Shown: positions 1 to 64,000 of the stretch, one piece after another
Layout of the letters: each line of letters begins with the position of its first letter
Numbering within the stretch: the first letter of the stretch is position 1
Assembly (NCBI RefSeq): GCF_947301925.1
Contig: NZ_CAMYUE010000001.1
Coordinates: 186,001 to 250,000, forward strand
Length of the DNA stretch: 64,000 nt
Reading direction: 5' to 3'
Origin: an uncultured Ruminococcus sp.
GTDB lineage: Bacteria; Bacillota; Clostridia; Oscillospirales; Ruminococcaceae
Made by a program: the position numbers and the translations under genes
The notes under the pieces: generated by a model
Databases searched by the model: none
What the model was told of the DNA's origin: nothing
What the model saw: the letters and a program-made list of their open reading frames with translations, nothing else

Positions 1-2
1 TC

Positions 3-410
3 AGGATAGCGCAGGCCTGGGAATTTGTGAAAGAGACCCCGGACGGCCTTGATACAGTAATATCTCAGGGCGGAAAGAATCTTTCCGGCGGTCAGAGACA
101 GCGTATCTCTATTGCAAGAGCTCTTGTGGGGGCCCCTGATATCGTTATTCTTGATGACTCTACCAGCGCGCTTGATTACAAGACTGATCTTGCTTTCAGA
201 CGTGCTCTCAGCGATGAGCTTCCCGATACAACTGTTGTTATGATATCTCAGAGAACGACCTCGCTGAAAAATGCGGATAAGATAGTCGTCATGGATGAGG
301 GAGAGGCCGTAGGCGTGGGAACTCACAGTGAGCTTGTTGAGAACTGTGATGTTTATAATGAGATATACAGATCTCAGATGAACGTTAAGGAGGGAAGTGC
401 TGATGTTTGA
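3..410 (+). CDS. ABC exporter half-transporter, C-terminal end (5' truncated by window)
   Basis: The reading frame is open from the window edge, so only the C-terminal half of a nucleotide-binding domain is present; the membrane domain and Walker A lie outside. Visible are the signature LSGGQRQR, Walker [13 protein letters not shown] and the switch region MISQRTTS. Two catalytic positions are replaced: the Walker B glutamate is Asp (LDD, not LDE) and the H-loop histidine is Gln (ISQR, not IAHR). This is the pattern of the degenerate subunit of heterodimeric type IV exporters (TM287/288, BmrCD family knowledge). It overlaps the next gene, which has the complementary pattern. The substrate cannot be told from sequence. 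Confidence 0.9.
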
Positions 411-2142
411 TACATTAAAGAGAGTGTTCTCGTATGCCGCTCCTTATAGGAAGTTCTTTGTAATGACCCTTGTTTTTGCTGCGTTGGGAGTATCGCTTTC
501 ATTAGCTGTTCCCGTATTTATCGGTGAAGCAGTTGACTGCTGTACAGGAAAGGGCGAAGTTGAATTTTCCCGCTTGGCTGTCATAATCCCCCTGCTTGCC
601 TGTTCTGTCATAGCAAGTACCATTTTTCAGTGGCTTATGAGTATATGCACCAATAAGCTTTCTTTTCTGACCATAAGGGATCTCAGATCCGACGTCTTCT
701 GCAAACTGGAACGTGTTCCGCTGAGATATATTGACGGACATACAAAGGGTGAGCTTACAAGCAGAGTCATTAACGATATTGAGATCATATCAGACGGTCT
801 GCTCCAGGGATTCACTCAGTTTCTGAGCGGCATCATCACTATTATCGGAACTCTTGTGTTTATGATGATGATAAATTACAGGATCGCCATAGTAGTTGTT
901 GTACTCACGCCTTTGTCTTTTATAGCGGCTTCAAGGATCACAAAGGCTTCACATGATTCGTATATGAAGCAGTCGAAGCTGAGAGGAGATATGGTGGGAC
1001 TTGCCGAGGAGATGGCAGGAAATCAGAAGATAGTTAAAGCTTTTGGATATGATAAACGAGCGGAAGAACGCTTTGACAGGATAAACAAGGCGTATGGCGA
1101 GATCGGTGCAAAGGCGACTTTTTTCAGTTCGATGACCAATCCCACTACGAGATTTGTAAACGGTCTGATATATGCGGCGGTGGGACTTCTCGGAGCGCTT
1201 GGCGTTGTTGGCAGATCAGCGTTGATAGGATCAATGACCATTGGTAAGCTTTCGAGTTTTCTTGCTTACTCGAATCAGTATACAAAGCCGTTCAACGAGA
1301 TATCCGGTGTATTTGCGGAGCTTCAGAATGCGGTGGCCTCTGCCGAGAGAGTTTTCGGTGTGCTTGATGAAGAAGAGGTAAGTGATGATTCCGACAAGGA
1401 AATACTTGATAAATGCGACGGTTCGCTGCGGTTCACTGATGTTTTCTTCTCCTATGACAAAAACAAGAAGCTTATCGAGAACTTCAGTCTTGATGTGAAA
1501 AGCGGACAGCGTATAGCGATAGTGGGACCTACAGGATGCGGAAAATCCACAATTATAAATCTGCTGCTCAGGTTTTACGATATCGACAGCGGTAAGATAG
1601 AGGTATCAGGCAAGGATATAAACACAGTTACAAGAGACAGTCTCAGGAGCTGTTTCGGTATGGTGCTTCAGGAGACATGGGTCTTTACAGGGACAGTTGC
1701 AGAGAATATTGCTTACGGCGCTCCCGATGCCACAAGAGAACAGATAATCAATGCGGCTAAGTCGGTATACGCTCATGGCTTTATCAAGAGGCTACCCGAC
1801 GGGTATGATACGATCATAAGCGAAGAAAGCGGTCTTTCTCAGGGGCAGAAGCAGCTTATATGCATTGCAAGGATAATGCTCATGGATCCTCCTATTCTGA
1901 TCCTCGATGAAGCCACAAGCTCCATTGATCTGCGAACAGAGCTGCGAATACAAAAAGCGTTTGCAAAGCTTATGGAGGGGAGGACGAGCTTTATAATCGC
2001 TCACAGACTCTCAACTATCAAAAACGCAGATGTTATACTTGTAATGAAGCAGGGCAACGTGATAGAGCAGGGAAATCATGACCGGCTTATGGAAAATGGT
2101 GGTTTTTATTCCGAGCTTTATAACAGTCAGTTTGCTTCGTGA
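403..2142 (+). CDS. ABC exporter half-transporter (catalytic partner)
   Basis: A 579-residue half-transporter: membrane domain of about six helices (residues 10-310), then an ATPase domain with Walker [11 protein letters not shown]-loop VLQET, signature LSQGQKQ, Walker [13 protein letters not shown] and H-loop IIAHRLST. Walker B Glu and H-loop His are intact but the signature is LSQGQ rather than LSGGQ, complementing the defects of the upstream subunit, so the pair should form one canonical and one degenerate ATP site. ATG 403 is preferred over GTG 397 because AAGGAGGG (387-394) sits 8 nt before it; the start overlaps the upstream stop. Probably exports a drug, lipid or peptide; substrate unknown. 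Confidence 0.93.
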
Positions 2143-2170
2143 TCGGTCCGACAGACGGGAGGTGATATAG

Positions 2171-2836
2171 ATGAATAAGGAGTGGTCGGAGCTCAATAAA
2201 TCTGTACAATTGCTGATGAAAAGGAAAGAAACATACAGCGAAGGCATAAAAACGCTTCTTCATCTTAGAGAAGATCTTATGGATGTAATTCTTTCCTTCA
2301 AGGATGAACTGAAAAGAGAGGAGTTCAACGCTATTCCTTTTATAAATGCCGACGGCTATCATTCTAAAACCATCGCCTATTCTTTATGGCATATTTTCCG
2401 TATCGAAGATATCGTTGCAAATACACTGATCCGTAATGATGAACAGATATTTTTTACAGGAAATTACAAGGATCGTATATCTTCTCCTATAATCGCCACG
2501 GGTAATGAGCTTGCAAAGGAGCAGATCGCTGATTTTTCGGAGAAATTGGACATTGATGAACTGTATCTCTATATATCCGAGGTCAGAGACAGTACCGATG
2601 ATATTCTTAAAGATCTGCCTTTTGAAGCTCTGAAGGATAAGATATCGGATGAGCAGAAGAAACGCCTCAGAAAACTGAATGTAGTGAGCGATGATGAAAA
2701 AGCGGCCTGGCTTGTGGATTACTGGTGCGGAAAGAGTGTGCTCGGACTTATAAAAATGCCGTTTTCACGGCATTGGATAATGCATATAGAAGCAAGTCTG
2801 CGCATAAAAGAAAAAATCATGAAAAACCGAAAGTAA
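2171..2836 (+). CDS. DinB-like helical-bundle protein
   Basis: A 221-residue, mostly helical cytoplasmic protein. Histidines in the contexts SLWHIFRIED and SRHWIMHIEA resemble the spaced metal-binding histidines of DinB/YfiT-type four-helix bundles, which include thiol-dependent S-transferases and many proteins of unknown role. A good ribosome site (GGGAGGTGA) precedes the ATG. It follows the ABC exporter by 28 nt on the same strand, so it is probably cotranscribed with it and may belong to a detoxification or resistance unit; that is inference. A terminator overlaps its stop codon. Family assignment is by motif only. Confidence 0.6.
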   Translation: MNKEWSELNKSVQLLMKRKETYSEGIKTLLHLREDLMDVILSFKDELKREEFNAIPFINADGYHSKTIAYSLWHIFRIEDIVANTLIRNDEQIFFTGNYKDRISSPIIATGNELAKEQIADFSEKLDIDELYLYISEVRDSTDDILKDLPFEALKDKISDEQKKRLRKLNVVSDDEKAAWLVDYWCGKSVLGLIKMPFSRHWIMHIEASLRIKEKIMKNRK

Positions 2837-2856
2837 TATACTTGCTTTCGGTTTTT
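2823..2856 (+). terminator. Intrinsic terminator of the ABC exporter unit
   Basis: Stem AAAACCGAAAG / CTTTCGGTTTT with an 11-nt loop, ending in a T run; it overlaps the end of the DinB-like gene. Confidence 0.85.
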
Positions 2857-2898
2857 ATATTATGTAAATGTTTTGCCTCAAAATACTTTGTTTAATTC

Positions 2899-2927
2899 TT
2901 GACAAACTGAATGAAATGTTGTAAAAT
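2899..2927 (+). promoter_or_regulatory. Promoter of acn-icd-rex
   Basis: TTGACA (2899-2904), 17-bp spacer, TAAAAT (2922-2927), 38 bp before the aconitase start. The spacer end and -10 contain TTGTAAA, close to one half of a clostridial Rex site (TTGTTAA), but no second half is convincing. Confidence 0.8.
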
Positions 2928-2965
2928 TAATATGTATTCTTATGTATTGAAAGGAATGATCTTCA

Positions 2966-4903
2966 ATGGGTTTAACTTTAACAGAAAAGATACTCAAAGC
3001 GCACCTGGTCGACGGTGAATACGTCAAGGGTCAGGAGATCGGTATCCGTATCGATCAGACTCTCACTCAGGACGCTACAGGTACTATGGCATATCTGGAG
3101 TTTGAAGCTATCGGTGTTCCTCGTGTAAAGACAGAACGTTCGGTGGCTTACATAGATCATAATACTCTCCAGAACGGTTTTGAGAACGCTGACGATCACA
3201 GATTTATCGGCAGTGTTGCAAAAAAACACGGTATTTATTTCTCGCGTCCCGGTAACGGTATCTGTCATCAGGTACACCTGGAGCGCTTCGGTATTCCCGG
3301 AAAGACTCTTATCGGTTCCGACAGCCATACGCCTACAGGCGGTGGTATCGGTATGATCGCTATTGGTGCAGGAGGTCTTGATGTTGCTGTTGCAATGGGC
3401 GGCGGCGCTTACTATATCACTTGCCCGAAGGTCGTTAAAGTTGAACTCACCGGAAAGCTTCAGCCCTGGGTAGCTGCAAAGGACGTTATCCTTGAAGTTC
3501 TCAGAAGATTATCCGTTAAGGGCGGCGTCGGCAAGGTAATAGAGTATTGCGGCGAAGGCGTAAAGACACTTTCTGTTCCCGAAAGAGCTACTATTACAAA
3601 TATGGGCGCGGAGCTTGGTGCAACTACATCTATATTCCCTTCGGACGAGATAACAAAGCAGTTCCTCAAGGCTCAGAAGCGTGAAGAAGTATGGACTCCT
3701 CTTGCAGCTGATCCTGACGCTGTTTACGACGAAGAGCTCACGATCGACCTTAGTAAGCTGGTTCCTCTTGCTGCTTGTCCCCATTCTCCCGATAATGTAA
3801 AGAGCGTTGAGGAGATCGGCAGACTCAAGATAGATCAGGTCTGTATCGGTTCATGTACTAACTCTTCTCTTCTTGATATGCTCAAGGTAGCTCATATATT
3901 AAAGGGCAAGACCGTAAATCCTGATGTTTCGCTGGCTATAGCTCCGGGTTCAAAGCAGGTCCTCAATATGCTCGCACAGAACGGTGCGCTTTCCGTACTT
4001 ATTGATGCAGGCGCAAGAATTCTCGAGAGCGCCTGCGGTCCTTGTATCGGTATGGGACAGTCTCCTAATTCAAAGGGTATTTCTCTCCGTACCTTCAACA
4101 GAAACTTTGAAGGACGTTCGGGAACAAAGGACGGTCAGATTTATCTTGTATCACCTGAAATGGCTGCTGTATCTGCACTTACAGGTTATCTCACAGACCC
4201 CAGAGAACTCGGCGAAATGCCTGATTTCAAGCTTCCCGAGGAATTCGTTATAAATGATAATATGGTAGTTCCTCCGGTTTCCGAAGCAGAAATGGACAGT
4301 GTTGAGATACTTCGCGGTCCCAACATCAAGCCTTATCCAGAGACTTCGCCTCTGCTGGATACCATTGATGCACCTGTATCACTCAAGGTCGGCGATAATA
4401 TCACTACAGATCATATCATGCCCGCAGGTGCGAAGATACTTCCTCTGCGTTCAAATATTCCGAAGATATCGCAGCACTGTTTTGCAGTATGTGACGAGAG
4501 CTTCCCTGAGAGAGCAAAGTCGCTTGGCAAGAGCATTATCGTAGGCGGTTCAAACTACGGTCAGGGCTCGTCCAGAGAGCACGCTGCACTTGCTCCTCTT
4601 TATCTCGGCGTAAAGGCTGTGCTCGTAAAGTCATTTGCAAGAATACATCGTGCTAACCTTATAAATGCGGGTATCCTTCCGCTTACATTCGTTAATGAGG
4701 CTGATTACGACAAGATCTCACAGGGCGACGAGCTCGTTCTTGCAGATGTGAGAAAGGCTGTTGAGGACGGAAAGACCGAGCTCACTGTTGTTGATAAGAC
4801 AAACGGCACTGAGATACCTGTGCTCTGTGAGCTTTCAGGACGTACAAAGGATATCATGCTTGCAGGCGGACTGCTTGACTTTACAAGAGAGTCTATGAAG
4901 TGA
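2966..4903 (+). CDS. acn: Aconitate hydratase (Aquifex-type, single chain)
   Basis: A 645-residue enzyme interconverting citrate and isocitrate. Iron-sulfur ligands appear as the single Cys in IGSCTNSS (about residue 298) and the pair in ACGPCIGMG. The C-terminal swivel domain carries GGSNYGQGSSREHA. The length and the LeuC/LeuD-like arrangement fit the shorter, Aquifex-type putative aconitase family rather than the ~900-residue AcnA/AcnB. RBS AAAGGAA precedes the ATG. It is the first gene of a unit with isocitrate dehydrogenase and rex, so it probably serves the citrate to 2-oxoglutarate branch for glutamate synthesis under redox control. Homoaconitase or isopropylmalate isomerase activity is less likely given the icd neighbour. 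Confidence 0.88.
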   Translation: MGLTLTEKILKAHLVDGEYVKGQEIGIRIDQTLTQDATGTMAYLEFEAIGVPRVKTERSVAYIDHNTLQNGFENADDHRFIGSVAKKHGIYFSRPGNGICHQVHLERFGIPGKTLIGSDSHTPTGGGIGMIAIGAGGLDVAVAMGGGAYYITCPKVVKVELTGKLQPWVAAKDVILEVLRRLSVKGGVGKVIEYCGEGVKTLSVPERATITNMGAELGATTSIFPSDEITKQFLKAQKREEVWTPLAADPDAVYDEELTIDLSKLVPLAACPHSPDNVKSVEEIGRLKIDQVCIGSCTNSSLLDMLKVAHILKGKTVNPDVSLAIAPGSKQVLNMLAQNGALSVLIDAGARILESACGPCIGMGQSPNSKGISLRTFNRNFEGRSGTKDGQIYLVSPEMAAVSALTGYLTDPRELGEMPDFKLPEEFVINDNMVVPPVSEAEMDSVEILRGPNIKPYPETSPLLDTIDAPVSLKVGDNITTDHIMPAGAKILPLRSNIPKISQHCFAVCDESFPERAKSLGKSIIVGGSNYGQGSSREHAALAPLYLGVKAVLVKSFARIHRANLINAGILPLTFVNEADYDKISQGDELVLADVRKAVEDGKTELTVVDKTNGTEIPVLCELSGRTKDIMLAGGLLDFTRESMK

Positions 4904-4925
4904 TGCATTTTATGGCAGGTGTAAA

Positions 4926-5165
4926 ATGATGAATACTATTACAAGTCCGTCAGTTTGCAGTGAATTGTTTGCGAGCAGGATCGTCAGGCTCCCGAGGACA
5001 GGAAAAGACTGGATAGTCCTTCTGATAGCTGTAGTTATAGCCTTTCTGCTTGAATTTCTGTTCAGGAACACTTTATCAAATATGAAAAGAGAGCATAGAC
5101 GTATAGTTGAAGGCGTCGGTATGTTTATAATAATCGTTATTCTGGAACTGATTATTTCTGATTGA
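4926..5165 (+). CDS. Small two-helix membrane protein between acn and icd
   Basis: A 79-residue protein with two predicted membrane segments (about residues 29-45, [19 protein letters not shown], and 65-78, [12 protein letters not shown]) joined by a basic loop. The start has a weak GCAGGTG site. It lies 22 nt after the aconitase stop and 22 nt before icd, clearly inside the same transcription unit. I recognise no family. Its position between two TCA-type enzymes is unusual for a membrane protein and suggests either membrane tethering or an unrelated lineage-specific insertion. Confidence 0.65.
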
Positions 5166-5187
5166 AATAAAAAGGAGGTATAATCCG

Positions 5188-6399
5188 ATGGCAAAAATAA
5201 CAATGAAAACGCCGCTGGTCGAAATGGACGGCGACGAGATGACAAGAATACTCTGGCAGTGGATCAAGGAGACACTTCTCGAACCATATGTAGAGCTTAA
5301 TACAGAATACTATGATCTTGGTCTCAAGCACAGAGAGGAGACAAAGGATCAGGTAACTATTGATTCCGCTGAGGCTACAAAGAAGTACGGCGTAGCGGTT
5401 AAATGTGCAACTATTACACCCAATGCCGCAAGAATGCCCGAGTATAACCTTACTCAGATGTGGAAATCCCCTAACGGAACTATCAGAGCGGCACTTGACG
5501 GTACTGTTTTCCGTACTCCCATAATTGTAAAGGGAATAGAGCCTTATATTCCTACATGGACAAAGCCTATCACAATTGCACGTCATGCTTACGGTGATGT
5601 TTATAAGAATACCGAAATGCGTGTCAGCAAGGGCAGCAAGGCCGAGCTGGTTGTTACTGATGAGAACGGAAACGAGACCCGTGAGCTTATCCATGATTTC
5701 ACAAAGTGCGACGGTATAATCCAGGGACTTCATAATCTTGACGACTCGATTTCAGGCTTTGCAAGAGCCTGCCTCAACTACGGTCTTGATCTCAAGCAGG
5801 ACGTTTGGTTTGCTTCCAAGGATACTATCTCAAAGAAGTACGATCATCGCTTCAAGGATATCTTCCAGGAGATCTATGATAATGAGTACAAGGAAAAGTA
5901 CGAGGCGGCAGGCATCGAGTACTTCTATACTCTTATTGATGACGCAGTTGCGAGAGTTATCCGTTCAAACGGCGGCTATATCTGGGCTTGCAAGAACTAC
6001 GACGGCGATGTAATGTCGGATATGGTATCTACAGCATACGGAAGTCTTGCTATGATGACATCTGTACTTGTTTCACCTGACGGCATATATGAATATGAAG
6101 CTGCTCATGGTACTGTACAGCGCCATTATTACAAATATCTCAAGGGCGAGGAGACCTCGACTAATTCTGTAGCAACTATTTTTGCCTGGAGCGGCGCTCT
6201 CAGAAAGAGGGGAGAGCTTGACGGAACTCCCGAGCTCTGCGACTTTGCTGATAAGCTCGAAAAAGCTACGATTCAGACGATAGAGGACGGCGTAATGACA
6301 GGTGACCTCTATCTTATATCAAAGCTTGACAATAAGAAGAAGGTCGATTCAAAGACTTTTCTTGATGAGATAAAGATAAGACTTGATAAATTAATGTGA
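5188..6399 (+). CDS. icd: NADP-dependent isocitrate dehydrogenase
   Basis: A 403-residue enzyme oxidising isocitrate to 2-oxoglutarate and CO2. Length and motifs match the dimeric subfamily II NADP enzymes (eukaryotic-like): substrate loop [17 protein letters not shown], the lysine/tyrosine region KYDHRFKD, and the coenzyme motif [22 protein letters not shown]. The arginine/histidine after AAHGTV supports NADP over NAD. A strong RBS (AAAGGAGG) precedes the ATG. It lies between the small membrane protein and rex in one unit. With acn it would supply 2-oxoglutarate and NADPH; no citrate synthase lies in the window. Confidence 0.95.
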
Positions 6400-6420
6400 T
6401 AAGAGAGAGGGCATACAATA

Positions 6421-7068
6421 ATGTCAAAAAACTCAATATCAAACTCTGTCATACGAAGACTACCAAGGTATTATCGTTTTCTTGGCGAGCTTGAAAATAA
6501 TGGATATGTTCGTATATCTTCGAGAGAGCTGTCTGAGAAGATGGGGCTGACAGCTTCGCAGATCAGACAGGATTTCAACTGCTTCGGCGAATTCGGTCAG
6601 CAGGGTTACGGCTATAACGTCAGTGATCTTAGACAGGAAATAGGGAAGATACTTGGACTTGACAAGCAGACTCCCATGATACTTCTTGGTGCAGGTAATC
6701 TTGGAAAGGCTATTGCTGCTCATATTGATTTCCGCAACAAGGGCTTTGATCTTATCGGAGCTTTTGATATCAACGAAGAACTCATAGGCAAGGAAATAGG
6801 CGAGCTGAAGGTAAAGAGCGTTGATGAGCTGAGCTCGTTCTGCGCTGAAAACAAGCCTGTCGCTGCAATTCTTTGCGTTCCTATGCAGTCGGCCGAAAAG
6901 CTTGTGAACACTCTTATTGAGTGCGGCATACAGGCTTTCTGGAATTTCACTCATTATGATCTGAAGGTTGCTCATAAGGGCGTAGCGGTTGAAAACGTTC
7001 ACCTTGGCGACAGCCTTACAACTTTGTCCTATTGCTTGAATAATATGGAGGATAAGGACAAGAAATAA
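6421..7068 (+). CDS. rex: Redox-sensing transcriptional repressor Rex
   Basis: A 215-residue repressor: N-terminal winged helix (residues 1-80, with SSRELSEKMGLTASQIRQD and FGQQGYGY) and a Rossmann NAD(H)-binding domain with LLGAGNLGKAI (about residue 92). Rex dimers bind operators of the TTGTnAAnnnnTTnACAA type when NAD exceeds NADH and release them as NADH rises (family knowledge). It is the last gene of the acn-icd unit and lies directly upstream of the fumarase/Hdr/fumarate reductase unit, whose long leader has a Rex-like palindrome (7432-7449). This makes local control of NADH-consuming fumarate reduction plausible. Confidence 0.95.
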   Translation: MSKNSISNSVIRRLPRYYRFLGELENNGYVRISSRELSEKMGLTASQIRQDFNCFGEFGQQGYGYNVSDLRQEIGKILGLDKQTPMILLGAGNLGKAIAAHIDFRNKGFDLIGAFDINEELIGKEIGELKVKSVDELSSFCAENKPVAAILCVPMQSAEKLVNTLIECGIQAFWNFTHYDLKVAHKGVAVENVHLGDSLTTLSYCLNNMEDKDKK

Positions 7069-7078
7069 AGATCTATAG

Positions 7079-7108
7079 GCGGAACGAGTGAGAACTTGTT
7101 CCGCTTTT
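7079..7108 (+). terminator. Terminator after rex
   Basis: Perfect 7-bp stem GCGGAAC (7079-7085) / GTTCCGC (7098-7104) followed by TTTT. The short T run makes it a modest terminator. Confidence 0.65.
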
Positions 7109-7171
7109 AGGAAGAAAGTATGTGAAATAATTATCAAAGTGTAAGGTGCGTTATATCACTATTGATATTTA

Positions 7172-7192
7172 GCAATTCCAAATACGAATTGC
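7172..7192. repeat. Inverted repeat in the rex-fumC intergenic region
   Basis: Perfect 7-bp inverted repeat GCAATTC (7172-7178) / GAATTGC (7186-7192) around a 7-nt spacer. The whole 477-bp region 7109-7585 is AT-rich and holds no credible gene. It contains this repeat, the Rex-like site, a second palindrome and the fumC promoter. Confidence 0.4.
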
Positions 7193-7431
7193 GTTTTATA
7201 ACAAGGTTTATTTAATTTTTGCTCTTTGATCGCTCTGCAAAGAAAGCAAAGCAATTTTCGGGATAAGAGATAATGATTTGTATTTGTCTTATCAGAGAGA
7301 ATATTCAGCCTTGTAAGTCAAATGCAACAAAAATATTTCTCTAAGTTCTCAATTATGTGTCAGTAATAAAAAGGGAATATAAAAACAAATATATCGTCTT
7401 ATAAAAAAGAGTGAGAAAGGCTTTTAGCCTA

Positions 7432-7449
7432 TTGTTAATTCGATATCAA
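7432..7449. promoter_or_regulatory. Candidate Rex operator upstream of fumC
   Basis: TTGTTAA (7432-7438), 4-bp spacer, ATATCAA (7443-7449). The left half matches the clostridial Rex half-site exactly; the right half matches TTAACAA at 5 of 7 positions. Flanking bases extend the symmetry (ATTG...CAAT). It lies about 30 bp before the -35 box. A separate palindrome, AGAATA (7454-7459) / TATTCT (7464-7469), lies between it and the promoter. Confidence 0.4.
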
Positions 7450-7479
7450 TATCAGAATAGCGATATTCTTAAAGTGAAT

Positions 7480-7508
7480 TTGAATTTATTCGCGGATATT
7501 GGTATACT
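7480..7508 (+). promoter_or_regulatory. Promoter of the fumC-hdr-flx-tfr unit
   Basis: TTGAAT (7480-7485), 17-bp spacer, TATACT (7503-7508). A second -10-like TATAAT follows at 7509-7514. The leader to the fumC start would be about 70 nt. Confidence 0.6.
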
Positions 7509-7585
7509 TATAATGTATAGTAATGCAGAAATAAGTATAATGCTGTTATGACGCATTGTACAGTATAAAACTGGGAGAGGATTTT

Positions 7586-8962
7586 ATGGATTATCGTATC
7601 GAACACGACTCAATGGGTGAAGTAAAAGTGCCTGCTGATAAGTATTGGGCAGCTCAGACCGAAAGAAGTCATGAGAATTTTCTTATTGGCGTTGGCATAG
7701 AAACTATGCCAAGGGAGATAACTCACGCATTCGGTATACTGAAAAAAGCAGCTGCTCTTTCAAATCATCAGCTCAAACCCGAAAAAATGACCGATCGTAA
7801 GCTTGATGCTATTTCCAGAGCTTGCGACGAGGTAATAAGCGGTTCACTTAACGATCATTTTCCGCTTGTTGTATGGCAGACCGGAAGCGGTACTCAGTCG
7901 AATATGAATGCCAATGAGGTAATTGCCAACAGAGGAAACGAGATCGCCGGCGAGAAGCTCCTCCATCCCAATGATGACATAAATATGAGCCAGTCGTCAA
8001 ATGATACTTTTCCGACTGCAATGCATATTGCAGCTGTTATTGCTCTTGAAGATAAGGTGATACCTGCTGTTGATACGCTTATAGATACCTTTAAGAGACT
8101 TGAATCCGAGAATGAGGGGATAGTTAAGAGCGGAAGGACACACCTTCAGGATGCTACTCCCATAAAGTTTTCTCAGGAGATCAGCGGCTGGAGAGCTTCT
8201 CTTGAAAAGGACAGAAAGATGATCCTTTCTTCATGCGAAGAGCTCAAGGAGCTTGCGCTTGGCGGTACAGCTGTTGGAACAGGCCTTAACGCTCCCGAGG
8301 GATTTGCAGAACTGTCTGCTGAAAACATAAGTAAGCTTACAGGCAAAAACTTTATAACATCTCCCAATAAATTCCATTCTCTTACTTCAAAGGATGAGAT
8401 AGTCTTTGCACACGGCGCTCTGAAGGCTCTTGCAGCCGATATGATGAAGATAGCCAATGACGTAAGATGGCTTGCTTCAGGTCCCCGCGACGGCCTTGGA
8501 GAAATATTCATTCCCGAGAATGAACCGGGTTCTTCAATAATGCCGGGTAAGGTAAATCCCACGCAGTGCGAACAGGTGACAATGGTTGCTGTTCAGGTAA
8601 TGGGCAACGATGTTGCTGTGGGTATGGCAGCTTCACAGGGTAATTTTGAACTTAATGTGTTCATGCCCGTATGTGCGTATAATTTCCTTCAGTCTGCAAG
8701 ACTTCTTGCGGAGTCGATCATTTCATTCAATAAGAACTGTGCAGTTGGAATAAAAGCCAACAAGGAAAAGATGCACCATAATCTTCATAATTCTCTTATG
8801 CTTGTAACAGCTCTCAATCCGTACATCGGATACGAGAATGCTGCGAAGACCGCTAAAAAAGCTTTCAAGGACAATATCTCCCTGAAGGAAGCCTGTGTTG
8901 AACTTGGTTTCCTTACAGCTGAAAGATTTGACGAGGTATTCCACCCCGAGCAGATGGTTTGA
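7586..8962 (+). CDS. fumC: Class II fumarate hydratase
   Basis: A 458-residue fumarase interconverting malate and fumarate. It has the superfamily signature GSSIMPGKVNPTQCEQ (about residue 316), the active-site region SGRTHLQDATPI and the substrate-binding TGSGTQSNMNANEVI. ATG 7586 is chosen because GGGAGAGG (7573-7580) lies just upstream; a TTG at 7556 lacks a ribosome site. It is the first gene of the long unit and hdrB follows after 22 nt. In this context the enzyme probably runs from malate to fumarate to feed the fumarate reductase. Aspartase is a paralogous possibility but the motifs favour FumC. Confidence 0.95.
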   Translation: MDYRIEHDSMGEVKVPADKYWAAQTERSHENFLIGVGIETMPREITHAFGILKKAAALSNHQLKPEKMTDRKLDAISRACDEVISGSLNDHFPLVVWQTGSGTQSNMNANEVIANRGNEIAGEKLLHPNDDINMSQSSNDTFPTAMHIAAVIALEDKVIPAVDTLIDTFKRLESENEGIVKSGRTHLQDATPIKFSQEISGWRASLEKDRKMILSSCEELKELALGGTAVGTGLNAPEGFAELSAENISKLTGKNFITSPNKFHSLTSKDEIVFAHGALKALAADMMKIANDVRWLASGPRDGLGEIFIPENEPGSSIMPGKVNPTQCEQVTMVAVQVMGNDVAVGMAASQGNFELNVFMPVCAYNFLQSARLLAESIISFNKNCAVGIKANKEKMHHNLHNSLMLVTALNPYIGYENAAKTAKKAFKDNISLKEACVELGFLTAERFDEVFHPEQMV

Positions 8963-8984
8963 TCTATACGAAAGGAAGCGTAAT

Positions 8985-9782
8985 ATGGAAACTTTTACAT
9001 ATTATCCGGGCTGTACTCTGAGGACAAAGGCAAGAGATCTTGATAGATATGCAAGGTCATCAGCTATGGCTCTCGGTATCTCCCTTGAAGAGCCCGATGA
9101 CTGGCAGTGCTGTGGCGGTGCGTATACTACCGCCAAAGACGAGATAGCTACAAAGCTCTCGGCAGTCAGGACGCTCAATGCAGCTAAATCAGTCAACAGG
9201 CCTCTTGTGACTGTATGTTCTGCCTGCCATAATGTTATAAAGCAGACTAATTATGACATTATCCACGATGACGAAATGGCTTCAAAGGTAAATAATTATC
9301 TGAAGCTCGACGAGCCTTACTGCGGAGAGACAACAGTTTATCACTATCTCGAGCTGCTTCGTGATGTTATCGGATTTGACGAACTTGCAAAGAGAGTTGT
9401 CTGTCCGTTCAAGGGAAAGAAGATCGCCGCATATTATGGTTGCCTGCTTCTTCGTCCGTCAAAGGCTCTTGCAATGGATGATCCGGAGAATCCTTCGATC
9501 ATGGAAGATTTCATTAAAGCCATCGGAGGTACTCCTGTGATATATGCACAGAGAAATGAGTGCTGCGGAGGCTATATCACTCTTGAGGACAAGGATCAGG
9601 CCGCAAAGAGAAGCGGAGTTGTTATGCGTTCTGCTGCGGATCAGGGAGCCGATATGATCATCACAGCCTGTCCGCTCTGTCTGTATAACCTGAAAAAGAA
9701 CTCCGGCTCCGAGCTTCCTGTTTACTACTTTACCGAGCTTCTTGCGGAAGCTCTTGGCGTGAAGGAGGAAAACGATGAATAA
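8985..9782 (+). CDS. hdrB: HdrB-like subunit with two CCG domains
   Basis: A 265-residue protein with two complete cysteine-rich CCG domains. The first has YPGC, QCCGGAYTT and CSACH; the second has YYGC, ECCGGYITLED and CPLC. In HdrB of methanogens such domains bind the non-cubane [4Fe-4S] clusters that reduce heterodisulfide (family knowledge). ATG 8985 has AAAGGAAG upstream; the longer frame starting at 8895 runs back into fumC and is rejected. Its stop overlaps hdrC by 8 nt, implying coupled translation. A methanogen CoM/CoB disulfide is not expected here, so it may serve another disulfide or act purely as electron relay to the fumarate reductase subunit. Confidence 0.9.
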   Translation: METFTYYPGCTLRTKARDLDRYARSSAMALGISLEEPDDWQCCGGAYTTAKDEIATKLSAVRTLNAAKSVNRPLVTVCSACHNVIKQTNYDIIHDDEMASKVNNYLKLDEPYCGETTVYHYLELLRDVIGFDELAKRVVCPFKGKKIAAYYGCLLLRPSKALAMDDPENPSIMEDFIKAIGGTPVIYAQRNECCGGYITLEDKDQAAKRSGVVMRSAADQGADMIITACPLCLYNLKKNSGSELPVYYFTELLAEALGVKEENDE

Positions 9783-10158
9783 GAATTTAAAGGAACAGGT
9801 TCTTCGTTCCAGCGGAGTCAATGTGCTTAAATGTATGCGCTGCGGAAAGTGCTCGGGCACCTGTCCGTCGTATGACGAGATGGAATATCATCCGCATCAG
9901 TTCGTGTATATGGTTGAACGCGGAGATATAGAGACTCTGATGAACTCTAAGTCGATATACAAGTGTCTGACCTGCTTTGCCTGCGTCGACAGATGTCCGC
10001 GTAATGTTGAGCCCGCTAAGGTAGTTGAGGCTGTACGTCTTGCCGCTGTCAGACAGCAGGGCAACAATCACATGACACCGGCTCAGATACCTGAAATGCT
10101 CGATGATGATCTGCCGCAGCAGGCTGTCGTTACAGCTTTCAGAAAATACATAAAATAA
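9775..10158 (+). CDS. hdrC: HdrC-like 4Fe-4S subunit
   Basis: A 127-residue protein with two [4Fe-4S] motifs, CMRCGKCSGTCP and CLTCFACVDRCP, the usual HdrC layout in which helical segments flank the clusters. It connects HdrA to HdrB electrically in Hdr complexes (family knowledge). The start overlaps the hdrB stop and hdrA begins 15 nt downstream. HdrB and HdrC are separate genes here, in the order B-C-A. Confidence 0.92.
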   Translation: MNKNLKEQVLRSSGVNVLKCMRCGKCSGTCPSYDEMEYHPHQFVYMVERGDIETLMNSKSIYKCLTCFACVDRCPRNVEPAKVVEAVRLAAVRQQGNNHMTPAQIPEMLDDDLPQQAVVTAFRKYIK

Positions 10159-10173
10159 GGAGGAGATGGCTAA

Positions 10174-12165
10174 ATGCAGAAAATAGGCGTTTTTGTCTGT
10201 CATTGCGGAACCAATATCGCTGCAACGGTAGACGTTAAGGCTGTTGCTGAAGCACTGGGGCATGAACCAGGTGTTGTTATCTCCCGGGATTATCAGTATA
10301 TGTGTTCCGAGTCGGGACAGAATCTTGTGAAAAATGCAATTAAGGAACATAAGCTCACAGGTATTGTAGTATGTTCCTGCTCACCGAGAATGCATGAGAA
10401 TACGTTCAGAAAAGCTGCTGCTTCCGTAGGTCTCAATCCGTATCTTGTAGAGATCGCAAATATTCGCGAGCAGTGTTCCTGGATACACAAGGATATAGCG
10501 ACTGCTACCGAGAAGGCTATAATACTCGGTAAAGCTGCTGTTGCCAAGGTGCATCTCAACGCCCCGCTCACAGCAGGAGAGAGCCCTGTAGCCAAGAGAG
10601 CTCTTGTTATCGGCGGAGGAATTGCCGGTATACAGACCGCTCTTGATATTGCAGAGGCGGGCTTTGATGTAGATATAGTGGAGAAGAACCCCACGATCGG
10701 CGGTAAAATGGCTCAGATTGACAAGACCTTCCCCACACTTGACTGCGCCGCTTGTATCCTTACTCCTAAAATGGTAGAGGCTTCGCAGAATGAGCATATC
10801 ACTATCCATTCATTCAGCGAGGTAACAGATGTAAAAGGCTTTGTAGGTAACTTTACAGTTACCATAAAGAAAAAGGCGCGTTATGTTGACGAGACAAAAT
10901 GTACAGGCTGCGGTCTTTGTACTGAAAAATGTCCCATGAAAAAAGTGCCCAATGAGTTCAACATGGGACTTGATAACCGTACAGCGATCTATATCCCGTT
11001 TGCTCAGGCAGTTCCCAAGGTGGCTACTATTGATCCGAATTACTGCATGATGCTGAAGAACGGAAAGTGCGGAGTCTGCTCAAAGGTATGCTCTGTGGGA
11101 GCTATCGATTACAAGCAGGAGGATAGGTTTATTGAGCAGAAGTACGGCGCTATAGTTGTAGCCACAGGCTTCAATCCTATTAATCTCGATAAGTACGATG
11201 AGTTTGCATACAATCAGTGTCCCGATGTAGTTACATCACTTGAGCTGGAGCGACTTATGAACGCCGCAGGACCCAATGGCGGTACGCTTCTTCGTCCTTC
11301 CGATAAGACACATCCTCACAAGATCGTTTTTGTTCAGTGTGTTGGTTCAAGATGTGACGACAGCAAGGGCAAGCCTTATTGTTCAAAGATATGCTGTATG
11401 TATACAGCTAAGCACGCTATGCTCATCCGTGAGAAATATCCTGATACAGAGGTATATGTATTCTACATAGATGTCCGTACACCCGGCAAGAACTTTGATG
11501 AGTTCTACCGCCGTGCAGTTGAGCAGTACAATGTTCATTACATAAAGGGTATGGTAGGCAAGGTAACACCTCGCTCCGACGGAAAGATTGAGGTACAGGC
11601 TTCAGATCTTCTTGCAGATGAACAGCTCCATATCGATGCTGATTTGGTGGTTCTTGCTGCGGCTATAGAGCCTGACAAGACGGCACGGCCTCTGGCTACT
11701 ATGCTTACGACTCAGATGGACACTAACGACTTCTTCACAGAGGCTCACCCGAAGCTTCGTCCTGTTGAGAGTGCTACGGCTGGTATATTCCTTTCAGGCG
11801 CTTGTCAGGGACCTAAGGATATACCTGAAACAGTTGCGCAGGCAAGTGCGGCTGCGGCGAAGGCTATCGGTCTTCTCGTAAAGAACAGTATTACCTGTAA
11901 CCCCTGTGTTGCACATTCGGACGAGCTCATGTGCAACGGCTGCTCCTCCTGTGAAAAGGTTTGTCCTTACGGAGCTATCACATATATTGACAAGGAGTTC
12001 AGAATGCCTGACCGAACAACCGCTGTACGCCGCGTAGCAAGTGTTAATCCTGCGGTATGTCAGGGCTGCGGTGCTTGTACAGTCGCTTGTCCTTCGGGAG
12101 CTATGGACCTTAACGGCTTCTCTAACAGTCAGATCATGGCGGAGGTAGACGCAATATGCAAGTAA
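10174..12165 (+). CDS. hdrA: HdrA-like bifurcating flavoprotein
   Basis: A 663-residue flavoprotein. An N-terminal HdrA domain has CHCG and CSCSPRMHENTF; an FAD domain starts with VIGGGIAGIQTALDIAEAG (about residue 145) followed by GGKMAQ and the CAAC pair. Iron-sulfur motifs are CTGCGLCTEKCP, CGVCSKVC and two C-terminal ferredoxin sets, CNGCSSCEKVCP and CQGCGACTVACP. HdrA is the site of flavin-based electron bifurcation in Hdr-Mvh and Hdr-Flx complexes, splitting hydride pairs between ferredoxin and a higher-potential acceptor (family knowledge). RBS AAGGAGGAG. The stop overlaps flxD by 10 nt. No cysteine is replaced by a stop codon, so there is no sign of selenocysteine. Confidence 0.95.
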   Translation: MQKIGVFVCHCGTNIAATVDVKAVAEALGHEPGVVISRDYQYMCSESGQNLVKNAIKEHKLTGIVVCSCSPRMHENTFRKAAASVGLNPYLVEIANIREQCSWIHKDIATATEKAIILGKAAVAKVHLNAPLTAGESPVAKRALVIGGGIAGIQTALDIAEAGFDVDIVEKNPTIGGKMAQIDKTFPTLDCAACILTPKMVEASQNEHITIHSFSEVTDVKGFVGNFTVTIKKKARYVDETKCTGCGLCTEKCPMKKVPNEFNMGLDNRTAIYIPFAQAVPKVATIDPNYCMMLKNGKCGVCSKVCSVGAIDYKQEDRFIEQKYGAIVVATGFNPINLDKYDEFAYNQCPDVVTSLELERLMNAAGPNGGTLLRPSDKTHPHKIVFVQCVGSRCDDSKGKPYCSKICCMYTAKHAMLIREKYPDTEVYVFYIDVRTPGKNFDEFYRRAVEQYNVHYIKGMVGKVTPRSDGKIEVQASDLLADEQLHIDADLVVLAAAIEPDKTARPLATMLTTQMDTNDFFTEAHPKLRPVESATAGIFLSGACQGPKDIPETVAQASAAAAKAIGLLVKNSITCNPCVAHSDELMCNGCSSCEKVCPYGAITYIDKEFRMPDRTTAVRRVASVNPAVCQGCGACTVACPSGAMDLNGFSNSQIMAEVDAICK

Positions 12166-12602
12166 ATGAAAACAAAGAGTTTGAACCGCTGATAGTTGCC
12201 TTCTGCTGTAACTGGTGTTCTTATGCAGGAGCTGATCTTTCGGGAACAAACAGACTTAACTATCCTACAAATGTAAAGATAATCAGAGTGCCCTGTTCAT
12301 GCAGAGTAAACCCTATGTTTATTCTGAGAGCCTTTCAGCGAGGCGCTGACGGAGTGATACTCTGCGGCTGTCATCCCGGTGACTGCCACTATACATCAGG
12401 AAATTACTTCACAAGAAGAAGAATGACACTTCTTTTCAGTATGCTTGATTTCCTTGGCATCGAACGCGACAGAACGAGAGTTGAGTGGGTCTCGGCAGCT
12501 GAGGGCGCTAAATTCGCAGCTACCATGAATGAATTTACCGAAGCGGTAAAGAAACTCGGACCTAACCGCAGATTGGAGGATTTACGATGCAGGAAGCAAT
12601 GA
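12156..12602 (+). CDS. flxD: MvhD/FlxD-type 2Fe-2S subunit
   Basis: A 148-residue MvhD-family protein with conserved cysteines in FCCNWCSY, PCSCR and CGCHPGDCHY, which bind one [2Fe-2S] cluster and hand electrons to HdrA (family knowledge). No MvhA/MvhG hydrogenase genes are adjacent. Instead flxC, flxB and flxA follow, so the donor is predicted to be NAD(P)H through FlxA rather than H2. The start lies inside the hdrA end and its stop overlaps the next start, so translation is tightly coupled. Confidence 0.9.
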   Translation: MQVNENKEFEPLIVAFCCNWCSYAGADLSGTNRLNYPTNVKIIRVPCSCRVNPMFILRAFQRGADGVILCGCHPGDCHYTSGNYFTRRRMTLLFSMLDFLGIERDRTRVEWVSAAEGAKFAATMNEFTEAVKKLGPNRRLEDLRCRKQ

Positions 12603-13558
12603 TAAACAGAGCAAAGCAGCTTCTGGCTGACGGCACCGTAAACCGTGTCATCGGCTGGAAGAGGGGAGAGTTCGCTTATGATATTACTCCTGCTGTTTTT
12701 GATTCTGCTGATGAACTTGACAGCGACTTTGTCTTTGATGATTTTACAGCCGCAAATGTGTCAAAGTATCTTGTTAAAGAGAGTAAAAAGGAAGGAAAAG
12801 TGCTTGCCTTCCTGAAGCCCTGTGATACATACAGCTTCAATCAGCTCGTCAAGGAACACAGGGTGGTTCGCGAAAATGTATATATCATAGGTATCCCCGG
12901 CGGACCTAAGCTTGATGCCGAAAAAATCAAGGCAAAGGGTATTACAGGCATTCTGGGCGTTAAGAATGAGAACTATACACTGAAAATAGATACCGTATAC
13001 GGCGAGGAGACCATGCCTTTCTATGAGGCTGTGCTTGATAAATGCGCTTCGTGCAAGAGCAAGAAACACGTTGTATATGACGAGCTTATGGGCGATGAGG
13101 GCGATGTACTTGACTCAGATCGCTTTGATATGGTAGAAAAGCTTGAAAACATGACAGCTCAGGAGCGTTATGATTTCTGGCGTGAGCAGCTTTCAAAGTG
13201 TATACGCTGTAATGCGTGCAGAAATGTCTGTCCTGCCTGCACTTGTGAGAAGTGCGTGTTTGACAATCCCGCTTCGGGCGTAGAGAATAAAGCTCCGGCT
13301 GACAGCTTCGAGGAGAATATGTTCCATATTATCCGTGCATTCCATGTGGCAGGAAGATGCACTGACTGCGGAGAGTGTTCGAGGGTGTGTCCTCAGAATA
13401 TACCGCTGCACCTGCTCAACAGAAAGTTCATAAAGGATATCAACGAGCTGTACGGAAACTATCAGGCCGGTGAGGATACCACCTCAAGAGCTCCTCTCAA
13501 TGACTACCGACAGGATGACTGCGAGGCCGGAATTGTACATGAAAGGGGAGTTGAATAA
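12587..13558 (+). CDS. flxC: FlxC-like iron-sulfur subunit
   Basis: A 323-residue protein. The N-terminal ~150 residues resemble the FrhB-like or sulfhydrogenase-beta electron-transfer fold; then come CASCKS and two 4Fe-4S sets, CIRCNACRNVCP (followed by CTCEKC) and CTDCGECSRVCP. The name follows gene order in the Desulfovibrio Flx-Hdr locus (FlxD, FlxC, FlxB, FlxA) and I am unsure of the exact letter. It probably passes electrons between FlxA/FlxB and FlxD/HdrA. TTGGAGGA precedes the ATG. The last base of its stop is the first base of the next start codon. Confidence 0.8.
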   Translation: MQEAMINRAKQLLADGTVNRVIGWKRGEFAYDITPAVFDSADELDSDFVFDDFTAANVSKYLVKESKKEGKVLAFLKPCDTYSFNQLVKEHRVVRENVYIIGIPGGPKLDAEKIKAKGITGILGVKNENYTLKIDTVYGEETMPFYEAVLDKCASCKSKKHVVYDELMGDEGDVLDSDRFDMVEKLENMTAQERYDFWREQLSKCIRCNACRNVCPACTCEKCVFDNPASGVENKAPADSFEENMFHIIRAFHVAGRCTDCGECSRVCPQNIPLHLLNRKFIKDINELYGNYQAGEDTTSRAPLNDYRQDDCEAGIVHERGVE

Positions 13559-14577
13559 TGCTGAAGATATCACTTGATAAGCTGGATAAGCTTTTTGAAG
13601 CGGTCTCAGCTTCGCAGACTCTCTATATTCCCGTTGACCGTGAGGACGGTGCAGCAGAGTATAAGAAGTACGAAAGCGGTATGAAGCTCAGCAGTGCTCT
13701 GAATACAGTAAGGAGCGCAAAGGACTTCTTTTTCCCTCAGACAGAAAATCTCGTTGATTTCAAAATGGAGGGCAAGAATATCGAGGTCATCGATGTCCGC
13801 GAGGAATCTGAGGATTTTGTAATATTCGGAGTTCGTGCCTGTGATGCAAGAAGCTTCACTATTCTTGACAAGGTATTCCTTTGCGAGCCTGTTGACAGCT
13901 ATTACAAGAATCGCCGTGATCACGGAACTGTAGTCACAATGGCCTGCACACGTCCTGCCGAGACTTGTTTCTGCGGAACTTTCGGTATCGACGCAGCGGC
14001 TCCGGAGGGAGATGCTGCCTGCTACAGCGACGGCGAGAGCCTGTTTATCGAGGCTCATAACGAAAAGGGACAGAAGTTCATCGACTCCGTTGCTTCGCTT
14101 TTTGAAGATGGCGATACAGCAAAGCTTGAAGCTGTTCGTGAAAAGACAAGGGAAGTGCTCAAAAAGCTCCCTCTTGCAAATCTTACTACTGATAATTTCG
14201 GCGGCGACAAGCTCAACGAGTACTTTAACTCCGACAAGTGGGGAGAGCTTTCCGAGAGCTGTCTCGGCTGCGGTACCTGTACATTTGTATGTCCCACCTG
14301 CCAGTGCTATGATATTAAGGATTTCAACACAGGTCATGGTATAAAGCGATTCCGCTGCTGGGATTCCTGTATGTATTCCGATTTCACGAAAATGGCGCAT
14401 GGCAATCCGAGACTTACCCAGCTTGAGCGTTTCCGCCAGAGATTTATGCATAAGCTTGTGTATTTTCCGGCAAATAATAACGGCGAATTCGGATGTGTGG
14501 GCTGCGGAAGATGCCTTTCAAAGTGTCCCATATCTATGAACATAGTCAAGGTAATGAAAGCATTGGAGGTAAAGTGA
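13558..14577 (+). CDS. flxB: FlxB-like (AsrA-related) iron-sulfur subunit
   Basis: A 339-residue protein related to anaerobic sulfite reductase subunit A and hydrogenase beta-type subunits. It has a central cysteine cluster ACTRPAETCFCGTFG and two C-terminal 4Fe-4S sets, CLGCGTCTFVCPTCQC and CVGCGRCLSKCP. Such subunits sit next to an FAD/NAD-binding subunit in Asr, Hyd and Flx complexes (family knowledge). Start and stop both overlap neighbours by one base (TAATG, TGATG), so it is part of a stoichiometric set. No siroheme reductase subunit follows, which argues against sulfite reduction. Confidence 0.82.
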   Translation: MLKISLDKLDKLFEAVSASQTLYIPVDREDGAAEYKKYESGMKLSSALNTVRSAKDFFFPQTENLVDFKMEGKNIEVIDVREESEDFVIFGVRACDARSFTILDKVFLCEPVDSYYKNRRDHGTVVTMACTRPAETCFCGTFGIDAAAPEGDAACYSDGESLFIEAHNEKGQKFIDSVASLFEDGDTAKLEAVREKTREVLKKLPLANLTTDNFGGDKLNEYFNSDKWGELSESCLGCGTCTFVCPTCQCYDIKDFNTGHGIKRFRCWDSCMYSDFTKMAHGNPRLTQLERFRQRFMHKLVYFPANNNGEFGCVGCGRCLSKCPISMNIVKVMKALEVK

Positions 14578-15404
14578 TGAATAATGATACATTGATACCT
14601 TACATAGGAGTAGTTACCGATATAAGACAGGATACCCCTGACGTAAAGACCTTCAGAGTCGTTTCTCCCGAGGGCGGCAAGGTTTTCGAGCATATGCCCG
14701 GACAGTGTGCTATGCTTTCGATCCCCGGAGTAGGTGAGGCGATGTTCTCCATAACGTCTTCTCCCACTAACAAGGAGTATATGGAGTTCAGCATCAAGAA
14801 ATGCGGATGTCTTACATCATGGCTCCATGCAATGGACGTAGGTCAGCAGATAACGATACGCGGACCTTATGGCAATCATTTCCCTGTTGAGAGCGAACTC
14901 AAGGGAAAGGATCTCCTGTTTATCGCAGGCGGTATCGGTCTTGCACCGCTTCGTTCGGTTATCAACTATGTCCGTGACAACCGTTCCGATTACGGCGAAG
15001 TACAGATAGTATACGGTTCACGTTCAAAGGATGATCTTGTTGACTACAAGGAGATCATTGACGAGTGGATGGCCGATGACGGCATTGAAGTTGATCTGAC
15101 CATTGATAATCCTCAGGAGGGATGGGACGGTCATGTAGGTTTTGTTCCGAATTACGTCAAGGAGCTCAACCCTTCCATAAACAAGACGGTCCTTATATGC
15201 GGACCTCCCATAATGATTAAGTTTACACTTTCAGGACTCAAGGAGCTTGGATTTACAGAAACTCAGGTCTACACAACTATGGAGCTGAAGATGAAGTGCG
15301 CCGTTGGCAAATGCGGACGCTGCAATATCGGAAACAAGTATGTGTGCAAGGACGGACCTGTATTCCGCTTCGATCAGCTCGATGAGCTGCCTGATGAATA
15401 TTAA
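14577..15404 (+). CDS. flxA: FlxA-like NAD(P)H-oxidising FAD/2Fe-2S subunit
   Basis: A 275-residue ferredoxin-NADP reductase-type protein. It has a flavin barrel, an NAD domain with FIAGGIGLAPLRS (about residue 118) and CGPPIM, then a C-terminal [2Fe-2S] motif of the form CAVGKCGRCNIG...YVCKDGPVF, as in AsrB/PyrK/HydG-like subunits. It is the predicted NADH entry point of the complex. ATG 14577 overlaps the preceding stop (TGATG); the longer open frame from 14493 lies inside flxB and is rejected. NADH over NADPH is inference from the Flx family, not from a diagnostic residue. Confidence 0.9.
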   Translation: MNNDTLIPYIGVVTDIRQDTPDVKTFRVVSPEGGKVFEHMPGQCAMLSIPGVGEAMFSITSSPTNKEYMEFSIKKCGCLTSWLHAMDVGQQITIRGPYGNHFPVESELKGKDLLFIAGGIGLAPLRSVINYVRDNRSDYGEVQIVYGSRSKDDLVDYKEIIDEWMADDGIEVDLTIDNPQEGWDGHVGFVPNYVKELNPSINKTVLICGPPIMIKFTLSGLKELGFTETQVYTTMELKMKCAVGKCGRCNIGNKYVCKDGPVFRFDQLDELPDEY

Positions 15405-15419
15405 GGAGGAGAATTTCGC

Positions 15420-16103
15420 ATGGATAATATGTTGAATGTTTACCTGTTCGGCAAGAGATACCAGGTACCTGCAGGTCTTACAATAATGACAGCTATGGAA
15501 TATGCAGGTTATGAACTTGTCAGAGGCTGCGGCTGCCGCAACGGTTTCTGCGGTGCCTGTGCAACTATATACAGAATAAAGGGAGAAACCGAGCTTCACG
15601 GATGTCTTGCCTGTCAGACGGAGATCCAGGAGGGAATGTATGTTGCTACACTTCCGTTCTTCCCGCTTGAAAAGAGAGTATACAATATCGAGGAGATAAA
15701 GCCCGATCAGCAGATCATGATGCAGCTTTATCCCGAGATATACAGCTGTATCGGCTGTAATGCCTGTACAAAGGCCTGTACTCAGGAACTCAATGTTATG
15801 CAGTATATCGCATACGCTCAGAGAGGCGAGTACGATAAATGCGCAGAGGAGAGCTTTGACTGCGTAATGTGCGGAGTATGTTCATCACGCTGTCCCGCAG
15901 GTATCTCACATCCTCAGGTCGCAATGCTTGCAAGACGACTCAACGGTAAGTATATTGCCCCCGAATGCGGTCATCTTGCTGACAGGGTCAATGAGATCAA
16001 CGAAGGTATATACGATGAAAAGATAGCAGAGCTTATGATCAAGGCTGTAGATGATCTTGACGAGATCAAGGATATGTACAATCATCGTGAGATCGAAAAG
16101 TAA
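15420..16103 (+). CDS. tfrB: Fumarate reductase iron-sulfur subunit (short TfrB-like)
   Basis: A 227-residue SdhB/FrdB-like protein. The N-terminal plant-type [2Fe-2S] domain uses C39, C44, C47 and probably C62. The C-terminal dicluster domain has C110-C113-C116-C120 and C148-C151-C154-C158. Canonical FrdB has a non-cysteine where this protein has C151 (Val207 of E. coli FrdB), so the cluster normally [3Fe-4S] is predicted to be [4Fe-4S]. It lacks the HdrB-like CCG extension of methanogen TfrB; that domain is supplied here by the separate hdrB gene. No membrane anchor gene is present. RBS AAGGAGGAG. Confidence 0.9.
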   Translation: MDNMLNVYLFGKRYQVPAGLTIMTAMEYAGYELVRGCGCRNGFCGACATIYRIKGETELHGCLACQTEIQEGMYVATLPFFPLEKRVYNIEEIKPDQQIMMQLYPEIYSCIGCNACTKACTQELNVMQYIAYAQRGEYDKCAEESFDCVMCGVCSSRCPAGISHPQVAMLARRLNGKYIAPECGHLADRVNEINEGIYDEKIAELMIKAVDDLDEIKDMYNHREIEK

Positions 16104-16115
16104 GGGGGAGAGAAG

Positions 16116-17717
16116 ATGTACAAGATTGAAAAGCTTAATGAACTTGCAAAGGTAGTTGCAGCCAAAAGAGCTGAAAATGCAGCCCTCGAACCCAGACGTA
16201 TGACTGCTGAAGAAAAGGACGAGCTTCTGGCTAATTTCCATCCTGATTACAAGCAGGACGAATTTACCGTACTTTCCGCAGGCGTTAACAAGGGAGATAA
16301 GGTCCCCACACAGCTTGCAGCACTTCTTCAGGGCAAGAGCCGTATCAGTTCGGATGACGTGGATCTGTCATCTCCTGATTATGATACAGATGTGCTTATA
16401 ATCGGCGGCGGCGGCGCGGGAGCTTCAGCAGCTATCGAAGCAGATGAAGCAGGCGTAAAGGCAATGATCGTCACAAAGCTTCGTATCGGTGATGCCAATA
16501 CTATGATGGCTGAGGGCGGCATTCAGGCTGCCGATAAGCCTAATGATTCTCCTGCCATACACTTCCTCGACGCATTCGGCGGTGGTCATTTTGCTGCTAA
16601 GCCTGAGTTGGTAAAGAAGCTTGTAACAAAGGCGCCCGAGGCAATACAGTGGCTCAACAAGCTCGGCGTGGAGTTCGATAAAGAGCCTGACGGTACAATG
16701 GTCACGACTCACGGCGGCGGTACTTCCCGCAAGAGAATGCACGCTGCAAAGGATTACTCCGGTGCTGAGATAATGAGAACTCTCCGCGACGAGGTCATCA
16801 ACAGAGGTATCCCCGTTGTTGATTTCACAGCTGCTGTGGAGATAATCCTTGATGAAAACGGCAGAGCCGCAGGCGCTGTTCTCATGAATATGGAGACAAA
16901 GGAACTTCTCGTTGCAAGAGCAAAGACCGTTATAATCGCTACAGGCGGCGCAGGAAGGCTCCATTATCAGGGATTCCCAACATCAAATCATTACGGAGCT
17001 ACCGCTGACGGACTTATCCTCGGCTACCGAGTAGGAGCAAAGCTGCTTTATGCTGATACGCTCCAGTATCATCCGACGGGTACAGGCTATCCCGAGCAGA
17101 TATTCGGAGCACTTGTAACCGAAAAGGTACGTTCTCTGGGTGCCAAGCTCGTAAATATAGACGGTGATGTATTCATGCATCCTCTCGAGACCCGTGACGT
17201 AACAGCAGCTTCCATCATTCGTGAATGTACAGCCCGCAATAAGGGAATAGACACAAGTCTTGGCAAGTCTATATGGCTTGATACTCCAATGATAGAGCTT
17301 ATCCACGGCGAGGGAACTATAGAGAAGCGTATCCCAGCAATGATGAGAATGTTCGGCAAGTACGGAATAGATATAAGAAAGGAACCCATACTTGTTTATC
17401 CTACACTTCACTATCAGAACGGCGGCCTCGATATCGCCGATGACTGTGCAACAGGTGTCGAGAATCTTTATGCCGCAGGCGAAGTAGCAGGCGGTATCCA
17501 CGGCAGAAACCGACTCATGGGCAATTCACTGCTTGATGTTATCGTATTCGGCAGAAATGCTGGTATCAATGCAGCAGCAAAGGCCAGGGAGACGGATTCA
17601 TCAGTTAAACTTACACTTGCTCATATTGATAAGTTCAATAAGGAGCTTGAAGCAGTCGGAGCTGCAAGTGATGTTCCTTCACCTATGCTGCTTCCTCATT
17701 ACGCAAGAAAAAAATAA
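16116..17717 (+). CDS. tfrA: Soluble fumarate reductase flavoprotein
   Basis: A 533-residue FrdA/TfrA-family flavoprotein with an ~85-residue N-terminal extension before the FAD motif IIGGGGAGASAAIEA. Active-site blocks are present: QYHPTG, TEKVRS, PTLHYQNGGL and HGRNRLMGNSLLD. At the covalent flavin position, where FrdA/SdhA have His (SHT), this protein has Asn128 (ANT), so FAD should be bound non-covalently, as in soluble fumarate reductases and L-aspartate oxidase. Aspartate oxidase is unlikely because the gene is paired with an SdhB-like subunit and follows fumarase and Hdr genes. Predicted cytoplasmic role: reduction of fumarate to succinate as terminal electron sink. Confidence 0.9.
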   Translation: MYKIEKLNELAKVVAAKRAENAALEPRRMTAEEKDELLANFHPDYKQDEFTVLSAGVNKGDKVPTQLAALLQGKSRISSDDVDLSSPDYDTDVLIIGGGGAGASAAIEADEAGVKAMIVTKLRIGDANTMMAEGGIQAADKPNDSPAIHFLDAFGGGHFAAKPELVKKLVTKAPEAIQWLNKLGVEFDKEPDGTMVTTHGGGTSRKRMHAAKDYSGAEIMRTLRDEVINRGIPVVDFTAAVEIILDENGRAAGAVLMNMETKELLVARAKTVIIATGGAGRLHYQGFPTSNHYGATADGLILGYRVGAKLLYADTLQYHPTGTGYPEQIFGALVTEKVRSLGAKLVNIDGDVFMHPLETRDVTAASIIRECTARNKGIDTSLGKSIWLDTPMIELIHGEGTIEKRIPAMMRMFGKYGIDIRKEPILVYPTLHYQNGGLDIADDCATGVENLYAAGEVAGGIHGRNRLMGNSLLDVIVFGRNAGINAAAKARETDSSVKLTLAHIDKFNKELEAVGAASDVPSPMLLPHYARKK

Positions 17718-17723
17718 AAAACA

Positions 17724-17747
17724 GGGACGCTTTTCATGAAGCGTCCC
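17724..17747. repeat. Stable hairpin between tfrA and the carrier gene
   Basis: Perfect 9-bp stem GGGACGCTT / AAGCGTCCC with a 6-nt loop. On the + strand no T run follows, so it may only attenuate transcription or protect mRNA ends; on the minus strand it is followed by a long T run although no minus gene reads into it. Confidence 0.6.
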
Positions 17748-17780
17748 GAAATATGATATAAGAAAGATAAGTGATAAATA

Positions 17781-18992
17781 ATGGATCTGTTTAATGGAAT
17801 TCTCTCTATTCACGGCGTTTCATTCCTTATGATATCGGTGATCGCTATTTCGGCTATCGGATATGTTCTTGGAAGAATAACCATAAAAGGCGTTTCACTT
17901 GGTACGGCAGGCGTTTTTATAGTCGCACTGCTGTACGGCTGCATTTTCTATAAGCAGCTATCGGATGAGATAAATACCGATTTCGTTGGAAATGCTCTGA
18001 AGATCGTCGATAATCTGGGACTGATACTCTTTGTTACGGCTGTGGGCTTTATTGCCGGCCCGAATTTCTTCGGAAACTTCAAGAAAAACTTCAAGTCATA
18101 TGTTCTTCTGGCAATTATTATCATACTGAGCGGCGGACTTGCCTGCGCAGGCTGTATAATGGTAGGCAGAAACTTTACCGACCTGAGCACAGAAGAGTTT
18201 ACAGCTATGCTTACGGGAATACTCTCGGGGGCTCTTACAAGTACTCCCGGTTTTTCTGCCGCAAAGGACGCAGTGGGAAATGACCATCTTCAGAGTATCG
18301 TATCGGTTGGCTATGCAATAGCATATATTTTCGGTGTAATAGGTGTGGTTCTGTTTGTTCAGATAATTCCTAAGCTTACGAAGGCTGATATGGCAAAGGA
18401 GAGAGAGCTTCTTGCACCTTCTTCTGCTAAAAAGACTAAGGAAAAGAAAATGTATAAGCTTATTGAGATGGACAGCTTCGGTATCATGCCCTTTGCTTTT
18501 GCAGCTGCAATAGGAATAATCATCGGTTCCTTTAAATTTGGAAACTTTTCTCTTTCAACCACAGGCGGCTGTCTGCTTGTATCGCTGATATTCGGCCATT
18601 TCGGACATTTCGGAAAGCTGTCTGTAACACCGAAGGATTCTACGCTGAAGGTGTTCAGAGAGCTTGGCCTCATGTTCTTCCTTATCGGTGCGGGAGTTTC
18701 GGGCGGAGCAAAGTTCGTGCAGTATTTTGATGCTGTATACTTTGTATACGGAATGATAATGACTGTTATTCCTATGATAATCGGTTATCTTTTCGCCAAG
18801 TATGTGCTCAAGCTCAGTCTGCTAAACAATCTCGGCTCAATAACAGGCGGAATGACTTCCACACCTGCTCTCGGTACACTTATCAGTACTGCAGGAACAG
18901 AGAATGTTGCGTCTGCTTATGCGGCAACATATCCTGTAGCACTGATATCCGTAGTTCTTGTTTCACAGTTCCTCATAATACTTTTCAAATAA
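17781..18992 (+). CDS. AspT/YidE-family carrier, predicted dicarboxylate (succinate) exporter
   Basis: A 403-residue membrane protein with two AspT/YidE half-domains, recognisable by the paired motifs GALTSTPGFSAA (about residue 155) and GGMTSTPALGTL (about residue 358), with roughly ten membrane segments. The central part is only a ~40-residue basic linker, whereas typical ~540-residue AspT and SucE proteins carry two regulatory TrkA_C (RCK_C) domains there. SucE of Corynebacterium, in this family, exports succinate (family knowledge). Its place 63 bp after the fumarate reductase, with no promoter seen between, makes succinate export the best inference. Aspartate:alanine exchange is an alternative. 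Confidence 0.75.
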   Translation: MDLFNGILSIHGVSFLMISVIAISAIGYVLGRITIKGVSLGTAGVFIVALLYGCIFYKQLSDEINTDFVGNALKIVDNLGLILFVTAVGFIAGPNFFGNFKKNFKSYVLLAIIIILSGGLACAGCIMVGRNFTDLSTEEFTAMLTGILSGALTSTPGFSAAKDAVGNDHLQSIVSVGYAIAYIFGVIGVVLFVQIIPKLTKADMAKERELLAPSSAKKTKEKKMYKLIEMDSFGIMPFAFAAAIGIIIGSFKFGNFSLSTTGGCLLVSLIFGHFGHFGKLSVTPKDSTLKVFRELGLMFFLIGAGVSGGAKFVQYFDAVYFVYGMIMTVIPMIIGYLFAKYVLKLSLLNNLGSITGGMTSTPALGTLISTAGTENVASAYAATYPVALISVVLVSQFLIILFK

Positions 18993-18997
18993 AAATA

Positions 18998-19027
18998 AAG
19001 CGTCTCCGCTGTGGAGACGCTTGTTTT
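18998..19027 (+). terminator. Terminator of the fumarate reductase unit
   Basis: Perfect 10-bp stem AAGCGTCTCC / GGAGACGCTT, 5-nt loop, then GTTTTAT. Confidence 0.85.
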
Positions 19028-19033
19028 ATACAT

Positions 19034-19063
19034 AAAAAAGCCTGAGAGCTGTTCTCAGGCTTT
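19034..19063 (-). terminator. Terminator of the pyrE unit
   Basis: Read on the minus strand, stem AAAGCCTGAG / CTCAGGCTTT is followed by a run of six T. It lies 6 bp past the pyrE stop. Confidence 0.85.
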
Positions 19064-19068
19064 GTTTA

Positions 19069-19722
19069 TTACTTAACTCCGTATGTTTCTCTGTATTCCA
19101 GCATCTTATCCAGATATTCCTTGCCGGGAACGATATCATTCCTGATTGCGTCGATAATATCCTCCATTGTAACGATAGGATAAACGATAACTCCGAAATC
19201 ACGTTTTACTTCCTGTACTGCGGAAAGCTCTCCTGTACCTTTTTCCATACGATCGACTGTTATGACCATACCGGTAACATTTACATCTGCCGCAGTCATA
19301 AGCTTGGGCATGGACTCTCTGAGCGCTTTGCCCGATGTCATAACATCATCAATGATAACGACTTTCTCTCCGTCAACAAGAGTTTTTCCAACGAACATAC
19401 CGCCTTCGCCGTGATCCTTTGCTTCCTTTCTGTCGAAGCAATAGGATACATCAATACCGAATTTATTGCTGAGAGCTACTACAGCTGATACTGCAAGGGG
19501 GATACCCTTGTAAGCAGGTCCGAAAAGAGTATCCACGGGGATATTATTCGCTTTTATACATTTAGCGTAGTATTCACCGAGCTTTGCAAGCTGTGCACCT
19601 GTCTTATAGTTTCCGCAGTTGATGAAATAGGGAGCTTTACGTCCGCTTTTTAATGTGAACTCACCAAACGTAAGCACGCCGCAGTCAACCATAAACTTTA
19701 TAAAACTTTCCTTGTAAGTCAT
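19069..19722 (-). CDS. pyrE: Orotate phosphoribosyltransferase
   Basis: A 217-residue enzyme joining orotate and PRPP to form orotidine 5'-phosphate in pyrimidine synthesis. It has the PRPP-binding motif VVIIDDVMTSGKA and the N-terminal FTLKSGRKAPYFIN block typical of PyrE. The start at 19722 (MTYKESF) has GGAGG 8 nt upstream; a longer frame begins at 19776 but has no ribosome site and abuts the upstream stop. It follows a zinc-ribbon gene on the same strand by 53 nt. No other pyr genes or PyrR-type leader are visible nearby. Confidence 0.95.
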   Translation of the reverse strand: MTYKESFIKFMVDCGVLTFGEFTLKSGRKAPYFINCGNYKTGAQLAKLGEYYAKCIKANNIPVDTLFGPAYKGIPLAVSAVVALSNKFGIDVSYCFDRKEAKDHGEGGMFVGKTLVDGEKVVIIDDVMTSGKALRESMPKLMTAADVNVTGMVITVDRMEKGTGELSAVQEVKRDFGVIVYPIVTMEDIIDAIRNDIVPGKEYLDKMLEYRETYGVK

Positions 19723-19775
19723 TTTTATAACCTCCGTTATGTATTTATTACCTCCTGCATTGCAGGTCATAATCA

Positions 19776-20126
19776 TTAAATAGCTTCATATACATGACCG
19801 CAGAAAGGACACCTTGGGTAGTCGAGGTCTATTTCTGCGCCGCATTCGGGACAAATCTTTTTAGGAAGAATATCGATACTGTCGTCTATGTCCTGTTTGA
19901 ATTTTCCGGCAAATCCCGTAGGGTGGGTGACAGGGAATACGCCAATGAGCATACCGCATTCAGAACAATAATAGCCCAGTGTGGTATCTACGGGAACTTC
20001 ACAAAGCATTTCATCGCCGTCGTAGAATGTGGAAACGGGATAAACGAGAGACGAGCCCTTGGTAGGGATTCCGCGTTTTTCTATCTTGAAGAAGCCTCTG
20101 AGCATTTGTTTGCCGCAATGGATCAT
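19776..20126 (-). CDS. Zinc-ribbon protein of unknown function upstream of pyrE
   Basis: A 116-residue protein with three cysteine pairs: an early HCGKQM segment, YYCSECGMLIG in the middle, and a C-terminal CPECGAEIDLDYPRCPFCG zinc ribbon. It probably binds one or two zinc ions. Start supported by GGGAGGGA. It is the first gene of the pyrE unit and a good promoter lies about 30 bp upstream. I do not recognise a named family; a metal- or nucleic-acid-binding role would be a guess. Confidence 0.75.
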   Translation of the reverse strand: MIHCGKQMLRGFFKIEKRGIPTKGSSLVYPVSTFYDGDEMLCEVPVDTTLGYYCSECGMLIGVFPVTHPTGFAGKFKQDIDDSIDILPKKICPECGAEIDLDYPRCPFCGHVYEAI

Positions 20127-20154
20127 AATTATCCCTCCTAAATGCTATAGTATT

Positions 20155-20183
20155 ATTATAGTCTATTTTTCAGAATAATTCAA
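20155..20183 (-). promoter_or_regulatory. Promoter of the zinc-ribbon/pyrE unit
   Basis: Minus strand: TTGAAT (20183-20178), 17-bp spacer, TATAAT (20160-20155). Confidence 0.8.
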
Positions 20184-20247
20184 GAGACTATGGCAAGAAA
20201 AAACAAAAAAACATAATAACCGTATAAAGGCATCCTTGAATTACCAC

Positions 20248-20276
20248 TTGATTTTTGCCGCTGATTAGTGTATAAT
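20248..20276 (+). promoter_or_regulatory. Promoter of the DUF1292 gene
   Basis: TTGATT (20248-20253), 17-bp spacer, TATAAT (20271-20276), about 40 bp before the start codon. Confidence 0.8.
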
Positions 20277-20316
20277 ATATTCATAAAGAGGCTTATGCCG
20301 GATTGGAGAAACATTT

Positions 20317-20607
20317 ATGTCTGAAATGAACGAGTACACACCGGACCTTTTTGAACTTATAGATGAGGACGGAAACAAGAAGCAGTTTGAGCTCTTTGAT
20401 GCTGCTGAAATAAACGGTGAACAGTATTTTGCAATGCTTCCTGCTGTAGAGGATGATGATTTCCTGAATTCTGACTGTGAGCTTGTTATATTAAAGTCGA
20501 TAGAAGAGGACGGGGAAGAGCTGCTGGCTTCAATCGATGATGACGACGAATTTGAAACGGTATCAAAATTCTTTATGGAGAGACTTCAGGACGCTCTTGA
20601 GGAATGA
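20317..20607 (+). CDS. DUF1292 family protein
   Basis: A 96-residue, very acidic cytoplasmic protein. The pattern FELIDEDGNKKQFELFD, NGEQYFAML and CELVILKS is that of DUF1292 (YrzB-like) proteins found in Firmicutes, often near ruvX and alaS; function unknown. Here it stands alone with its own promoter and is followed by the promoter of a probable 6S RNA. The ribosome site (ATTGGAGAA) is moderate. Confidence 0.85.
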   Translation: MSEMNEYTPDLFELIDEDGNKKQFELFDAAEINGEQYFAMLPAVEDDDFLNSDCELVILKSIEEDGEELLASIDDDDEFETVSKFFMERLQDALEE

Positions 20608-20644
20608 TTTTACCGATTTTTAATAATTTTACATAGAATTGCTA

Positions 20645-20673
20645 TTGATTTTTTGAAATGTATATGCTATAAT
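20645..20673 (+). promoter_or_regulatory. Promoter of the probable 6S RNA
   Basis: TTGATT (20645-20650), 17-bp spacer, TATAAT (20668-20673). It is followed by ~200 nt without a credible gene and then a T run. Confidence 0.75.
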
Positions 20674-20679
20674 ACATAT

Positions 20680-20873
20680 AGAAAGAATAAATTCTGCCTT
20701 GTTCGGGTAATTATAGTTTTTATAATCCAACACATAATCCAAGGGAATTCGACTCCGTATGTGGACTGCAGACCTCCCGCCCTGCGGAAGAAGGGAGCGA
20801 GAAGCATAAGGGCGTTTACCCACCTGCTTCGTGCGGGTTTTATGCACTATATGACGGCAAGGCGGATTTTTTT
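20680..20873 (+). ncRNA. ssrS: Probable 6S RNA
   Basis: A ~190-nt gene-free transcript bounded by a strong promoter and a run of seven T (20867-20873). The ends pair: CTGCCTTG (20694-20701) with CAAGGCGG (20858-20865). Internal stems include CACATA/TATGTG in the 5' arm and GCATAA/TTATGC near the apex. Length, closing stem adjoining the T run and the purine-rich CCTGCGGAAGAAG block resemble clostridial 6S RNAs as I remember them. 6S RNA binds housekeeping RNA polymerase and lowers transcription in stationary phase (family knowledge). Assignment is by eye; a covariance search would decide. Confidence 0.55.
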
Positions 20874-20887
20874 ACAAAAATGCAAAT

Positions 20888-20924
20888 AAACCTCCCGAAA
20901 GCATGATCTGTTTTCGGGAGGTTT
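20888..20924 (-). terminator. Terminator of htrA
   Basis: Stem AAACCTCCCGAAA / TTTTCGGGAGGTTT with a ~10-nt loop; on the minus strand it ends in GGTTTATTT, 10 bp past the protease stop. Confidence 0.75.
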
Positions 20925-20933
20925 AGCATTTTC

Positions 20934-22367
20934 TCAGTTTTCCGAAACTTTTGAGTCATCACTGAACGGAGCGTTTTTGCCGCCTGTGATGTATTTCTTT
21001 TCCTGTAGAATTACTCTTACTTTTAAATCCTTATTATTTCTTACTATCGTAAGCGTTATTTCATCGCCTGCTTTGTATTTATTCTTTACCTCATTAAGCT
21101 CCTGAGCAGTTGAAACAGGTTGTCCTTCTATGTCGATTATTATATCACCGACTTCGAGACCTGCTACATCGGCCGCGCTTCCTTCCTGAACAGTAAGGAT
21201 ACATACACCAACAGGGATACTGTAATATCTGGACTGCGCTTCGTTGATATCATTGGTGTTTATGCCGATCTGAGGCCGTCCCGTGACATAACGGAAATTG
21301 ATAAGATCATCTATTATCTTTTTGGCTTCTTTCATCGGAATAGCAAAGCAAAGTCCTTCTACGCTGGCGATGTTGCTACTGTAGCTTGAAGACATCTTTG
21401 CAGAGTTTATACCTATGACCTGTCCGCAGCTATTGAGCAGGGGACCGCCTGAGTTTCCGCTGTTTATGGCGGCGTCTGTCTGTATCAGGTCGATATTCTT
21501 TTCATTGATATCGATCTTTCTGTTGAGTGCGGAGACTATTCCGCAGGTAACTGTACCAAAAAGATCGAATCCCAGAGGATTTCCGACAGCTATAACAAGC
21601 TCACCGACTCTTAATTCGTCGCTGTCACCGATCACAGCAGGTTTAAGGCCTGTTTCGTCAACTTTTAATACTGCGATATCTGTTTCAGGATCATAGGCAA
21701 CGATATTTGCTTCGTGTTCGGTCTCATCGCTGAAAAGAACAGATACTTCGATTGCTTCACCCGCATTATATTCTTCGTCATAAATAACGTGTGCATTTGT
21801 AACTATATATCCGTCATCCGATATGATAAAGCCTGTACCCGTGCCTCTGAGCTGCTGAGTCTGAGGCATGGTGTTCCATCCCCAGATACTGAACGACTGC
21901 TGCTGCTCAAACTCAAAAGTGGAAGCGACTCCAACAACAGAAGGCATTATAGAATCAACGATATCAGGGATCTGTTTAGCATCGGAACGTGAAGCAAGGT
22001 CGATAAGGCTCGGGAGAGGTTCTTCGTTCTTATCGGCCGCTGTTGCTTCGGGATTTATAACAGCCTTGGAAGGTTTGCCAGAGAATTCCGCCAGTTCATC
22101 CTTTGTATCATTCAGGAACTTATATACCTGAACTGTACCAGTACCAAGTATTGCAAGAGCAAGTACCGCAGCAATGCATTTCAAAACGAAATGTGACTTT
22201 TTCTTATTATTTGTTTTTGAGGAGTTTTCGGAAGTATAGGTGTATGAACCTTCGTCGTAGCGTGTTTCGTTTTTTAACGGTGAACTGATATCATCGTAAC
22301 GATCAGATCTTACTTCGTGTCCGTGATCGGAATGAAAAAAGTCATTATCATTGTAATTATCTGACAT
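20934..22367 (-). CDS. htrA: Membrane-anchored HtrA/DegP-type serine protease
   Basis: A 477-residue protein: acidic cytoplasmic N-terminus (1-57), one membrane helix (about 59-80), trypsin-like domain with catalytic His193 (TNAHVIY), Asp230 (PETDIAVL) and Ser306 (NSGNSGGPL), and one C-terminal PDZ domain (about 360-460). This is the layout of Firmicute HtrA quality-control proteases facing the outside. RBS GAAAGGA precedes the ATG. A monocistronic gene with its own terminator. In other Firmicutes such genes respond to cell-envelope stress; no regulator or operator is evident here. Confidence 0.95.
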   Translation of the reverse strand: MSDNYNDNDFFHSDHGHEVRSDRYDDISSPLKNETRYDEGSYTYTSENSSKTNNKKKSHFVLKCIAAVLALAILGTGTVQVYKFLNDTKDELAEFSGKPSKAVINPEATAADKNEEPLPSLIDLASRSDAKQIPDIVDSIMPSVVGVASTFEFEQQQSFSIWGWNTMPQTQQLRGTGTGFIISDDGYIVTNAHVIYDEEYNAGEAIEVSVLFSDETEHEANIVAYDPETDIAVLKVDETGLKPAVIGDSDELRVGELVIAVGNPLGFDLFGTVTCGIVSALNRKIDINEKNIDLIQTDAAINSGNSGGPLLNSCGQVIGINSAKMSSSYSSNIASVEGLCFAIPMKEAKKIIDDLINFRYVTGRPQIGINTNDINEAQSRYYSIPVGVCILTVQEGSAADVAGLEVGDIIIDIEGQPVSTAQELNEVKNKYKAGDEITLTIVRNNKDLKVRVILQEKKYITGGKNAPFSDDSKVSEN

Positions 22368-22488
22368 ACTGCTCGTCCTTTCACATATTTACTCATTATA
22401 ATATATTATAAGCATTTATGTGATAATTATATGATAGCATAGGGAAAGATGATATACATATTAATTATATATATATTTCATAAAACAA

Positions 22489-22510
22489 AGCCCCGACACA
22501 TGTCGGGGCT
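22489..22510 (-). terminator. Terminator of the large ncRNA
   Basis: 9-bp stem AGCCCCGAC / GTCGGGGCT with a 4-nt loop; on the minus strand followed by TTGTTTTAT. Confidence 0.8.
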
Positions 22511-22564
22511 ATAACATCACTATTCAATTTTAATTTAAGCGACTTTCATCGCTTGGCTAAATTA

Positions 22565-23095
22565 CCCTTTGGACTCACCCTTTCGGATCAGATTTTAAAT
22601 GTGTACCTCATTTTCATCGTACATCATTCCTTTAAATAAAGTAATCAAGCAATGTAAAAATTCTCCATCGGAATCACCTATAAAGATGTATTTATTCGGT
22701 ATCATTTTCCTGATCCGAACATCATGCAAGTTCATAAAGTAATAACCTAAATTCTCATTGGACTCAACCTTTACTTAAGATTTTTCGCAATATATCTAAA
22801 GACTTATTGTCGAAATTTCAGATAACTCTGTATCCTTGAAGTTTTGACATGAAGCCGTTCAGATCAGCAATGCGTCAGCCTTATAATCAGGTATTTAAGC
22901 TTTTTTGAGCTTTCATCAATGGAACAAGCGCTAAGCCTATATTCCCGCAAACTATTATCCGATTACTCAGCAAGCCCGCCGGCTTCAAGATGCTGTACAA
23001 AGTTTCCTTCCATTGGACTCACTCTCCCTTCCGCATAAAATCATTTACATTGAGGCATTGCCTCAGTCCAAGTAAATATAGCTTGGAGGACTCTG
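22565..23095 (-). repeat. Five-copy GAGTCC-type motif within the ncRNA
   Basis: Plus-strand positions of the copies: 22565-22580, 22665-22678 (variant GATTCC), 22756-22769, 23010-23022 and 23083-23095 (divergent). On the minus strand the core is approximately GGTGAGTCCAATGG. Spacing is irregular (about 100, 90, 255 and 75 nt), unlike CRISPR. Confidence 0.6.
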
Positions 23096-23120
23096 TTGAG
23101 CTCTCCTTTTCCTTGATTAT

Positions 23121-23149
23121 ATATTACCACATAATGTGTGCATTGTCAA
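23121..23149 (-). promoter_or_regulatory. Promoter of the large ncRNA
   Basis: Minus strand: TTGACA (23149-23144), 17-bp spacer, TAATAT (23126-23121), among the best promoters in the window. Confidence 0.85.
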
Positions 23150-23281
23150 TAGATTTCTCTAAACATTCACATATATTTAGTGTAATTCGGCGTATATAAC
23201 AAAGGCGTTTACGCCTGATTGTATATTATGCTGTATTATATGGATTGAAAATGAGATAGTCTGAAAAATCAATGAAAACTC

Positions 23282-23310
23282 TTGCAAAAAGCATAAAAAA
23301 GGGGTATAAT
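23282..23310 (+). promoter_or_regulatory. Promoter of the SGNH-like gene
   Basis: TTGCAA (23282-23287), 17-bp spacer, TATAAT (23305-23310). The ~72-nt leader contains a 7-bp hairpin, GCCGTAT (23344-23350) / ATACGGC (23357-23363). Confidence 0.75.
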
Positions 23311-23388
23311 ATATTTGTATGCCGTTTCGGCTTATTTCGGTATGCCGTATACCGTAATACGGCGGCTCTTTAGGAGTCAGGAGAAAAT

Positions 23389-24237
23389 ATGTCAAAAAAG
23401 AAAAGCATAAGAAGGATCTCAAATAAAAAGAGAGTAAGGCCGAAGGTCCGTTTCAGTATATGGGGACTTCTGCTTATTTTTGTTCTTTCGTTTGCGACCT
23501 GTTTCGTATTATATATGGTGGCAGCAAATTATAATGAGGATTTCTTCTCGGAAGAGTTTGAAAAGGTAGTTGTTGAGGAAAAAAGCGGCAAGTCTGCATC
23601 GGAAGGTAATAATACAGACGTCGGCGACGGACATGAGCAAGACAATAAGCCTTCACTGACAAACCCCATATCACAGTCAGACCCGAAGGATCCTTCCTAT
23701 CTCAGTGAATGCTGCCTTGTGACTGATACGACTTTGCTCGATATGGCAAAATACTCTGAGCTCAAGGACGTCATAGGAAGCGCCGAGCTTACCGCTATAG
23801 GCTGTAATGCAGTTACCATCACTTCATCATATGGTGATAAGACCGCCTATGAGATCATTCAGATAAAAAAGCCGGAAAAGGTTTATGTGATGCTTGGCAG
23901 TGATATCGGCACCTCATCCGTCGATGATATGATATCCAGCTATACAGGATTTATAAAAAATGTAAGGGGATATCTTCCTAATTCTGATATATATATAATG
24001 CAGCTTCCGCCTGTTCGTGATGATGATCCTGTTGTCAATAACAGTAAGATAAACGAATTCAATACAAAGCTGCTTACGATCGCAAATACAAATGATGTAT
24101 ACTGTATCGATACTAACACAGCTCTTAAAGGTGTTGACGGAAAACTTTCCGAAGATTTCCGCTCTGCGGAAACGGGTTCTCTGACTGAATCTGCATACAA
24201 AACAATAGCCGATTACATACTTTGTCATACTGTATAA
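23389..24237 (+). CDS. Membrane-anchored SGNH/GDSL-like protein
   Basis: A 282-residue protein with a very basic N-terminus, one membrane helix (about residues 24-44), a Ser/Gly/Asp-rich linker and an extracellular domain. The segments KPEKVYVMLGSDIGT, YIMQLPP and INEFNTKLLTIANTNDVYCIDT follow the strand/helix order of SGNH hydrolases. The usual late DxxH block is replaced by a region reading TGSLTESAYKTIADYI, and the Asn of block III is not clear, so catalysis is doubtful. Similar proteins are common in Ruminococcus as cell-surface or polysaccharide-modifying factors; the precise role is unknown. RBS CAGGAG. Confidence 0.6.
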   Translation: MSKKKSIRRISNKKRVRPKVRFSIWGLLLIFVLSFATCFVLYMVAANYNEDFFSEEFEKVVVEEKSGKSASEGNNTDVGDGHEQDNKPSLTNPISQSDPKDPSYLSECCLVTDTTLLDMAKYSELKDVIGSAELTAIGCNAVTITSSYGDKTAYEIIQIKKPEKVYVMLGSDIGTSSVDDMISSYTGFIKNVRGYLPNSDIYIMQLPPVRDDDPVVNNSKINEFNTKLLTIANTNDVYCIDTNTALKGVDGKLSEDFRSAETGSLTESAYKTIADYILCHTV

Positions 24238-24244
24238 TTTTCAG

Positions 24245-24270
24245 GCTGACCACTATATATAGTGGTCGGC
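24245..24270. repeat. Long palindrome after the SGNH-like gene
   Basis: GCTGACCACTATATATAGTGGTCGGC folds into a long hairpin, with only a weak T run (TGTTTAC) on the + strand. It may be a terminator. Its core CCACTATATATAGTGG also fits the NrdR-box pattern. Confidence 0.5.
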
Positions 24271-24396
24271 TGTTTACATTTTGTAGACCCCTTTTAAACG
24301 GCGAAATATCGCAAAAATCAATTTTTATAAATGTTTTATGCACATTAATCACAATTATATAGCATGTTTCTCCTCGTTCATTGTACATACTTCACA

Positions 24397-24425
24397 TTGA
24401 CAAGAGCTCTCTAATGTTTTATACT
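24397..24425 (+). promoter_or_regulatory. Promoter of nrdDG
   Basis: TTGACA (24397-24402), 17-bp spacer, TATACT (24420-24425). Confidence 0.85.
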
Positions 24426-24466
24426 ATAGATTAGAGCAATTGAAAGACAGATACTATATATTGTGT
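24421..24466. promoter_or_regulatory. Tandem NrdR boxes in the nrdD promoter
   Basis: Box 2 (24451-24466), ATACTATATATTGTGT, matches the NrdR consensus acaCwAtATaTwGtgt at 15 of 16 positions. Box 1 (24421-24436) is weaker and overlaps the -10 element. Start-to-start distance is 30 bp, near three helical turns, as expected for paired NrdR sites. NrdR represses ribonucleotide reductase genes when dATP is high (family knowledge); nrdR itself is not in the window. Confidence 0.75.
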
Positions 24467-24485
24467 TTGGAGGTATGATAAAGAA

Positions 24486-26804
24486 ATGCTAATTCATATT
24501 ATTAAAAGAGACGGACGAAAAGTTCCTTTTAATATAGAGAAGATAGCAAACGCTATCTTCAAGGCTGCTCAGGCTCGGGGGGGCACTGATTTCAATGTGG
24601 CAATGGACGTTGCCGTTGAAGTTTGCAGACTTTATGAGGAACAGAACCCGGGAAAGACTCCCACTGTTGAGGAGATACAGGATCTCGTTGAGAAGGTTCT
24701 TATCGAGAAGGGCCACGCTAAAACAGCAAAGGCTTATATTCTCTATCGCTATGAGCGTACACGCTCGCGTGAGATGAAAACCAATCTGATGTGCGTACTC
24801 AACGAGCTTACCTTCAGTCCTGCAAAAGACAGTGATATAAAGCGTGAAAACGCTAATATAGACGGCGATACCGCCATGGGAACCATGCTTAAATACGGCT
24901 CGGTTTCCGCCAAGGAATACTATGAGATGTACGTCCTTGAGCCTGCGCACGCAAAAGCTCACAGAGAGGGCGATATACATATCCACGACCTCGATTTCTA
25001 CACTCTTACGACAACCTGTACACAGATCGATCTCAAGAAGCTCTTCACAAACGGCTTCTCAACTGGACACGGCTTCCTCAGAGAGCCTAACGATATAGCA
25101 AGCTATTCTGCGCTTGCCTGTATCGCTATCCAGTCCAACCAGAATGATCAGCACGGCGGTCAGAGCGTACCTACTTTCGACTACGCTATGGCTGAAGGTG
25201 TAAAGAAGACCTATGCTGCAAGATATACACAGAATGTGGCAAGAGCTCTTTCACTTATAGGCGGAGTTGAAAACGAATTTGAGGTAATGGACGGAATAAA
25301 GAAAGAAATATACGAAAACTACGGTCTCAAGCCTGTTCTTGCTAATGACAACGGTTACGGAGAAAAGGAACTTGAGCTGCTTCAGAAGTATACAGATAAG
25401 GAAACTGCTGAAAAGATCCAGTCTTTCGCCACAAGAAATGCTGAGAAGGAAACAGACAGAGCTACTTATCAGGCTATGGAGGCTCTTATCCACAATCTCA
25501 ATACCATGAACAGCCGAGCAGGTGCACAGACTCCGTTCAGCTCTATAAATTACGGTACAGATACTTCACCTGAAGGAAGAATGGTCATCAAGAACGTTCT
25601 TCTCGCACAGGAGGCAGGTCTCGGTAACGGCGAGACTCCTATCTTCCCGATACATATCTTCAAGATCAAGGACGGTATCAATTACAATCCTACCGATCCC
25701 AACTACGATCTGTTCAAGCTTGCCTGCCGTGTTTCGGCAAAGCGGCTTTTCCCGAATTTCTCGTTTATCGACGCACCCTACAATCTCCAGTATTATAAGG
25801 AGGGCAATCCTGATACGGAGATAGCTTATATGGGCTGCCGTACTCGAGTTATAGGAAACAACTACGATCCCTCAAGAGAGATCGTTACCGGCAGAGGCAA
25901 CCTCAGCTTCACATCTATAAATCTTCCGAGACTTGCTATAAAGGCAGATCATAATGTAGGTCTTTTCTTTGAGCTTCTCGAGGAAAAAATGGAGCTTGTC
26001 ATAGATCAGCTTATGCACCGCTTCAATATCCAGTCGCAGAAGCGTGTAAGAAACTATCCTTTCCTCATGGGACAGGGAATATGGATAGACTCCGATAAGC
26101 TTTCTCCCGATGATACAGTCGGAGAGGTCCTCAAGCACGGTACACTTTCCGTTGGCTTTATCGGACTTGCAGAAACTCTTAAAGCTCTCATAGGCACTCA
26201 TCACGGTGAAAGCGAAGAAGCTCGTGAGCTTGGTCTTGAGATCGTTACAGCCATGAGAAAGCGTCTTGACGAGGAGTCAAAGAGAACCGGTCTTAACTTC
26301 TCACTTCTGGCAACACCTGCCGAGGGACTTTCAGGCAGATTTGTTCGTATGGATGCCAAGAAATACGGTATAATCGAAGGCGTTACAGACAGAGACTATT
26401 ATACAAACTCTTTCCACGTTCCTGTTTACTATCCTATCAGCGCGTTTGAAAAGATAAAGATCGAAGCTCCGTATCATGAGCTTACAAATGCAGGTCACAT
26501 CAGCTATATCGAGCTTGATGGCGATCCCCTTGAAAATCTCAGCGCCTTTGAGAAGATAGTACGCTGTATGAAGGAATCCGGAATAGGCTACGGAGCTATC
26601 AACCATCCTGTTGACCGTGATCCCTGCTGCGGATATACCGGTATAATCGGCGAGACCTGTCCGTGCTGCGGCAGAAAGGAACATTCAGACAATGTTGCTT
26701 TTGACAGGATCAGACGTATCACAGGCTATCTGGTAGGTACTCTCGATCGTTTCAACAACGGCAAACGCGCCGAAGAACATGATCGTGTAAAGCACGACGT
26801 ATGA
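24486..26804 (+). CDS. nrdD: Anaerobic ribonucleoside-triphosphate reductase (class III)
   Basis: A 772-residue oxygen-sensitive enzyme making deoxyribonucleotides. An N-terminal ATP-cone (residues 1-95) gives allosteric control; the barrel includes THHGESEEARELG; near the C-terminus are four zinc cysteines (DPCCGYTG and TCPCCGR) and the glycyl-radical loop RRITGYLVGTLDRFNNGK with the radical Gly at about 747. RBS GGAGGTATG. nrdG follows 13 nt downstream. Control by NrdR is supported by two boxes in the promoter. The intact radical and zinc sites indicate a functional enzyme. Confidence 0.97.
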   Translation: MLIHIIKRDGRKVPFNIEKIANAIFKAAQARGGTDFNVAMDVAVEVCRLYEEQNPGKTPTVEEIQDLVEKVLIEKGHAKTAKAYILYRYERTRSREMKTNLMCVLNELTFSPAKDSDIKRENANIDGDTAMGTMLKYGSVSAKEYYEMYVLEPAHAKAHREGDIHIHDLDFYTLTTTCTQIDLKKLFTNGFSTGHGFLREPNDIASYSALACIAIQSNQNDQHGGQSVPTFDYAMAEGVKKTYAARYTQNVARALSLIGGVENEFEVMDGIKKEIYENYGLKPVLANDNGYGEKELELLQKYTDKETAEKIQSFATRNAEKETDRATYQAMEALIHNLNTMNSRAGAQTPFSSINYGTDTSPEGRMVIKNVLLAQEAGLGNGETPIFPIHIFKIKDGINYNPTDPNYDLFKLACRVSAKRLFPNFSFIDAPYNLQYYKEGNPDTEIAYMGCRTRVIGNNYDPSREIVTGRGNLSFTSINLPRLAIKADHNVGLFFELLEEKMELVIDQLMHRFNIQSQKRVRNYPFLMGQGIWIDSDKLSPDDTVGEVLKHGTLSVGFIGLAETLKALIGTHHGESEEARELGLEIVTAMRKRLDEESKRTGLNFSLLATPAEGLSGRFVRMDAKKYGIIEGVTDRDYYTNSFHVPVYYPISAFEKIKIEAPYHELTNAGHISYIELDGDPLENLSAFEKIVRCMKESGIGYGAINHPVDRDPCCGYTGIIGETCPCCGRKEHSDNVAFDRIRRITGYLVGTLDRFNNGKRAEEHDRVKHDV

Positions 26805-26817
26805 TCAAGGTGATATA

Positions 26818-27318
26818 ATGGAACTCAGAATTGCGGGAACCGTCAACGATTCAATAGTTGACGGTCCCGGAATACGATTCACGATATTTGTGCAGGGCTG
26901 CCCTCATAATTGCAAGGGCTGCCACAATCCACAGACACATGATTTCAGCGGCGGCACTCTTACTACTACCGATGAGCTGCTTGAAAAGATCAGAAGCAAT
27001 CCGCTATTGGACGGCGTGACGTTCAGCGGCGGAGAGCCTTTCTGTCAGGCAGAAGCGCTTGCGGTTCTTGGCAATGAGATAAAAAAGCTTGGGCTCAACA
27101 TTGTAACATATACGGGCTATACATTTGAGCAGCTATATGAAAGCCGTATGAAAGACCACTGGCAGGAACTCCTCGAGATATCGGATATACTTATTGACGG
27201 TCCCTTTATCCTTGAACAGAAGGATTGGGAGATCAAATTCCGGGGCAGCTCCAACCAGCGCTATATCGACTGCCGTAAAAGTCTGGCAGAAGGACATGTG
27301 ATAGAAACCGAACCATAA
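26818..27318 (+). CDS. nrdG: Anaerobic ribonucleotide reductase activating protein
   Basis: A 166-residue radical SAM activase with the CxxxCxxC cluster motif in QGCPHNCKGCHNPQTH and the SAM-binding FSGGEPF. It abstracts hydrogen from the NrdD glycine to create the radical (family knowledge). It lies 13 nt after nrdD, is cotranscribed with it and ends at a strong terminator. Length and motifs are typical. Confidence 0.97.
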   Translation: MELRIAGTVNDSIVDGPGIRFTIFVQGCPHNCKGCHNPQTHDFSGGTLTTTDELLEKIRSNPLLDGVTFSGGEPFCQAEALAVLGNEIKKLGLNIVTYTGYTFEQLYESRMKDHWQELLEISDILIDGPFILEQKDWEIKFRGSSNQRYIDCRKSLAEGHVIETEP

Positions 27319-27320
27319 TA

Positions 27321-27357
27321 AAAACCCGAAAGCATTATAAAGGCTTTCGGGTTTTTT
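27321..27357 (+). terminator. Terminator of nrdDG
   Basis: Stem CCCGAAAGC (27325-27333) / GCTTTCGGG (27343-27351) flanked by A-run and TTTTTT. Confidence 0.9.
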
Positions 27358-27411
27358 CTTTAGTTTATACGATCCGATACGTATAAAAATCTTAATCAAT
27401 GAATTACGTTC

Positions 27412-27801
27412 TTACAGTTTTGAATAAGTCTTGGCTGTAAATTTATCGCCGTTTACAAGAAAACGCTTATGTATACCTTCACCGATATCTCCGGCTTCGT
27501 CATATGCTTTTACCGAAAAAACAAATTCACGTCCGTTTACCTCCAGAAGTTCGGCTTCTGCGCAAACTTTCATGTTCTTTGGGGTAGCAGAAATATGCCT
27601 GACATTCATTTCTGTGCCCACTGTTGTTTCGTCACTTCCGAGAATATCGGAGATACAGCTGCACGCTGCTTTCTCCATGAGCATTATCATGACCGGTGTA
27701 GCAAGTACTTCAAGACTGCCGCTGCCCACATTTACAGCAAGATCTTTATCCGAAACGGTAAGCTCAGACGTACCTGTGGCTCCTATGGAAAACTCTTTCA
27801 T
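27412..27801 (-). CDS. Hotdog-fold thioesterase (FlK-like)
   Basis: A 129-residue single-domain hotdog protein. The blocks LEVLATPVMIMLMEKAA, TTVGTEMNVRHISATP and EGIHKRFLV match the fluoroacetyl-CoA thioesterase-like family, whose catalytic Thr/Glu/His triad corresponds to the TP, ME and RH positions (family knowledge). It probably hydrolyses a small acyl-CoA; the physiological substrate is unknown. RBS AGGAGATAT. It lies 12 nt after the LTA synthase-like gene on the same strand and is likely cotranscribed. Confidence 0.85.
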   Translation of the reverse strand: MKEFSIGATGTSELTVSDKDLAVNVGSGSLEVLATPVMIMLMEKAACSCISDILGSDETTVGTEMNVRHISATPKNMKVCAEAELLEVNGREFVFSVKAYDEAGDIGEGIHKRFLVNGDKFTAKTYSKL

Positions 27802-27813
27802 TATATATCTCCT

Positions 27814-29751
27814 TTAGTTATGCGTTGATAGTTCTTCGTCAGGGATAGGAGAAGGCGAATACTCCTCCATAACAACTCGGTCGATAGTAATTATGTCAAG
27901 CTCCTCGTTTCTCGGAATATCACTGTCATACTCAGAGGAATACACAGGAAGTGTATCCATGAAGCCGTTCATCTTCTCAATGAAGGCGTCTCTCGGAGCG
28001 TCAATAATATTGAGTATAACATAAGGCATATAGAAGAATGAAATCTCCTCATCGGGGATATATGAGAAATCGGCATCATAATTGCTCCAGAAGAAATACT
28101 TCTGCTGATAGAGAGGGCTGCAGCTTTCTCCCGTGAGACCGAGCTGATTGTATACGCTGGTTTCGCCGCGGAGAGAAGGGAAGTGGTCGCCTACAAAGAA
28201 AACAAGAGTAGGTTCATCTATATCTTTAAGCTCTTCAAGGAATCTCTTCAGACCGTCGTTCGTGTGACTTATCCATGTAAGATAGTTTCCGAATTCATCG
28301 TTGGGATCCTCGCCCTGATTATATGGCTGGTGATTCTGCATAGTAGTCGTGTGCAGATATATAGGCTTATCTGTATTCTGGATCTCATAGATGATCTGAT
28401 CAAAAACAGTCGAATCGTCAACATATGTACCGAAATGCTTTATCGGAACAGTGAAATCCGTGATTCCGTCCTGATCGTCGTGATAGATCATCTTTTCAAA
28501 GCCGAAATGACCGTAGATCTTGGCACGGCTGTAAAAACCGCTCTGGAAAGGGTGTACATATACCGTCTGGTACCCCCAGCTCTTATAGTACTGTGCAAGT
28601 GCAGGCTGTTCACGGTCTGCAAGCTCACGCTGCGGCATATTTGGGGTATTTATTCCTCTTACGGGGAGACCGAAAAGAAGCTCAAATTCAGAACGTACCG
28701 TCCAGCTTGCATATGTAGGAGTTATGGCGATACCGCCTTTTCCCTCGGAAATAGCCTTATCGAAGTACTTGTAGCAGTCCTTGCCGATATCAAGCTGGTC
28801 GAACGCACGGAAATCAGCGTAGGATTCGCTCATTACAACTATTACGTTAGGTTTTTTGCCGCCGTTGAAGTCCTCGTCGGTGTCAACGGGGATATTCATC
28901 AGCTGGTCTATGTATTCTTCGCTGTACCCCTCCGGAACAACAAGCCTGTTTGAATAGCTTTCGGTTGCTGTCTGGATAAGAAAAGCAAGGAAATGGTTCT
29001 TATCAAATTTTTCATTGAGAATAAATGTATTTGTTGCATTAGTAGTATCAAGTTTGAAGGTCTTGTAAACAGGATTGTAGAATCCGGGGAGAACGATCAA
29101 TGCTGCAACAGGAAGAACACAGGCGCAGGATAACGTTATACGCTTCAGGGGAGTGGCCTTCAGCTTGGGATTAAAGTACATAGCAAGCAGTACAAATGCT
29201 ATAACTATAATGTAATACAGTATGAGCTGCGGTGTGATCTTGATATATGCAAACGATGTGAGGCTCTTGACGCTTTTGACAAGCTTCATATCCGAAAGGA
29301 TAAGATGATTTCCGTTAGTACCGAATTTGAAAAGCTCAGTGGTGCTCAGCGCCATGAATATGAAGCTGTGAACCGCCATTGCGATCCAGCCTTTTCTGAA
29401 TATACCGAGTAAGAAAAGAAAAATGACCGATGTAAGAATAATATCAAATATCAGTACGGTAGGTCTTACGGTCCAGAAGCTGAAATAAGATGAAAAATGC
29501 TTGGATTGAGTGATCTCTGCCATGCTGCAAATAAAGACCGGAAAGATCATCATCAGAAACACGTTGAGTTTTTTGTGTTTCTCGGTATTGAGTTCTCTTT
29601 TCTCGTTGAATTTCTTTAATCTGGGGAACCTTGTCTTTTTGGGTGAAGCGGGTTCTATAGCGGCTTCTATAGGATCTTTAACGTCCTTCATAGTTGTATC
29701 CGCAGTTTCAGCAGCTGTATTTGTTTTGATCACTGTGGATTTTTTTATCAT
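27814..29751 (-). CDS. LTA synthase-family phosphoglycerol transferase
   Basis: A 645-residue membrane enzyme. The N-terminal ~70 residues are cytoplasmic and Thr/Lys-rich; about five membrane helices follow (70-250); the C-terminal extracellular sulfatase-fold domain has metal and nucleophile motifs VVMSESYADF, ASWTVRSEFE (nucleophile Thr) and FFVGDHFPSL. LtaS-type enzymes transfer glycerol phosphate from phosphatidylglycerol onto lipoteichoic acid (family knowledge); the family also contains phosphoglycerol transferases acting on other glycans, so the exact acceptor is open. Own promoter at 29820-29848. Confidence 0.88.
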   Translation of the reverse strand: MIKKSTVIKTNTAAETADTTMKDVKDPIEAAIEPASPKKTRFPRLKKFNEKRELNTEKHKKLNVFLMMIFPVFICSMAEITQSKHFSSYFSFWTVRPTVLIFDIILTSVIFLFLLGIFRKGWIAMAVHSFIFMALSTTELFKFGTNGNHLILSDMKLVKSVKSLTSFAYIKITPQLILYYIIVIAFVLLAMYFNPKLKATPLKRITLSCACVLPVAALIVLPGFYNPVYKTFKLDTTNATNTFILNEKFDKNHFLAFLIQTATESYSNRLVVPEGYSEEYIDQLMNIPVDTDEDFNGGKKPNVIVVMSESYADFRAFDQLDIGKDCYKYFDKAISEGKGGIAITPTYASWTVRSEFELLFGLPVRGINTPNMPQRELADREQPALAQYYKSWGYQTVYVHPFQSGFYSRAKIYGHFGFEKMIYHDDQDGITDFTVPIKHFGTYVDDSTVFDQIIYEIQNTDKPIYLHTTTMQNHQPYNQGEDPNDEFGNYLTWISHTNDGLKRFLEELKDIDEPTLVFFVGDHFPSLRGETSVYNQLGLTGESCSPLYQQKYFFWSNYDADFSYIPDEEISFFYMPYVILNIIDAPRDAFIEKMNGFMDTLPVYSSEYDSDIPRNEELDIITIDRVVMEEYSPSPIPDEELSTHN

Positions 29752-29819
29752 TTGTCATCATCCTTCTTAATAGTATTTGTATTTATGTAAATGTGTTGTT
29801 ATCTGACTTATTACTTATT

Positions 29820-29848
29820 AATATAGCATAATGCGGGGCAAAGTTCAA
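29820..29848 (-). promoter_or_regulatory. Promoter of the LTA synthase-like/thioesterase unit
   Basis: Minus strand: TTGAAC (29848-29843), 17-bp spacer, TATATT (29825-29820). Confidence 0.7.
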
Positions 29849-29945
29849 TATTTCGCGTGAATTATCATCATTTGTTCATGAAATTCGGCGCTTTGGTAAC
29901 AGTGCACTGCTTATGACTATATTATTTGTGCATTTTGACGGTTGA

Positions 29946-30530
29946 CTATTTCAGCCAGCCTTTTTCAGCTGCGTCGTTTATTACTGTTGTTATAAGGTTT
30001 GCGAGTTCATCAGACTCTTTGAAGTAGTCAGTGTTTCGCCCGAGTACCTGATCTTTGTATACATCGTGTTCCTTCCATGAGATACCGTCTTTTGTATAAT
30101 TGAGCAGAAGCGGCTGTATCCTGTCTATCATTGCTGCAAACCTTGCTTCATCGGTGCGGCTGTCCTCAAATTCGCGCCATAATCCATAAAACTCTTTCTT
30201 CTGGTCATCAGGAAGCAGTCCGAAAAGACGTTCTGCTGCTTTTTCTTCCCGTTCTGATTTTGTTGAATTGCCCGCGGCGTCATAGCAATATGTATCGCCA
30301 GCGTCGATCTCAACAACGTCATGCAGCAGAAGCATTTTCACGACTTTGTTTATATCCAATGCTTTATTTGCGTATTCAGCGAAAAGGAAAGCTGTTACAG
30401 CAATATGCCAGCTGTGTTCGGCGTCGTTCTCCTTCCTGTTCTCATGCAGGATATATGTCTGACGATACAGGTTTTTCATTTTATCCAGTTCAATGAAGAA
30501 GTCAAGCTGTTTTTTCAGTCGATCGTTCAT
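29946..30530 (-). CDS. HD-domain phosphohydrolase (YfbR/HDDC2-like)
   Basis: A 194-residue metal-dependent phosphohydrolase. HD-domain ligands are seen in NDAEHSWH (about residue 35), LLLHDVVEIDAGD and MIDRIQP. The short length and DAEHSWH motif fit the YfbR/HDDC2 group of 5'-deoxynucleotidases acting on nucleoside monophosphates (family knowledge). It is 12 nt downstream of an SDR gene with a good GGAGG site, so the two form one minus-strand unit. Nucleotide salvage is a plausible role. Confidence 0.85.
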   Translation of the reverse strand: MNDRLKKQLDFFIELDKMKNLYRQTYILHENRKENDAEHSWHIAVTAFLFAEYANKALDINKVVKMLLLHDVVEIDAGDTYCYDAAGNSTKSEREEKAAERLFGLLPDDQKKEFYGLWREFEDSRTDEARFAAMIDRIQPLLLNYTKDGISWKEHDVYKDQVLGRNTDYFKESDELANLITTVINDAAEKGWLK

Positions 30531-30542
30531 TATACTGCCTCC

Positions 30543-31247
30543 TTAAATTACCATTCCGCCGTTTACAGCAAGTATCTGGCCTGTTATATATTCTGACTTA
30601 TCAGAAGCAAGAAACGCAACCGCATCAGCAATGTGGCGAGGCTTTCCGAATATTCCGAGCGGTATATCCTGCTTGATGAGCTCGAGGTCATCAGCAGAAA
30701 ATCTGCTGTTCATTTCCGTCATTATAAAACCGGGAGACACACAGTTAACTCTTATTCCCGACGGTGCAACTTCCTTGGCGAGAGCTTTGGTGAAGCCGAT
30801 AACTCCTGCTTTTGAGGCGGAATAATCTACTTCACAGGATGCTCCGCACTGTCCCCACATTGACGAAATATTGATTATGTTTCCGCTTTTCGCTCTTATC
30901 ATAGCCGGAAGTACAGCTCTTGCACAGTTCATTGTACCTCTCAGATTGATATCGAGGATATTTCTTGCTTTGAGGTTTGAAATGCCTGTGAACAGACCTA
31001 TTTCGGAAATGCCTGCATTATTTATCAACAGATCGATACTGCCGATGGAGGCTATAGCAGCCGATACCTGTTCTTCGTCGGAAACATCAAAGCATAGAGC
31101 TTCTCCGCCTGTTTCGGAAGCTATAGCCTCGGCTTTATCTTTTGAATGAGCATAATTTATTATTATATGATAACCGTCAGATGCAAGGCGCCTGCATATA
31201 GCTTCTCCTATGCCTCCGGCGCCGCCTGTTATTAGTGCTGTTTTCAT
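30543..31247 (-). CDS. Short-chain dehydrogenase/reductase (FabG-like)
   Basis: A 234-residue Rossmann oxidoreductase with the cofactor motif TGGAGGIGEAI (residues 6-16), NNAG, catalytic Ser (NISSMWG) and YSASK. The sequence resembles 3-oxoacyl-ACP reductase FabG, but no fatty acid synthesis genes are adjacent, so a different carbonyl substrate is possible. It is the first gene of a two-gene unit with the HD-domain protein. The ribosome site GGGGGAAA is weak to moderate. Confidence 0.88.
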   Translation of the reverse strand: MKTALITGGAGGIGEAICRRLASDGYHIIINYAHSKDKAEAIASETGGEALCFDVSDEEQVSAAIASIGSIDLLINNAGISEIGLFTGISNLKARNILDINLRGTMNCARAVLPAMIRAKSGNIINISSMWGQCGASCEVDYSASKAGVIGFTKALAKEVAPSGIRVNCVSPGFIMTEMNSRFSADDLELIKQDIPLGIFGKPRHIADAVAFLASDKSEYITGQILAVNGGMVI

Positions 31248-31280
31248 GATTTTCCCCCTTATGTATGTGTTTGTTTATTA

Positions 31281-31289
31281 ATTATATCA
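31281..31289 (-). promoter_or_regulatory. Extended -10 promoter of the SDR unit
   Basis: Minus strand TGA-TATAAT; the -35 region is poor. It diverges from the promoter at 31319-31347. Confidence 0.5.
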
Positions 31290-31318
31290 CATATTGCCGC
31301 AAAAATCCAGTATGACAC

Positions 31319-31347
31319 TTGAAATTAAACATGATTCATGTTACAAT
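31319..31347 (+). promoter_or_regulatory. Promoter of the UPF0291-cdd unit
   Basis: TTGAAA (31319-31324), 17-bp spacer, TACAAT (31342-31347). Confidence 0.75.
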
Positions 31348-31376
31348 ATAAAATATATTGATAGGGAGTGTTTAAA

Positions 31377-32466
<1,090 letters not shown>

Positions 32467-32944
32467 AGAGAATATAATAGTTGCTGTTGTCTTCAAAAAG
32501 CATTTTGAATGGTATGTTGCGCCGAAGAATCTGTGGAAAATGGACTACCGAAGACTTTACAGCATATGGAAGGCTTTGTATTCCAAAAGCGGCAGATCAT
32601 ATGAGGACTTCGAACGCGATATCGGCAGCTACGAGGATTTCTGTGCCAAACGCTGGGGAATAGAGATACTCGACAGCGATACGGCCAGCCATTTTCTTGC
32701 TCATCTCTTCAAATGCAGATATTCTGCCGACGAGCTGCGTCTTCTAAGGACAATGGCAAGGGATGACAGGAAAAATGATTATGATATTTCCCTGTATATT
32801 GATTTTGACAGCAATAAAATGTATTCGATGTTCCCGAAGCCCGAGAGCTTTGAAAATTTTGTTCCTGAGGGCTGGACAGGCAGATACGGTGATTTTACCG
32901 CTATGATCCCATATGATAAGCGTTTTTGATTGTTCGGAGGAAAT

Positions 32945-34783
32945 ATGCTTAAAGATTTGATAGAAAAACACCTTCTTGAAGTCCAGAAGCCTTCAAGATA
33001 TATCGGCGGAGAGGTCGGAAGCGTATTAAAGGATAAATCTAAGATAGATGTGCGATTTGCTTTCTGTTTCCCGGATACATATGATATCGGAATGTCACAT
33101 ATAGGCATGAAGATCCTTTATTCTCTCACTAATGAGCGCGAAAACTACTGGTGTGAGCGGTGCTTTGCTCCCGGCGAGGATTTTGAGGCTATAATGCGCG
33201 AAAACGGCATACCGCTGTATGCTCTTGAAAGTCTCGATCCGATTCGTGATTTTGATTTTATCGGTTTTACAATGCAGTATGAGCTTTCTTATACAAATGT
33301 GCTCAATATGCTGGATCTTGCAGGTATACCGATTTTTGCATCTGAAAGGTCTCAGAAGCTCGGTCAGATCGTTATTGCAGGAGGTCCTTGCGTATGCAAT
33401 CCGGAGCCTCTTGCCGATTTTTTTGATCTGTTCATTCTTGGCGAGGGCGAAGAAGTAAACCTTGAAGTTATGGATCTCTATGCGGAAATGAAGAAACAGG
33501 GCGCTTCAAGAGATGATTTTCTCCGAAAAGCTGCTCGGATAGAGGGAGTTTATGTCCCGAAATTCTATCATTTCACATACAAAGAGGACGGGACCATAGA
33601 CAGAGTTGATGTTACCGACGGAGCTCCTGCGACAGTTCATAAAAGGATAATAAGAGATTTTGATAAAGTGTACTATCCTGAAAATTTTGTGGTACCGTTT
33701 ACCGAGATAGTTCAGGACAGAGCTTCGGTGGAGGTCCTGCGCGGCTGTATAAGAGGCTGCCGCTTTTGTCAGGCAGGCTTTATATACAGACCGTTCCGTG
33801 AAAAGCACACCGATACTATTTATAATGAAGTGAAGTGTCTGTGCGAGAATACAGGTTATGATGAGGTATCCCTTGCTTCGCTGAGTACCAGTGATCATTC
33901 TGAGATAGACCCCATGCTGACAAAGCTTCTCGACTATACCGTCCGTGAAAGGATCAATATGTCCCTTCCTTCGCTGCGAGTGGATAATTTCTCGGAGTCA
34001 CTCCTTGAAAAGATCAAAAAGGTAAGGAAAAGCGGACTTACCTTTGCGGCAGAGGGCGGTACACAGAGGCTTCGCGATGTTATCAACAAGAATGTCAGTG
34101 AAGATGAGATAATGAATACCTGCCGTATAGCGTTTGAAGGCGGATATTCTTCTGTAAAGCTCTATTTCATGATGGGACTCCCGACGGAGACAGATGAGGA
34201 TATAATCGGTATTGCCGAGCTTGCCAACCATATTATCGACCTTTATTACAGTATCGAGAACCGTCCTAAGGGCAGGGGAGTTCAGATATCAATAAGCTGT
34301 GCTACCTTTGTCCCCAAGCCTTTTACCCCTTTTCAGTTTGAGCCGCAGGATACTGCCGAGATGATAGAGCACAAGCAGAAGCTGTTACTTGATTCTGTTA
34401 AGACCAAAAAGATAAGGGTAAGCTATCATAATCCCGATGTAAGCCGTCTTGAAGTTGTTCTCGCTAAAGGCGACAGAAGGCTTTGCAAGGCTATATATGC
34501 CGCATGGAAGAAGGGCTGTAAATTTGACAGCTGGGACGAGTATTTTCGCTTTGACAAGTGGCAGGAGGCGTTTGAAGAATGCGGTATAGATACATCGTTC
34601 TATGCCAACAGACGATTTGAGTATGATGAGATCCTTCCGTGGGATCATCTCGATTATTATGTAAGCAAATCTTTTCTCGTGCGCGAGAATATGACCGCCC
34701 ATAAGGCGCAGACAACTCCTAACTGCCGTCTCAGGTGTTCAGGCTGCGGAGTCAATAAAAAAGTCGGGAGGGAATGCTTTTGA
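32945..34783 (+). CDS. B12-binding-domain radical SAM protein (TIGR03960-like)
   Basis: A 612-residue protein: N-terminal cobalamin-binding-like region with PDTYDIGMSH (residues 35-45), then a radical SAM domain with the cluster motif VLRGCIRGCRFCQAG (CxxxCxxC) and a long C-terminal part ending in cysteines (RLRCSGCG). This belongs to the uncharacterised clostridial family always paired with a DUF2344 protein, as here with a 10-nt overlap. A tRNA or ribosomal modification role has been suggested for the pair but I regard the function as unknown. ATG 32945 follows GGAGG; a TTG at 32930 is rejected. Confidence 0.9.
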   Translation: MLKDLIEKHLLEVQKPSRYIGGEVGSVLKDKSKIDVRFAFCFPDTYDIGMSHIGMKILYSLTNERENYWCERCFAPGEDFEAIMRENGIPLYALESLDPIRDFDFIGFTMQYELSYTNVLNMLDLAGIPIFASERSQKLGQIVIAGGPCVCNPEPLADFFDLFILGEGEEVNLEVMDLYAEMKKQGASRDDFLRKAARIEGVYVPKFYHFTYKEDGTIDRVDVTDGAPATVHKRIIRDFDKVYYPENFVVPFTEIVQDRASVEVLRGCIRGCRFCQAGFIYRPFREKHTDTIYNEVKCLCENTGYDEVSLASLSTSDHSEIDPMLTKLLDYTVRERINMSLPSLRVDNFSESLLEKIKKVRKSGLTFAAEGGTQRLRDVINKNVSEDEIMNTCRIAFEGGYSSVKLYFMMGLPTETDEDIIGIAELANHIIDLYYSIENRPKGRGVQISISCATFVPKPFTPFQFEPQDTAEMIEHKQKLLLDSVKTKKIRVSYHNPDVSRLEVVLAKGDRRLCKAIYAAWKKGCKFDSWDEYFRFDKWQEAFEECGIDTSFYANRRFEYDEILPWDHLDYYVSKSFLVRENMTAHKAQTTPNCRLRCSGCGVNKKVGRECF

Positions 34784-35433
34784 TACGAGTAAGAGCAACA
34801 TTTGAAAAATGCGGCCGTGCAAAATATATATCCCACCTTGATCTGAACCGATGTATGCTCAGGACATTCAGGCGTTCGGGACTGCCTGTGTGGTATACCG
34901 AGGGCTTTAATCCTCATCCGTATTACAGCTTTGCGCTGGCGCTTTCTTTGGGCTTTGAGAGCAGATGCGAGATACTTGATTTCAATCTGAATGATGAAAT
35001 GCCCTTTGATGAGATCAGGGAAAGGCTCAATGCTGTAATGCCCGAGGGCATGAGTATTGTCAAGGTTGCCGAGCAGAAGCAGAAAATAACCGCTATAGCA
35101 AAGGCGGAATATACTTTTTCACTGGTTTCGAATGATACGGATAAGCTTTTTTCTGATGTACAGGCGCTTATGTCTTCGCCCGAGATACTAATTGAAAAAA
35201 AGACCAAAAAGGGATTTAAAACTGTTGATATAAAGCCCGATCTGGAGGTTCTTGCCTGCGAAAAGAGCGATACCTCGGTAAATATGATCATGAGGCTGCC
35301 CGCAGGCACTCAGACAAACTACAATCCTACGCTTTTTATCGAAGCGCTGAAACAAATGACAGATACCGGATTTGAAGTCCGTGATATACGCAGAACGGCT
35401 ATTTTATGCGCGGACGATTCCGTGTTTGAGTAA
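34774..35433 (+). CDS. DUF2344 radical SAM-associated protein
   Basis: A 219-residue protein (TIGR03936/DUF2344 type) with the opening VRATFEKCGRAKYISHLDLNR and GFNPHPYYSFALALSLG blocks. In many Clostridia it is encoded beside, or fused to, the B12-binding radical SAM protein. The start overlaps the upstream stop, consistent with equal production of both. It probably supplies a substrate-binding or partner function; no catalytic motif is obvious. Confidence 0.9.
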   Translation: MLLIRVRATFEKCGRAKYISHLDLNRCMLRTFRRSGLPVWYTEGFNPHPYYSFALALSLGFESRCEILDFNLNDEMPFDEIRERLNAVMPEGMSIVKVAEQKQKITAIAKAEYTFSLVSNDTDKLFSDVQALMSSPEILIEKKTKKGFKTVDIKPDLEVLACEKSDTSVNMIMRLPAGTQTNYNPTLFIEALKQMTDTGFEVRDIRRTAILCADDSVFE

Positions 35434-35447
35434 GATGGAGTAATAAA

Positions 35448-36239
35448 ATGGATATTTATAAGAAAGAGATCGACGGCGGAAAGGCTTTCGACTGGGGACG
35501 TACTTCTGAAGATTACGCAAAATACCGCGATATTTATCCGCCTGTCTTTTTTGAGAAGGTGGCCGAAAGAGGCTTGTGTGTGAAGGGACAGAAAGTGCTG
35601 GATCTTGGTACCGGAACAGGCGTTTTACCGAGAAATATGTACAGGTTCGGAGCCGAATGGACAGGTTCGGACATTTCTGCTAATCAGATATCCCAGGCAA
35701 AGATACTTGCCGAACGCGAAGGCAAAAGGATTGATTTTATAGTATCTGCCGCAGAGGACATTGATTTCCCGGACGGTTATTTTGACGTTATAACAGCTTG
35801 TCAGTGTTTTTTCTACTTTGATTACGATGTAGTTGTACCGAAACTGGCAAAGCTCCTTAAAAAAGGCGGAAAGCTTGTTATTCTTTTCATGGCATGGCTT
35901 CCCGCCGAGGATAAGATCGCAGGGGAGAGTGAAAGGCTTGTCCTGAAGTATAATCCCTGCTGGACAGGCGCGGGATATGTCCGCAAGCCGATGTTTATAC
36001 CGAGTATCGCCGACAGATACTTCAGAACAGTTACAAATGAGGAATACGATCTCATGGTGCCGTTCACCCGCGAGAGCTGGAATGGCAGGATGAAGGCCTG
36101 CCGCGGCATAGGCGCCTCGCTTTCGGACGAGGAGATAGAAGCATGGGAGGGAGAGCATATGCAAATGCTTGAAAGAATTGCTCCCGAGGAGTTCGAGGTG
36201 CTGCATTTTGCGTCTATGGCAGTGCTTGAAAAGAAGTAA
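35448..36239 (+). CDS. Class I SAM-dependent methyltransferase
   Basis: A 263-residue methyltransferase with motif I VLDLGTGTGVLPRN (about residue 49), acidic motif II GSDISANQIS, and the post-I FDVITACQCFFYFD block. It resembles UbiE/BioC-like small-molecule methyltransferases. It follows the DUF2344 gene by 14 nt, so cotranscription is likely, but no link to that pair is established. Substrate unknown. Confidence 0.88.
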   Translation: MDIYKKEIDGGKAFDWGRTSEDYAKYRDIYPPVFFEKVAERGLCVKGQKVLDLGTGTGVLPRNMYRFGAEWTGSDISANQISQAKILAEREGKRIDFIVSAAEDIDFPDGYFDVITACQCFFYFDYDVVVPKLAKLLKKGGKLVILFMAWLPAEDKIAGESERLVLKYNPCWTGAGYVRKPMFIPSIADRYFRTVTNEEYDLMVPFTRESWNGRMKACRGIGASLSDEEIEAWEGEHMQMLERIAPEEFEVLHFASMAVLEKK

Positions 36240-36271
36240 ATAAATAATTTTGTTTTTTTTCAAAAAAACAC

Positions 36272-36300
36272 TTGCATTTTCCTTTAAAGTATGGTATGAT
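36272..36300 (+). promoter_or_regulatory. Promoter of rplS
   Basis: TTGCAT (36272-36277), 17-bp spacer, TATGAT (36295-36300). Confidence 0.75.
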
Positions 36301-36306
36301 ATAAAA

Positions 36307-36512
36307 GCATTTGAAATCCGTTCGGGTATTATTATGCCTGGATGAGGGTTAATGCCGAAAGACATTAAATCGGATAGTCCGCTGCCTGCTGCTCATTTAT
36401 GAGCCACGGCGCTAATGAACGCCGCTTTTATATTATTCCTGTATGTACCGAATGCTGAACGGTATATCGCGGGACAGGTAAGAATGTTCGGAAATTTTAG
36501 GAGGAAAATAAA
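36307..36512 (+). promoter_or_regulatory. Structured rplS leader with terminator-like hairpin
   Basis: A ~200-nt leader between promoter and L19 start, with no gene. It holds a hairpin CGGCG (36407-36411) / CGCCG (36420-36424) followed by CTTTTAT, resembling an attenuator, and further potential pairing nearer the start. A ribosomal protein L19 leader element is the likely identity, by position; the consensus was not checked. Confidence 0.5.
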
Positions 36513-36857
36513 ATGGATGCACTCAAGTTAATCAGCGAATCAAGCATGAAGGAAAATGTTCCGCAGTTCAACGTAGGTGATACCGTTAAGGTTCACGTTC
36601 AGATCAAGGAAGGCGATAAGAGCCGTATCCAGATCTTCGAGGGAACTGTAATCGCCAAGAAGCACGGCGGCATCAGCGAGACCTTTACTGTAAGACGTGT
36701 TGCACACGGCTGTGGTATCGAAAGAGTATTCCCGCTTCACTCTCCTGTTGTAGACAAGGTTGAGGTCGTAAGATGCGGTAAGGTTCGCAGAGCTAAGCTC
36801 TACTACCTCAGAGACAGAGTTGGTAAGGCTGCTAAGGTTAAGGAACAGATCCGCTAA
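36513..36857 (+). CDS. rplS: 50S ribosomal protein L19
   Basis: A 114-residue ribosomal protein at the interface with the small subunit. The blocks [30 protein letters not shown] and ERVFPLHSP are diagnostic. RBS GGAGGAAA. It has its own promoter and a long structured leader, suggesting autoregulation, and a terminator separates it in part from lepB. Confidence 0.98.
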
Positions 36858-36913
36858 CAGGTTGCAGACTGAGTTCAGCCGACTTGAGTCGGCTGACTCA
36901 TCTTCTTTCCTTG

Positions 36914-36935
36914 AGGGACTTAAAGTCCCTTTTTT
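36914..36935 (+). terminator. Terminator after rplS
   Basis: 8-bp stem AGGGACTT / AAGTCCCT with a tiny loop, then TTTTTT. A second, longer hairpin (about 36871-36899, CAGCCGAC/GTCGGCTG) lies just upstream. Confidence 0.85.
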
Positions 36936-36970
36936 GCTACATTTTTATATTTTAGTCTGGAGGCAGCATT

Positions 36971-37723
36971 ATGGCTGATGAAGTAAAGAATACTACAGAA
37001 AACACAGAAGCAGAGGAAGTTACAGAAGCTGTTGAGGAAATCGAGGAAGCAGCAGAGGATGCAGCTGAGGCTGTTGAAGAAAAAGATGACGAGGATAACG
37101 AACAGGACGAAGAGGCCGAAAAAAAAGAAGGCAAGATCGTCGATGATATCCTTGAGATAGTTGAATCTACGCTTCTTACAGTTTTTGTTATCATAATGAT
37201 ATTTACATATCTCCTGCACCCTGTCAACGTTGTGGGGAAATCTATGAACAATACACTCATGGATAAGGACAGGATCTTTATGACGACTGTTTATTCAGGT
37301 CCTCATTACGGAGATATCGTTGTAATAAACAATGATATGGCATATTTCCTTGACAGCACTGGAAATGTTATAGACAAGGATATCTCGAATTCAGGCCTGA
37401 AGGAGTGCATAATCAAGCGTGTTATCGCTGAGCCCGGTCAGACCATTGATCTTGATGCCGAAAAAGAGCAGGTCATCGTTGACGGAAAGGTCCTGGACGA
37501 GCCCTACATCAGACAGACTATGAATGATGCGGGCGTTATGTTTAATTTCCCTATAACTATTCCTGAGGGCTACTATTTTGTTATGGGAGATAACAGACGT
37601 GAGTCGGCAGACAGCCGTAACGGTGATGTCGGTCTTATAAAGAAGGAGCAGATATACGGTAAAGCCGTGCTCAGATACTCGCCTATAAAGGATTTCAAGT
37701 TCCTCCTTTTTAATAAGAAGTGA
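36971..37723 (+). CDS. lepB: Signal peptidase I with acidic N-terminal extension
   Basis: A 250-residue membrane protease that removes signal peptides. Catalytic Ser is in VGKSMNNTL and catalytic Lys in IIKRVIAEPG; YYFVMGDNRRESADSR is the conserved C-terminal block. One membrane helix lies at about residues 67-83. The first ~55 residues are a low-complexity Glu/Ala/Asp-rich stretch, absent from typical Firmicute SipS-type enzymes and predicted to lie in the cytoplasm. RBS CTGGAGG. It heads a unit with rbgA, rnhB, a YraN-like gene and thrC. Confidence 0.96.
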   Translation: MADEVKNTTENTEAEEVTEAVEEIEEAAEDAAEAVEEKDDEDNEQDEEAEKKEGKIVDDILEIVESTLLTVFVIIMIFTYLLHPVNVVGKSMNNTLMDKDRIFMTTVYSGPHYGDIVVINNDMAYFLDSTGNVIDKDISNSGLKECIIKRVIAEPGQTIDLDAEKEQVIVDGKVLDEPYIRQTMNDAGVMFNFPITIPEGYYFVMGDNRRESADSRNGDVGLIKKEQIYGKAVLRYSPIKDFKFLLFNKK

Positions 37724-37788
37724 GCTGACGGAAGATCATCCTGCCTGTTTGGAAAGATCATCTGATTTAAGGAACACGGGAGGCAAGT

Positions 37789-38670
37789 GTGGATAATTCG
37801 GATATGAAACAGATCCAGTGGTTTCCGGGCCACATGGCCAAGACAAGGAGACTGATCGCTTCAAATCTCTCCCTTGTCGATGCTGTAGTGGAGATCGTGG
37901 ATGCAAGAGCTCCACTGAGCAGTCGGAATCCCGAGATGGATAATATGACAAAGAATAAGCCGAGGCTGGTTCTTCTCAACAAGAGTGATCTGGCAGATGA
38001 CAGGACCACTCAGCTTTGGATAAACTACTTCAGGCGCTGCGGAAGCGAAGCTCTCGCTGTTGACTGCAAATCCGGCAAAGGCCTCAAATCTGTACTTCCC
38101 GCGCTGAAGGGGAGCGTACTGAAGGAATTGATGGATAAGCGCGAAAAAAACGGTATGAAGGGCGCTGCTGTCAGACTTATGATAGTAGGAATACCAAATG
38201 TCGGAAAGTCGTCGCTTATTAATAAGTTAGCAGGTTCTAAGCGTGCGAAGGTCGAGGATCGTCCCGGAGTCACAAGAACCAAACAATGGGTAAAGCTCGA
38301 TAACAATACCGAGCTCCTGGATATGCCGGGAGTACTATGGCCTAAGTTTGAGGATCAGAACGTAGCTGTAAGACTTGCCTTTACGGGAGCTATAAGTGAT
38401 GATATACTTGATATTGAAACTCTTGCGATGAAGCTTTTATCTTATCTGGCGGAAAACTATCCCAATTCTCTGACCGAAAGATATAAAATTGAATTTACGG
38501 AAGGCTGTACAGGCCTTGAGCTTCTTGAAATGGTGGGTAAAAAGCGCGGTATGATGATCTCGGGAGGAGAGATAAATACCGAAAGAGCTGCCATAACCGT
38601 GCTTGACGAGTTCAGAAGCGGTAAGCTTGGCAGGATCACTCTTGAAGTACCTCCGCAGAAGGAGTCATAA
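37789..38670 (+). CDS. rbgA: Ribosome biogenesis GTPase RbgA (YlqF)
   Basis: A 293-residue circularly permuted GTPase needed for late 50S assembly (family knowledge). G-motifs appear in permuted order: NKSD, then GIPNVGKSS, then DMPG. The N-terminal [13 protein letters not shown] block is diagnostic. GTG 37789 follows GGGAGG; an alternative ATG is at 37804. The rplS-lepB-rbgA-rnhB order is conserved in Firmicutes. Its stop overlaps the rnhB start by one base (TAATGG). Confidence 0.95.
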
Positions 38671-39293
38671 TGGCACGTATCATTTTACATAAGGAGCTTT
38701 TTGAGTATGATTCACAGCTCCGTAAAGCTTATCCCGTTATATGCGGAGTAGATGAGGCGGGACGAGGCCCGCTTGCAGGCGATGTATATGCTGCGGCTGT
38801 TGTTCTGAATGATGAAGTCCTGATTAATTACCTCAACGACAGCAAGAAGCTTTCCGAAAAACGCCGTGAGCTTCTGTACGATGAAGTCATAGAAAAGGCT
38901 GACGCATATTGTATAGCGACAGCAAGCGTCGAAGAGATAGACAGTCTTAATATTCTTCAGGCTACTATGCTTGCAATGAAAAGAGCTGTTTCAGGTCTCG
39001 GCATAAAGCCTGATCTGGCTCTTATAGACGGAAACAGGCTTCCGGAGCTTGACTGCGAGAGCCGTTATGTTATACACGGAGATGCAGTTTCGGCTTCAAT
39101 AGCCGCTGCTTCGATACTTGCGAAAGTAGCGAGAGATCGCTATATGCTGGAGCTTGACGAAAAATACCCGCAGTACTGCTTTGGAAAGCATAAGGGCTAC
39201 GGAACCGCACTTCATTACGAAAAGCTCGCGGAACATGGTATATCCGAAGTACATCGCAGGACATTCCTAAAGAAACTATATGACGAAAAGTGA
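38670..39293 (+). CDS. rnhB: Ribonuclease HII
   Basis: A 207-residue enzyme removing ribonucleotides and RNA from RNA-DNA hybrids. It has the catalytic [19 protein letters not shown] block and LIDGN, plus KVARDRYM. Start overlaps the rbgA stop by one base and the end overlaps the next gene by 14 nt, showing a compact unit. Confidence 0.97.
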
Positions 39294-39657
39294 AATTGGC
39301 AAGCTCGGTGAGGAGAGCGTATGCGCTTATCTTATCCGGCGAGGATATAAAATAGCCGCCAGGAATTACAGGATAAAGGGCGGCGAGATTGATATAATTG
39401 CCGAAAACGGCGACTATATGGCATTTGTTGAAGTCAAATCCCGCAAACCCGATAGTATGGTCTCGGGCTTTGAAGCTGTCAACAAGCGTAAACGAGGTCT
39501 TATAATAAAGACTGCTGCTGATTATTGCTGTAAGCACCCGAATATGCTTCAGCCGAGATTTGATGTCGCACAGGTCATCATTGCGGACGGCAAGGTGCTC
39601 AGCATTGATTATATTAATAATGCCTATGATACAACAGGCTATGATTACATATTTTAA
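39280..39657 (+). CDS. YraN family (UPF0102) nuclease-like protein
   Basis: A 125-residue protein with the endonuclease-fold pattern [39 protein letters not shown] of the UPF0102/YraN family. It is habitually encoded next to rnhB. The E-D-ExK residues of PD-(D/E)xK nucleases are present (EIDII, VEVKSR); the biological substrate is not established. Overlaps rnhB by 14 nt. Confidence 0.93.
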
Positions 39658-39668
39658 AGGGTGATAGT

Positions 39669-41162
39669 ATGTTATATAACAGCACAAGAAACAGTGATGT
39701 CAAGGTAAACAGCGCTGAAGCCATTACTCAGGGTATCTCTGCTGAGGGCGGACTTTTTGTTCCCGAAAGCATACCTCAGCTTACTCTTGATGAGATAAAG
39801 GCTATCGGTGATATGAAGTATGCCGACAGAGCTGCCTGCGTGTTTTCAAAGTATCTCACAGATTTTACCGACGCTGAGATACATTACTGTACCGATAATG
39901 CTTACAGTACGAAAAATTTTGAGACTGAGAGTATCGCTGAGATAGCACATCTCTTTGACGGAACATATATGCTTGAGCTCTGGCATGGTCCTACTTGCGC
40001 TTTCAAGGATATGGCGCTTCAGATACTGCCTTACTTCCTTACCACATCAGCGAAGAAGATAAATCTTGACAAGAAGATAGTTATCCTTGTTGCGACTTCA
40101 GGTGATACAGGAAAGGCTGCTCTTGAAGGCTTCAAGGACGTAGAGGGTACTTCCATACTCGTATTCTACCCCGAGGACGGAGTAAGCCCCATGCAGAAGC
40201 GCCAGATGAAGACTCAGGAGGGCTCTAACGTCGGTGTATGCGCTATCAAGGGCAACTTTGACGACTGCCAGAACGGAGTAAAGGCTATCTTTACCAATGA
40301 TGAAGTAAAGAAAACTCTTGATGAAAACGGTATGGTTTTCTCAAGTGCTAACTCCATAAACTGGGGACGTCTTGTTCCTCAGATCGTGTATTACATCTCC
40401 GCATATGCAGAGCTGGTAAAGGACGAGGAGATCGCGCTCGGTGACAAGATCAATATCGTTGTTCCTACGGGCAACTTTGGCAATATCCTCGCTGCATATT
40501 ATGCAAAGCATATGGGTATCCCCGTAAATAAGCTTATTTGTGCTTCAAATATCAACAATGTACTCACAGATTTCATAAATACAGGAATCTATGACAGAAA
40601 CAGACAGTTCTATGCAACTGTATCACCCTCGATGGATATACTTATCTCAAGCAATCTCGAAAGGCTTCTCTACCTTATGACAGACCGCAATGACGCGCTT
40701 ATCAGGGAATGGTTCGGCAAGCTTGCTTCCGAGGGACGTTATGAGGTGTCGGACGATGTCAAGAAGAAGCTGAAGGAAGAATTTGCTGCCGGCTTCTGCG
40801 ATGACGGCCAGACAAAGTCAACTATCCATTCGGTTTACGAGACATATTCTTATACCTGTGATACACACACGGCTGTTGCGGTAAAGGTGTACAAGGATTA
40901 CAAGGAAACAACAGGCGATGATACAAAGACTGTTATTGCTTCTACAGCAAGTCCTTATAAGTTCAGCACGGCTGTTCTCGAAGCCCTTGAAGGAAAGACT
41001 TCCGATATCAATGAATACGATAAGGTGGACAGGATAGCTCAGCTTTCCGATATTCCTGTTCCGGCAGCGCTTGCAGACCTGAAAAACAAGCCTGAGAGAT
41101 TCAACGATGTTGTTGACAAATCCGAGCAGAAGGGATATGTTCTCAGAACTCTGGGAATATAA
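39669..41162 (+). CDS. thrC: Threonine synthase
   Basis: A 497-residue pyridoxal phosphate enzyme converting phosphohomoserine to threonine. The PLP lysine lies in CAFKDMALQ and the phosphate-binding loop in VATSGDTGKAAL; the length fits the longer bacterial/fungal class. It follows the YraN-like gene by 11 nt with GGGTGATAG upstream. hom and thrB are not in the window. A metallophosphoesterase gene follows by 3 nt. Confidence 0.96.
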   Translation: MLYNSTRNSDVKVNSAEAITQGISAEGGLFVPESIPQLTLDEIKAIGDMKYADRAACVFSKYLTDFTDAEIHYCTDNAYSTKNFETESIAEIAHLFDGTYMLELWHGPTCAFKDMALQILPYFLTTSAKKINLDKKIVILVATSGDTGKAALEGFKDVEGTSILVFYPEDGVSPMQKRQMKTQEGSNVGVCAIKGNFDDCQNGVKAIFTNDEVKKTLDENGMVFSSANSINWGRLVPQIVYYISAYAELVKDEEIALGDKINIVVPTGNFGNILAAYYAKHMGIPVNKLICASNINNVLTDFINTGIYDRNRQFYATVSPSMDILISSNLERLLYLMTDRNDALIREWFGKLASEGRYEVSDDVKKKLKEEFAAGFCDDGQTKSTIHSVYETYSYTCDTHTAVAVKVYKDYKETTGDDTKTVIASTASPYKFSTAVLEALEGKTSDINEYDKVDRIAQLSDIPVPAALADLKNKPERFNDVVDKSEQKGYVLRTLGI

Positions 41163-41165
41163 CAT

Positions 41166-41858
41166 ATGAGCTTGTTCGTACTTGCAGATCTGCACCTGTG
41201 CAAGGGTGCTCCTGAAAAGACCATGAGTATCTTTTCAGGCTGGCAGGACTATCAGGAGCGGATCGAGAAAAACTGGCTCGAACAGATAAAACCGGAAGAC
41301 ACGATCGTTCTTCCCGGAGATATATCATGGGGAATGAATCTTGTCGAAGCGGCTCCTGATTTCTGCTTTATCGAGTCTCTTCCCGGAAATAAGATAATCA
41401 TTAAGGGAAACCATGATTACTGGTGGACTACCATGCGGAAAATGGAAGAATTCCTTGCCGCAGAGGGGCTGAGTTCAATAAAGATTCTTCATAATAATCA
41501 TTACAAATATGAAGATTACGGTATATGCGGAACACGCGGTTGGGTCAATATGCCAGGGGAAACTCAGGACGAGAAGGTCCTTAAAAGGGAAGTGCAGCGG
41601 CTTGAAACGTCTATCCGTTCAGCTGTGGATGCAGGTCTTGAGCCTATAGTTTTTCTTCATTATCCGCCCATCTTCGCTACCAATTTCAATTATGACATTC
41701 TTGAGGTACTGTATCGTTACAAGATCAAGGATTGTTATTACGGTCATATACATGGGCGTTCCGCACACGATCTATGTGTAAAAAACACCTATGACGACAT
41801 AAATTTTCATCTTATCGCAGGCGATTATTTACAGTTTATCCCTGAAAAAGTCCTGTGA
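41166..41858 (+). CDS. Calcineurin-like metallophosphoesterase
   Basis: A 230-residue metallophosphoesterase. Motifs are LADLHLC, PGDISWG, GNHDYWW, HYPPIF and YGHIHG. This resembles the YpbG/predicted phosphohydrolase group in Firmicutes; the substrate is unknown. The ATG lies 3 nt after the thrC stop, so it is translated from the same message. Last gene of the lepB unit. Confidence 0.9.
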   Translation: MSLFVLADLHLCKGAPEKTMSIFSGWQDYQERIEKNWLEQIKPEDTIVLPGDISWGMNLVEAAPDFCFIESLPGNKIIIKGNHDYWWTTMRKMEEFLAAEGLSSIKILHNNHYKYEDYGICGTRGWVNMPGETQDEKVLKREVQRLETSIRSAVDAGLEPIVFLHYPPIFATNFNYDILEVLYRYKIKDCYYGHIHGRSAHDLCVKNTYDDINFHLIAGDYLQFIPEKVL

Positions 41859-41910
41859 TTTGTGCATAATGCAGAAGTGTTGAAAATCAGTAGAAATAAA
41901 AATGAGAATG

Positions 41911-41919
41911 TGGTATAAT
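41911..41919 (+). promoter_or_regulatory. Extended -10 promoter of tig
   Basis: TGG-TATAAT with no clear -35 box, 40 bp before the trigger factor start. Confidence 0.6.
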
Positions 41920-41959
41920 ATACTAAGTATGTTATATAAATATTGGAGGACGTATCAAT

Positions 41960-43267
41960 ATGAGTTTAAAATCATCAAACAAAACAGATGTGAATACTAC
42001 CGAGTTAGTAATTTCAATCGATCCTGTTGCTTTTGAGGCAGCTGTTGAAAAGGAATTCCAGCGTCAGAAGAAGAATATCCAGATCAAGGGCTTCAGAAAG
42101 GGCAAGGTTTCGAGAAAGCTTGCAGAGAGAGAGTTCGGCGAGGGTGCTTTCTATGAAGGCGCTATAAACGCTCTCCTTGGTCCCGAGCTTGACGCAGCAG
42201 TTCAGGAAACAGGTCTCCAGCTTGTTGACAGACCCAACGTCGAGGTTACTTCCATCGATAAGGAGAACGGCGTTGAGATCAAGGCTGTATGTGTTACAAA
42301 GCCTGAGATCGAGATCGCTGATTACAAGGGAATCAAGGCTCCCAAGGAAGTAAAGGAGATCTCTGATGAAGATATCGACAAGCAGATCGATATCATCAGA
42401 AAGAAGAACGCTCGTATCGTTTCTGTAGACGACAGAGCAGCTCAGATGGACGACGAAGTTGTTATCGACTTTGAAGGCTTCTTCGGTGACGAAGCATTTG
42501 AAGGCGGCAAGGGCGAGGATCATCCTCTCCGTCTTGGCAGCGGTCAGTTCATTCCAGGCTTTGAGGATCAGATCGTGGGACACAACATCGGCGATGAGTT
42601 CGACGTAAATGTTACATTCCCCGAGGATTATCAGATGTCTGATTACGCAGGCAAGGAAGCTACATTCAAGTGCAAGCTCAAGTCAATCAGCTATGAGGAG
42701 CTTCCCGAGATCAATGATGACCTTATAAAGGATGCTACAGAGTTCGATACTGTTGAAGAATACAGAAATGATATCAAGACAAAGCTCGAAGAAGCAGCTG
42801 TAAGCCAGGCTGATTCAGCTTTTGAGAACGCTGTTATGACTGCTCTTATCGATAAGGTAGATGCTCCTATTCCGAACTGTATGTATGAGCAGAGGATAGA
42901 TGCTCTTATGAGATCATTCGAACAGCAGCTCCAGCAGCAGGGTATGGACATAAAGCTCTATTTCCAGTACACAGGAATGGATATGGATTCATTCAGAGAG
43001 ACATACAGAGACAGAGCTGTCAGCGAAGTAAAGCTCAGACTTGCTCTTGAGAAGATCGCTGATCTTGAGAATATCGAGATCTCGGAGGAGGAACTCAACA
43101 ACGGTCTCGGTGAGATCGCTGCTGCAAACAACATTGATGTTGAGACAGTAAAGAGATTTATTCCTCTTGATGAATATACTACAGACCTCAGAGTTCAGAA
43201 GGCTATAGAGCTTGTAAAGGAAAATGCTGTGGTAGATAACACTGTTGCTGAGGAAAAGGCAGAATAA
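41960..43267 (+). CDS. tig: Trigger factor (ribosome-bound chaperone)
   Basis: A 435-residue chaperone and prolyl isomerase. The ribosome-binding loop is GFRKGKVSRKLAERE (about residue 44); the FKBP-like domain follows (about 160-245); the helical substrate-cradling arms form the rest. RBS TTGGAGGA. It heads the conserved tig-clpP-clpX group, linking nascent-chain folding with proteolysis. Confidence 0.97.
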   Translation: MSLKSSNKTDVNTTELVISIDPVAFEAAVEKEFQRQKKNIQIKGFRKGKVSRKLAEREFGEGAFYEGAINALLGPELDAAVQETGLQLVDRPNVEVTSIDKENGVEIKAVCVTKPEIEIADYKGIKAPKEVKEISDEDIDKQIDIIRKKNARIVSVDDRAAQMDDEVVIDFEGFFGDEAFEGGKGEDHPLRLGSGQFIPGFEDQIVGHNIGDEFDVNVTFPEDYQMSDYAGKEATFKCKLKSISYEELPEINDDLIKDATEFDTVEEYRNDIKTKLEEAAVSQADSAFENAVMTALIDKVDAPIPNCMYEQRIDALMRSFEQQLQQQGMDIKLYFQYTGMDMDSFRETYRDRAVSEVKLRLALEKIADLENIEISEEELNNGLGEIAAANNIDVETVKRFIPLDEYTTDLRVQKAIELVKENAVVDNTVAEEKAE

Positions 43268-43300
43268 TCTCTTTTCCGACAAATAAATCATAGAATCTAC

Positions 43301-43335
43301 GTTGTCCCGCAGCCTCTTGTGGGACAACTGTTTTT
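43301..43335 (+). terminator. Hairpin between tig and clpP
   Basis: Stem GTTGTCCC / GGGACAAC (with further pairing inside) followed by TGTTTTT; likely reduces read-through from tig into clpPX. Confidence 0.75.
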
Positions 43336-43354
43336 AAAGAAAGGGCGATAAACT

Positions 43355-43945
43355 ATGAGCGTACTGGTACCTTACGTCGTTGAACAGACAAGCAGAGGCG
43401 AAAGATCATATGATATATACTCCCGACTGCTCAATGACAGGATTATAATGCTTTCGGATCAGGTAAATGATGCAACAGCAAGTGTTGTCGTTGCTCAGCT
43501 TCTTTATCTTGAAAGCCAGGATTCAGAGAAGGATATATCCTTGTACATCAACAGCCCCGGCGGTTCTGTTACTGCTGGCATGGCAATATATGATACAATG
43601 AATTACATCAAGTGTGATGTTTCCACCATATGTATAGGTATGGCTGCATCTATGGGTGCATTTCTCCTTTCATCAGGTGCAAAGGGCAAGAGAATCGCTC
43701 TTCCGAACAGCGAGATCATGATCCATCAGCCTCTTATCGGCGGCGGCCTCGGCGGTCAGCAGACCGATATAATGATCCATGCAAAGAATCTTGAGCGTAC
43801 CAGAGATCGTCTTGAGGAGATACTCGCCAACAACACAGGCAAGAGCATCGAGGAGATACACGCAGCCTGTGAAAGAGATAATTATATGACTGCTAATGAG
43901 GCACTTGAATATGGATTGATCGATAAGGTCATAACAAAAAGGTAG
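43355..43945 (+). CDS. clpP: ATP-dependent Clp protease proteolytic subunit
   Basis: A 196-residue serine protease forming the ClpP barrel. Catalytic Ser is in [11 protein letters not shown], His in [10 protein letters not shown] and Asp in the DNYMTANEA region. The N-terminal [20 protein letters not shown] block is typical. clpX begins 9 nt downstream; a second Clp ATPase gene lies 1.6 kb on. Confidence 0.98.
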
Positions 43946-43954
43946 GGGTTATAA

Positions 43955-45241
43955 ATGGCTGAAACGTTTAAATCGTGCAGCTTCTGCGGCAAAGGAGAAA
44001 ACAGGGTACGCAGTATGTTTTCTGCAGGTTCATCAAATATATGTGATGAATGTGTTACTTACTGCTATGAGATGCTGTATGGTCCTGGCGTAGCAAAAGC
44101 TCACAGAAAGGCAGCAAAATCTGATACAGAGAAGGACGTTTCTTCTCTGACTCTTATGAAGCCCGCTGAGATAAAAGCGTTCCTCGATGAGTATGTCATC
44201 GGCCAGGATGACGCAAAGATCTCACTGTCGGTTGCTGTATACAATCATTATAAGCGAATAATGAGTCAGGAAAATGAGAGGGATCTTTCTGACGATGACG
44301 GTGTTGAGCTTCAGAAGAGCAATGTGCTTCTTCTCGGCCCTACAGGCGTTGGTAAGACGTTTCTTGCGCAGACACTTGCAAAGCTGCTCAATGTTCCGTT
44401 CGCTATAGCCGATGCTACAACTATCACCGAAGCAGGTTATGTCGGCGATGATGTAGAGAATGTTCTTCTCAGACTCATTCAGGCAGCTGATTTTGATATC
44501 AAGGCAGCAGAGAGAGGAATCATATATATCGACGAGATCGACAAGATCGCAAGAAAATCCGAAAATACGTCTCTTACCCGTGATGTAAGCGGCGAAGGTG
44601 TACAGCAGGCTCTTCTCAAGATAATTGAAGGAACAGTATCTAATGTTCCGCCTCAGGGAGGAAGAAAGCATCCAAACCAGGAAGTGATCCAGATAAACAC
44701 AAAGAATATCTTGTTTATCTGCGGCGGTGCGTTCGATGGACTGGAAAAACAGATCCAGAAACGTATCGGAAAGGCTCCTATAGGCTTTGGAGGCGAGATT
44801 AAGCCTCACAAGGAAGAAATGGACAATATCTTCAAGAAGGTCGTACCGAAGGATCTTGTAAAATTCGGTATGGTTCCTGAATTTGTCGGCAGACTGCCTG
44901 TTATATCTGTATTGGAGGAGCTTGATGAAGCTTCGCTTGTAAGAATACTGACTGAGCCCAAGAACGCTCTCATAAAGCAGTATAAGAAGCTCTTCAGTTA
45001 TGATGATATTGAGCTTGAGATCGAGGACGATGCTCTTACGGAGATAGCCAAGAAGGCTATAGCCCAGAAAACAGGAGCTCGCGGACTTCGTTCCATACTT
45101 GAGTCTATACTCATGCATACAATGTTCACTGTTCCGTCTGACGGAAGTATCGCAAAAGTAACTGTTACGGCTGACAGTGTTGTAAACGGCGTCGAGCCTT
45201 TGCTCACAAACAGAAGAAATAAGCTTTTGAAGGCTGAATAA
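43955..45241 (+). CDS. clpX: Clp protease ATP-binding subunit ClpX
   Basis: A 428-residue AAA+ unfoldase. An N-terminal four-cysteine zinc domain (CSFCGKGE ... CDEC) is followed by Walker A GPTGVGKT, Walker [10 protein letters not shown] and the ClpP-binding loop region with IGF (KAPIGFGG). It delivers substrates to ClpP. Cotranscribed with clpP and ended by a strong terminator. Confidence 0.98.
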
Positions 45242-45246
45242 TGAAT

Positions 45247-45275
45247 AAGGGACTGCATATGCAGTCCCTTTTCTT
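45247..45275. terminator. Bidirectional terminator after clpX
   Basis: 11-bp stem AAGGGACTGCA / TGCAGTCCCTT followed by TTCTTTTT on the + strand; also placed at the end of the minus-strand cysteine-rich gene. Confidence 0.85.
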
Positions 45276-45276
45276 T

Positions 45277-45411
45277 TTAGCAGCCACAGCCGCAGTTGTT
45301 ATTTCCGCAGTCGCATCCGTTGTTGCCGCAGCCAGAGAAAAGAATGATCACGAGAAGCACCAGGAGAATGATGCACCAGCAGTTATTTCCTCCAAAGCAT
45401 GAATTACACAT
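45277..45411 (-). CDS. Cysteine-rich single-helix small membrane protein
   Basis: A 44-residue protein with 10 cysteines: four before a ~13-residue hydrophobic helix (CIILLVLLVIILF) and six in a C-terminal Gly/Asn/Cys tail (GCGNNGCDCGNNNCGCGC). The start at 45411 has AAGGAG 10 nt upstream; a longer frame to 45471 lacks one. It resembles in style the tiny Gly/Cys-rich YjcZ-like and coat-associated peptides of Firmicutes but no family is certain. The dense cysteines suggest metal binding or disulfide cross-linking at the envelope; that is inference. Confidence 0.7.
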   Translation of the reverse strand: MCNSCFGGNNCWCIILLVLLVIILFSGCGNNGCDCGNNNCGCGC

Positions 45412-45578
45412 AATTGAACAACTCCTTGAATTGATGTATTTGAACCGCTTTTTCCGCGTTTCATAGTACATATTATGCTACAGGAAAAAAAGTGTTACAA
45501 TTACGGCCTTGTTTATAGATTCGACAGTTATCGCATGGATTTAGTGGCATAATATATAATGAATGAAGGAGGAAACAT

Positions 45579-47840
45579 ATGCTTAGAAATGATAAATTCA
45601 CAAAAAAATCAACTGATATCCTTGATGCGGCTGTAGAATATGCGTCTGAATTGGGACATACCTATGTAGGAAGCGAACATATCCTTTTATCCATCCTTGG
45701 CGAAGGCACCACCGAAGCGGCTGATATCCTGAAAAACAACGGCCTTACCTTTGAATCATTCAGACATAGCCTGCTAAAGCAGGTGGGGTATGGAACTCCG
45801 TCAAAGCTGGATCAGAGATTCTTTACAAGTTCCGCGAGAAGGATACTGGACGTATCCTGTTCCGAATTGATAAAGCCGGATAAAAAACAGGCATCTCCTG
45901 AGCATATTCTTGCTGCCATATTAAGGGAGAGCTCTTGTACCGCCTGTGAACTCATGAGAAAAACGGGTGGGGATATAGATTATATCAGCGAAAGCCTTTC
46001 AGCTGTTACAGAATGCGATGATAATAGGATAAGAAGCTCGATTAAACTCAAACCATCACAGCTTCCAAATCTTTTCCGATACGGGAAAAACATTACAGAC
46101 CCTGCTGAGATAAGCAAGAACGATCCTCTTATAGGCAGAGAGGACGAAATAAAACGTGTTCTTCAGATACTGGCAAGGCGGAATAAGAATAATCCTTGCC
46201 TAATCGGAGAAGCAGGTGTTGGAAAGACAGCGATAATCGAAGGCGTTGCAGCACTTTTTCTCCGTAACAGCGTGCCTGACAGACTAAAAAACAAGTATAT
46301 ATTCAGTCTTGATATGACGTCTCTTCTTTCGGGAGCAAAATACAGAGGCGATTTTGAAGAGCGTGTAAAGGCTTGTATAGATGAGGCAGTGAAAGCAGGA
46401 AATATAATACTGTTTATTGACGAGATACACGGTATAGTTGGCGCAGGTGCAGCTGAAGGCGCGATAGATGCTGCAAATATAATGAAGCCTCAGCTTGCGC
46501 GAGGTGAACTCCAGGTCATAGGAGCTACTACTTTTGATGAATACAGGCAGTCCATAGAGAAGGATCATGCTCTTGAAAGGCGGTTTCAGGCAGTTAAGGT
46601 CTCGGAACCTGATGCAGAAGGCTGTATAAAGATAATCAAGGGACTGAAAGGCAAATACGAAAGCTATCACAATGTTAGCATAGGCGATGATATAATAAAG
46701 TTTGCGGTCAATGCTTCCGTAAGATATATCACAGATCGCTGTCTCCCGGATAAAGCTATAGACGTCCTCGATGAAGCCTGTGCTGCCGCAGAAATAAAAG
46801 CAGAAGGCTCTTCAACAGGAAATGTATCGGTAACAGAGGAAGATATCAATAATGTAATATCCATGCGTTCTGGTATTCCCGTAAACAAGATCACTGCATC
46901 GGAAGCTGATGTTTTGTCTGAGCTTGGTGAACAGCTGTCTAAAAGAATAATCGGACACCGTGATGCAATAACAAAAGTTACGGACGCCGTTTACAAAGCG
47001 AGGTCGGGGATACGCGAAGGAAAACGCCCGATAGCTTCTTTTCTGTTCTCAGGAGCTACAGGAGTAGGAAAAACCGAGCTTGCCAGAGCGCTTGCCGAGT
47101 GTCTTTTTGACGGTGAAAAAAGTCTTATAAAGATCGATATGTCAGAATATATGGAGAAACACGCTGTTTCAAGGCTTTTGGGAGCACCTCCGGGATACGC
47201 CGGATATGACAGCAATGACAATAATCTTTGTGAAAAAATAAGAAGGCAGCCTTACTCGGTAGTTTTGTTTGATGAGATAGAGAAGGCGGACAGGGAAGTG
47301 CTTAATATTATGCTTCAGATACTTGATGACGGTATACTGACTGATTCCATGATGAGACAGGTGAGCTTCAGAAACTGTATAATAATAATGACGTCAAATA
47401 TCGGAGGGGAAGATGTGCTTTCAAACTCATTGCTCGGATTTGGTTCGCCGTGTCCCGATGAGCGCAAAAAAGCAGCTGTATCATATGTGCGAAAAAGCTT
47501 TGCGCCGGAGTTCCTCAACAGGATCGATGAAATAGTGATATTCGGCGCTCTCGGCTATGACGAACTCATAGATATCAGCCGATTGGAGCTTGAAAAACTT
47601 CGTCAGCGTATTGAGTCCATAGGAATGACAGTAGAATTTACGGACAGAGTAGCTGAAACCCTTGCTTCTACAGCAGACACCGAGAGATACGGCGCCAGGC
47701 CCATACGTCGAAAGCTTTCCGAGCTTGTGGAAAATAAGCTTGCTGCTATGATAATAAAAGGAGAAACCGGAAAGGGAGATCATCTGAAGATAGATATAAA
47801 CGGTGAATCGGTTACATTCACCAAGCTTGTTGCAGTATGA
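45579..47840 (+). CDS. Clp/Hsp100 ATPase, ClpC-like but without middle domain
   Basis: A 753-residue two-ring AAA+ unfoldase. It has a Clp N-domain with two repeats (1-145), ATPase domain 1 (GEAGVGKTA, LFIDEIHGIVGAG), ATPase domain 2 (GATGVGKTE, VVLFDEIEK) and the ClpP-binding tripeptide LGF in SNSLLGFG. Between the first ATPase domain and the second, the ~50-residue coiled middle domain of ClpC is reduced to a short stretch (AEIKAEGSSTGNVS), a ClpA-like architecture. That implies no McsB/MecA-type adaptor control through the M-domain. RBS GGAGGAA. Single gene with a strong terminator, close to clpPX. Confidence 0.92.
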   Translation: MLRNDKFTKKSTDILDAAVEYASELGHTYVGSEHILLSILGEGTTEAADILKNNGLTFESFRHSLLKQVGYGTPSKLDQRFFTSSARRILDVSCSELIKPDKKQASPEHILAAILRESSCTACELMRKTGGDIDYISESLSAVTECDDNRIRSSIKLKPSQLPNLFRYGKNITDPAEISKNDPLIGREDEIKRVLQILARRNKNNPCLIGEAGVGKTAIIEGVAALFLRNSVPDRLKNKYIFSLDMTSLLSGAKYRGDFEERVKACIDEAVKAGNIILFIDEIHGIVGAGAAEGAIDAANIMKPQLARGELQVIGATTFDEYRQSIEKDHALERRFQAVKVSEPDAEGCIKIIKGLKGKYESYHNVSIGDDIIKFAVNASVRYITDRCLPDKAIDVLDEACAAAEIKAEGSSTGNVSVTEEDINNVISMRSGIPVNKITASEADVLSELGEQLSKRIIGHRDAITKVTDAVYKARSGIREGKRPIASFLFSGATGVGKTELARALAECLFDGEKSLIKIDMSEYMEKHAVSRLLGAPPGYAGYDSNDNNLCEKIRRQPYSVVLFDEIEKADREVLNIMLQILDDGILTDSMMRQVSFRNCIIIMTSNIGGEDVLSNSLLGFGSPCPDERKKAAVSYVRKSFAPEFLNRIDEIVIFGALGYDELIDISRLELEKLRQRIESIGMTVEFTDRVAETLASTADTERYGARPIRRKLSELVENKLAAMIIKGETGKGDHLKIDINGESVTFTKLVAV

Positions 47841-47841
47841 C

Positions 47842-47880
47842 AAAAGGCAATACACAACTGTGTATTGCCTTTTTATTTTG
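47842..47880 (+). terminator. Terminator of the Clp ATPase gene
   Basis: Stem AAAAGGCAATACAC / GTGTATTGCCTTTT then ATTTT. It also lies at the end of the convergent anti-sigma-like gene. Confidence 0.85.
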
Positions 47881-47883
47881 AGC

Positions 47884-49428
47884 CTATTTGATATCCTTTA
47901 CAGGTAATATCGGATATTTTGCCGAGTTCTTATAGTTCGTATGATTCATCGCATGACCTGTATAGTCTACATACAGATTGTCAAGGTCGTCTGCATCGGC
48001 AGCAAGTGATATCCTTACATGAGTTTCGCCGCCCGCTGGGATATTTATTGCGTTTTTACCAGATTTATTATCTGATTCAAGTGATAAAAAGTCCTCACAG
48101 GCAAGCTTGCTGTGATTAAGAAGCCTTTTATCTGTATTGCTTGCTTTAACGCGCCAGTAGCAGTCCCATTGGGGAGCTATAATCAGACTTGGGAATATAT
48201 TGCAGCCAAGCTTACAGTTTTCAAAATCCTCAAATATATCTTCGTCCCCAACGTTTTTATATGTCAGGTCGAGAACTATAACTTTCTTTTGTGTCTTTAC
48301 AGTATCTGTAATTTCATCAATAGTATTTATACCGTCTCCGACAGTACCATAATAATACGTTTCATATATCTTGCCGTCCTCGTCAAGAAATTCGCTGTAA
48401 TCCGCAGGCCATCCGCAGCCGTCAGTTGTTATACCATCGAAATTATCCTGAACCCATGCGTCATTAACAGTTATCTCGATATTATTTCCGTCTTCACGCT
48501 CGTCCTTTACTGTATCGCCAACGCTTACTACAGTAAAGTCGTCAATGCTCTTTCCGCTTGTTGCAGGCTGAACATTATTGCTGTCGGTAGATTCTTCTCT
48601 GTTGAACCATATACCTGCAGCCTGTTCCTCAGACGGTACAAGCTTAGCACCGTCAATAACACTGCGGACGTCATCATCTGAGATATCGTCAGTAAAGCAG
48701 AGCTGAAGTATAAAGTTTGTTCCCTTGAAATGTATCCATACAACTCTTCCGAATGAATTTGTGCCTTCCGCACCTAAATATGCATTTTCCTGACGGTAGA
48801 ATATATATGCTGTCTTTTCGTCATTGGAAACATCGTCAACATTTACTATACCGCCCACTTTTTCTTCCATAGAAACATTCGCGGAAACACGGTATTTACA
48901 AGGAGAGATACCTCCGCCTGTTCCTACCTGATATTTGAAATCGTGTTCTCTCCGGTAAGTTCCCTCAGGCAGAAATGTATACTCAACGTCATAGTTTTGC
49001 TCGTCGTTTGCTTCTTCATCAGTAGGGGTAAATCTCAGTATATACTGGTATTTGCCGTTCTTTTCCATGGTCATTGAACCGATAGCTTCGTTGACGGGAT
49101 CTGCTTCTGTCGGTTCTTCCGAAAGTGTGATCGCCCCGGTGTTTCCCTCTGTGGCTTCAATTTCTGCAACAGGTGTGTCGGAAGGTTGCCCTTTTGACAA
49201 AACATATACTGCTGTAGGAGCGGCGATGACAATAGCGGCTGCTGCTGCCACCATAGACAGGTAGCGCCCTTTTATATGATTTGATGTCTTTTTCATTGTT
49301 ATCCCTTTCTGTATATCTGCTTTGCGCAGTTCATACATTACGGAGAAATCATGATCCTTGTCAGATGAAAACGCCTCATCTATGATCCTGCTCCATTCTT
49401 CGGAGTTGGGAAATATCCTTTTACTCAT
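47884..49428 (-). CDS. Membrane-anchored regulator paired with an ECF sigma factor
   Basis: A 514-residue protein: cytoplasmic N-terminus (1-53), one membrane helix (about 55-76), an acidic/Thr-rich linker, and a large extracellular region. No zinc anti-sigma HxxxCxxC motif is seen. Its start overlaps the stop of the upstream ECF sigma gene by 8 nt, so it is very likely the cognate anti-sigma or signal receptor. The extracellular part has beta-rich sequence with a DUF4352-like C-terminal half (VIVLDLTYKNVGDED). The signal is unknown. A second, unrelated-looking pair with the same layout lies at 53813-55695. Confidence 0.7.
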   Translation of the reverse strand: MSKRIFPNSEEWSRIIDEAFSSDKDHDFSVMYELRKADIQKGITMKKTSNHIKGRYLSMVAAAAAIVIAAPTAVYVLSKGQPSDTPVAEIEATEGNTGAITLSEEPTEADPVNEAIGSMTMEKNGKYQYILRFTPTDEEANDEQNYDVEYTFLPEGTYRREHDFKYQVGTGGGISPCKYRVSANVSMEEKVGGIVNVDDVSNDEKTAYIFYRQENAYLGAEGTNSFGRVVWIHFKGTNFILQLCFTDDISDDDVRSVIDGAKLVPSEEQAAGIWFNREESTDSNNVQPATSGKSIDDFTVVSVGDTVKDEREDGNNIEITVNDAWVQDNFDGITTDGCGWPADYSEFLDEDGKIYETYYYGTVGDGINTIDEITDTVKTQKKVIVLDLTYKNVGDEDIFEDFENCKLGCNIFPSLIIAPQWDCYWRVKASNTDKRLLNHSKLACEDFLSLESDNKSGKNAINIPAGGETHVRISLAADADDLDNLYVDYTGHAMNHTNYKNSAKYPILPVKDIK

Positions 49429-49924
49429 CTCTAATTTCTCCTTTCATTTTCAGGCGCTTCTTCGTACGCTCAAAACGCTTTCTTGCATTTGATTCGGTGA
49501 TAGACAGTCTGTCTGCGACATCTCTCCAGGGCATCTGCTTTATGCATCGAAGTACGATTATGCTTCTGTCAGGTTCGGACAGATCACTGAGTATTTCCTG
49601 AACAGAAGTATTTTTGTCAGAGGACTGAGAATCATCTGCAATCTGCAAAGCTTCATCTATAGGCAGCTCTGATGAGAACCTCTTTTTATTACGTCGATAA
49701 ATATTTATAGAGGTGCTCTTGATTATTTTTATTATGTAATTCTTTGTCCTGCTGCTCTGACAATCTCCGATCTTATGAAGCTTGCCCATGAGTCTGATAA
49801 ATGCCTCAGAAACAGCGTCCTCGGCAAGGCCCTCGTCATGCAGGACGGCATATGCGATCCTGTACATCGGCTGCTCATATAATTCGTACAGTTTTTTGAC
49901 CTTATCGGAGTTTTCCTGAGTCAT
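49421..49924 (-). CDS. ECF-type RNA polymerase sigma factor
   Basis: A 167-residue sigma-70 family protein with region 2 (LYEQPMYRIAYAVLHDEGLAEDAVSEAF) and region 4 (DRSIIVLRCIKQMPWRDVADRLSI...ARKRFERTKKRL). No region 3, as in ECF factors. ATG 49924 follows GAGGTGATA; two in-frame ATGs further out lack a site. Cotranscribed with the membrane regulator. A perfect palindrome GAAACGTTTC (49940-49949) lies just before the ribosome site. Confidence 0.92.
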   Translation of the reverse strand: MTQENSDKVKKLYELYEQPMYRIAYAVLHDEGLAEDAVSEAFIRLMGKLHKIGDCQSSRTKNYIIKIIKSTSINIYRRNKKRFSSELPIDEALQIADDSQSSDKNTSVQEILSDLSEPDRSIIVLRCIKQMPWRDVADRLSITESNARKRFERTKKRLKMKGEIRDE

Positions 49925-49939
49925 TTTATCACCTCGCTT

Positions 49940-49949
49940 GAAACGTTTC
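49940..49949. promoter_or_regulatory. GAAACGTTTC palindrome in the sigma gene leader
   Basis: A perfect 10-bp palindrome 15 bp upstream of the sigma start codon and just downstream of an AT-rich TATATATTA stretch that may be the -10. Possible operator; no regulator assigned. Confidence 0.3.
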
Positions 49950-50017
49950 ATAATATATAACACTGTTGGAGACTGTTTTGTGACACATAAATGAAAAAAA
50001 GCCCCGGCGAAGGAGCT

Positions 50018-50911
50018 TTATATTCCTGACAGATCAAAATCAGGCACATATTCATCTGAAGCAGAGCTTTTTTGCTGTGTGAAACCGTTCAGTCCGAGTT
50101 CGGCGGCTCGATTTGCAACAGAGTTGTATTCCATTTTGGTAACACGCCTGTGAAGCTCCTTATATTCGTCCGAAAGAAAATCAAATGGCGTGTACTGGTT
50201 CATTATACTTACAAGTATTTCATCGGCGGAAAAATTCCCGGCTATCCATTCGATTATTTTCATTGAATCATGTCTGTGGGTAGGGAGTACCATATGACGT
50301 ATCACCGTGCCGCGCACAAGTCCGCCTTCATCGTTGAACAAAGGAGGCCCTGTCTGTTCTTTCATTGCAAGAATAGCCGCTGAAGCTCTTGCAAAATAGT
50401 CGGGAGCAGAGGAATACCTTGCAGAGACCTCGGGCGAGTAGTATTTCAGATCGGGAAGATATACATCAATATATCCTTTCAGCATAGTGATCGTGTCCGT
50501 AAGCTCATATCCGCTGCTGTTATATACCACAGGTATTATGAGTCTGTGCTTTGCCATATCGAGAGCGTTTATGATATTGGGAACAAAATGGGTCGGTGTT
50601 ACCAGATCTATGTTATCGGCTCCGGTATCCTGAAGTCTGAGAAATATATCTGCAAGCTGTCTGTCAGATATCTCTTTTCCGAAAAGCTCATTGCTTATCC
50701 TGTTATTCTGACAGAAACAGCAGTGCAGGCTGCAACCTGAGAAAAAAACAGTGCCTGCTCCGTTTTTGTATGAGATACAGGGTTCTTCCCACTTATGGAG
50801 GCAGGCTTTTGCGACTATTACCTTGCTTCCTGCTCCGCATAATCCTTTGCTTTTTTGTCTGTCTGCACCGCATTTCCGAGGGCAGATAATGCAATTATTC
50901 ATCGTATTCAT
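50018..50911 (-). CDS. PflA-like radical SAM protein (PflX/COG1313 type)
   Basis: A 297-residue radical SAM enzyme. N-terminal cysteines CIICPRKCG precede the cluster motif FFSGCSLHCCFCQN (CxxxCxxC). This layout is that of PflX, a pyruvate formate-lyase activase-related family of unsettled function. It overlaps the upstream small gene by 17 nt and has no clear ribosome site of its own, suggesting translational coupling. No glycyl-radical enzyme gene is adjacent. Confidence 0.85.
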   Translation of the reverse strand: MNTMNNCIICPRKCGADRQKSKGLCGAGSKVIVAKACLHKWEEPCISYKNGAGTVFFSGCSLHCCFCQNNRISNELFGKEISDRQLADIFLRLQDTGADNIDLVTPTHFVPNIINALDMAKHRLIIPVVYNSSGYELTDTITMLKGYIDVYLPDLKYYSPEVSARYSSAPDYFARASAAILAMKEQTGPPLFNDEGGLVRGTVIRHMVLPTHRHDSMKIIEWIAGNFSADEILVSIMNQYTPFDFLSDEYKELHRRVTKMEYNSVANRAAELGLNGFTQQKSSASDEYVPDFDLSGI

Positions 50912-51167
50912 CGAATATATAATCTCTGAAATTAAAGTTTTCCGGCGTTAATGTGCTGTTGAGCAATTCATGGACATCGACCTCATGCTTTATGCAATAC
51001 ATAGCCGCTGCTGTAAGAAAAAGACTTTTTGACACCTTGTTCTTGATGCAGAAATCTGTTATAGCTCTGTCCTCAACTATGCTCGCCTTGCATGAAAGGC
51101 TCTTATAGTATATCACTCCGTCAGAATAACGCGTAATTCTGTTATTTTTAGGCTTTTTCCTATCCAT
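50895..51167 (-). CDS. Small hypothetical protein upstream of the PflX-like gene
   Basis: A 90-residue soluble protein with a basic N-terminus and an acidic tail (FDEYDE). I do not recognise the family. GGGGGGAT precedes the ATG, and a strong promoter lies just upstream. It overlaps the radical SAM gene, so the two form one unit. No domain or motif is evident. Confidence 0.65.
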   Translation of the reverse strand: MDRKKPKNNRITRYSDGVIYYKSLSCKASIVEDRAITDFCIKNKVSKSLFLTAAAMYCIKHEVDVHELLNSTLTPENFNFRDYIFDEYDE

Positions 51168-51188
51168 TGCATATCCCCCCTGAGTATA

Positions 51189-51217
51189 ATTCTATCATTG
51201 ATGTCTGAGAATGTCAA
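51189..51217 (-). promoter_or_regulatory. Promoter of the 90-residue/PflX-like unit
   Basis: Minus strand: TTGACA (51217-51212), 17-bp spacer, TAGAAT (51194-51189). Confidence 0.75.
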
Positions 51218-51263
51218 TAAAAGTCGAAAAAATGCTACATCATTTATTATCACAAAAAACCAC

Positions 51264-51292
51264 TTGCTTTTTTGTACATAATGATGTATAAT
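51264..51292 (+). promoter_or_regulatory. Promoter of proC
   Basis: TTGCTT (51264-51269), 17-bp spacer, TATAAT (51287-51292); divergent from the preceding promoter. Confidence 0.75.
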
Positions 51293-51323
51293 TAATATTA
51301 CATAAATTATAAGGAGATAAGGT

Positions 51324-52124
51324 ATGACTAATATAGGTTTTATCGGTGCAGGCAATATGGGTTCTGCCATCATGAAAGGAATATCCACAAGCAGTCTCGG
51401 AAAGGATATACAACTCTATACTTTCGATCCCGACTCCCAGAAGGTGCAGGCTCTTTCTCAGTTCGGAGTAAAGCCCTGTACTGACGAGAAGGAGATAATG
51501 GAAAAGTGCAGATTTGTTTTCCTTGCTGTCAAGCCTCAGATAATTGAAGGTGTTCTTGAAACGATAGCTGCTCACACCACAAAGGATACTGTTATTATTT
51601 CTATTGCAGCAGGCATCGGAGATGAATTCATTGCAAAGAAAACTATTCCCGAGGCAAAAGTAATACTTGTTATGCCCAATACACCGCTTCTACTTGGAGA
51701 AGGTGCTTCCGCCCTTTCGCGCAATGAAAGAGTAACAGACGAAGAGTTTGATGTTGTGCTCAATATTTTCCGTATATGCGGTAAGGCAGCTGTTATCCCC
51801 AAGGATAAGATGAAAGAGATAATAGCTATAAACGGAAGTAGTCCTGCTTTCATTTACCTTTTTGCAAAAGGATTTATTGATTATGCTGCTTCAGTTGGTA
51901 TTGACAGAGCTGCGGCAGAGGAGCTGTTTACTCAGAGCCTTATCGGTTCAGCAAAAATGATAACCGATTCAGGCAATACCATTGATGAACTCATAAAAAT
52001 GGTATCATCTCCCGGCGGAACTACTCTTGCAGGACTGGACAGACTCTATGAGGGCGATCTCACAGGTGTTGTGAAGAAATGCTGCGAGAGCTGCACAAAC
52101 AGAGCATACGAGCTTTCAAAATAG
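51324..52124 (+). CDS. proC: Pyrroline-5-carboxylate reductase
   Basis: A 266-residue NAD(P)H enzyme making proline from pyrroline-5-carboxylate. It has the Rossmann start NIGFIGAGNMGSAIMKG and the C-terminal signature VSSPGGTTLAGLDRL with NGSSPAFIYLF. RBS AAGGAGAT. It has its own promoter; the membrane-protein genes that follow may be read through. Confidence 0.96.
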   Translation: MTNIGFIGAGNMGSAIMKGISTSSLGKDIQLYTFDPDSQKVQALSQFGVKPCTDEKEIMEKCRFVFLAVKPQIIEGVLETIAAHTTKDTVIISIAAGIGDEFIAKKTIPEAKVILVMPNTPLLLGEGASALSRNERVTDEEFDVVLNIFRICGKAAVIPKDKMKEIIAINGSSPAFIYLFAKGFIDYAASVGIDRAAAEELFTQSLIGSAKMITDSGNTIDELIKMVSSPGGTTLAGLDRLYEGDLTGVVKKCCESCTNRAYELSK

Positions 52125-52175
52125 TTCTTTATCATGAACAACGTGCATATCATTTAAAAGAAAGGAATGATATGC

Positions 52176-52763
52176 ATGAAAACCGTAAGTACAATAGCGC
52201 TGCGAAGGACAAGCCTGTCGATATATATCCTTTTTATAATCACAGGTGTGGTGATCGGCTCTTTTATTGCGAAGTACACCTCTCTGCCGTCATATGTGAC
52301 TGTGAATCAGTTTTTCCTTTTGCCGAAAGACGGCTTTAATGTTTTTCAGCTAATAACGGGAACGTTCATAACATCTCTGTGTTTCGTCACAGCAGCTTTT
52401 TTCTTTGGCTTATGTGCGGTCGGACAGCCTTTTGAATTATTGCTTCTTCTGTACAGAGGCATAGGCATGGGGATTTCCGCAGCAGCAGTCTATATGACCT
52501 ACGGAAAAGCGGGGATAGTAACTGTTCTGATAACTGTACTTCCGAAGGCTGTTGCTTTTTCATTGGTAACGGCTGTTGCCGCAAGAGAAGGTATACGGTC
52601 GTCCTGCGCAGTCTTTTCATACTGCTTTCTCAGAAAAGAACATGACCGTCCGCAGGGCGGCGTAAAGCTTTTTATGATCAAGTATTCAGTTCTTGTTCTG
52701 ATATCTTTATTTATATCTTTTGCCGACGGAGCTGTATGCAGTTTTTATCTTTCCCGTCGGTAG
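52176..52763 (+). CDS. SpoIIM-like membrane protein
   Basis: A 195-residue protein with about five or six membrane helices. Basic N-terminus, the LITGTFITSLCFVTAAFFFGL and YRGIGMGISAAAVYMTYG segments resemble the SpoIIM/DUF95 family, whose founding member acts in engulfment. ATG 52176 is better placed after AAAGGAATG than ATG 52167. No other engulfment genes are nearby. In organisms that do not sporulate, such proteins have unknown membrane roles. Confidence 0.6.
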   Translation: MKTVSTIALRRTSLSIYILFIITGVVIGSFIAKYTSLPSYVTVNQFFLLPKDGFNVFQLITGTFITSLCFVTAAFFFGLCAVGQPFELLLLLYRGIGMGISAAAVYMTYGKAGIVTVLITVLPKAVAFSLVTAVAAREGIRSSCAVFSYCFLRKEHDRPQGGVKLFMIKYSVLVLISLFISFADGAVCSFYLSRR

Positions 52764-52787
52764 ACACAAAAACGGAGGAATTTCAAA

Positions 52788-53711
52788 TTGGGCCTTTTTT
52801 CTAAAAATTATGAAACTGCTGGCGTAGGTATTTCCAAAAATGCGCCTAAGAAAAAGGGAGCAGCTCTTTTCTTTGATATAGTGGGCAGAAAATTCTGGAA
52901 GCTTATGCAGATCAATCTTGTGTATATGCTTTTTTATCTGCCGCTTGTTATGGTACTGCCTGTAATGAGTCTTTTCAAGAACAGCTATGCGGCTTCTATT
53001 ACATCGATGGTAGTGATGCTTCTGATCTTTATGGTGCTGATCGGCCCTGCAACAGCAGGAATGACGAAGGTCATCCGGCTTTTCGTCATAAACAAGCATT
53101 CGTTCGTTATGAGGGACTTTTTCAAAGGTTTCAGGAATAATTTTAAAAATGCAGCTATCGTAGGCTTTATCGATTGCCTTATAGTGATATCTGCGATCGC
53201 ATCACTTAATGTATATCCTGCTCTTGCCATACAGACGCAGTCAAAGCTCATGTATATCCCCATGGTACTGACCTTCAGCCTGTTTCTGGTAATTATCATC
53301 ATGAACCATTACATATTCCTGATGATGACCGCTACGAGCCTTTCGCTGAAGAATATTCTGAAGAATTCTTTTGCACTTGCATTTGTTGCCCTTAAACAGA
53401 ATCTGCTTACATTTGTGATCTCTCTTCTGGTTGTAGCACTTATGGTAGTGATCGAGTTCTATTTTCTTCCCGTATTTCTGCTGCTCGTACCATTTTTCCC
53501 CGCAGCGATACTATGTCTGCTCAATTGCTTCATAAGCTATCCTATTATACAGAAGTATGTCATCAATCCGTATTATACAAGTATCGGAGAGATCAATCCC
53601 GAGCTCGTTGATGATTCTCCCACAGATGAGGAGCGTATTTTCACGGATATGGGCGGTAAGGAAAAGCCTATTGAGAAGCGTGCAAAGGGCAAAGGAAAGA
53701 GAATTTCATAA
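52788..53711 (+). CDS. YesL-like (DUF624) membrane protein
   Basis: A 307-residue protein with about six membrane helices between residues 40 and 245 and a basic C-terminal tail (KRAKGKGKR). The FFDIVGRKFWKLMQINLVYML opening and PATAGMTKV block fit the YesL/DUF624 family, often found by carbohydrate uptake genes; function unknown. The start is a TTG, supported by GGAGGA 8 nt upstream and by lack of an alternative. A terminator follows the stop. Confidence 0.75.
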   Translation: MGLFSKNYETAGVGISKNAPKKKGAALFFDIVGRKFWKLMQINLVYMLFYLPLVMVLPVMSLFKNSYAASITSMVVMLLIFMVLIGPATAGMTKVIRLFVINKHSFVMRDFFKGFRNNFKNAAIVGFIDCLIVISAIASLNVYPALAIQTQSKLMYIPMVLTFSLFLVIIIMNHYIFLMMTATSLSLKNILKNSFALAFVALKQNLLTFVISLLVVALMVVIEFYFLPVFLLLVPFFPAAILCLLNCFISYPIIQKYVINPYYTSIGEINPELVDDSPTDEERIFTDMGGKEKPIEKRAKGKGKRIS

Positions 53712-53717
53712 ATCCGG

Positions 53718-53746
53718 ACGGCGTCTTATGGCGCCGTTTATTTTTT
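53718..53746 (+). terminator. Terminator after the YesL-like gene
   Basis: Stem ACGGCG / CGCCGT followed by TTATTTTTT. Confidence 0.75.
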
Positions 53747-53812
53747 GTGATATTTTATACAGCTGTTTCGTTATATATACGAAGCGCTTCAGAAAAGAAA
53801 GGAAGTGACAGG

Positions 53813-54295
53813 ATGGATGCCGGCAGGTTAGCGGAACTGTATGATAAATACCATAATACGGTATATCGTATGGCGTTTTCATATTGCAGGAACAAAGCAG
53901 ATGCAGAGGATATAATGCAGGAAGTTTTTATCAGGCTGTTCAATACTAATGCAGACTTTGATGATGAGCAGAAAGAGAAAAGCTGGCTGCTGAAGGTCAC
54001 TGTAAACAAATGCAGAGATATGTTCCGCTCGCTGAGATACAGGTATTCACTGAACTCCGTTCCTCTTGAGGAGGCTGCACTGACCTACGAGACTCCCGAG
54101 GAGAGCGAGGTATATCATGCTGTCATGTCCCTTCCTGTAAAATACAGAGTCGTCATTCATCTATATTATTACGAGGATTACTCAGTCAGGGAGATAGGCG
54201 CGATAACAGGCAATAATGAATCTGCAGTACAGACTCAGCTATACCGCGCAAGAAAGAAACTGAAGGAAATACTCGGAAAGGAGCTCGGGCTATGA
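53813..54295 (+). CDS. ECF-type RNA polymerase sigma factor (second)
   Basis: A 160-residue sigma factor with region 2 (YRMAFSYCRNKADAEDIMQEVFIRLF) and region 4 (LPVKYRVVIHLYYYEDYSVREIGAITG). ATG 53813 follows GGAAGTGA; the longer frame from 53747 has no site. The stop overlaps the next gene by 4 nt (ATGA). It differs clearly from the sigma factor at 49421, so it probably reads different promoters. Confidence 0.93.
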   Translation: MDAGRLAELYDKYHNTVYRMAFSYCRNKADAEDIMQEVFIRLFNTNADFDDEQKEKSWLLKVTVNKCRDMFRSLRYRYSLNSVPLEEAALTYETPEESEVYHAVMSLPVKYRVVIHLYYYEDYSVREIGAITGNNESAVQTQLYRARKKLKEILGKELGL

Positions 54296-55695
54296 ACATG
54301 AACGATTATAGGAAAGTAACAGACCGCCTTGAAGCAGACGAGCGGTGCAGAAAAGAGGTACTTGATATGAGCAGACGTGAGAACAGAATAAAGCTTGATA
54401 CAAAAGATTATGAGGAAAAGGTCTCGGGTGTAGAAGTACGCCGCGGACACAGTGCAATGAGGTATATCGGCATAGCAGCTGCAATTGCCATAGTTGCAGG
54501 CGGTGTAGGAGCAACAGGTGTATTTCTCCACAAGAACGGCAGAAATGCTTCACAGATCACAGATATAAGCCGGGAGGAATCAACCGAGCCTGCTGAGGAG
54601 TCCACAGAAGAAGCTACAGTTACCGTAGCCCCTGTTGAATATGATTATGAGACTATAGCAAACGAACTCACACAGCATTATGTTGATAGTCTGAATGTAC
54701 TGCAATATGGAGAAGTTGCATATGACAGCAGCGATAGTATTACATTCTATACCTATGACAGTACGGATGAAGAGTGGTCAAATAATTTCGGCGGAGAGCG
54801 CACGTTCTACAAGGTGACAGATGACCGCTTCAAGAACTGTCAGGATATCTATGAGTACTACAAAGCCCCGATTTCGTCTTCAATAGAGAGAAAGCATTAC
54901 GGTGAAACATATGAAACCTGCACAATGCCTGATAACTACAAGGACGCAAATGAATTTGAATTTGGAGCAACTTTAAAAGGCTGGCTTGGCGGAGATGTAA
55001 GCAAGTTCGAGAGCGGAAGCAGAGTCGATATCAGACCAGATGGCAAAGGAACAGCTGATGATGAAGCGTTTTCAATTAATAGCGGAATTTATATAGAATA
55101 TAACGGCGGTCTGTATGTTTCAAAGAGTACTGTAGAGCCGGAAAATGCTCCGTATTATGCAAACGGAAAACATTCATTCCCGATAAGTATAACAACAGAG
55201 CCACAGATACTCGGAATAAATGAAGATAGCTTTGTTGCTTCATGCTTTATAAAAATGCCGTATACAGGTATGGAAAATGCTAAATACGGCGAAGAAAAGC
55301 TTATCACATTTAATCTGATAGACGGAGAATGGAAAATCAGCTCAATTGAAACAGGAGACAGACCCGAATACACTTCGGCAGTTGCTATTCAGTGCTATAT
55401 CGAACAGAGGCAGGAATACAACGATATAAATATCGGATGTGACAGCGAAAAGAGCACAGGAAGAGGTATCGGACATATCACGGATAAGCTTGAGGTAACA
55501 GAATATGATCCTGATATCCATGTATGCAAGGTACACGCTGTTCTCCATAACATGAACGGCGAGGACGCACTGGATATGACAGCAGAGATAAGCGTAAATT
55601 ATAAGGGAAACCCTGTGGTCATGTCAGCAGATATCACAAGAATAAAGGAGTATGACAGCTCATATGAGCGTCCAAATGCAGTTTCGGCAAACTAA
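54292..55695 (+). CDS. Membrane-anchored regulator paired with the second ECF sigma factor
   Basis: A 467-residue protein: cytoplasmic N-terminus (1-54), one membrane helix (about 55-78), a Ser/Thr/Glu-rich linker (90-115) and a ~350-residue extracellular region without recognised motifs. The translational overlap with the sigma gene indicates an anti-sigma or sensor role. No zinc motif. The same plan as the protein at 47884, though the outer domains differ. Signal unknown. Confidence 0.7.
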   Translation: MNMNDYRKVTDRLEADERCRKEVLDMSRRENRIKLDTKDYEEKVSGVEVRRGHSAMRYIGIAAAIAIVAGGVGATGVFLHKNGRNASQITDISREESTEPAEESTEEATVTVAPVEYDYETIANELTQHYVDSLNVLQYGEVAYDSSDSITFYTYDSTDEEWSNNFGGERTFYKVTDDRFKNCQDIYEYYKAPISSSIERKHYGETYETCTMPDNYKDANEFEFGATLKGWLGGDVSKFESGSRVDIRPDGKGTADDEAFSINSGIYIEYNGGLYVSKSTVEPENAPYYANGKHSFPISITTEPQILGINEDSFVASCFIKMPYTGMENAKYGEEKLITFNLIDGEWKISSIETGDRPEYTSAVAIQCYIEQRQEYNDINIGCDSEKSTGRGIGHITDKLEVTEYDPDIHVCKVHAVLHNMNGEDALDMTAEISVNYKGNPVVMSADITRIKEYDSSYERPNAVSAN

Positions 55696-55702
55696 ATATA
55701 AA

Positions 55703-55740
55703 AATATCCCCTTGAATCAGCTTCAAGGGGATATTCTTAT
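55703..55740 (+). terminator. Terminator of the second ECF unit
   Basis: 14-bp perfect stem AATATCCCCTTGAA / TTCAAGGGGATATT, 5-nt loop, then CTTAT. Confidence 0.8.
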
Positions 55741-55783
55741 GTAACAATGATATAGTCTCTGCATAGAATATAAGCAGGGGAGG

Positions 55784-56266
55784 TCATACATCGACTATAT
55801 TGGTGACCACACCGGCAGGGGATATATCTATATGTCCGAAGGAGGGCTTGCCTCCGTCACGCGGGATAGAAGCACTTCCGGGATTCATTATGTAAAGCCC
55901 GTCCTCATAGCTCTGATAGCGCATATGGGTATGACCGAAAAGGATGACATCACACTCATTGGTCAGAGCAAGATCTTTCAGTCTTTCAAGTGATCCGCTT
56001 ACACCAAAGTGATGACCGTGGGTGGCAAAGATTTTATGCTCCATAACGGGAAGTATAATATGGTCCTCGCTTAGACTGTCAAAGTCGCAGTTTCCGGCAA
56101 CATGGATTATTTTGGGAGCTATTTTCTGATGTGAGAGGATAAAGTTATCGAGCTCGTGCTCTCCGTCACCAAGGTGGATTATCCAGTCTGCATCTGTATT
56201 TCTTAGAATAATACTTTCAAGATTGAAGTAATTACCGTGTGTATCTGATAAAACGACAATACGCAT
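55784..56266 (-). CDS. YfcE/MJ0936-type metallophosphoesterase
   Basis: A 160-residue phosphodiesterase with metal motifs VLSDTHGN, HLGDGEHE, AGNCDF, THGHHFG and FGHTHM. The family hydrolyses small phosphodiesters; the cellular substrate is unknown. The start at 56266 has GGGAGG about 7 nt upstream; the ATG at 56272 would touch the ribosome site. Monocistronic with its own promoter. Confidence 0.92.
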   Translation of the reverse strand: MRIVVLSDTHGNYFNLESIILRNTDADWIIHLGDGEHELDNFILSHQKIAPKIIHVAGNCDFDSLSEDHIILPVMEHKIFATHGHHFGVSGSLERLKDLALTNECDVILFGHTHMRYQSYEDGLYIMNPGSASIPRDGGKPSFGHIDISPAGVVTNIVDV

Positions 56267-56296
56267 GATCATCCCTCCCCGAAAAGTTTATACCAT

Positions 56297-56325
56297 ATTA
56301 TAACATAATCCAAGTAAAAATGCAA
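56297..56325 (-). promoter_or_regulatory. Promoter of the YfcE-type gene
   Basis: Minus strand: TTGCAT (56325-56320), 17-bp spacer, TATAAT (56302-56297). Confidence 0.8.
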
Positions 56326-56361
56326 TATACTATTGTATACATTATGTAAACGGAGGTATAT

Positions 56362-56613
56362 ATGAATAATAACATCGATCCCAGGAAGATATCGGGACTT
56401 CTCAATGCTGTCAGCAAAAAGATCGGAGTTCCGCCTGAAAAGCTGAGAACAGAGCTTGAAGAAGGCAAGTTTGACAGTGCGCTGTCTGCTATGAACAAAA
56501 ATGACGCGGCAAGATTTCAACAGGCTGTTAATAACCCGAAACTTGTTGAAAAGATGATGAACACTCCGCAGGCAAAAGCGTTATATGAAAAGCTTTCGGG
56601 CGGCAAAAAGTAA
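56362..56613 (+). CDS. Small conserved-looking protein, first of a four-gene group
   Basis: An 83-residue helical, soluble protein (SGLLNAVSKKIGVPPEKLRTELEEG). A GGAGG site precedes the ATG. It is followed within 12 nt by the next small gene. I do not recognise the family; composition suggests a small helical bundle. Its place before two other small soluble proteins and a BofA-like protein suggests a lineage-specific unit. Confidence 0.7.
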   Translation: MNNNIDPRKISGLLNAVSKKIGVPPEKLRTELEEGKFDSALSAMNKNDAARFQQAVNNPKLVEKMMNTPQAKALYEKLSGGKK

Positions 56614-56625
56614 CAGGTGGTTGAT

Positions 56626-56976
56626 GTGGACGATTTAACGAGCAGGATAAGTGAGCTTTTATCAGACGAAGAAAGCGTAAAGCAGCTTACCGAGCTTGCA
56701 AATATGCTTGTATCCGAGGAAAAAAGCGAAAAACAAGAAGATCAGACTGCTGCTGACGCAGCCGGCGATCAGCCTGATCTTGGAACGGTCCTCAAGCTTA
56801 CGAGCCTTATGGGGGCTGCGTCGGGCGAGAACAAGAACACCGATCTGCTTCTTGCGCTGAAGCCTCATCTCGGAGCGGAAAAACAGAAGCGCGTTGATAA
56901 GGCGATAAAACTGATGAAATTGCTTGCTATGTGGAATATACTGAAAGACAGCGGTTTATTGCAGGAGCTCATATAA
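56626..56976 (+). CDS. Small acidic protein, second of the four-gene group
   Basis: A 116-residue, helical, acidic protein with an Asp/Glu/Ala-rich middle and a leucine-rich C-terminus (KAIKLMKLLAMWNILKDSGLLQEL). The start is probably GTG 56626, 5 nt after AGGTGG; GTG 56617 would overlap the ribosome site. Function unknown; the amphipathic C-terminus could mediate membrane or protein contact. Confidence 0.65.
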   Translation: MDDLTSRISELLSDEESVKQLTELANMLVSEEKSEKQEDQTAADAAGDQPDLGTVLKLTSLMGAASGENKNTDLLLALKPHLGAEKQKRVDKAIKLMKLLAMWNILKDSGLLQELI

Positions 56977-56994
56977 CGATAGGGAGGTGATCCT

Positions 56995-57288
56995 GTGGCG
57001 GTATACGGTGACGGCAAAAGGAATATACATTGCTGCGGTGATATGAAGATACACCAGAACTGTCCTCGGAATATCGCCGCTGATCTGCCTCCTGATGATA
57101 GGAGATGTGAGCGGACAGACTTCAGCGATAATGATTCTGTAAAAGCGGAACACAGAAGCTTTGTTGACGATTTGCTTGATGGTGGTATAGACAGCGACAA
57201 ACTGCTTATTGCCGCTCTGTTGTATTTGCTTATAAAGGAAGGCGCTGATATAAAGCTTATGATCGCATTGGGATATATATTACTATGA
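56995..57288 (+). CDS. Small Cys-containing protein, third of the four-gene group
   Basis: A 97-residue protein with cysteines in HCCGDMKIHQNC and RRC, a charged middle and a hydrophobic C-terminus (LLIAALLYLLIKEGADIKLMIALGYILL). GTG start after AGGGAGGTGA. The C-terminal hydrophobic repeat resembles that of its neighbour at 56626, suggesting membrane-associated partners. Unknown function. Confidence 0.65.
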   Translation: MAVYGDGKRNIHCCGDMKIHQNCPRNIAADLPPDDRRCERTDFSDNDSVKAEHRSFVDDLLDGGIDSDKLLIAALLYLLIKEGADIKLMIALGYILL

Positions 57289-57299
57289 GAGGTATTAAA

Positions 57300-57554
57300 A
57301 TGAATGCGGATACAATATTCATCTTTTTATGCATTGCAGTTACAGCTATAATTATTGTATATTATTTAAAAAGGGAAAAAAAGCTCATTTACGTTCTTAC
57401 AGGTGCATTAACCGGAAGTGCGGCGCTTTTTATCATTAACAGGTACGGAACTGTATTCAGCCTTGAAATAAATCTGAATCTTTTCAATATCATCGGAAGC
57501 GTTATTTTGGGAGTTCCCTTTGTTGTATTTCTTGTAATAATGAATTTTTTGTAA
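57300..57554 (+). CDS. BofA-like membrane protein
   Basis: An 84-residue protein with two or three membrane helices. The C-terminal part (LNLFNIIGSVILGVPFVVFLVIMNF) has the NxxN...GxPG-like pattern of pro-sigma-K processing inhibitor BofA. In Bacillus BofA restrains SpoIVFB protease (family knowledge). ATG 57300 follows GAGAGGTAT; a start at 57285 lacks spacing. Preceded by three unknown small genes; no SpoIVF genes are near, so a role outside sporulation is possible. Confidence 0.65.
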   Translation: MNADTIFIFLCIAVTAIIIVYYLKREKKLIYVLTGALTGSAALFIINRYGTVFSLEINLNLFNIIGSVILGVPFVVFLVIMNFL

Positions 57555-57581
57555 AAACAAAGTCTTATTTCACAAAAACTA

Positions 57582-57610
57582 TTGAATTATTGTATTTTTT
57601 ATGGTAAAAT
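57582..57610 (+). promoter_or_regulatory. Promoter of the pyrimidine phosphorylase gene
   Basis: TTGAAT (57582-57587), 17-bp spacer ending TGG, TAAAAT (57605-57610). Confidence 0.75.
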
Positions 57611-57630
57611 ATCATTATAGGAGGTGGATC

Positions 57631-58905
57631 ATGAACATAATTGATATCATTAATAAAACTAAAAAATCACAGGAACTAAACGAAGAAGAGATCAGCTGGC
57701 TTGTCAGGAGCTTTACTAACGGAGATGTGCCCGACTATCAGATGTCGGCATGGCTTATGGCTGTGTGCCTCAACGGACTTACCGAAAAGGAGACGTTCGC
57801 GCTTACTGCTGCAATGCGTGACAGCGGCGATATCTTAAAGCTGAGCATACCTTTTACGGCAGACAAGCACAGTACGGGCGGTGTAGGCGACAAAACCACC
57901 CTTATTGTCGGACCAGTTGTAGCCGCTTGCGGTGTATGTGTGGCAAAAATGTCAGGGCGCGGGCTGGGACATACAGGCGGAACTATCGATAAGCTGGAAA
58001 GCATTGAAGGTTACCGTACAGATCTGCCTCTTGCTGAATTTGAAAAGATACTGAGACATACGAATTTCTCAATAATCTCTCAGACAGGCGAGCTGTGTCC
58101 TGCCGATAAGAAGATGTATGCACTCAGGAATGCAACAGGTACAGTTGACAGTATACCTCTTATATGTGCAAGTATTATGAGCAAAAAGCTTGCTATGAAT
58201 GCTGATTGTCTCGTGCTTGACGTCAAGTACGGATCGGGAGCTTTCATGAAAACAAAGGAGGATGCTGAAAAGCTTGCTGTTCTTATGGAAAAAGCAGGTA
58301 AATCGGCAGGAAAGAAGTGCAAGGCTGTAGTTACCGATATGGATTCTCCTCTTGGAAAGAATATCGGCAATGCTCTCGAAGTAAAAGAGGCGGTTGAAGT
58401 GCTTCAGGGAAAGGTGAAAGGCAGGCTTTATGATATCTGTATCGAGCTTGCGGCCGATATGCTTGAGCTTTCCGGCAAGGGCGACAATGCTTCGTGCAGG
58501 AAGATGGCTGAAGAAGCTGTTGATTCGGGAAAGGCACTGAACGTACTTCGCGATACGATCAAGCTTCACGGAGGAAATTACAGGATATGCGATGATACTT
58601 CTCTGCTGCCGCAGCCGCTGCTCAAATATGAGATAAGAGCAACCAAGGATATGAAGATCCTCGGCTTCAACTGCGAGGAATTGGGCATGACATCACTGCT
58701 TCTCGGGGCAGGCAGGCTTTCCAAGGAAGATAAGCTTGATATGAGTGCAGGTATTGTCATGAACTGCGATATAGGCGATCAGCTTGCTGCCGATGATATC
58801 ATAATGACATTGTATTCAACGGTATGCAGCGATTTCTCCGATGCAGCCGTAAGGGCTCTCAATGCTGTGAAGTTTGAGATCACTGAAAAACCAAGTTATA
58901 CATAA
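57631..58905 (+). CDS. pdp: Pyrimidine-nucleoside phosphorylase
   Basis: A 424-residue enzyme splitting thymidine/uridine with phosphate into base and (deoxy)ribose 1-phosphate. The phosphate-binding DKHSTGGVGDKTTLIV and SGRGLGHTGGTIDKLE blocks are diagnostic. ATG 57631 lies 8 nt after AGGAGGTG. Pdp versus DeoA cannot be settled by eye; Firmicutes usually have Pdp. With cdd it forms a salvage route for pyrimidines. Confidence 0.93.
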   Translation: MNIIDIINKTKKSQELNEEEISWLVRSFTNGDVPDYQMSAWLMAVCLNGLTEKETFALTAAMRDSGDILKLSIPFTADKHSTGGVGDKTTLIVGPVVAACGVCVAKMSGRGLGHTGGTIDKLESIEGYRTDLPLAEFEKILRHTNFSIISQTGELCPADKKMYALRNATGTVDSIPLICASIMSKKLAMNADCLVLDVKYGSGAFMKTKEDAEKLAVLMEKAGKSAGKKCKAVVTDMDSPLGKNIGNALEVKEAVEVLQGKVKGRLYDICIELAADMLELSGKGDNASCRKMAEEAVDSGKALNVLRDTIKLHGGNYRICDDTSLLPQPLLKYEIRATKDMKILGFNCEELGMTSLLLGAGRLSKEDKLDMSAGIVMNCDIGDQLAADDIIMTLYSTVCSDFSDAAVRALNAVKFEITEKPSYT

Positions 58906-58953
58906 TCAATGGCCGTATTTCAAGACCATAATACAAAAACGGAGGTAGTTAAA

Positions 58954-59391
58954 ATGGGATTTGTAGAATCAGTAAAGGATATTGCAGGTAAGTTCGGTGA
59001 ATCTGTTGAGCGCGGCGCTAAGACCGTTTCAAACAGCTCAAAGAAATTTGCCGAGAAAACAAAAATGAAACGCGAGATCGCCCGTGTTCAGTCGGACATA
59101 AACACCGACTATATCGAACTGGGAAAGGTTCTGTTCGAGAAGATAGCAGACGATCCGGACAGCGAGTATGCATCTATAGCTGCCGATATTAAGGAGAAGA
59201 GCGCTAATCTTGAAGAACTGAAGGCCTTGCTCATGACGCTTGAAGATAAGATAACCTGCTCAAACTGCGGTGCTCATATCCGCAAGGATCAGGCTTACTG
59301 CGACAAGTGCGGCACAAAGGTTGAGATCATCACACCTGAAACTTCGGAGACCGCGACAGAATCGGTCTTCAGCTCGGACGATGTCGAATAA
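58954..59391 (+). CDS. Coiled-coil zinc-ribbon protein
   Basis: A 145-residue protein: helical, charged N-terminal two thirds that probably forms a coiled coil (residues 15-95), then a zinc ribbon CSNCGAHIRKDQAYCDKCG and an acidic Thr/Ser tail. ATG 58954 follows CGGAGGT. Proteins of this plan are common and uncharacterised in Clostridia. It may be read from the pdp promoter (48 bp gap). Confidence 0.75.
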   Translation: MGFVESVKDIAGKFGESVERGAKTVSNSSKKFAEKTKMKREIARVQSDINTDYIELGKVLFEKIADDPDSEYASIAADIKEKSANLEELKALLMTLEDKITCSNCGAHIRKDQAYCDKCGTKVEIITPETSETATESVFSSDDVE

Positions 59392-59400
59392 TAAGTTCTT

Positions 59401-59436
59401 AAAGGCACATATAATCAAATATGTGCCTTTATTTAT
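59401..59436 (+). terminator. Terminator of the pdp/zinc-ribbon unit
   Basis: 12-bp stem AAAGGCACATAT / ATATGTGCCTTT, 6-nt loop, then ATTTAT. Confidence 0.85.
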
Positions 59437-59490
59437 GCATTGTGCTGAATTTTAAAGTGTCATTTTGTTGAATAAAACATTGATTGGGTA

Positions 59491-59519
59491 TTTACTTTTT
59501 CGCTTTTTTGTGATAAAAT
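59491..59519 (+). promoter_or_regulatory. Promoter of the acyl-CoA ligase gene
   Basis: TTTACT (59491-59496), 17-bp spacer, TAAAAT (59514-59519). Confidence 0.6.
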
Positions 59520-59599
59520 ATAAATAGTTTATCGCTTTGCAGCTTTTTGACTTTTATACATAAAAGCAAGGAGCTGTTTATGCAGAAAGGACAAGCATA

Positions 59600-61234
59600 A
59601 TGCCTATTACAGAATTACTTGAAAGAAATGCCAGATTATACGGCAGCGATGTTGCCCTCGTTGAAGTAAATCCCGAGATCACCGAGGTGCGCCGCGTTAC
59701 ATGGAAGGAATACGAGCTTATCGAATCAGATCCCGAATGCCATTACAGACGTGAGATCACATGGAAGGTATTTGACGAAAAAGCCAACCGTTTTGCAAAT
59801 ATGCTCCTTGAAAGAGGAGTACACAAGGGAGACAAGGTGGGTATACTCCTCATGAACTGCCTTGAGTGGCTCCCGATATACTTCGGAATTCTCAAAACAG
59901 GCGCCCTTGCGGTTCCGCTGAATTTCAGATATACAGCTGACGAGATAAAATACTGTCTTGATCTCGCAGAAGTCGATATCCTTATGTTCGGTCCAGAGTT
60001 TATCGGAAGAATAGAGGAGATCGCTGACGAGATAAGCAAAAACAGGCTTCTTTTCTACGTTGGAGAGGGATGTCCTTCTTTTGCTGAGCATTATGACAGC
60101 CTTGTGGCTAACTGTGCGAGCACAGCTCCCGATGTAAAGCTTACAGATGACGATAATGCAGCTATTTATTTTTCATCAGGAACTACAGGCTTCCCGAAGG
60201 CTATTCTTCACGATCACACAAGTCTTATGCATTCTGCAAAGGTAGAGCAGAATCACCACGGTCAGACTCGTGACGATATTTTCCTCTGCATTCCGCCTCT
60301 CTACCACACAGGTGCAAAAATGCACTGGTTCGGTAGTCTTTATTCAGGCAGTAAAGCTGTTCTCCTTAAAGGTGTAAAGCCCAAGTCGATAATAGAGACA
60401 GTTTCGGAGGAGGGCTGTACAATAGTATGGCTCCTTGTTCCGTGGGCTCAGGATATACTGGACGCTATAGACAGGGGAGATATTGATCTTTCCGATTATG
60501 AGCTTGATCAGTGGAGGCTCATGCACATTGGTGCACAGCCTGTTCCGCCATCGCTTATTGCACGTTGGAAGAAGGTATTCCCCAATCATCAGTACGATAC
60601 AAACTACGGACTCAGCGAATCTATCGGTCCGGGCTGCGTACATCTTGGTGTTGAGAATATACATAAGGTCGGCGCTATAGGCAAGGCCGGCTTTGGCTGG
60701 GAAGTGAAGATCGCCGACGAAAACGGTAATCAGGTAGAGCGCGGCCAGGTAGGCGAGCTTCTTGTTAAGGGTCCCGGCGTTATGAAGTGCTATTACAGAG
60801 ACGAAAAAGCCACAGCGGAAACTCTGAAGGATGGCTGGCTCTATACAGGTGATATGGCTCAGGAGGACGAGGACGGTTTCATATACCTTGTTGACCGTAA
60901 GAAGGACGTTATTATCAGCGGAGGCGAAAATCTCTATCCTGTACAGATCGAGGACTTCCTCAGAAGTCATCCTGCTATAAAGGACGTTGCTGTTATAGGA
61001 CTTCCTGATAAGAGACTGGGCGAGATCGCTGCTGCTATCATATCCGTTAAGGAAGATCATACCTGTTCGGAAGAGGATATAACTTCATTCTGTCAGAAAC
61101 TTCCGAGGTATAAGAGACCTCACAAGATCATTTTTGCTGATGTTCCGAGAAATCCCACAGGAAAGATCGAAAAGCCAAAGCTTCGTTCTATCTACTGCGG
61201 CGAAAGTCTTGTAGCAAAGCAGATAAAGAACTGA
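59600..61234 (+). CDS. AMP-forming acyl-CoA synthetase
   Basis: A 544-residue adenylate-forming enzyme. Motifs are IYFSSGTTGFPKA (P-loop), YGLSES, GWLYTGDMAQEDEDGF and the C-terminal KKDVIISGGENLYPVQ and RNPTGKIEKPK with the catalytic lysine. Overall it fits fatty-acid or aromatic-acid CoA ligases; chain length cannot be told. An insertion with the repeated pattern TWKEYE...TWKVFDEKANRF marks the N-terminus. Single gene with its own promoter and a strong terminator. Confidence 0.9.
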   Translation: MPITELLERNARLYGSDVALVEVNPEITEVRRVTWKEYELIESDPECHYRREITWKVFDEKANRFANMLLERGVHKGDKVGILLMNCLEWLPIYFGILKTGALAVPLNFRYTADEIKYCLDLAEVDILMFGPEFIGRIEEIADEISKNRLLFYVGEGCPSFAEHYDSLVANCASTAPDVKLTDDDNAAIYFSSGTTGFPKAILHDHTSLMHSAKVEQNHHGQTRDDIFLCIPPLYHTGAKMHWFGSLYSGSKAVLLKGVKPKSIIETVSEEGCTIVWLLVPWAQDILDAIDRGDIDLSDYELDQWRLMHIGAQPVPPSLIARWKKVFPNHQYDTNYGLSESIGPGCVHLGVENIHKVGAIGKAGFGWEVKIADENGNQVERGQVGELLVKGPGVMKCYYRDEKATAETLKDGWLYTGDMAQEDEDGFIYLVDRKKDVIISGGENLYPVQIEDFLRSHPAIKDVAVIGLPDKRLGEIAAAIISVKEDHTCSEEDITSFCQKLPRYKRPHKIIFADVPRNPTGKIEKPKLRSIYCGESLVAKQIKN

Positions 61235-61239
61235 TCGAT

Positions 61240-61272
61240 AAAAGCCGATGAACACGTTTCATCGGCTTTTTT
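61240..61272 (+). terminator. Terminator of the acyl-CoA ligase gene
   Basis: Stem AAAAGCCGATGAA / TTCATCGGCTTTT, then TT. Confidence 0.88.
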
Positions 61273-61297
61273 GCGTTAAATATCTTAAACCTCGACG

Positions 61298-61330
61298 TTT
61301 TTCGACAATACTCGTCACTCAACGACAAAA
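61298..61330 (-). promoter_or_regulatory. Two Spo0A-box-like sites
   Basis: On the minus strand, TATTGTCGAAAAA (61310-61298) contains the full Spo0A core TTGTCGAAA, and TTTTGTCG (61330-61323) is a second, partial copy. Both lie 70-100 bp upstream of the Spo0A-C gene. Confidence 0.55.
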
Positions 61331-61400
61331 TCTCCTATGTAAATTGAGCCCAAAGTATGTTATAATTTGTCTGAAAACATCGAAGGAGTGATAATAATAA

Positions 61401-61763
61401 ATGAAGAATAACGTCGTAGCAATAATCGTAAACACACTGTTGAATCTCGGGATCTCTCCGAACACGAAAGGATATCATTATCTGCGTGACGGCATACTGA
61501 TCTGTGTGACGTCTGAGGGAAAACTGACGGTTTGCAGCAAGGATCTGTATTCCAAGCTTGCGGAATCGTATAATACCTCAGAGTGTTCAATTGAAAGAGC
61601 TGTTCGCCATGCGATCAAATCAGGCTGGTACCGTCATGATGAAGCGCTGGCCGAGCTGATATTCATGAACACTCTTCAGAGCGAGAATGATATCCCTACC
61701 AATTCAGTTTTTATATCGACTATTGCGGAGTGGATCAGGATAAACTATTCTGACCTTCTTTGA
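61401..61763 (+). CDS. Stand-alone Spo0A C-terminal DNA-binding domain protein
   Basis: A 120-residue protein matching the Spo0A effector domain without any receiver domain. The tell-tale blocks are LLNLGISPNTKGYHYLRDGI, LYSKLAESYNT, ERAVRHAIKSGWYR and PTNSVFIS...IAEWIR, corresponding to HIKGYQYLR and VERAIRHAIE of Spo0A. It should bind DNA constitutively or be controlled by abundance or partners. RBS GAAGGAG. Its upstream region contains Spo0A-box-like sequences, so it may control itself. It is monocistronic with a strong terminator. Confidence 0.88.
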   Translation: MKNNVVAIIVNTLLNLGISPNTKGYHYLRDGILICVTSEGKLTVCSKDLYSKLAESYNTSECSIERAVRHAIKSGWYRHDEALAELIFMNTLQSENDIPTNSVFISTIAEWIRINYSDLL

Positions 61764-61795
61764 AAAAAGAGCAGCTTTAAAGCTGCTCTTTTTCT
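61763..61795 (+). terminator. Terminator of the Spo0A-C gene
   Basis: Stem AAAGAGCAGCTTT / AAAGCTGCTCTTT followed by TTCTATT. Confidence 0.88.
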
Positions 61796-61849
61796 ATTAT
61801 TATATACGGAGTCAAAAAGATTAGACAGGCTATACGGTATAGAGCATGA

Positions 61850-61909
61850 AAAAAATTCGCGTCTCACAAAAAGTGAAACGCGAATCCGCCAGCGGGGGCT
61901 CCCCGCCGC
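61850..61909 (-). terminator. Terminator region of tRNA-Lys
   Basis: Minus strand: a GC-rich hairpin (CCAGCGG / CCGCTGG, 61887-61912 region) directly after the tRNA, then ATTCGCGT.TCAC / GTGA.ACGCGAAT (61855-61885) followed by a run of seven T. Confidence 0.8.
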
Positions 61910-61985
61910 TGGTGAGACATGAGGGATTTGAACCCTCGACCCTACGCTTAAAAGGCGTATGCTCTACCGACTGAGCTAATGTCTC
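61910..61985 (-). tRNA. tRNA-Lys (anticodon TTT)
   Basis: Full cloverleaf on the minus strand: acceptor GAGACAT/ATGTCTC, D-stem GCTC/GAGC, anticodon stem TACGC/GCGTA with loop CTTTTAA, T-arm GAGGG-TTCAAAT-CCCTC, discriminator A and encoded CCA. Confidence 0.97.
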
Positions 61986-61997
61986 ACAACAAAATTA

Positions 61998-62026
61998 ATT
62001 ATATCAAATTTCAGGATAATTGTCAA
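61998..62026 (-). promoter_or_regulatory. Promoter of tRNA-Lys
   Basis: Minus strand: TTGACA (62026-62021), 17-bp spacer, TATAAT (62003-61998), a consensus promoter. Confidence 0.9.
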
Positions 62027-62113
62027 GGTGTTTTCTATCTTTTTATATAATTGGTCAATGTGCTAACTTTTTGGGGCAGAATTAGTGCAATCTGACGTTT
62101 TTGCGTTAATCTG

Positions 62114-62142
62114 TTGACTTTTATAATAATACGTGATATAAT
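62114..62142 (+). promoter_or_regulatory. Promoter of tRNA-Arg
   Basis: TTGACT (62114-62119), 17-bp spacer, TATAAT (62137-62142). Confidence 0.88.
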
Positions 62143-62161
62143 ATTTAAGTCGTCAAAAGAT

Positions 62162-62238
62162 GTGCTTGTAGCTCAGCTGGATAGAGTGACTGGCTACGAA
62201 CCAGTAGGTCGGGGGTTCGAATCCCTCCAGGCACGCCA
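62162..62238 (+). tRNA. tRNA-Arg (anticodon ACG)
   Basis: Cloverleaf: acceptor GTGCTTG/CAGGCAC (one G-T pair), D-stem GCTC/GAGT, anticodon stem ACTGG/CCAGT with loop CTACGAA, T-arm GGGGG-TTCGAAT-CCCTC, discriminator G and encoded CCA. Confidence 0.97.
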
Positions 62239-62239
62239 G

Positions 62240-62275
62240 AAAAAGTCATGCAGATAGCATGACTTTTTCTTTTTC
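62240..62275 (+). terminator. Terminator of tRNA-Arg
   Basis: 12-bp stem AAAAAGTCATGC / GCATGACTTTTT, 5-nt loop, then CTTTTTC. The next promoter begins immediately after. Confidence 0.88.
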
Positions 62276-62304
62276 TTGACATAGACGCAGAAAACGGGTA
62301 TAAT
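62276..62304 (+). promoter_or_regulatory. Promoter of the sortase locus
   Basis: TTGACA (62276-62281), 17-bp spacer, TATAAT (62299-62304), a consensus promoter. Confidence 0.9.
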
Positions 62305-62334
62305 ATATTAGTATTGATGATAGGAGGGAAAACC

Positions 62335-63132
62335 ATGAATAAAAGAACTATAAAGGCTTTACTATATACTTTTACTATCACAGCAGGTATGTTTGCATTT
62401 TCGTTTACAGCCAATGCCACCACTGCCGATGATGTTGCGGCAGTTGCAAGATCTTACGGATATTCCGAGGAGGATATACAGGCAGGCTATAATGAATACT
62501 ATTCGCATCCCGAGGATTACCCTTCCGAGAGACTGGACAGGGCTATTGCCAAGCTGCATGAAGCAGGACGTCAGATAGTAACCACAGGGCCTCAGAGCTC
62601 GGAACCTGTTATTGTGACTACTACAGCTTCTGCTCCTGACGGAAACGAATCTCCTGCAACTCCTCAGAGCAGCGGTATAACCCTTACAGCAAGCGACGGA
62701 ACCACCTTTACCCGTATAAGCAGGGAAGAATTCATCAAGATGTCGTATCAGCAGAAAATGGCTTATATAAGCAGCTTTACTCCTGCGCAGCAGCAGGCCA
62801 TAATAGATGATCTCAGTCCCGAAGAGTACAGAAGTCTTATGAAGCAGACTCCTGCCGAGCAGAAGGTTAAGATCGTCGGTACTCTGTCGGAAGCTGCGGA
62901 GGAAATGGGACTTAATATCACGGTTGACGAAATAACCGATGATTCACTTACTCTTGCTATGAGAAACGATAAGGGCGAGCTGGTCAATGTTTCAACAGCA
63001 GGTGCTTCTGTTGAGGACACAGGCTATGACAGAAGAGGCATCCTTGCTTTTGCTGGTATTCTTATCGGGTTGAGTATTTCAGCGGTGATCGTTCTTATGA
63101 AAAGAATGCGAATAAAAGGATCGGAGAATTAA
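62335..63132 (+). CDS. Secreted, C-terminally anchored protein next to a sortase
   Basis: A 265-residue protein with a signal peptide (about 1-28, ending near ANA-TT), a helical domain (YGYSEEDIQAGYNEY...), a Thr/Pro/Ser-rich linker (80-110), a second globular part and a C-terminal membrane helix (about 235-256) with a basic tail. No clear LPxTG is seen before the helix. ATG 62335 follows TAGGAGGG. Its stop is immediately followed by the sortase start, so it is a likely partner or scaffold. Family not recognised. Confidence 0.72.
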   Translation: MNKRTIKALLYTFTITAGMFAFSFTANATTADDVAAVARSYGYSEEDIQAGYNEYYSHPEDYPSERLDRAIAKLHEAGRQIVTTGPQSSEPVIVTTTASAPDGNESPATPQSSGITLTASDGTTFTRISREEFIKMSYQQKMAYISSFTPAQQQAIIDDLSPEEYRSLMKQTPAEQKVKIVGTLSEAAEEMGLNITVDEITDDSLTLAMRNDKGELVNVSTAGASVEDTGYDRRGILAFAGILIGLSISAVIVLMKRMRIKGSEN

Positions 63133-63822
63133 ATGAGTAACAAAAGTAAAAAAGACAGTGCATTGATCCATATAGCTACTCCTTTCGTTCTGCTTGCTCT
63201 TTGTATAGGTCTTTTCATGATAGCAATGATAAAACCTTCAGACAAGATCAGGATGTATCTCAATCTTGCGTTTATGGACAGTCTTAAAACCACGCCGGAA
63301 GCCGTGGGGACAGGACTTGTAGTACGCGACAATGAGATCATCAGTGATTATGAAGGGGAGACATCTGATACAGGAGAGTTCATTCGCCCGAAATTCGGCG
63401 AAATGTATGCGATGATGGAGTGCTCTGCGTTTGATATCACAATCCCTGTGTACTGGGGAAGCAATTCGGAACTGTTTGAACGAGGCGCCTGTCAGTCATC
63501 CGGCTCTGTTATTATAGGCGATAAGGGCAATACAGTCATCAGCGCTCACGTTGATACCTTCTTTTCAGAGCTAAATAAGCTGAAGAAAGGCGACACTGTT
63601 ACATTAAAGACCAATTACGGCACATTTGTGTATATAGTCAAGGAACAGATAAGCTTTAATAAGAAGGACGGAAAGTTTGTTGCACCTTCCGAAGACACAA
63701 AGCTTACACTTTATACCTGTAAGCGCGATATTCTTGGAAACGCAGATGAGAGGACAGGAGTTATCTGCGAGCTTGACGAGAAAAGATTTTACAAAAGCGC
63801 AGGGGAGGGGAGCTCAAATTGA
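63133..63822 (+). CDS. Sortase (class D-like)
   Basis: A 229-residue membrane-anchored transpeptidase: basic N-terminus, one membrane helix (about 14-32) and a sortase barrel with catalytic His in VISAHVDTFF, Cys in LTLYTC and Arg in ADERTGVI. Sortases cleave a sorting signal and join the protein to the wall or a pilus. The start codon directly follows the stop of the preceding gene, and a further membrane protein gene overlaps its end. Class D is judged from length and the TLYTC context only. Confidence 0.88.
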   Translation: MSNKSKKDSALIHIATPFVLLALCIGLFMIAMIKPSDKIRMYLNLAFMDSLKTTPEAVGTGLVVRDNEIISDYEGETSDTGEFIRPKFGEMYAMMECSAFDITIPVYWGSNSELFERGACQSSGSVIIGDKGNTVISAHVDTFFSELNKLKKGDTVTLKTNYGTFVYIVKEQISFNKKDGKFVAPSEDTKLTLYTCKRDILGNADERTGVICELDEKRFYKSAGEGSSN

Positions 63823-64000
63823 AAAAAGTCAGCACTTATCTTCCCTCACTTATCATATCTGTAATATTTGTGTTTCTTCTTATAGCCAGTTCTGCTCTGC
63901 TGCTTGTGGATATCAACATATCCTCTTCAAAGCTGAAGAATCTTGCAGCAAAGAATGATCTTGAGTCAAAGATCTATACAGAGCTCAATAAATACTATAC
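63819..64000 (+). CDS. Membrane/secreted protein of the sortase locus (3' truncated by window)
   Basis: The frame opens with TTG 63819, overlapping the sortase stop (TTGA) and following AGGGGAGGGG, and remains open to the window end (60 codons visible). The visible part is a basic start, one long hydrophobic helix (LIISVIFVFLLIASSALLLV) and a Lys/Asn-rich extracellular beginning. Probably a pilin-like or sortase-associated surface protein; identity cannot be told. Confidence 0.65.
   Translation, partial: MKKVSTYLPSLIISVIFVFLLIASSALLLVDINISSSKLKNLAAKNDLESKIYTELNKYY

What the first reader, a model, noticed from the sequence alone, without database searches (positions are those of the whole stretch)
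7586..18992. A probable electron-bifurcating fumarate reductase: fumarase, HdrBCA, FlxDCBA, soluble fumarate reductase and carrier in one unit
Eleven consecutive same-strand genes, most overlapping or within 25 nt, join Hdr-Flx modules (NADH to ferredoxin plus a higher-potential acceptor) with a soluble fumarate reductase pair and fumarase, and no membrane anchor subunit. Known Hdr-Flx systems are linked to heterodisulfide or DsrC-type acceptors. Here the natural acceptor appears to be fumarate. NADH lies near -320 mV and fumarate/succinate near +30 mV, leaving enough drop to push part of the electrons to ferredoxin. This would explain succinate formation with energy conservation in a Ruminococcus. 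The complex and its stoichiometry are inference.
Basis: partly seen in the sequence, partly recalled or inferred. Interest (0 to 1): 0.92.

Follow-up and report, generated by a model that had tools for sequence, protein, structure and literature searches.

The report
Electron-splitting fumarate reductase operon in Ruminococcus
A bacterium close to Ruminococcus flavefaciens carries, in one operon, the parts for a soluble enzyme that would use NADH both to make succinate and to charge ferredoxin; the gene set is real and keeps its order in the relatives that carry it, but the idea was already published for another bacterium and the reaction itself remains to be shown.

Summary
Confirmed. Eleven same-strand genes at 7586-18992 encode class II fumarase, HdrBCA, FlxDCBA, a soluble TfrBA-like fumarate reductase and an AspT-family carrier. 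The nine-gene core is intact in order in 42 of 53 TfrA-bearing loci of 396 family genomes and in 64 of 80 named loci, R. flavefaciens FD-1 included; the other 11 and 16 are cut by contig ends. Catalytic residues are invariant and cluster ligands nearly so. The genome has one HdrA, an Rnf cluster, and no hit for DsrC, the PF01127 anchor or MqnA/D. Most likely: NADH-dependent fumarate reduction coupled by HdrA to ferredoxin reduction; the coupling is inferred. Outside the family TfrAB is modular: 20 of 39 loci lie beside hdr genes, 19 (in 18 genomes) do not, and 4 of those 18 genomes lack an HdrA hit. The hypothesis is in print: PMC7282089 (2020) describes the same gene set as the 'succinate operon' of Pseudoclostridium thermosuccinogenes; PMC6315080 (2019) proposed a TfrAB-Flx-Hdr complex. 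New member of a known, unproven kind.

The parts
7586..8962 (+). fumC, class II fumarate hydratase (458 aa); makes fumarate from malate
   Evidence: TIGR00979 fumC_II 706.6 bits, over cut-off 664.75; Lyase_1 + FumaraseC_C
8985..9782 (+). hdrB-like (265 aa), two CCG domains, ligands for two non-cubane [4Fe-4S] clusters
   Evidence: CCG two stretches; PDB HdrB 8rvv_B E 7e-34; ten Cys invariant in 101 of 101 family and 18 of 18 other rows
9775..10158 (+). hdrC-like (127 aa), 2x[4Fe-4S]
   Evidence: TIGR03290 70.9 bits, below cut-off 160; eight Cys invariant 101 of 101 and 17 of 17
10174..12165 (+). hdrA (663 aa), presumed bifurcating FAD and [4Fe-4S] clusters including a C-terminal ferredoxin domain
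   Evidence: PDB HdrA 5odc_A E 1e-209 over residues 3-660; NF040770 HdrA2 804.2 bits, below cut-off 1100
12156..12602 (+). flxD (148 aa), MvhD/FlpD-type Fe-S link between Flx and HdrA
   Evidence: PF02662 FlpD 186.6 bits; matches the tail of the HdrA2 model NF040770, 640-774
12587..13558 (+). flxC (323 aa), 4Fe-4S dicluster protein
   Evidence: Fer4_8 and related; position and conservation
13558..14577 (+). flxB (339 aa), HydB/AsrA-like Fe-S protein
   Evidence: NF040829 180.8 bits (below cut-off 690), Fer4_22 106.8 bits
14574..15404 (+). flxA (276 aa), FAD/NAD(P)H-binding electron input
   Evidence: NAD_binding_1, FAD_binding_6, DHODB_Fe-S_bind; PDB 9nez_C E 1e-56
15420..16103 (+). tfrB-like Fe-S subunit (227 aa): [2Fe-2S] domain then 2x[4Fe-4S] HdrC-like domain; no fused CCG domain
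16116..17717 (+). tfrA-like flavoprotein subunit (533 aa), presumed fumarate reduction site; about 85 aa before the FAD domain
   Evidence: FAD_binding_2 239.6 bits over residues 92-472; H319, E336, R339, R360, D361, H432, R466 invariant 124 of 124 and 39 of 39, aligned to FrdA 1kf6
17781..18992 (+). AspT/YidE-family carrier (403 aa), presumed succinate exporter or C4-dicarboxylate exchanger
   Evidence: PF06826 208.8 bits; TIGR01625 150.4 bits over cut-off
7432..7449 (+). candidate Rex operator TTGTTAATTCGATATCAA, 154 nt before the fumC ATG
   Evidence: 2 mismatches to the Rex consensus (recalled); 13 of 91 family upstream regions have a site this good against 0.3% of Markov controls
6421..7068 (+). 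rex, redox-sensing repressor, upstream neighbour (likely regulator, not part of the enzyme)
   Evidence: NF003990 293.6 bits over cut-off 233

Best explanation
The operon makes the terminal steps of succinate fermentation. Fumarase supplies fumarate. FlxABCD takes electron pairs from NADH and passes them through FlxD to the FAD of HdrA, which splits them: one electron goes over HdrA's iron-sulphur clusters to ferredoxin, the other over HdrC and HdrB to TfrB and the TfrA flavin, where fumarate becomes succinate. Net: 2 NADH + oxidised ferredoxin + fumarate gives 2 NAD+ + reduced ferredoxin + succinate. Ferredoxin is re-oxidised by Rnf with ion pumping (or by hydrogenase), and the AspT-type carrier exports succinate. 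Shown by sequence: the parts, their ligands, the active site, the conserved unit, Rnf, one HdrA only, and no hit for DsrC or for the PF01127 anchor. Inferred: physical complex, NADH as donor, HdrB-to-TfrB transfer, bifurcation, direction, stoichiometry and the transported substrate.
For: Synteny: nine-gene core unbroken in 42 of 53 and 64 of 80 loci, the rest cut by contig ends; 47 of 53 TfrA-bearing family genomes also give an HdrA hit, and the loci of the 6 without one and of the 2 HdrA-only genomes end at contig edges. fumC precedes it in 40 of 42 and 61 of 64 full units. TfrA keeps the fumarate-reductase catalytic set and lacks the Glu121 of L-aspartate oxidase, the aligned residue being His199. 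The own genome has one HdrA (all 20 candidates scored), no DsrC hit, no Sdh_cyt hit, no MqnA/D hit, and an Rnf cluster. HdrA is full length against bifurcating methanogen HdrA, with its shared cluster cysteines kept in at least 100 of 101 family rows. The methanogen TfrB model NF004898 is matched by window TfrB at 19-92 and by window HdrB at 415-487, all far below cut-off, as if it held both parts in one chain. Minimal hdrC-hdrB-tfrB-tfrA units occur in 4 loci. The full Hdr+Flx+Tfr arrangement falls in two separate places of the TfrA tree. Phylum-wide TfrA and HdrA co-occur: 34 of 39 against 93 of 359. Energetics (arithmetic from -320 mV and +33 mV; ferredoxin -420 to -500 mV recalled): about -33 to -49 kJ/mol net.
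Against: No biochemical proof in any paper passage seen. TfrAB orthologues occur without hdr beside them in 19 of 39 phylum loci, and 4 of the 18 genomes concerned have no HdrA hit, so TfrAB can take electrons from elsewhere. HdrB keeps both non-cubane cluster sites, so disulphide chemistry is not excluded. PMC8092306 says that high fumarate-reductase transcription was not observed in the two ruminococci in gnotobiotic sheep (data not shown there) and lists acetate, formate and hydrogen as their products. In PMC7282089 the rise of the operon's transcripts is not significant for all subunits, and of two older experiments that it discusses, H2 addition fits the model while Na2S had the opposite effect.
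Confidence: 0.68

Rival explanations
1. Uncoupled fumarate reductase beside a separate Hdr-Flx. TfrAB reduces fumarate with electrons from reduced ferredoxin, a flavodoxin or another carrier, while Hdr-Flx reduces an unknown disulphide; the genes share an operon because both dispose of NADH.
For: TfrAB orthologues exist without adjacent hdr (19 of 39 loci) and in 4 of those 18 genomes without an HdrA hit. HdrB keeps ten cluster cysteines. hdr-flx operons without tfr beside them occur in many of the other genomes.
Against: In the window's family the nine genes were not seen apart except at contig ends; no DsrC hit and no second HdrA in the genome.
Confidence: 0.15
2. The same complex runs mainly in reverse or for biosynthesis: succinate oxidation driven by reduced ferredoxin (confurcation), or a short reductive TCA branch feeding 2-oxoglutarate, not a fermentation end-step.
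For: Distant relatives sit with genes that look like 2-oxoacid:ferredoxin oxidoreductase and sucCD (L156, L158 and similar, read by eye); isocitrate dehydrogenase lies upstream in the window; PMC6315080 places tfrAB and flx-hdr in rTCA clusters.
Against: fumC and a carrier of the family that includes succinate exporters lie in the unit; PMC7282089 links the homologous operon to succinate production.
Confidence: 0.08
3. TfrA reduces another unsaturated acid (for example aconitate) or is an aspartate-oxidising NadB relative.
For: Three divergent relatives (about 50% identity; L188-L190) lie among genes that look like MmgE/PrpD, PrpF and organic-acid transport genes (read by eye); NadB is among the nearest solved structures.
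Against: fumC precedes the core in 61 of 64 named full units; the NadB Glu121 is not conserved, and a separate NadB-like gene lies elsewhere in the genome (36% identity to TfrA).
Confidence: 0.05
4. A thiol:fumarate reductase as in methanogens: HdrBC-TfrAB oxidises two thiols (or a DsrC-like protein) to reduce fumarate.
For: The parts resemble methanogen TfrA plus a split TfrB; minimal hdrCB-tfrBA units exist.
Against: Below the curated cut-offs for methanogen TfrA (343.8 of 718 bits) and TfrB (37.6 of 385); no DsrC hit; HdrA and Flx provide electrons without thiols.
Confidence: 0.04

Closest known systems
'Succinate operon' of Pseudoclostridium thermosuccinogenes (PMC7282089, 2020, passages read; preprint Koendjbiharie and van Kranenburg 2019, title seen only in its reference list)
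   Same: Same set as described in the passages: fumarate hydratase, seven Flx-Hdr genes, two fumarate reductase genes, a possible succinate transporter; ferredoxin-linked fumarate reduction proposed there
   Different: Different organism; its sequence was not compared here. This report adds rex and idh upstream, a candidate Rex site, and a survey of relatives
tfrAB with flxABCD-hdrABC in rTCA clusters of tubeworm symbionts and Thioflavicoccus mobilis (PMC6315080, 2019, passages read)
   Same: TfrAB interspersed with Flx-Hdr, joint complex proposed
   Different: Carbon-fixation setting with korABCD and aclAB; no succinate-export unit mentioned in the passages
FlxABCD-HdrABC of Desulfovibrio (Ramos et al. 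2015, seen only as cited; Hdr/flox-1 of D. alaskensis, PMC4215793, passages read)
   Same: Same seven kinds of subunit
   Different: There the acceptor is thought to be a DsrC-type disulphide; here no DsrC hit, and TfrAB is attached
Thiol:fumarate reductase TfrAB of methanogens (Heim et al. 1998, recalled and seen as cited in PMC6315080)
   Same: TfrA-like flavoprotein; TfrB N-terminal part
   Different: No CCG domain fused to TfrB; HdrB is separate; HdrA and Flx added
HdrABC-MvhAGD of methanogens (PDB 5odc)
   Same: HdrABC core and MvhD-like link
   Different: NAD(P)H module instead of hydrogenase; fumarate instead of CoM-S-S-CoB as inferred acceptor

Membership tests
FlxABCD-HdrABC complex | All seven subunits together in one operon | tested here: met
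FlxABCD-HdrABC complex | HdrA full length with conserved cluster cysteines | tested here: met
   5odc_A E 1e-209 over 3-660; shared cluster cysteines in at least 100 of 101 family rows
FlxABCD-HdrABC complex | NADH oxidation with ferredoxin reduction (bifurcation) | not testable with these tools
   needs purified complex
P. thermosuccinogenes-type succinate operon | Fumarase + Flx-Hdr + fumarate reductase + putative carrier in one unit | tested here: met
   window gene list against the description in PMC7282089; sequences not compared
P. thermosuccinogenes-type succinate operon | Fumarate reduction coupled to ferredoxin reduction | not testable with these tools
   assumed, not shown, in the passages of PMC7282089
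Fumarate reductase/succinate dehydrogenase flavoprotein | Catalytic residues equivalent to FrdA His232, Glu245, Arg248, Arg287, His355, Arg390 (numbering recalled) | tested here: met
   H319, E336, R339, R360, H432, R466 invariant 124/124 and 39/39; alignment
Quinol:fumarate reductase (FrdABCD/SdhABCD) | Membrane anchor with haem/quinone site | tested here: not met
   no anchor gene in the unit; no PF01127 hit in the genome; the FrdC/FrdD Pfam families of the E. coli type were not searched
Methanogen thiol:fumarate reductase TfrAB | TfrB with fused C-terminal CCG (HdrB-like) domain; scores over NCBIfam cut-offs | tested here: not met
   TfrB 227 aa without CCG; 37.6 of 385 and 343.8 of 718 bits
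L-aspartate oxidase (NadB) | Glu121 (E. coli numbering, recalled) at the substrate site | tested here: not met
   aligned residue is His199; His in 124/124 family and 35/39 other rows
AspT/AAEx exchanger family (includes a succinate exporter, abstract of PMC9527358) | Asp-Al_Ex domains over cut-off | tested here: met
   PF06826 208.8 bits, cut-off 27
AspT/AAEx exchanger family (includes a succinate exporter, abstract of PMC9527358) | Transports succinate | not testable with these tools
   needs transport assay

The most novel reading that the evidence does not exclude
A dedicated nine-subunit cytosolic complex in which HdrB, normally a disulphide reductase, has become an electron adaptor that docks onto a fumarate reductase, so that fumarate is the high-potential acceptor of flavin-based bifurcation. 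In this reading it is the main succinate-forming and ferredoxin-charging enzyme of R. flavefaciens and of most of its genus (TfrA in 65 of 68 good genomes), is switched by Rex, and belongs to a wider modular family in which TfrAB is plugged onto different Hdr assemblies (full Hdr-Flx, Hdr with a doubled HdrA, or HdrBC alone).
Probability: 0.5. Interest if true: 0.75.

Novelty: new member of a known kind. Interest (0 to 1): 0.5.

Why it matters
If the coupling is real, succinate formation in these rumen and gut bacteria yields ferredoxin-borne energy without quinones or cytochromes, much as crotonyl-CoA reduction does in butyrate formers. That would alter ATP and hydrogen budgets for cellulolytic gut bacteria and bears on succinate/propionate against H2/methane partition in the rumen. 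A named strain with the whole unit (R. flavefaciens FD-1; that it is cultured and makes succinate is recalled) makes the published but untested proposal open to direct assay.

Tried and rejected
HdrB residue after Cys153: I noted Leu/Met instead of the His of methanogen HdrB and first took it as a mark of loss of disulphide chemistry. The control on 18 hdr loci not linked to tfr showed the same YYGCLL motif in 13 (L274-L286), His in L290, Gln in L291, no motif found in L287 and L288, and no hdrB hit in L289; so it is a general trait of this HdrB type and was dropped as evidence.

The Rex-like site is not found in every genus member: the best site upstream of fumC has 4 mismatches in L066 and 5 in L068.

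Papers not held: the 2019 preprint and Latham and Wolin 1977. A search for 'bifurcating fumarate reductase' found no paper; searches for FlxABCD with fumarate and Ruminococc- (four papers, of which I looked at passages in three) and for 'succinate operon' with heterodisulfide reductase and fumarate reductase (one paper) showed no report of this unit in Ruminococcus; the library is open-licence PMC only.


Full report
Observation. The ORF list gives eleven consecutive + strand genes at 7586-18992, with overlaps of 1 to 16 nt or gaps of at most 22 nt at nine of ten junctions and 63 nt at the last. Pfam and NCBIfam place them as class II fumarase (over the curated cut-off), HdrB (two CCG domains), HdrC, HdrA, FlxD (FlpD/MvhD), FlxC, FlxB, FlxA, a [2Fe-2S]/2x[4Fe-4S] subunit, an FAD_binding_2 flavoprotein and an AspT-type carrier. 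The Hdr, Flx and Tfr proteins lie below the NCBIfam cut-offs of the models they match best; names are by homology. Upstream lie NADP-isocitrate dehydrogenase and rex, both over their cut-offs.

Conservation in the family. Of 396 same-family genomes, 53 (own included) hold a TfrA orthologue (68% identity or more, or a clear fragment of one); the next matches are at 37% or less and look like NadB. HdrA is found in 49, and 47 hold both (these large searches score only three candidates per genome). In 42 of the 53 the nine-gene core hdrB-hdrC-hdrA-flxD-flxC-flxB-flxA-tfrB-tfrA is complete in order; in the other 11 the contig ends inside it. fumC precedes it in 40 of 42 (absent in L110 and L112), and the carrier follows within the stretch fetched in 20 of 42. 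The two sets may share species. R. flavefaciens FD-1 (L198) has part of idh at the edge of the locus, rex, fumC, the core and the carrier. In the genus, TfrA is in 108 of 125 genomes and in 65 of the 68 of good quality.

Outside the family. In 398 genomes spread over the phylum, 39 (own included) have TfrA at about 50% identity or more; three more have matches at 40 to 42%, which I did not count. I fetched 39 loci from the 38 others. One has the whole Hdr-Flx-Tfr set (L186); 11 have tfrBA with hdr genes including a doubled HdrA of about 1070 aa and flxD (two of them, L162 and L164, cut at the contig edge), mostly followed by genes that look like 2-oxoacid:ferredoxin oxidoreductase or sucCD; 4 have hdrC-hdrB-tfrB-tfrA; 4 have tfrBA-hdrBCA, three of these with the start of flxD in the stretch; 19 have no clear hdr in the stretch fetched, one of these (L181) cut just upstream of tfrA and one (L176) with a weak partial hdrC match (neighbours named by eye from their sequences). 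I searched 25 of these 38 genomes for HdrA: all 18 without adjacent hdr, of which 14 have HdrA elsewhere and 4 (G774, G691, G466, G462) do not, and 7 others, which all have it. Of 18 further hdr loci fetched from such genomes, most carry flx genes with hdr and none a tfr hit. Phylum-wide TfrA and HdrA co-occur in 34 of 39 TfrA genomes against 93 of 359 others (Fisher p 6e-14; shared ancestry is not corrected for; of the five misses, G649 shows HdrA-like pieces beside its tfr genes). In the TfrA tree of 60 rows the full arrangement falls in two separate places, with L186 on a long branch. So in this family the link is strict, while TfrAB as such is modular.

How electrons may reach fumarate. 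The NCBIfam model of methanogen TfrB (488 positions) is hit by window TfrB at 19-92, by HdrC at 132-221 and by HdrB at 415-487, at 31 to 39 bits, far below its cut-off of 385. The methanogen protein thus seems to carry in one chain what is separate here, which supports contact between HdrB and TfrB. The minimal hdrC-hdrB-tfrB-tfrA units point the same way. With HdrA and Flx added, the natural reading is NADH to HdrA FAD, then one branch to ferredoxin and one through HdrC, HdrB, TfrB and TfrA to fumarate. At -320 mV for NADH and +33 mV for fumarate/succinate (PMC5861303 passages) and -420 to -500 mV for ferredoxin (recalled), the sum 2 NADH + Fd + fumarate is downhill by about 33 to 49 kJ/mol, near the known crotonyl-CoA case (-10 mV in the same passages).

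Genome setting. One HdrA with all 20 candidates scored, no DsrC hit although the control rings in E. coli, no Sdh cytochrome hit, no MqnA/D hit (the classical men pathway and the E. coli-type FrdC/FrdD were not searched), and an Rnf operon with C, D, G, E, A and B read by eye from L120, two of them Pfam-confirmed. A Rex-like site lies 154 nt before fumC. Sites with 2 mismatches are found in 13 of 91 unique family upstream regions against 0.3% of Markov controls; nine of the 13 share the arms TTGTTAA and ATATCAA with a changing spacer. The rows are related and some genus members lack it (L066, L068), so this is suggestive only.

Prior work. PMC7282089 (passages read) describes the 'succinate operon' of P. 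thermosuccinogenes with the same blocks, a roughly 4-fold rise of its transcripts under CO2 limitation (not significant for all subunits), and the assumption that fumarate reductase is linked to ferredoxin reduction 'as proposed previously', citing a 2019 preprint whose title I saw only in the reference list. PMC6315080 (passages) proposes that TfrAB, KorABCD and Flx-Hdr form a complex in rTCA bacteria. PMC4215793 (passages) states in 2014 that Hdr/flox had never been studied biochemically. I found no paper on the unit in Ruminococcus in the searches named under Tried and rejected, within an open-licence library. The finding is therefore a new member of a known, unproven kind.

Results against. 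PMC8092306 (passage) did not see highly transcribed fumarate-reductase genes in two ruminococci in gnotobiotic sheep, data not shown, and lists acetate, formate and hydrogen as their products; that R. flavefaciens makes succinate is my recollection. TfrAB without Hdr exists. Nothing here demonstrates bifurcation.

Verdict. Gene content and conservation: near certain. Fumarate as substrate: about 0.9. Coupled bifurcation with TfrAB attached to Hdr-Flx: 0.68.

Noticed in passing
window 7432-7449: Candidate Rex operator between rex and fumC, with recurring arms and varying spacer in several genus members; would tie the operon to the NADH/NAD+ ratio.
   Followed up: partly
phylum loci L156, L158, L159, L161-L164, L166, L171, L172, L184: tfrBA joined to hdr genes with a fused double HdrA of about 1070 aa (1489 aa open frame in L184) and flxD, mostly followed by what look like 2-oxoacid:ferredoxin oxidoreductase or sucCD genes, without an flxA hit in the stretch: a different Hdr-Tfr assembly.
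   Followed up: partly
L173, L179, L182, L185: Minimal hdrC-hdrB-tfrB-tfrA units without HdrA or Flx hits in the stretch fetched; one clade in the TfrA tree.
   Followed up: partly
L188, L189, L190: Divergent TfrBA (about 50% identity for TfrA) beside genes that look like MmgE/PrpD, PrpF or organic-acid transport genes; may reduce aconitate or a similar acid.
   Followed up: no
HdrA hits (many phylum genomes): Many hdrA genes read through one in-frame TGA, which suggests selenocysteine; the window HdrA has none.
   Followed up: no
G774, G691, G466 (loci L152, L153, L155): TfrBA directly downstream of a pyruvate-carboxylase-like gene in genomes with no HdrA hit; the electron donor there is unknown.
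   Followed up: partly
G000:C1:378026-379205: A second, more divergent pair of Rnf-Nqr family genes in the own genome, apart from the Rnf operon at about C1:132.8-137.6 kb; one match reads through a stop.
   Followed up: no
L175, L187: TfrBA next to small multihaem-cytochrome-like proteins (read by eye), hinting at yet another electron partner.
   Followed up: no
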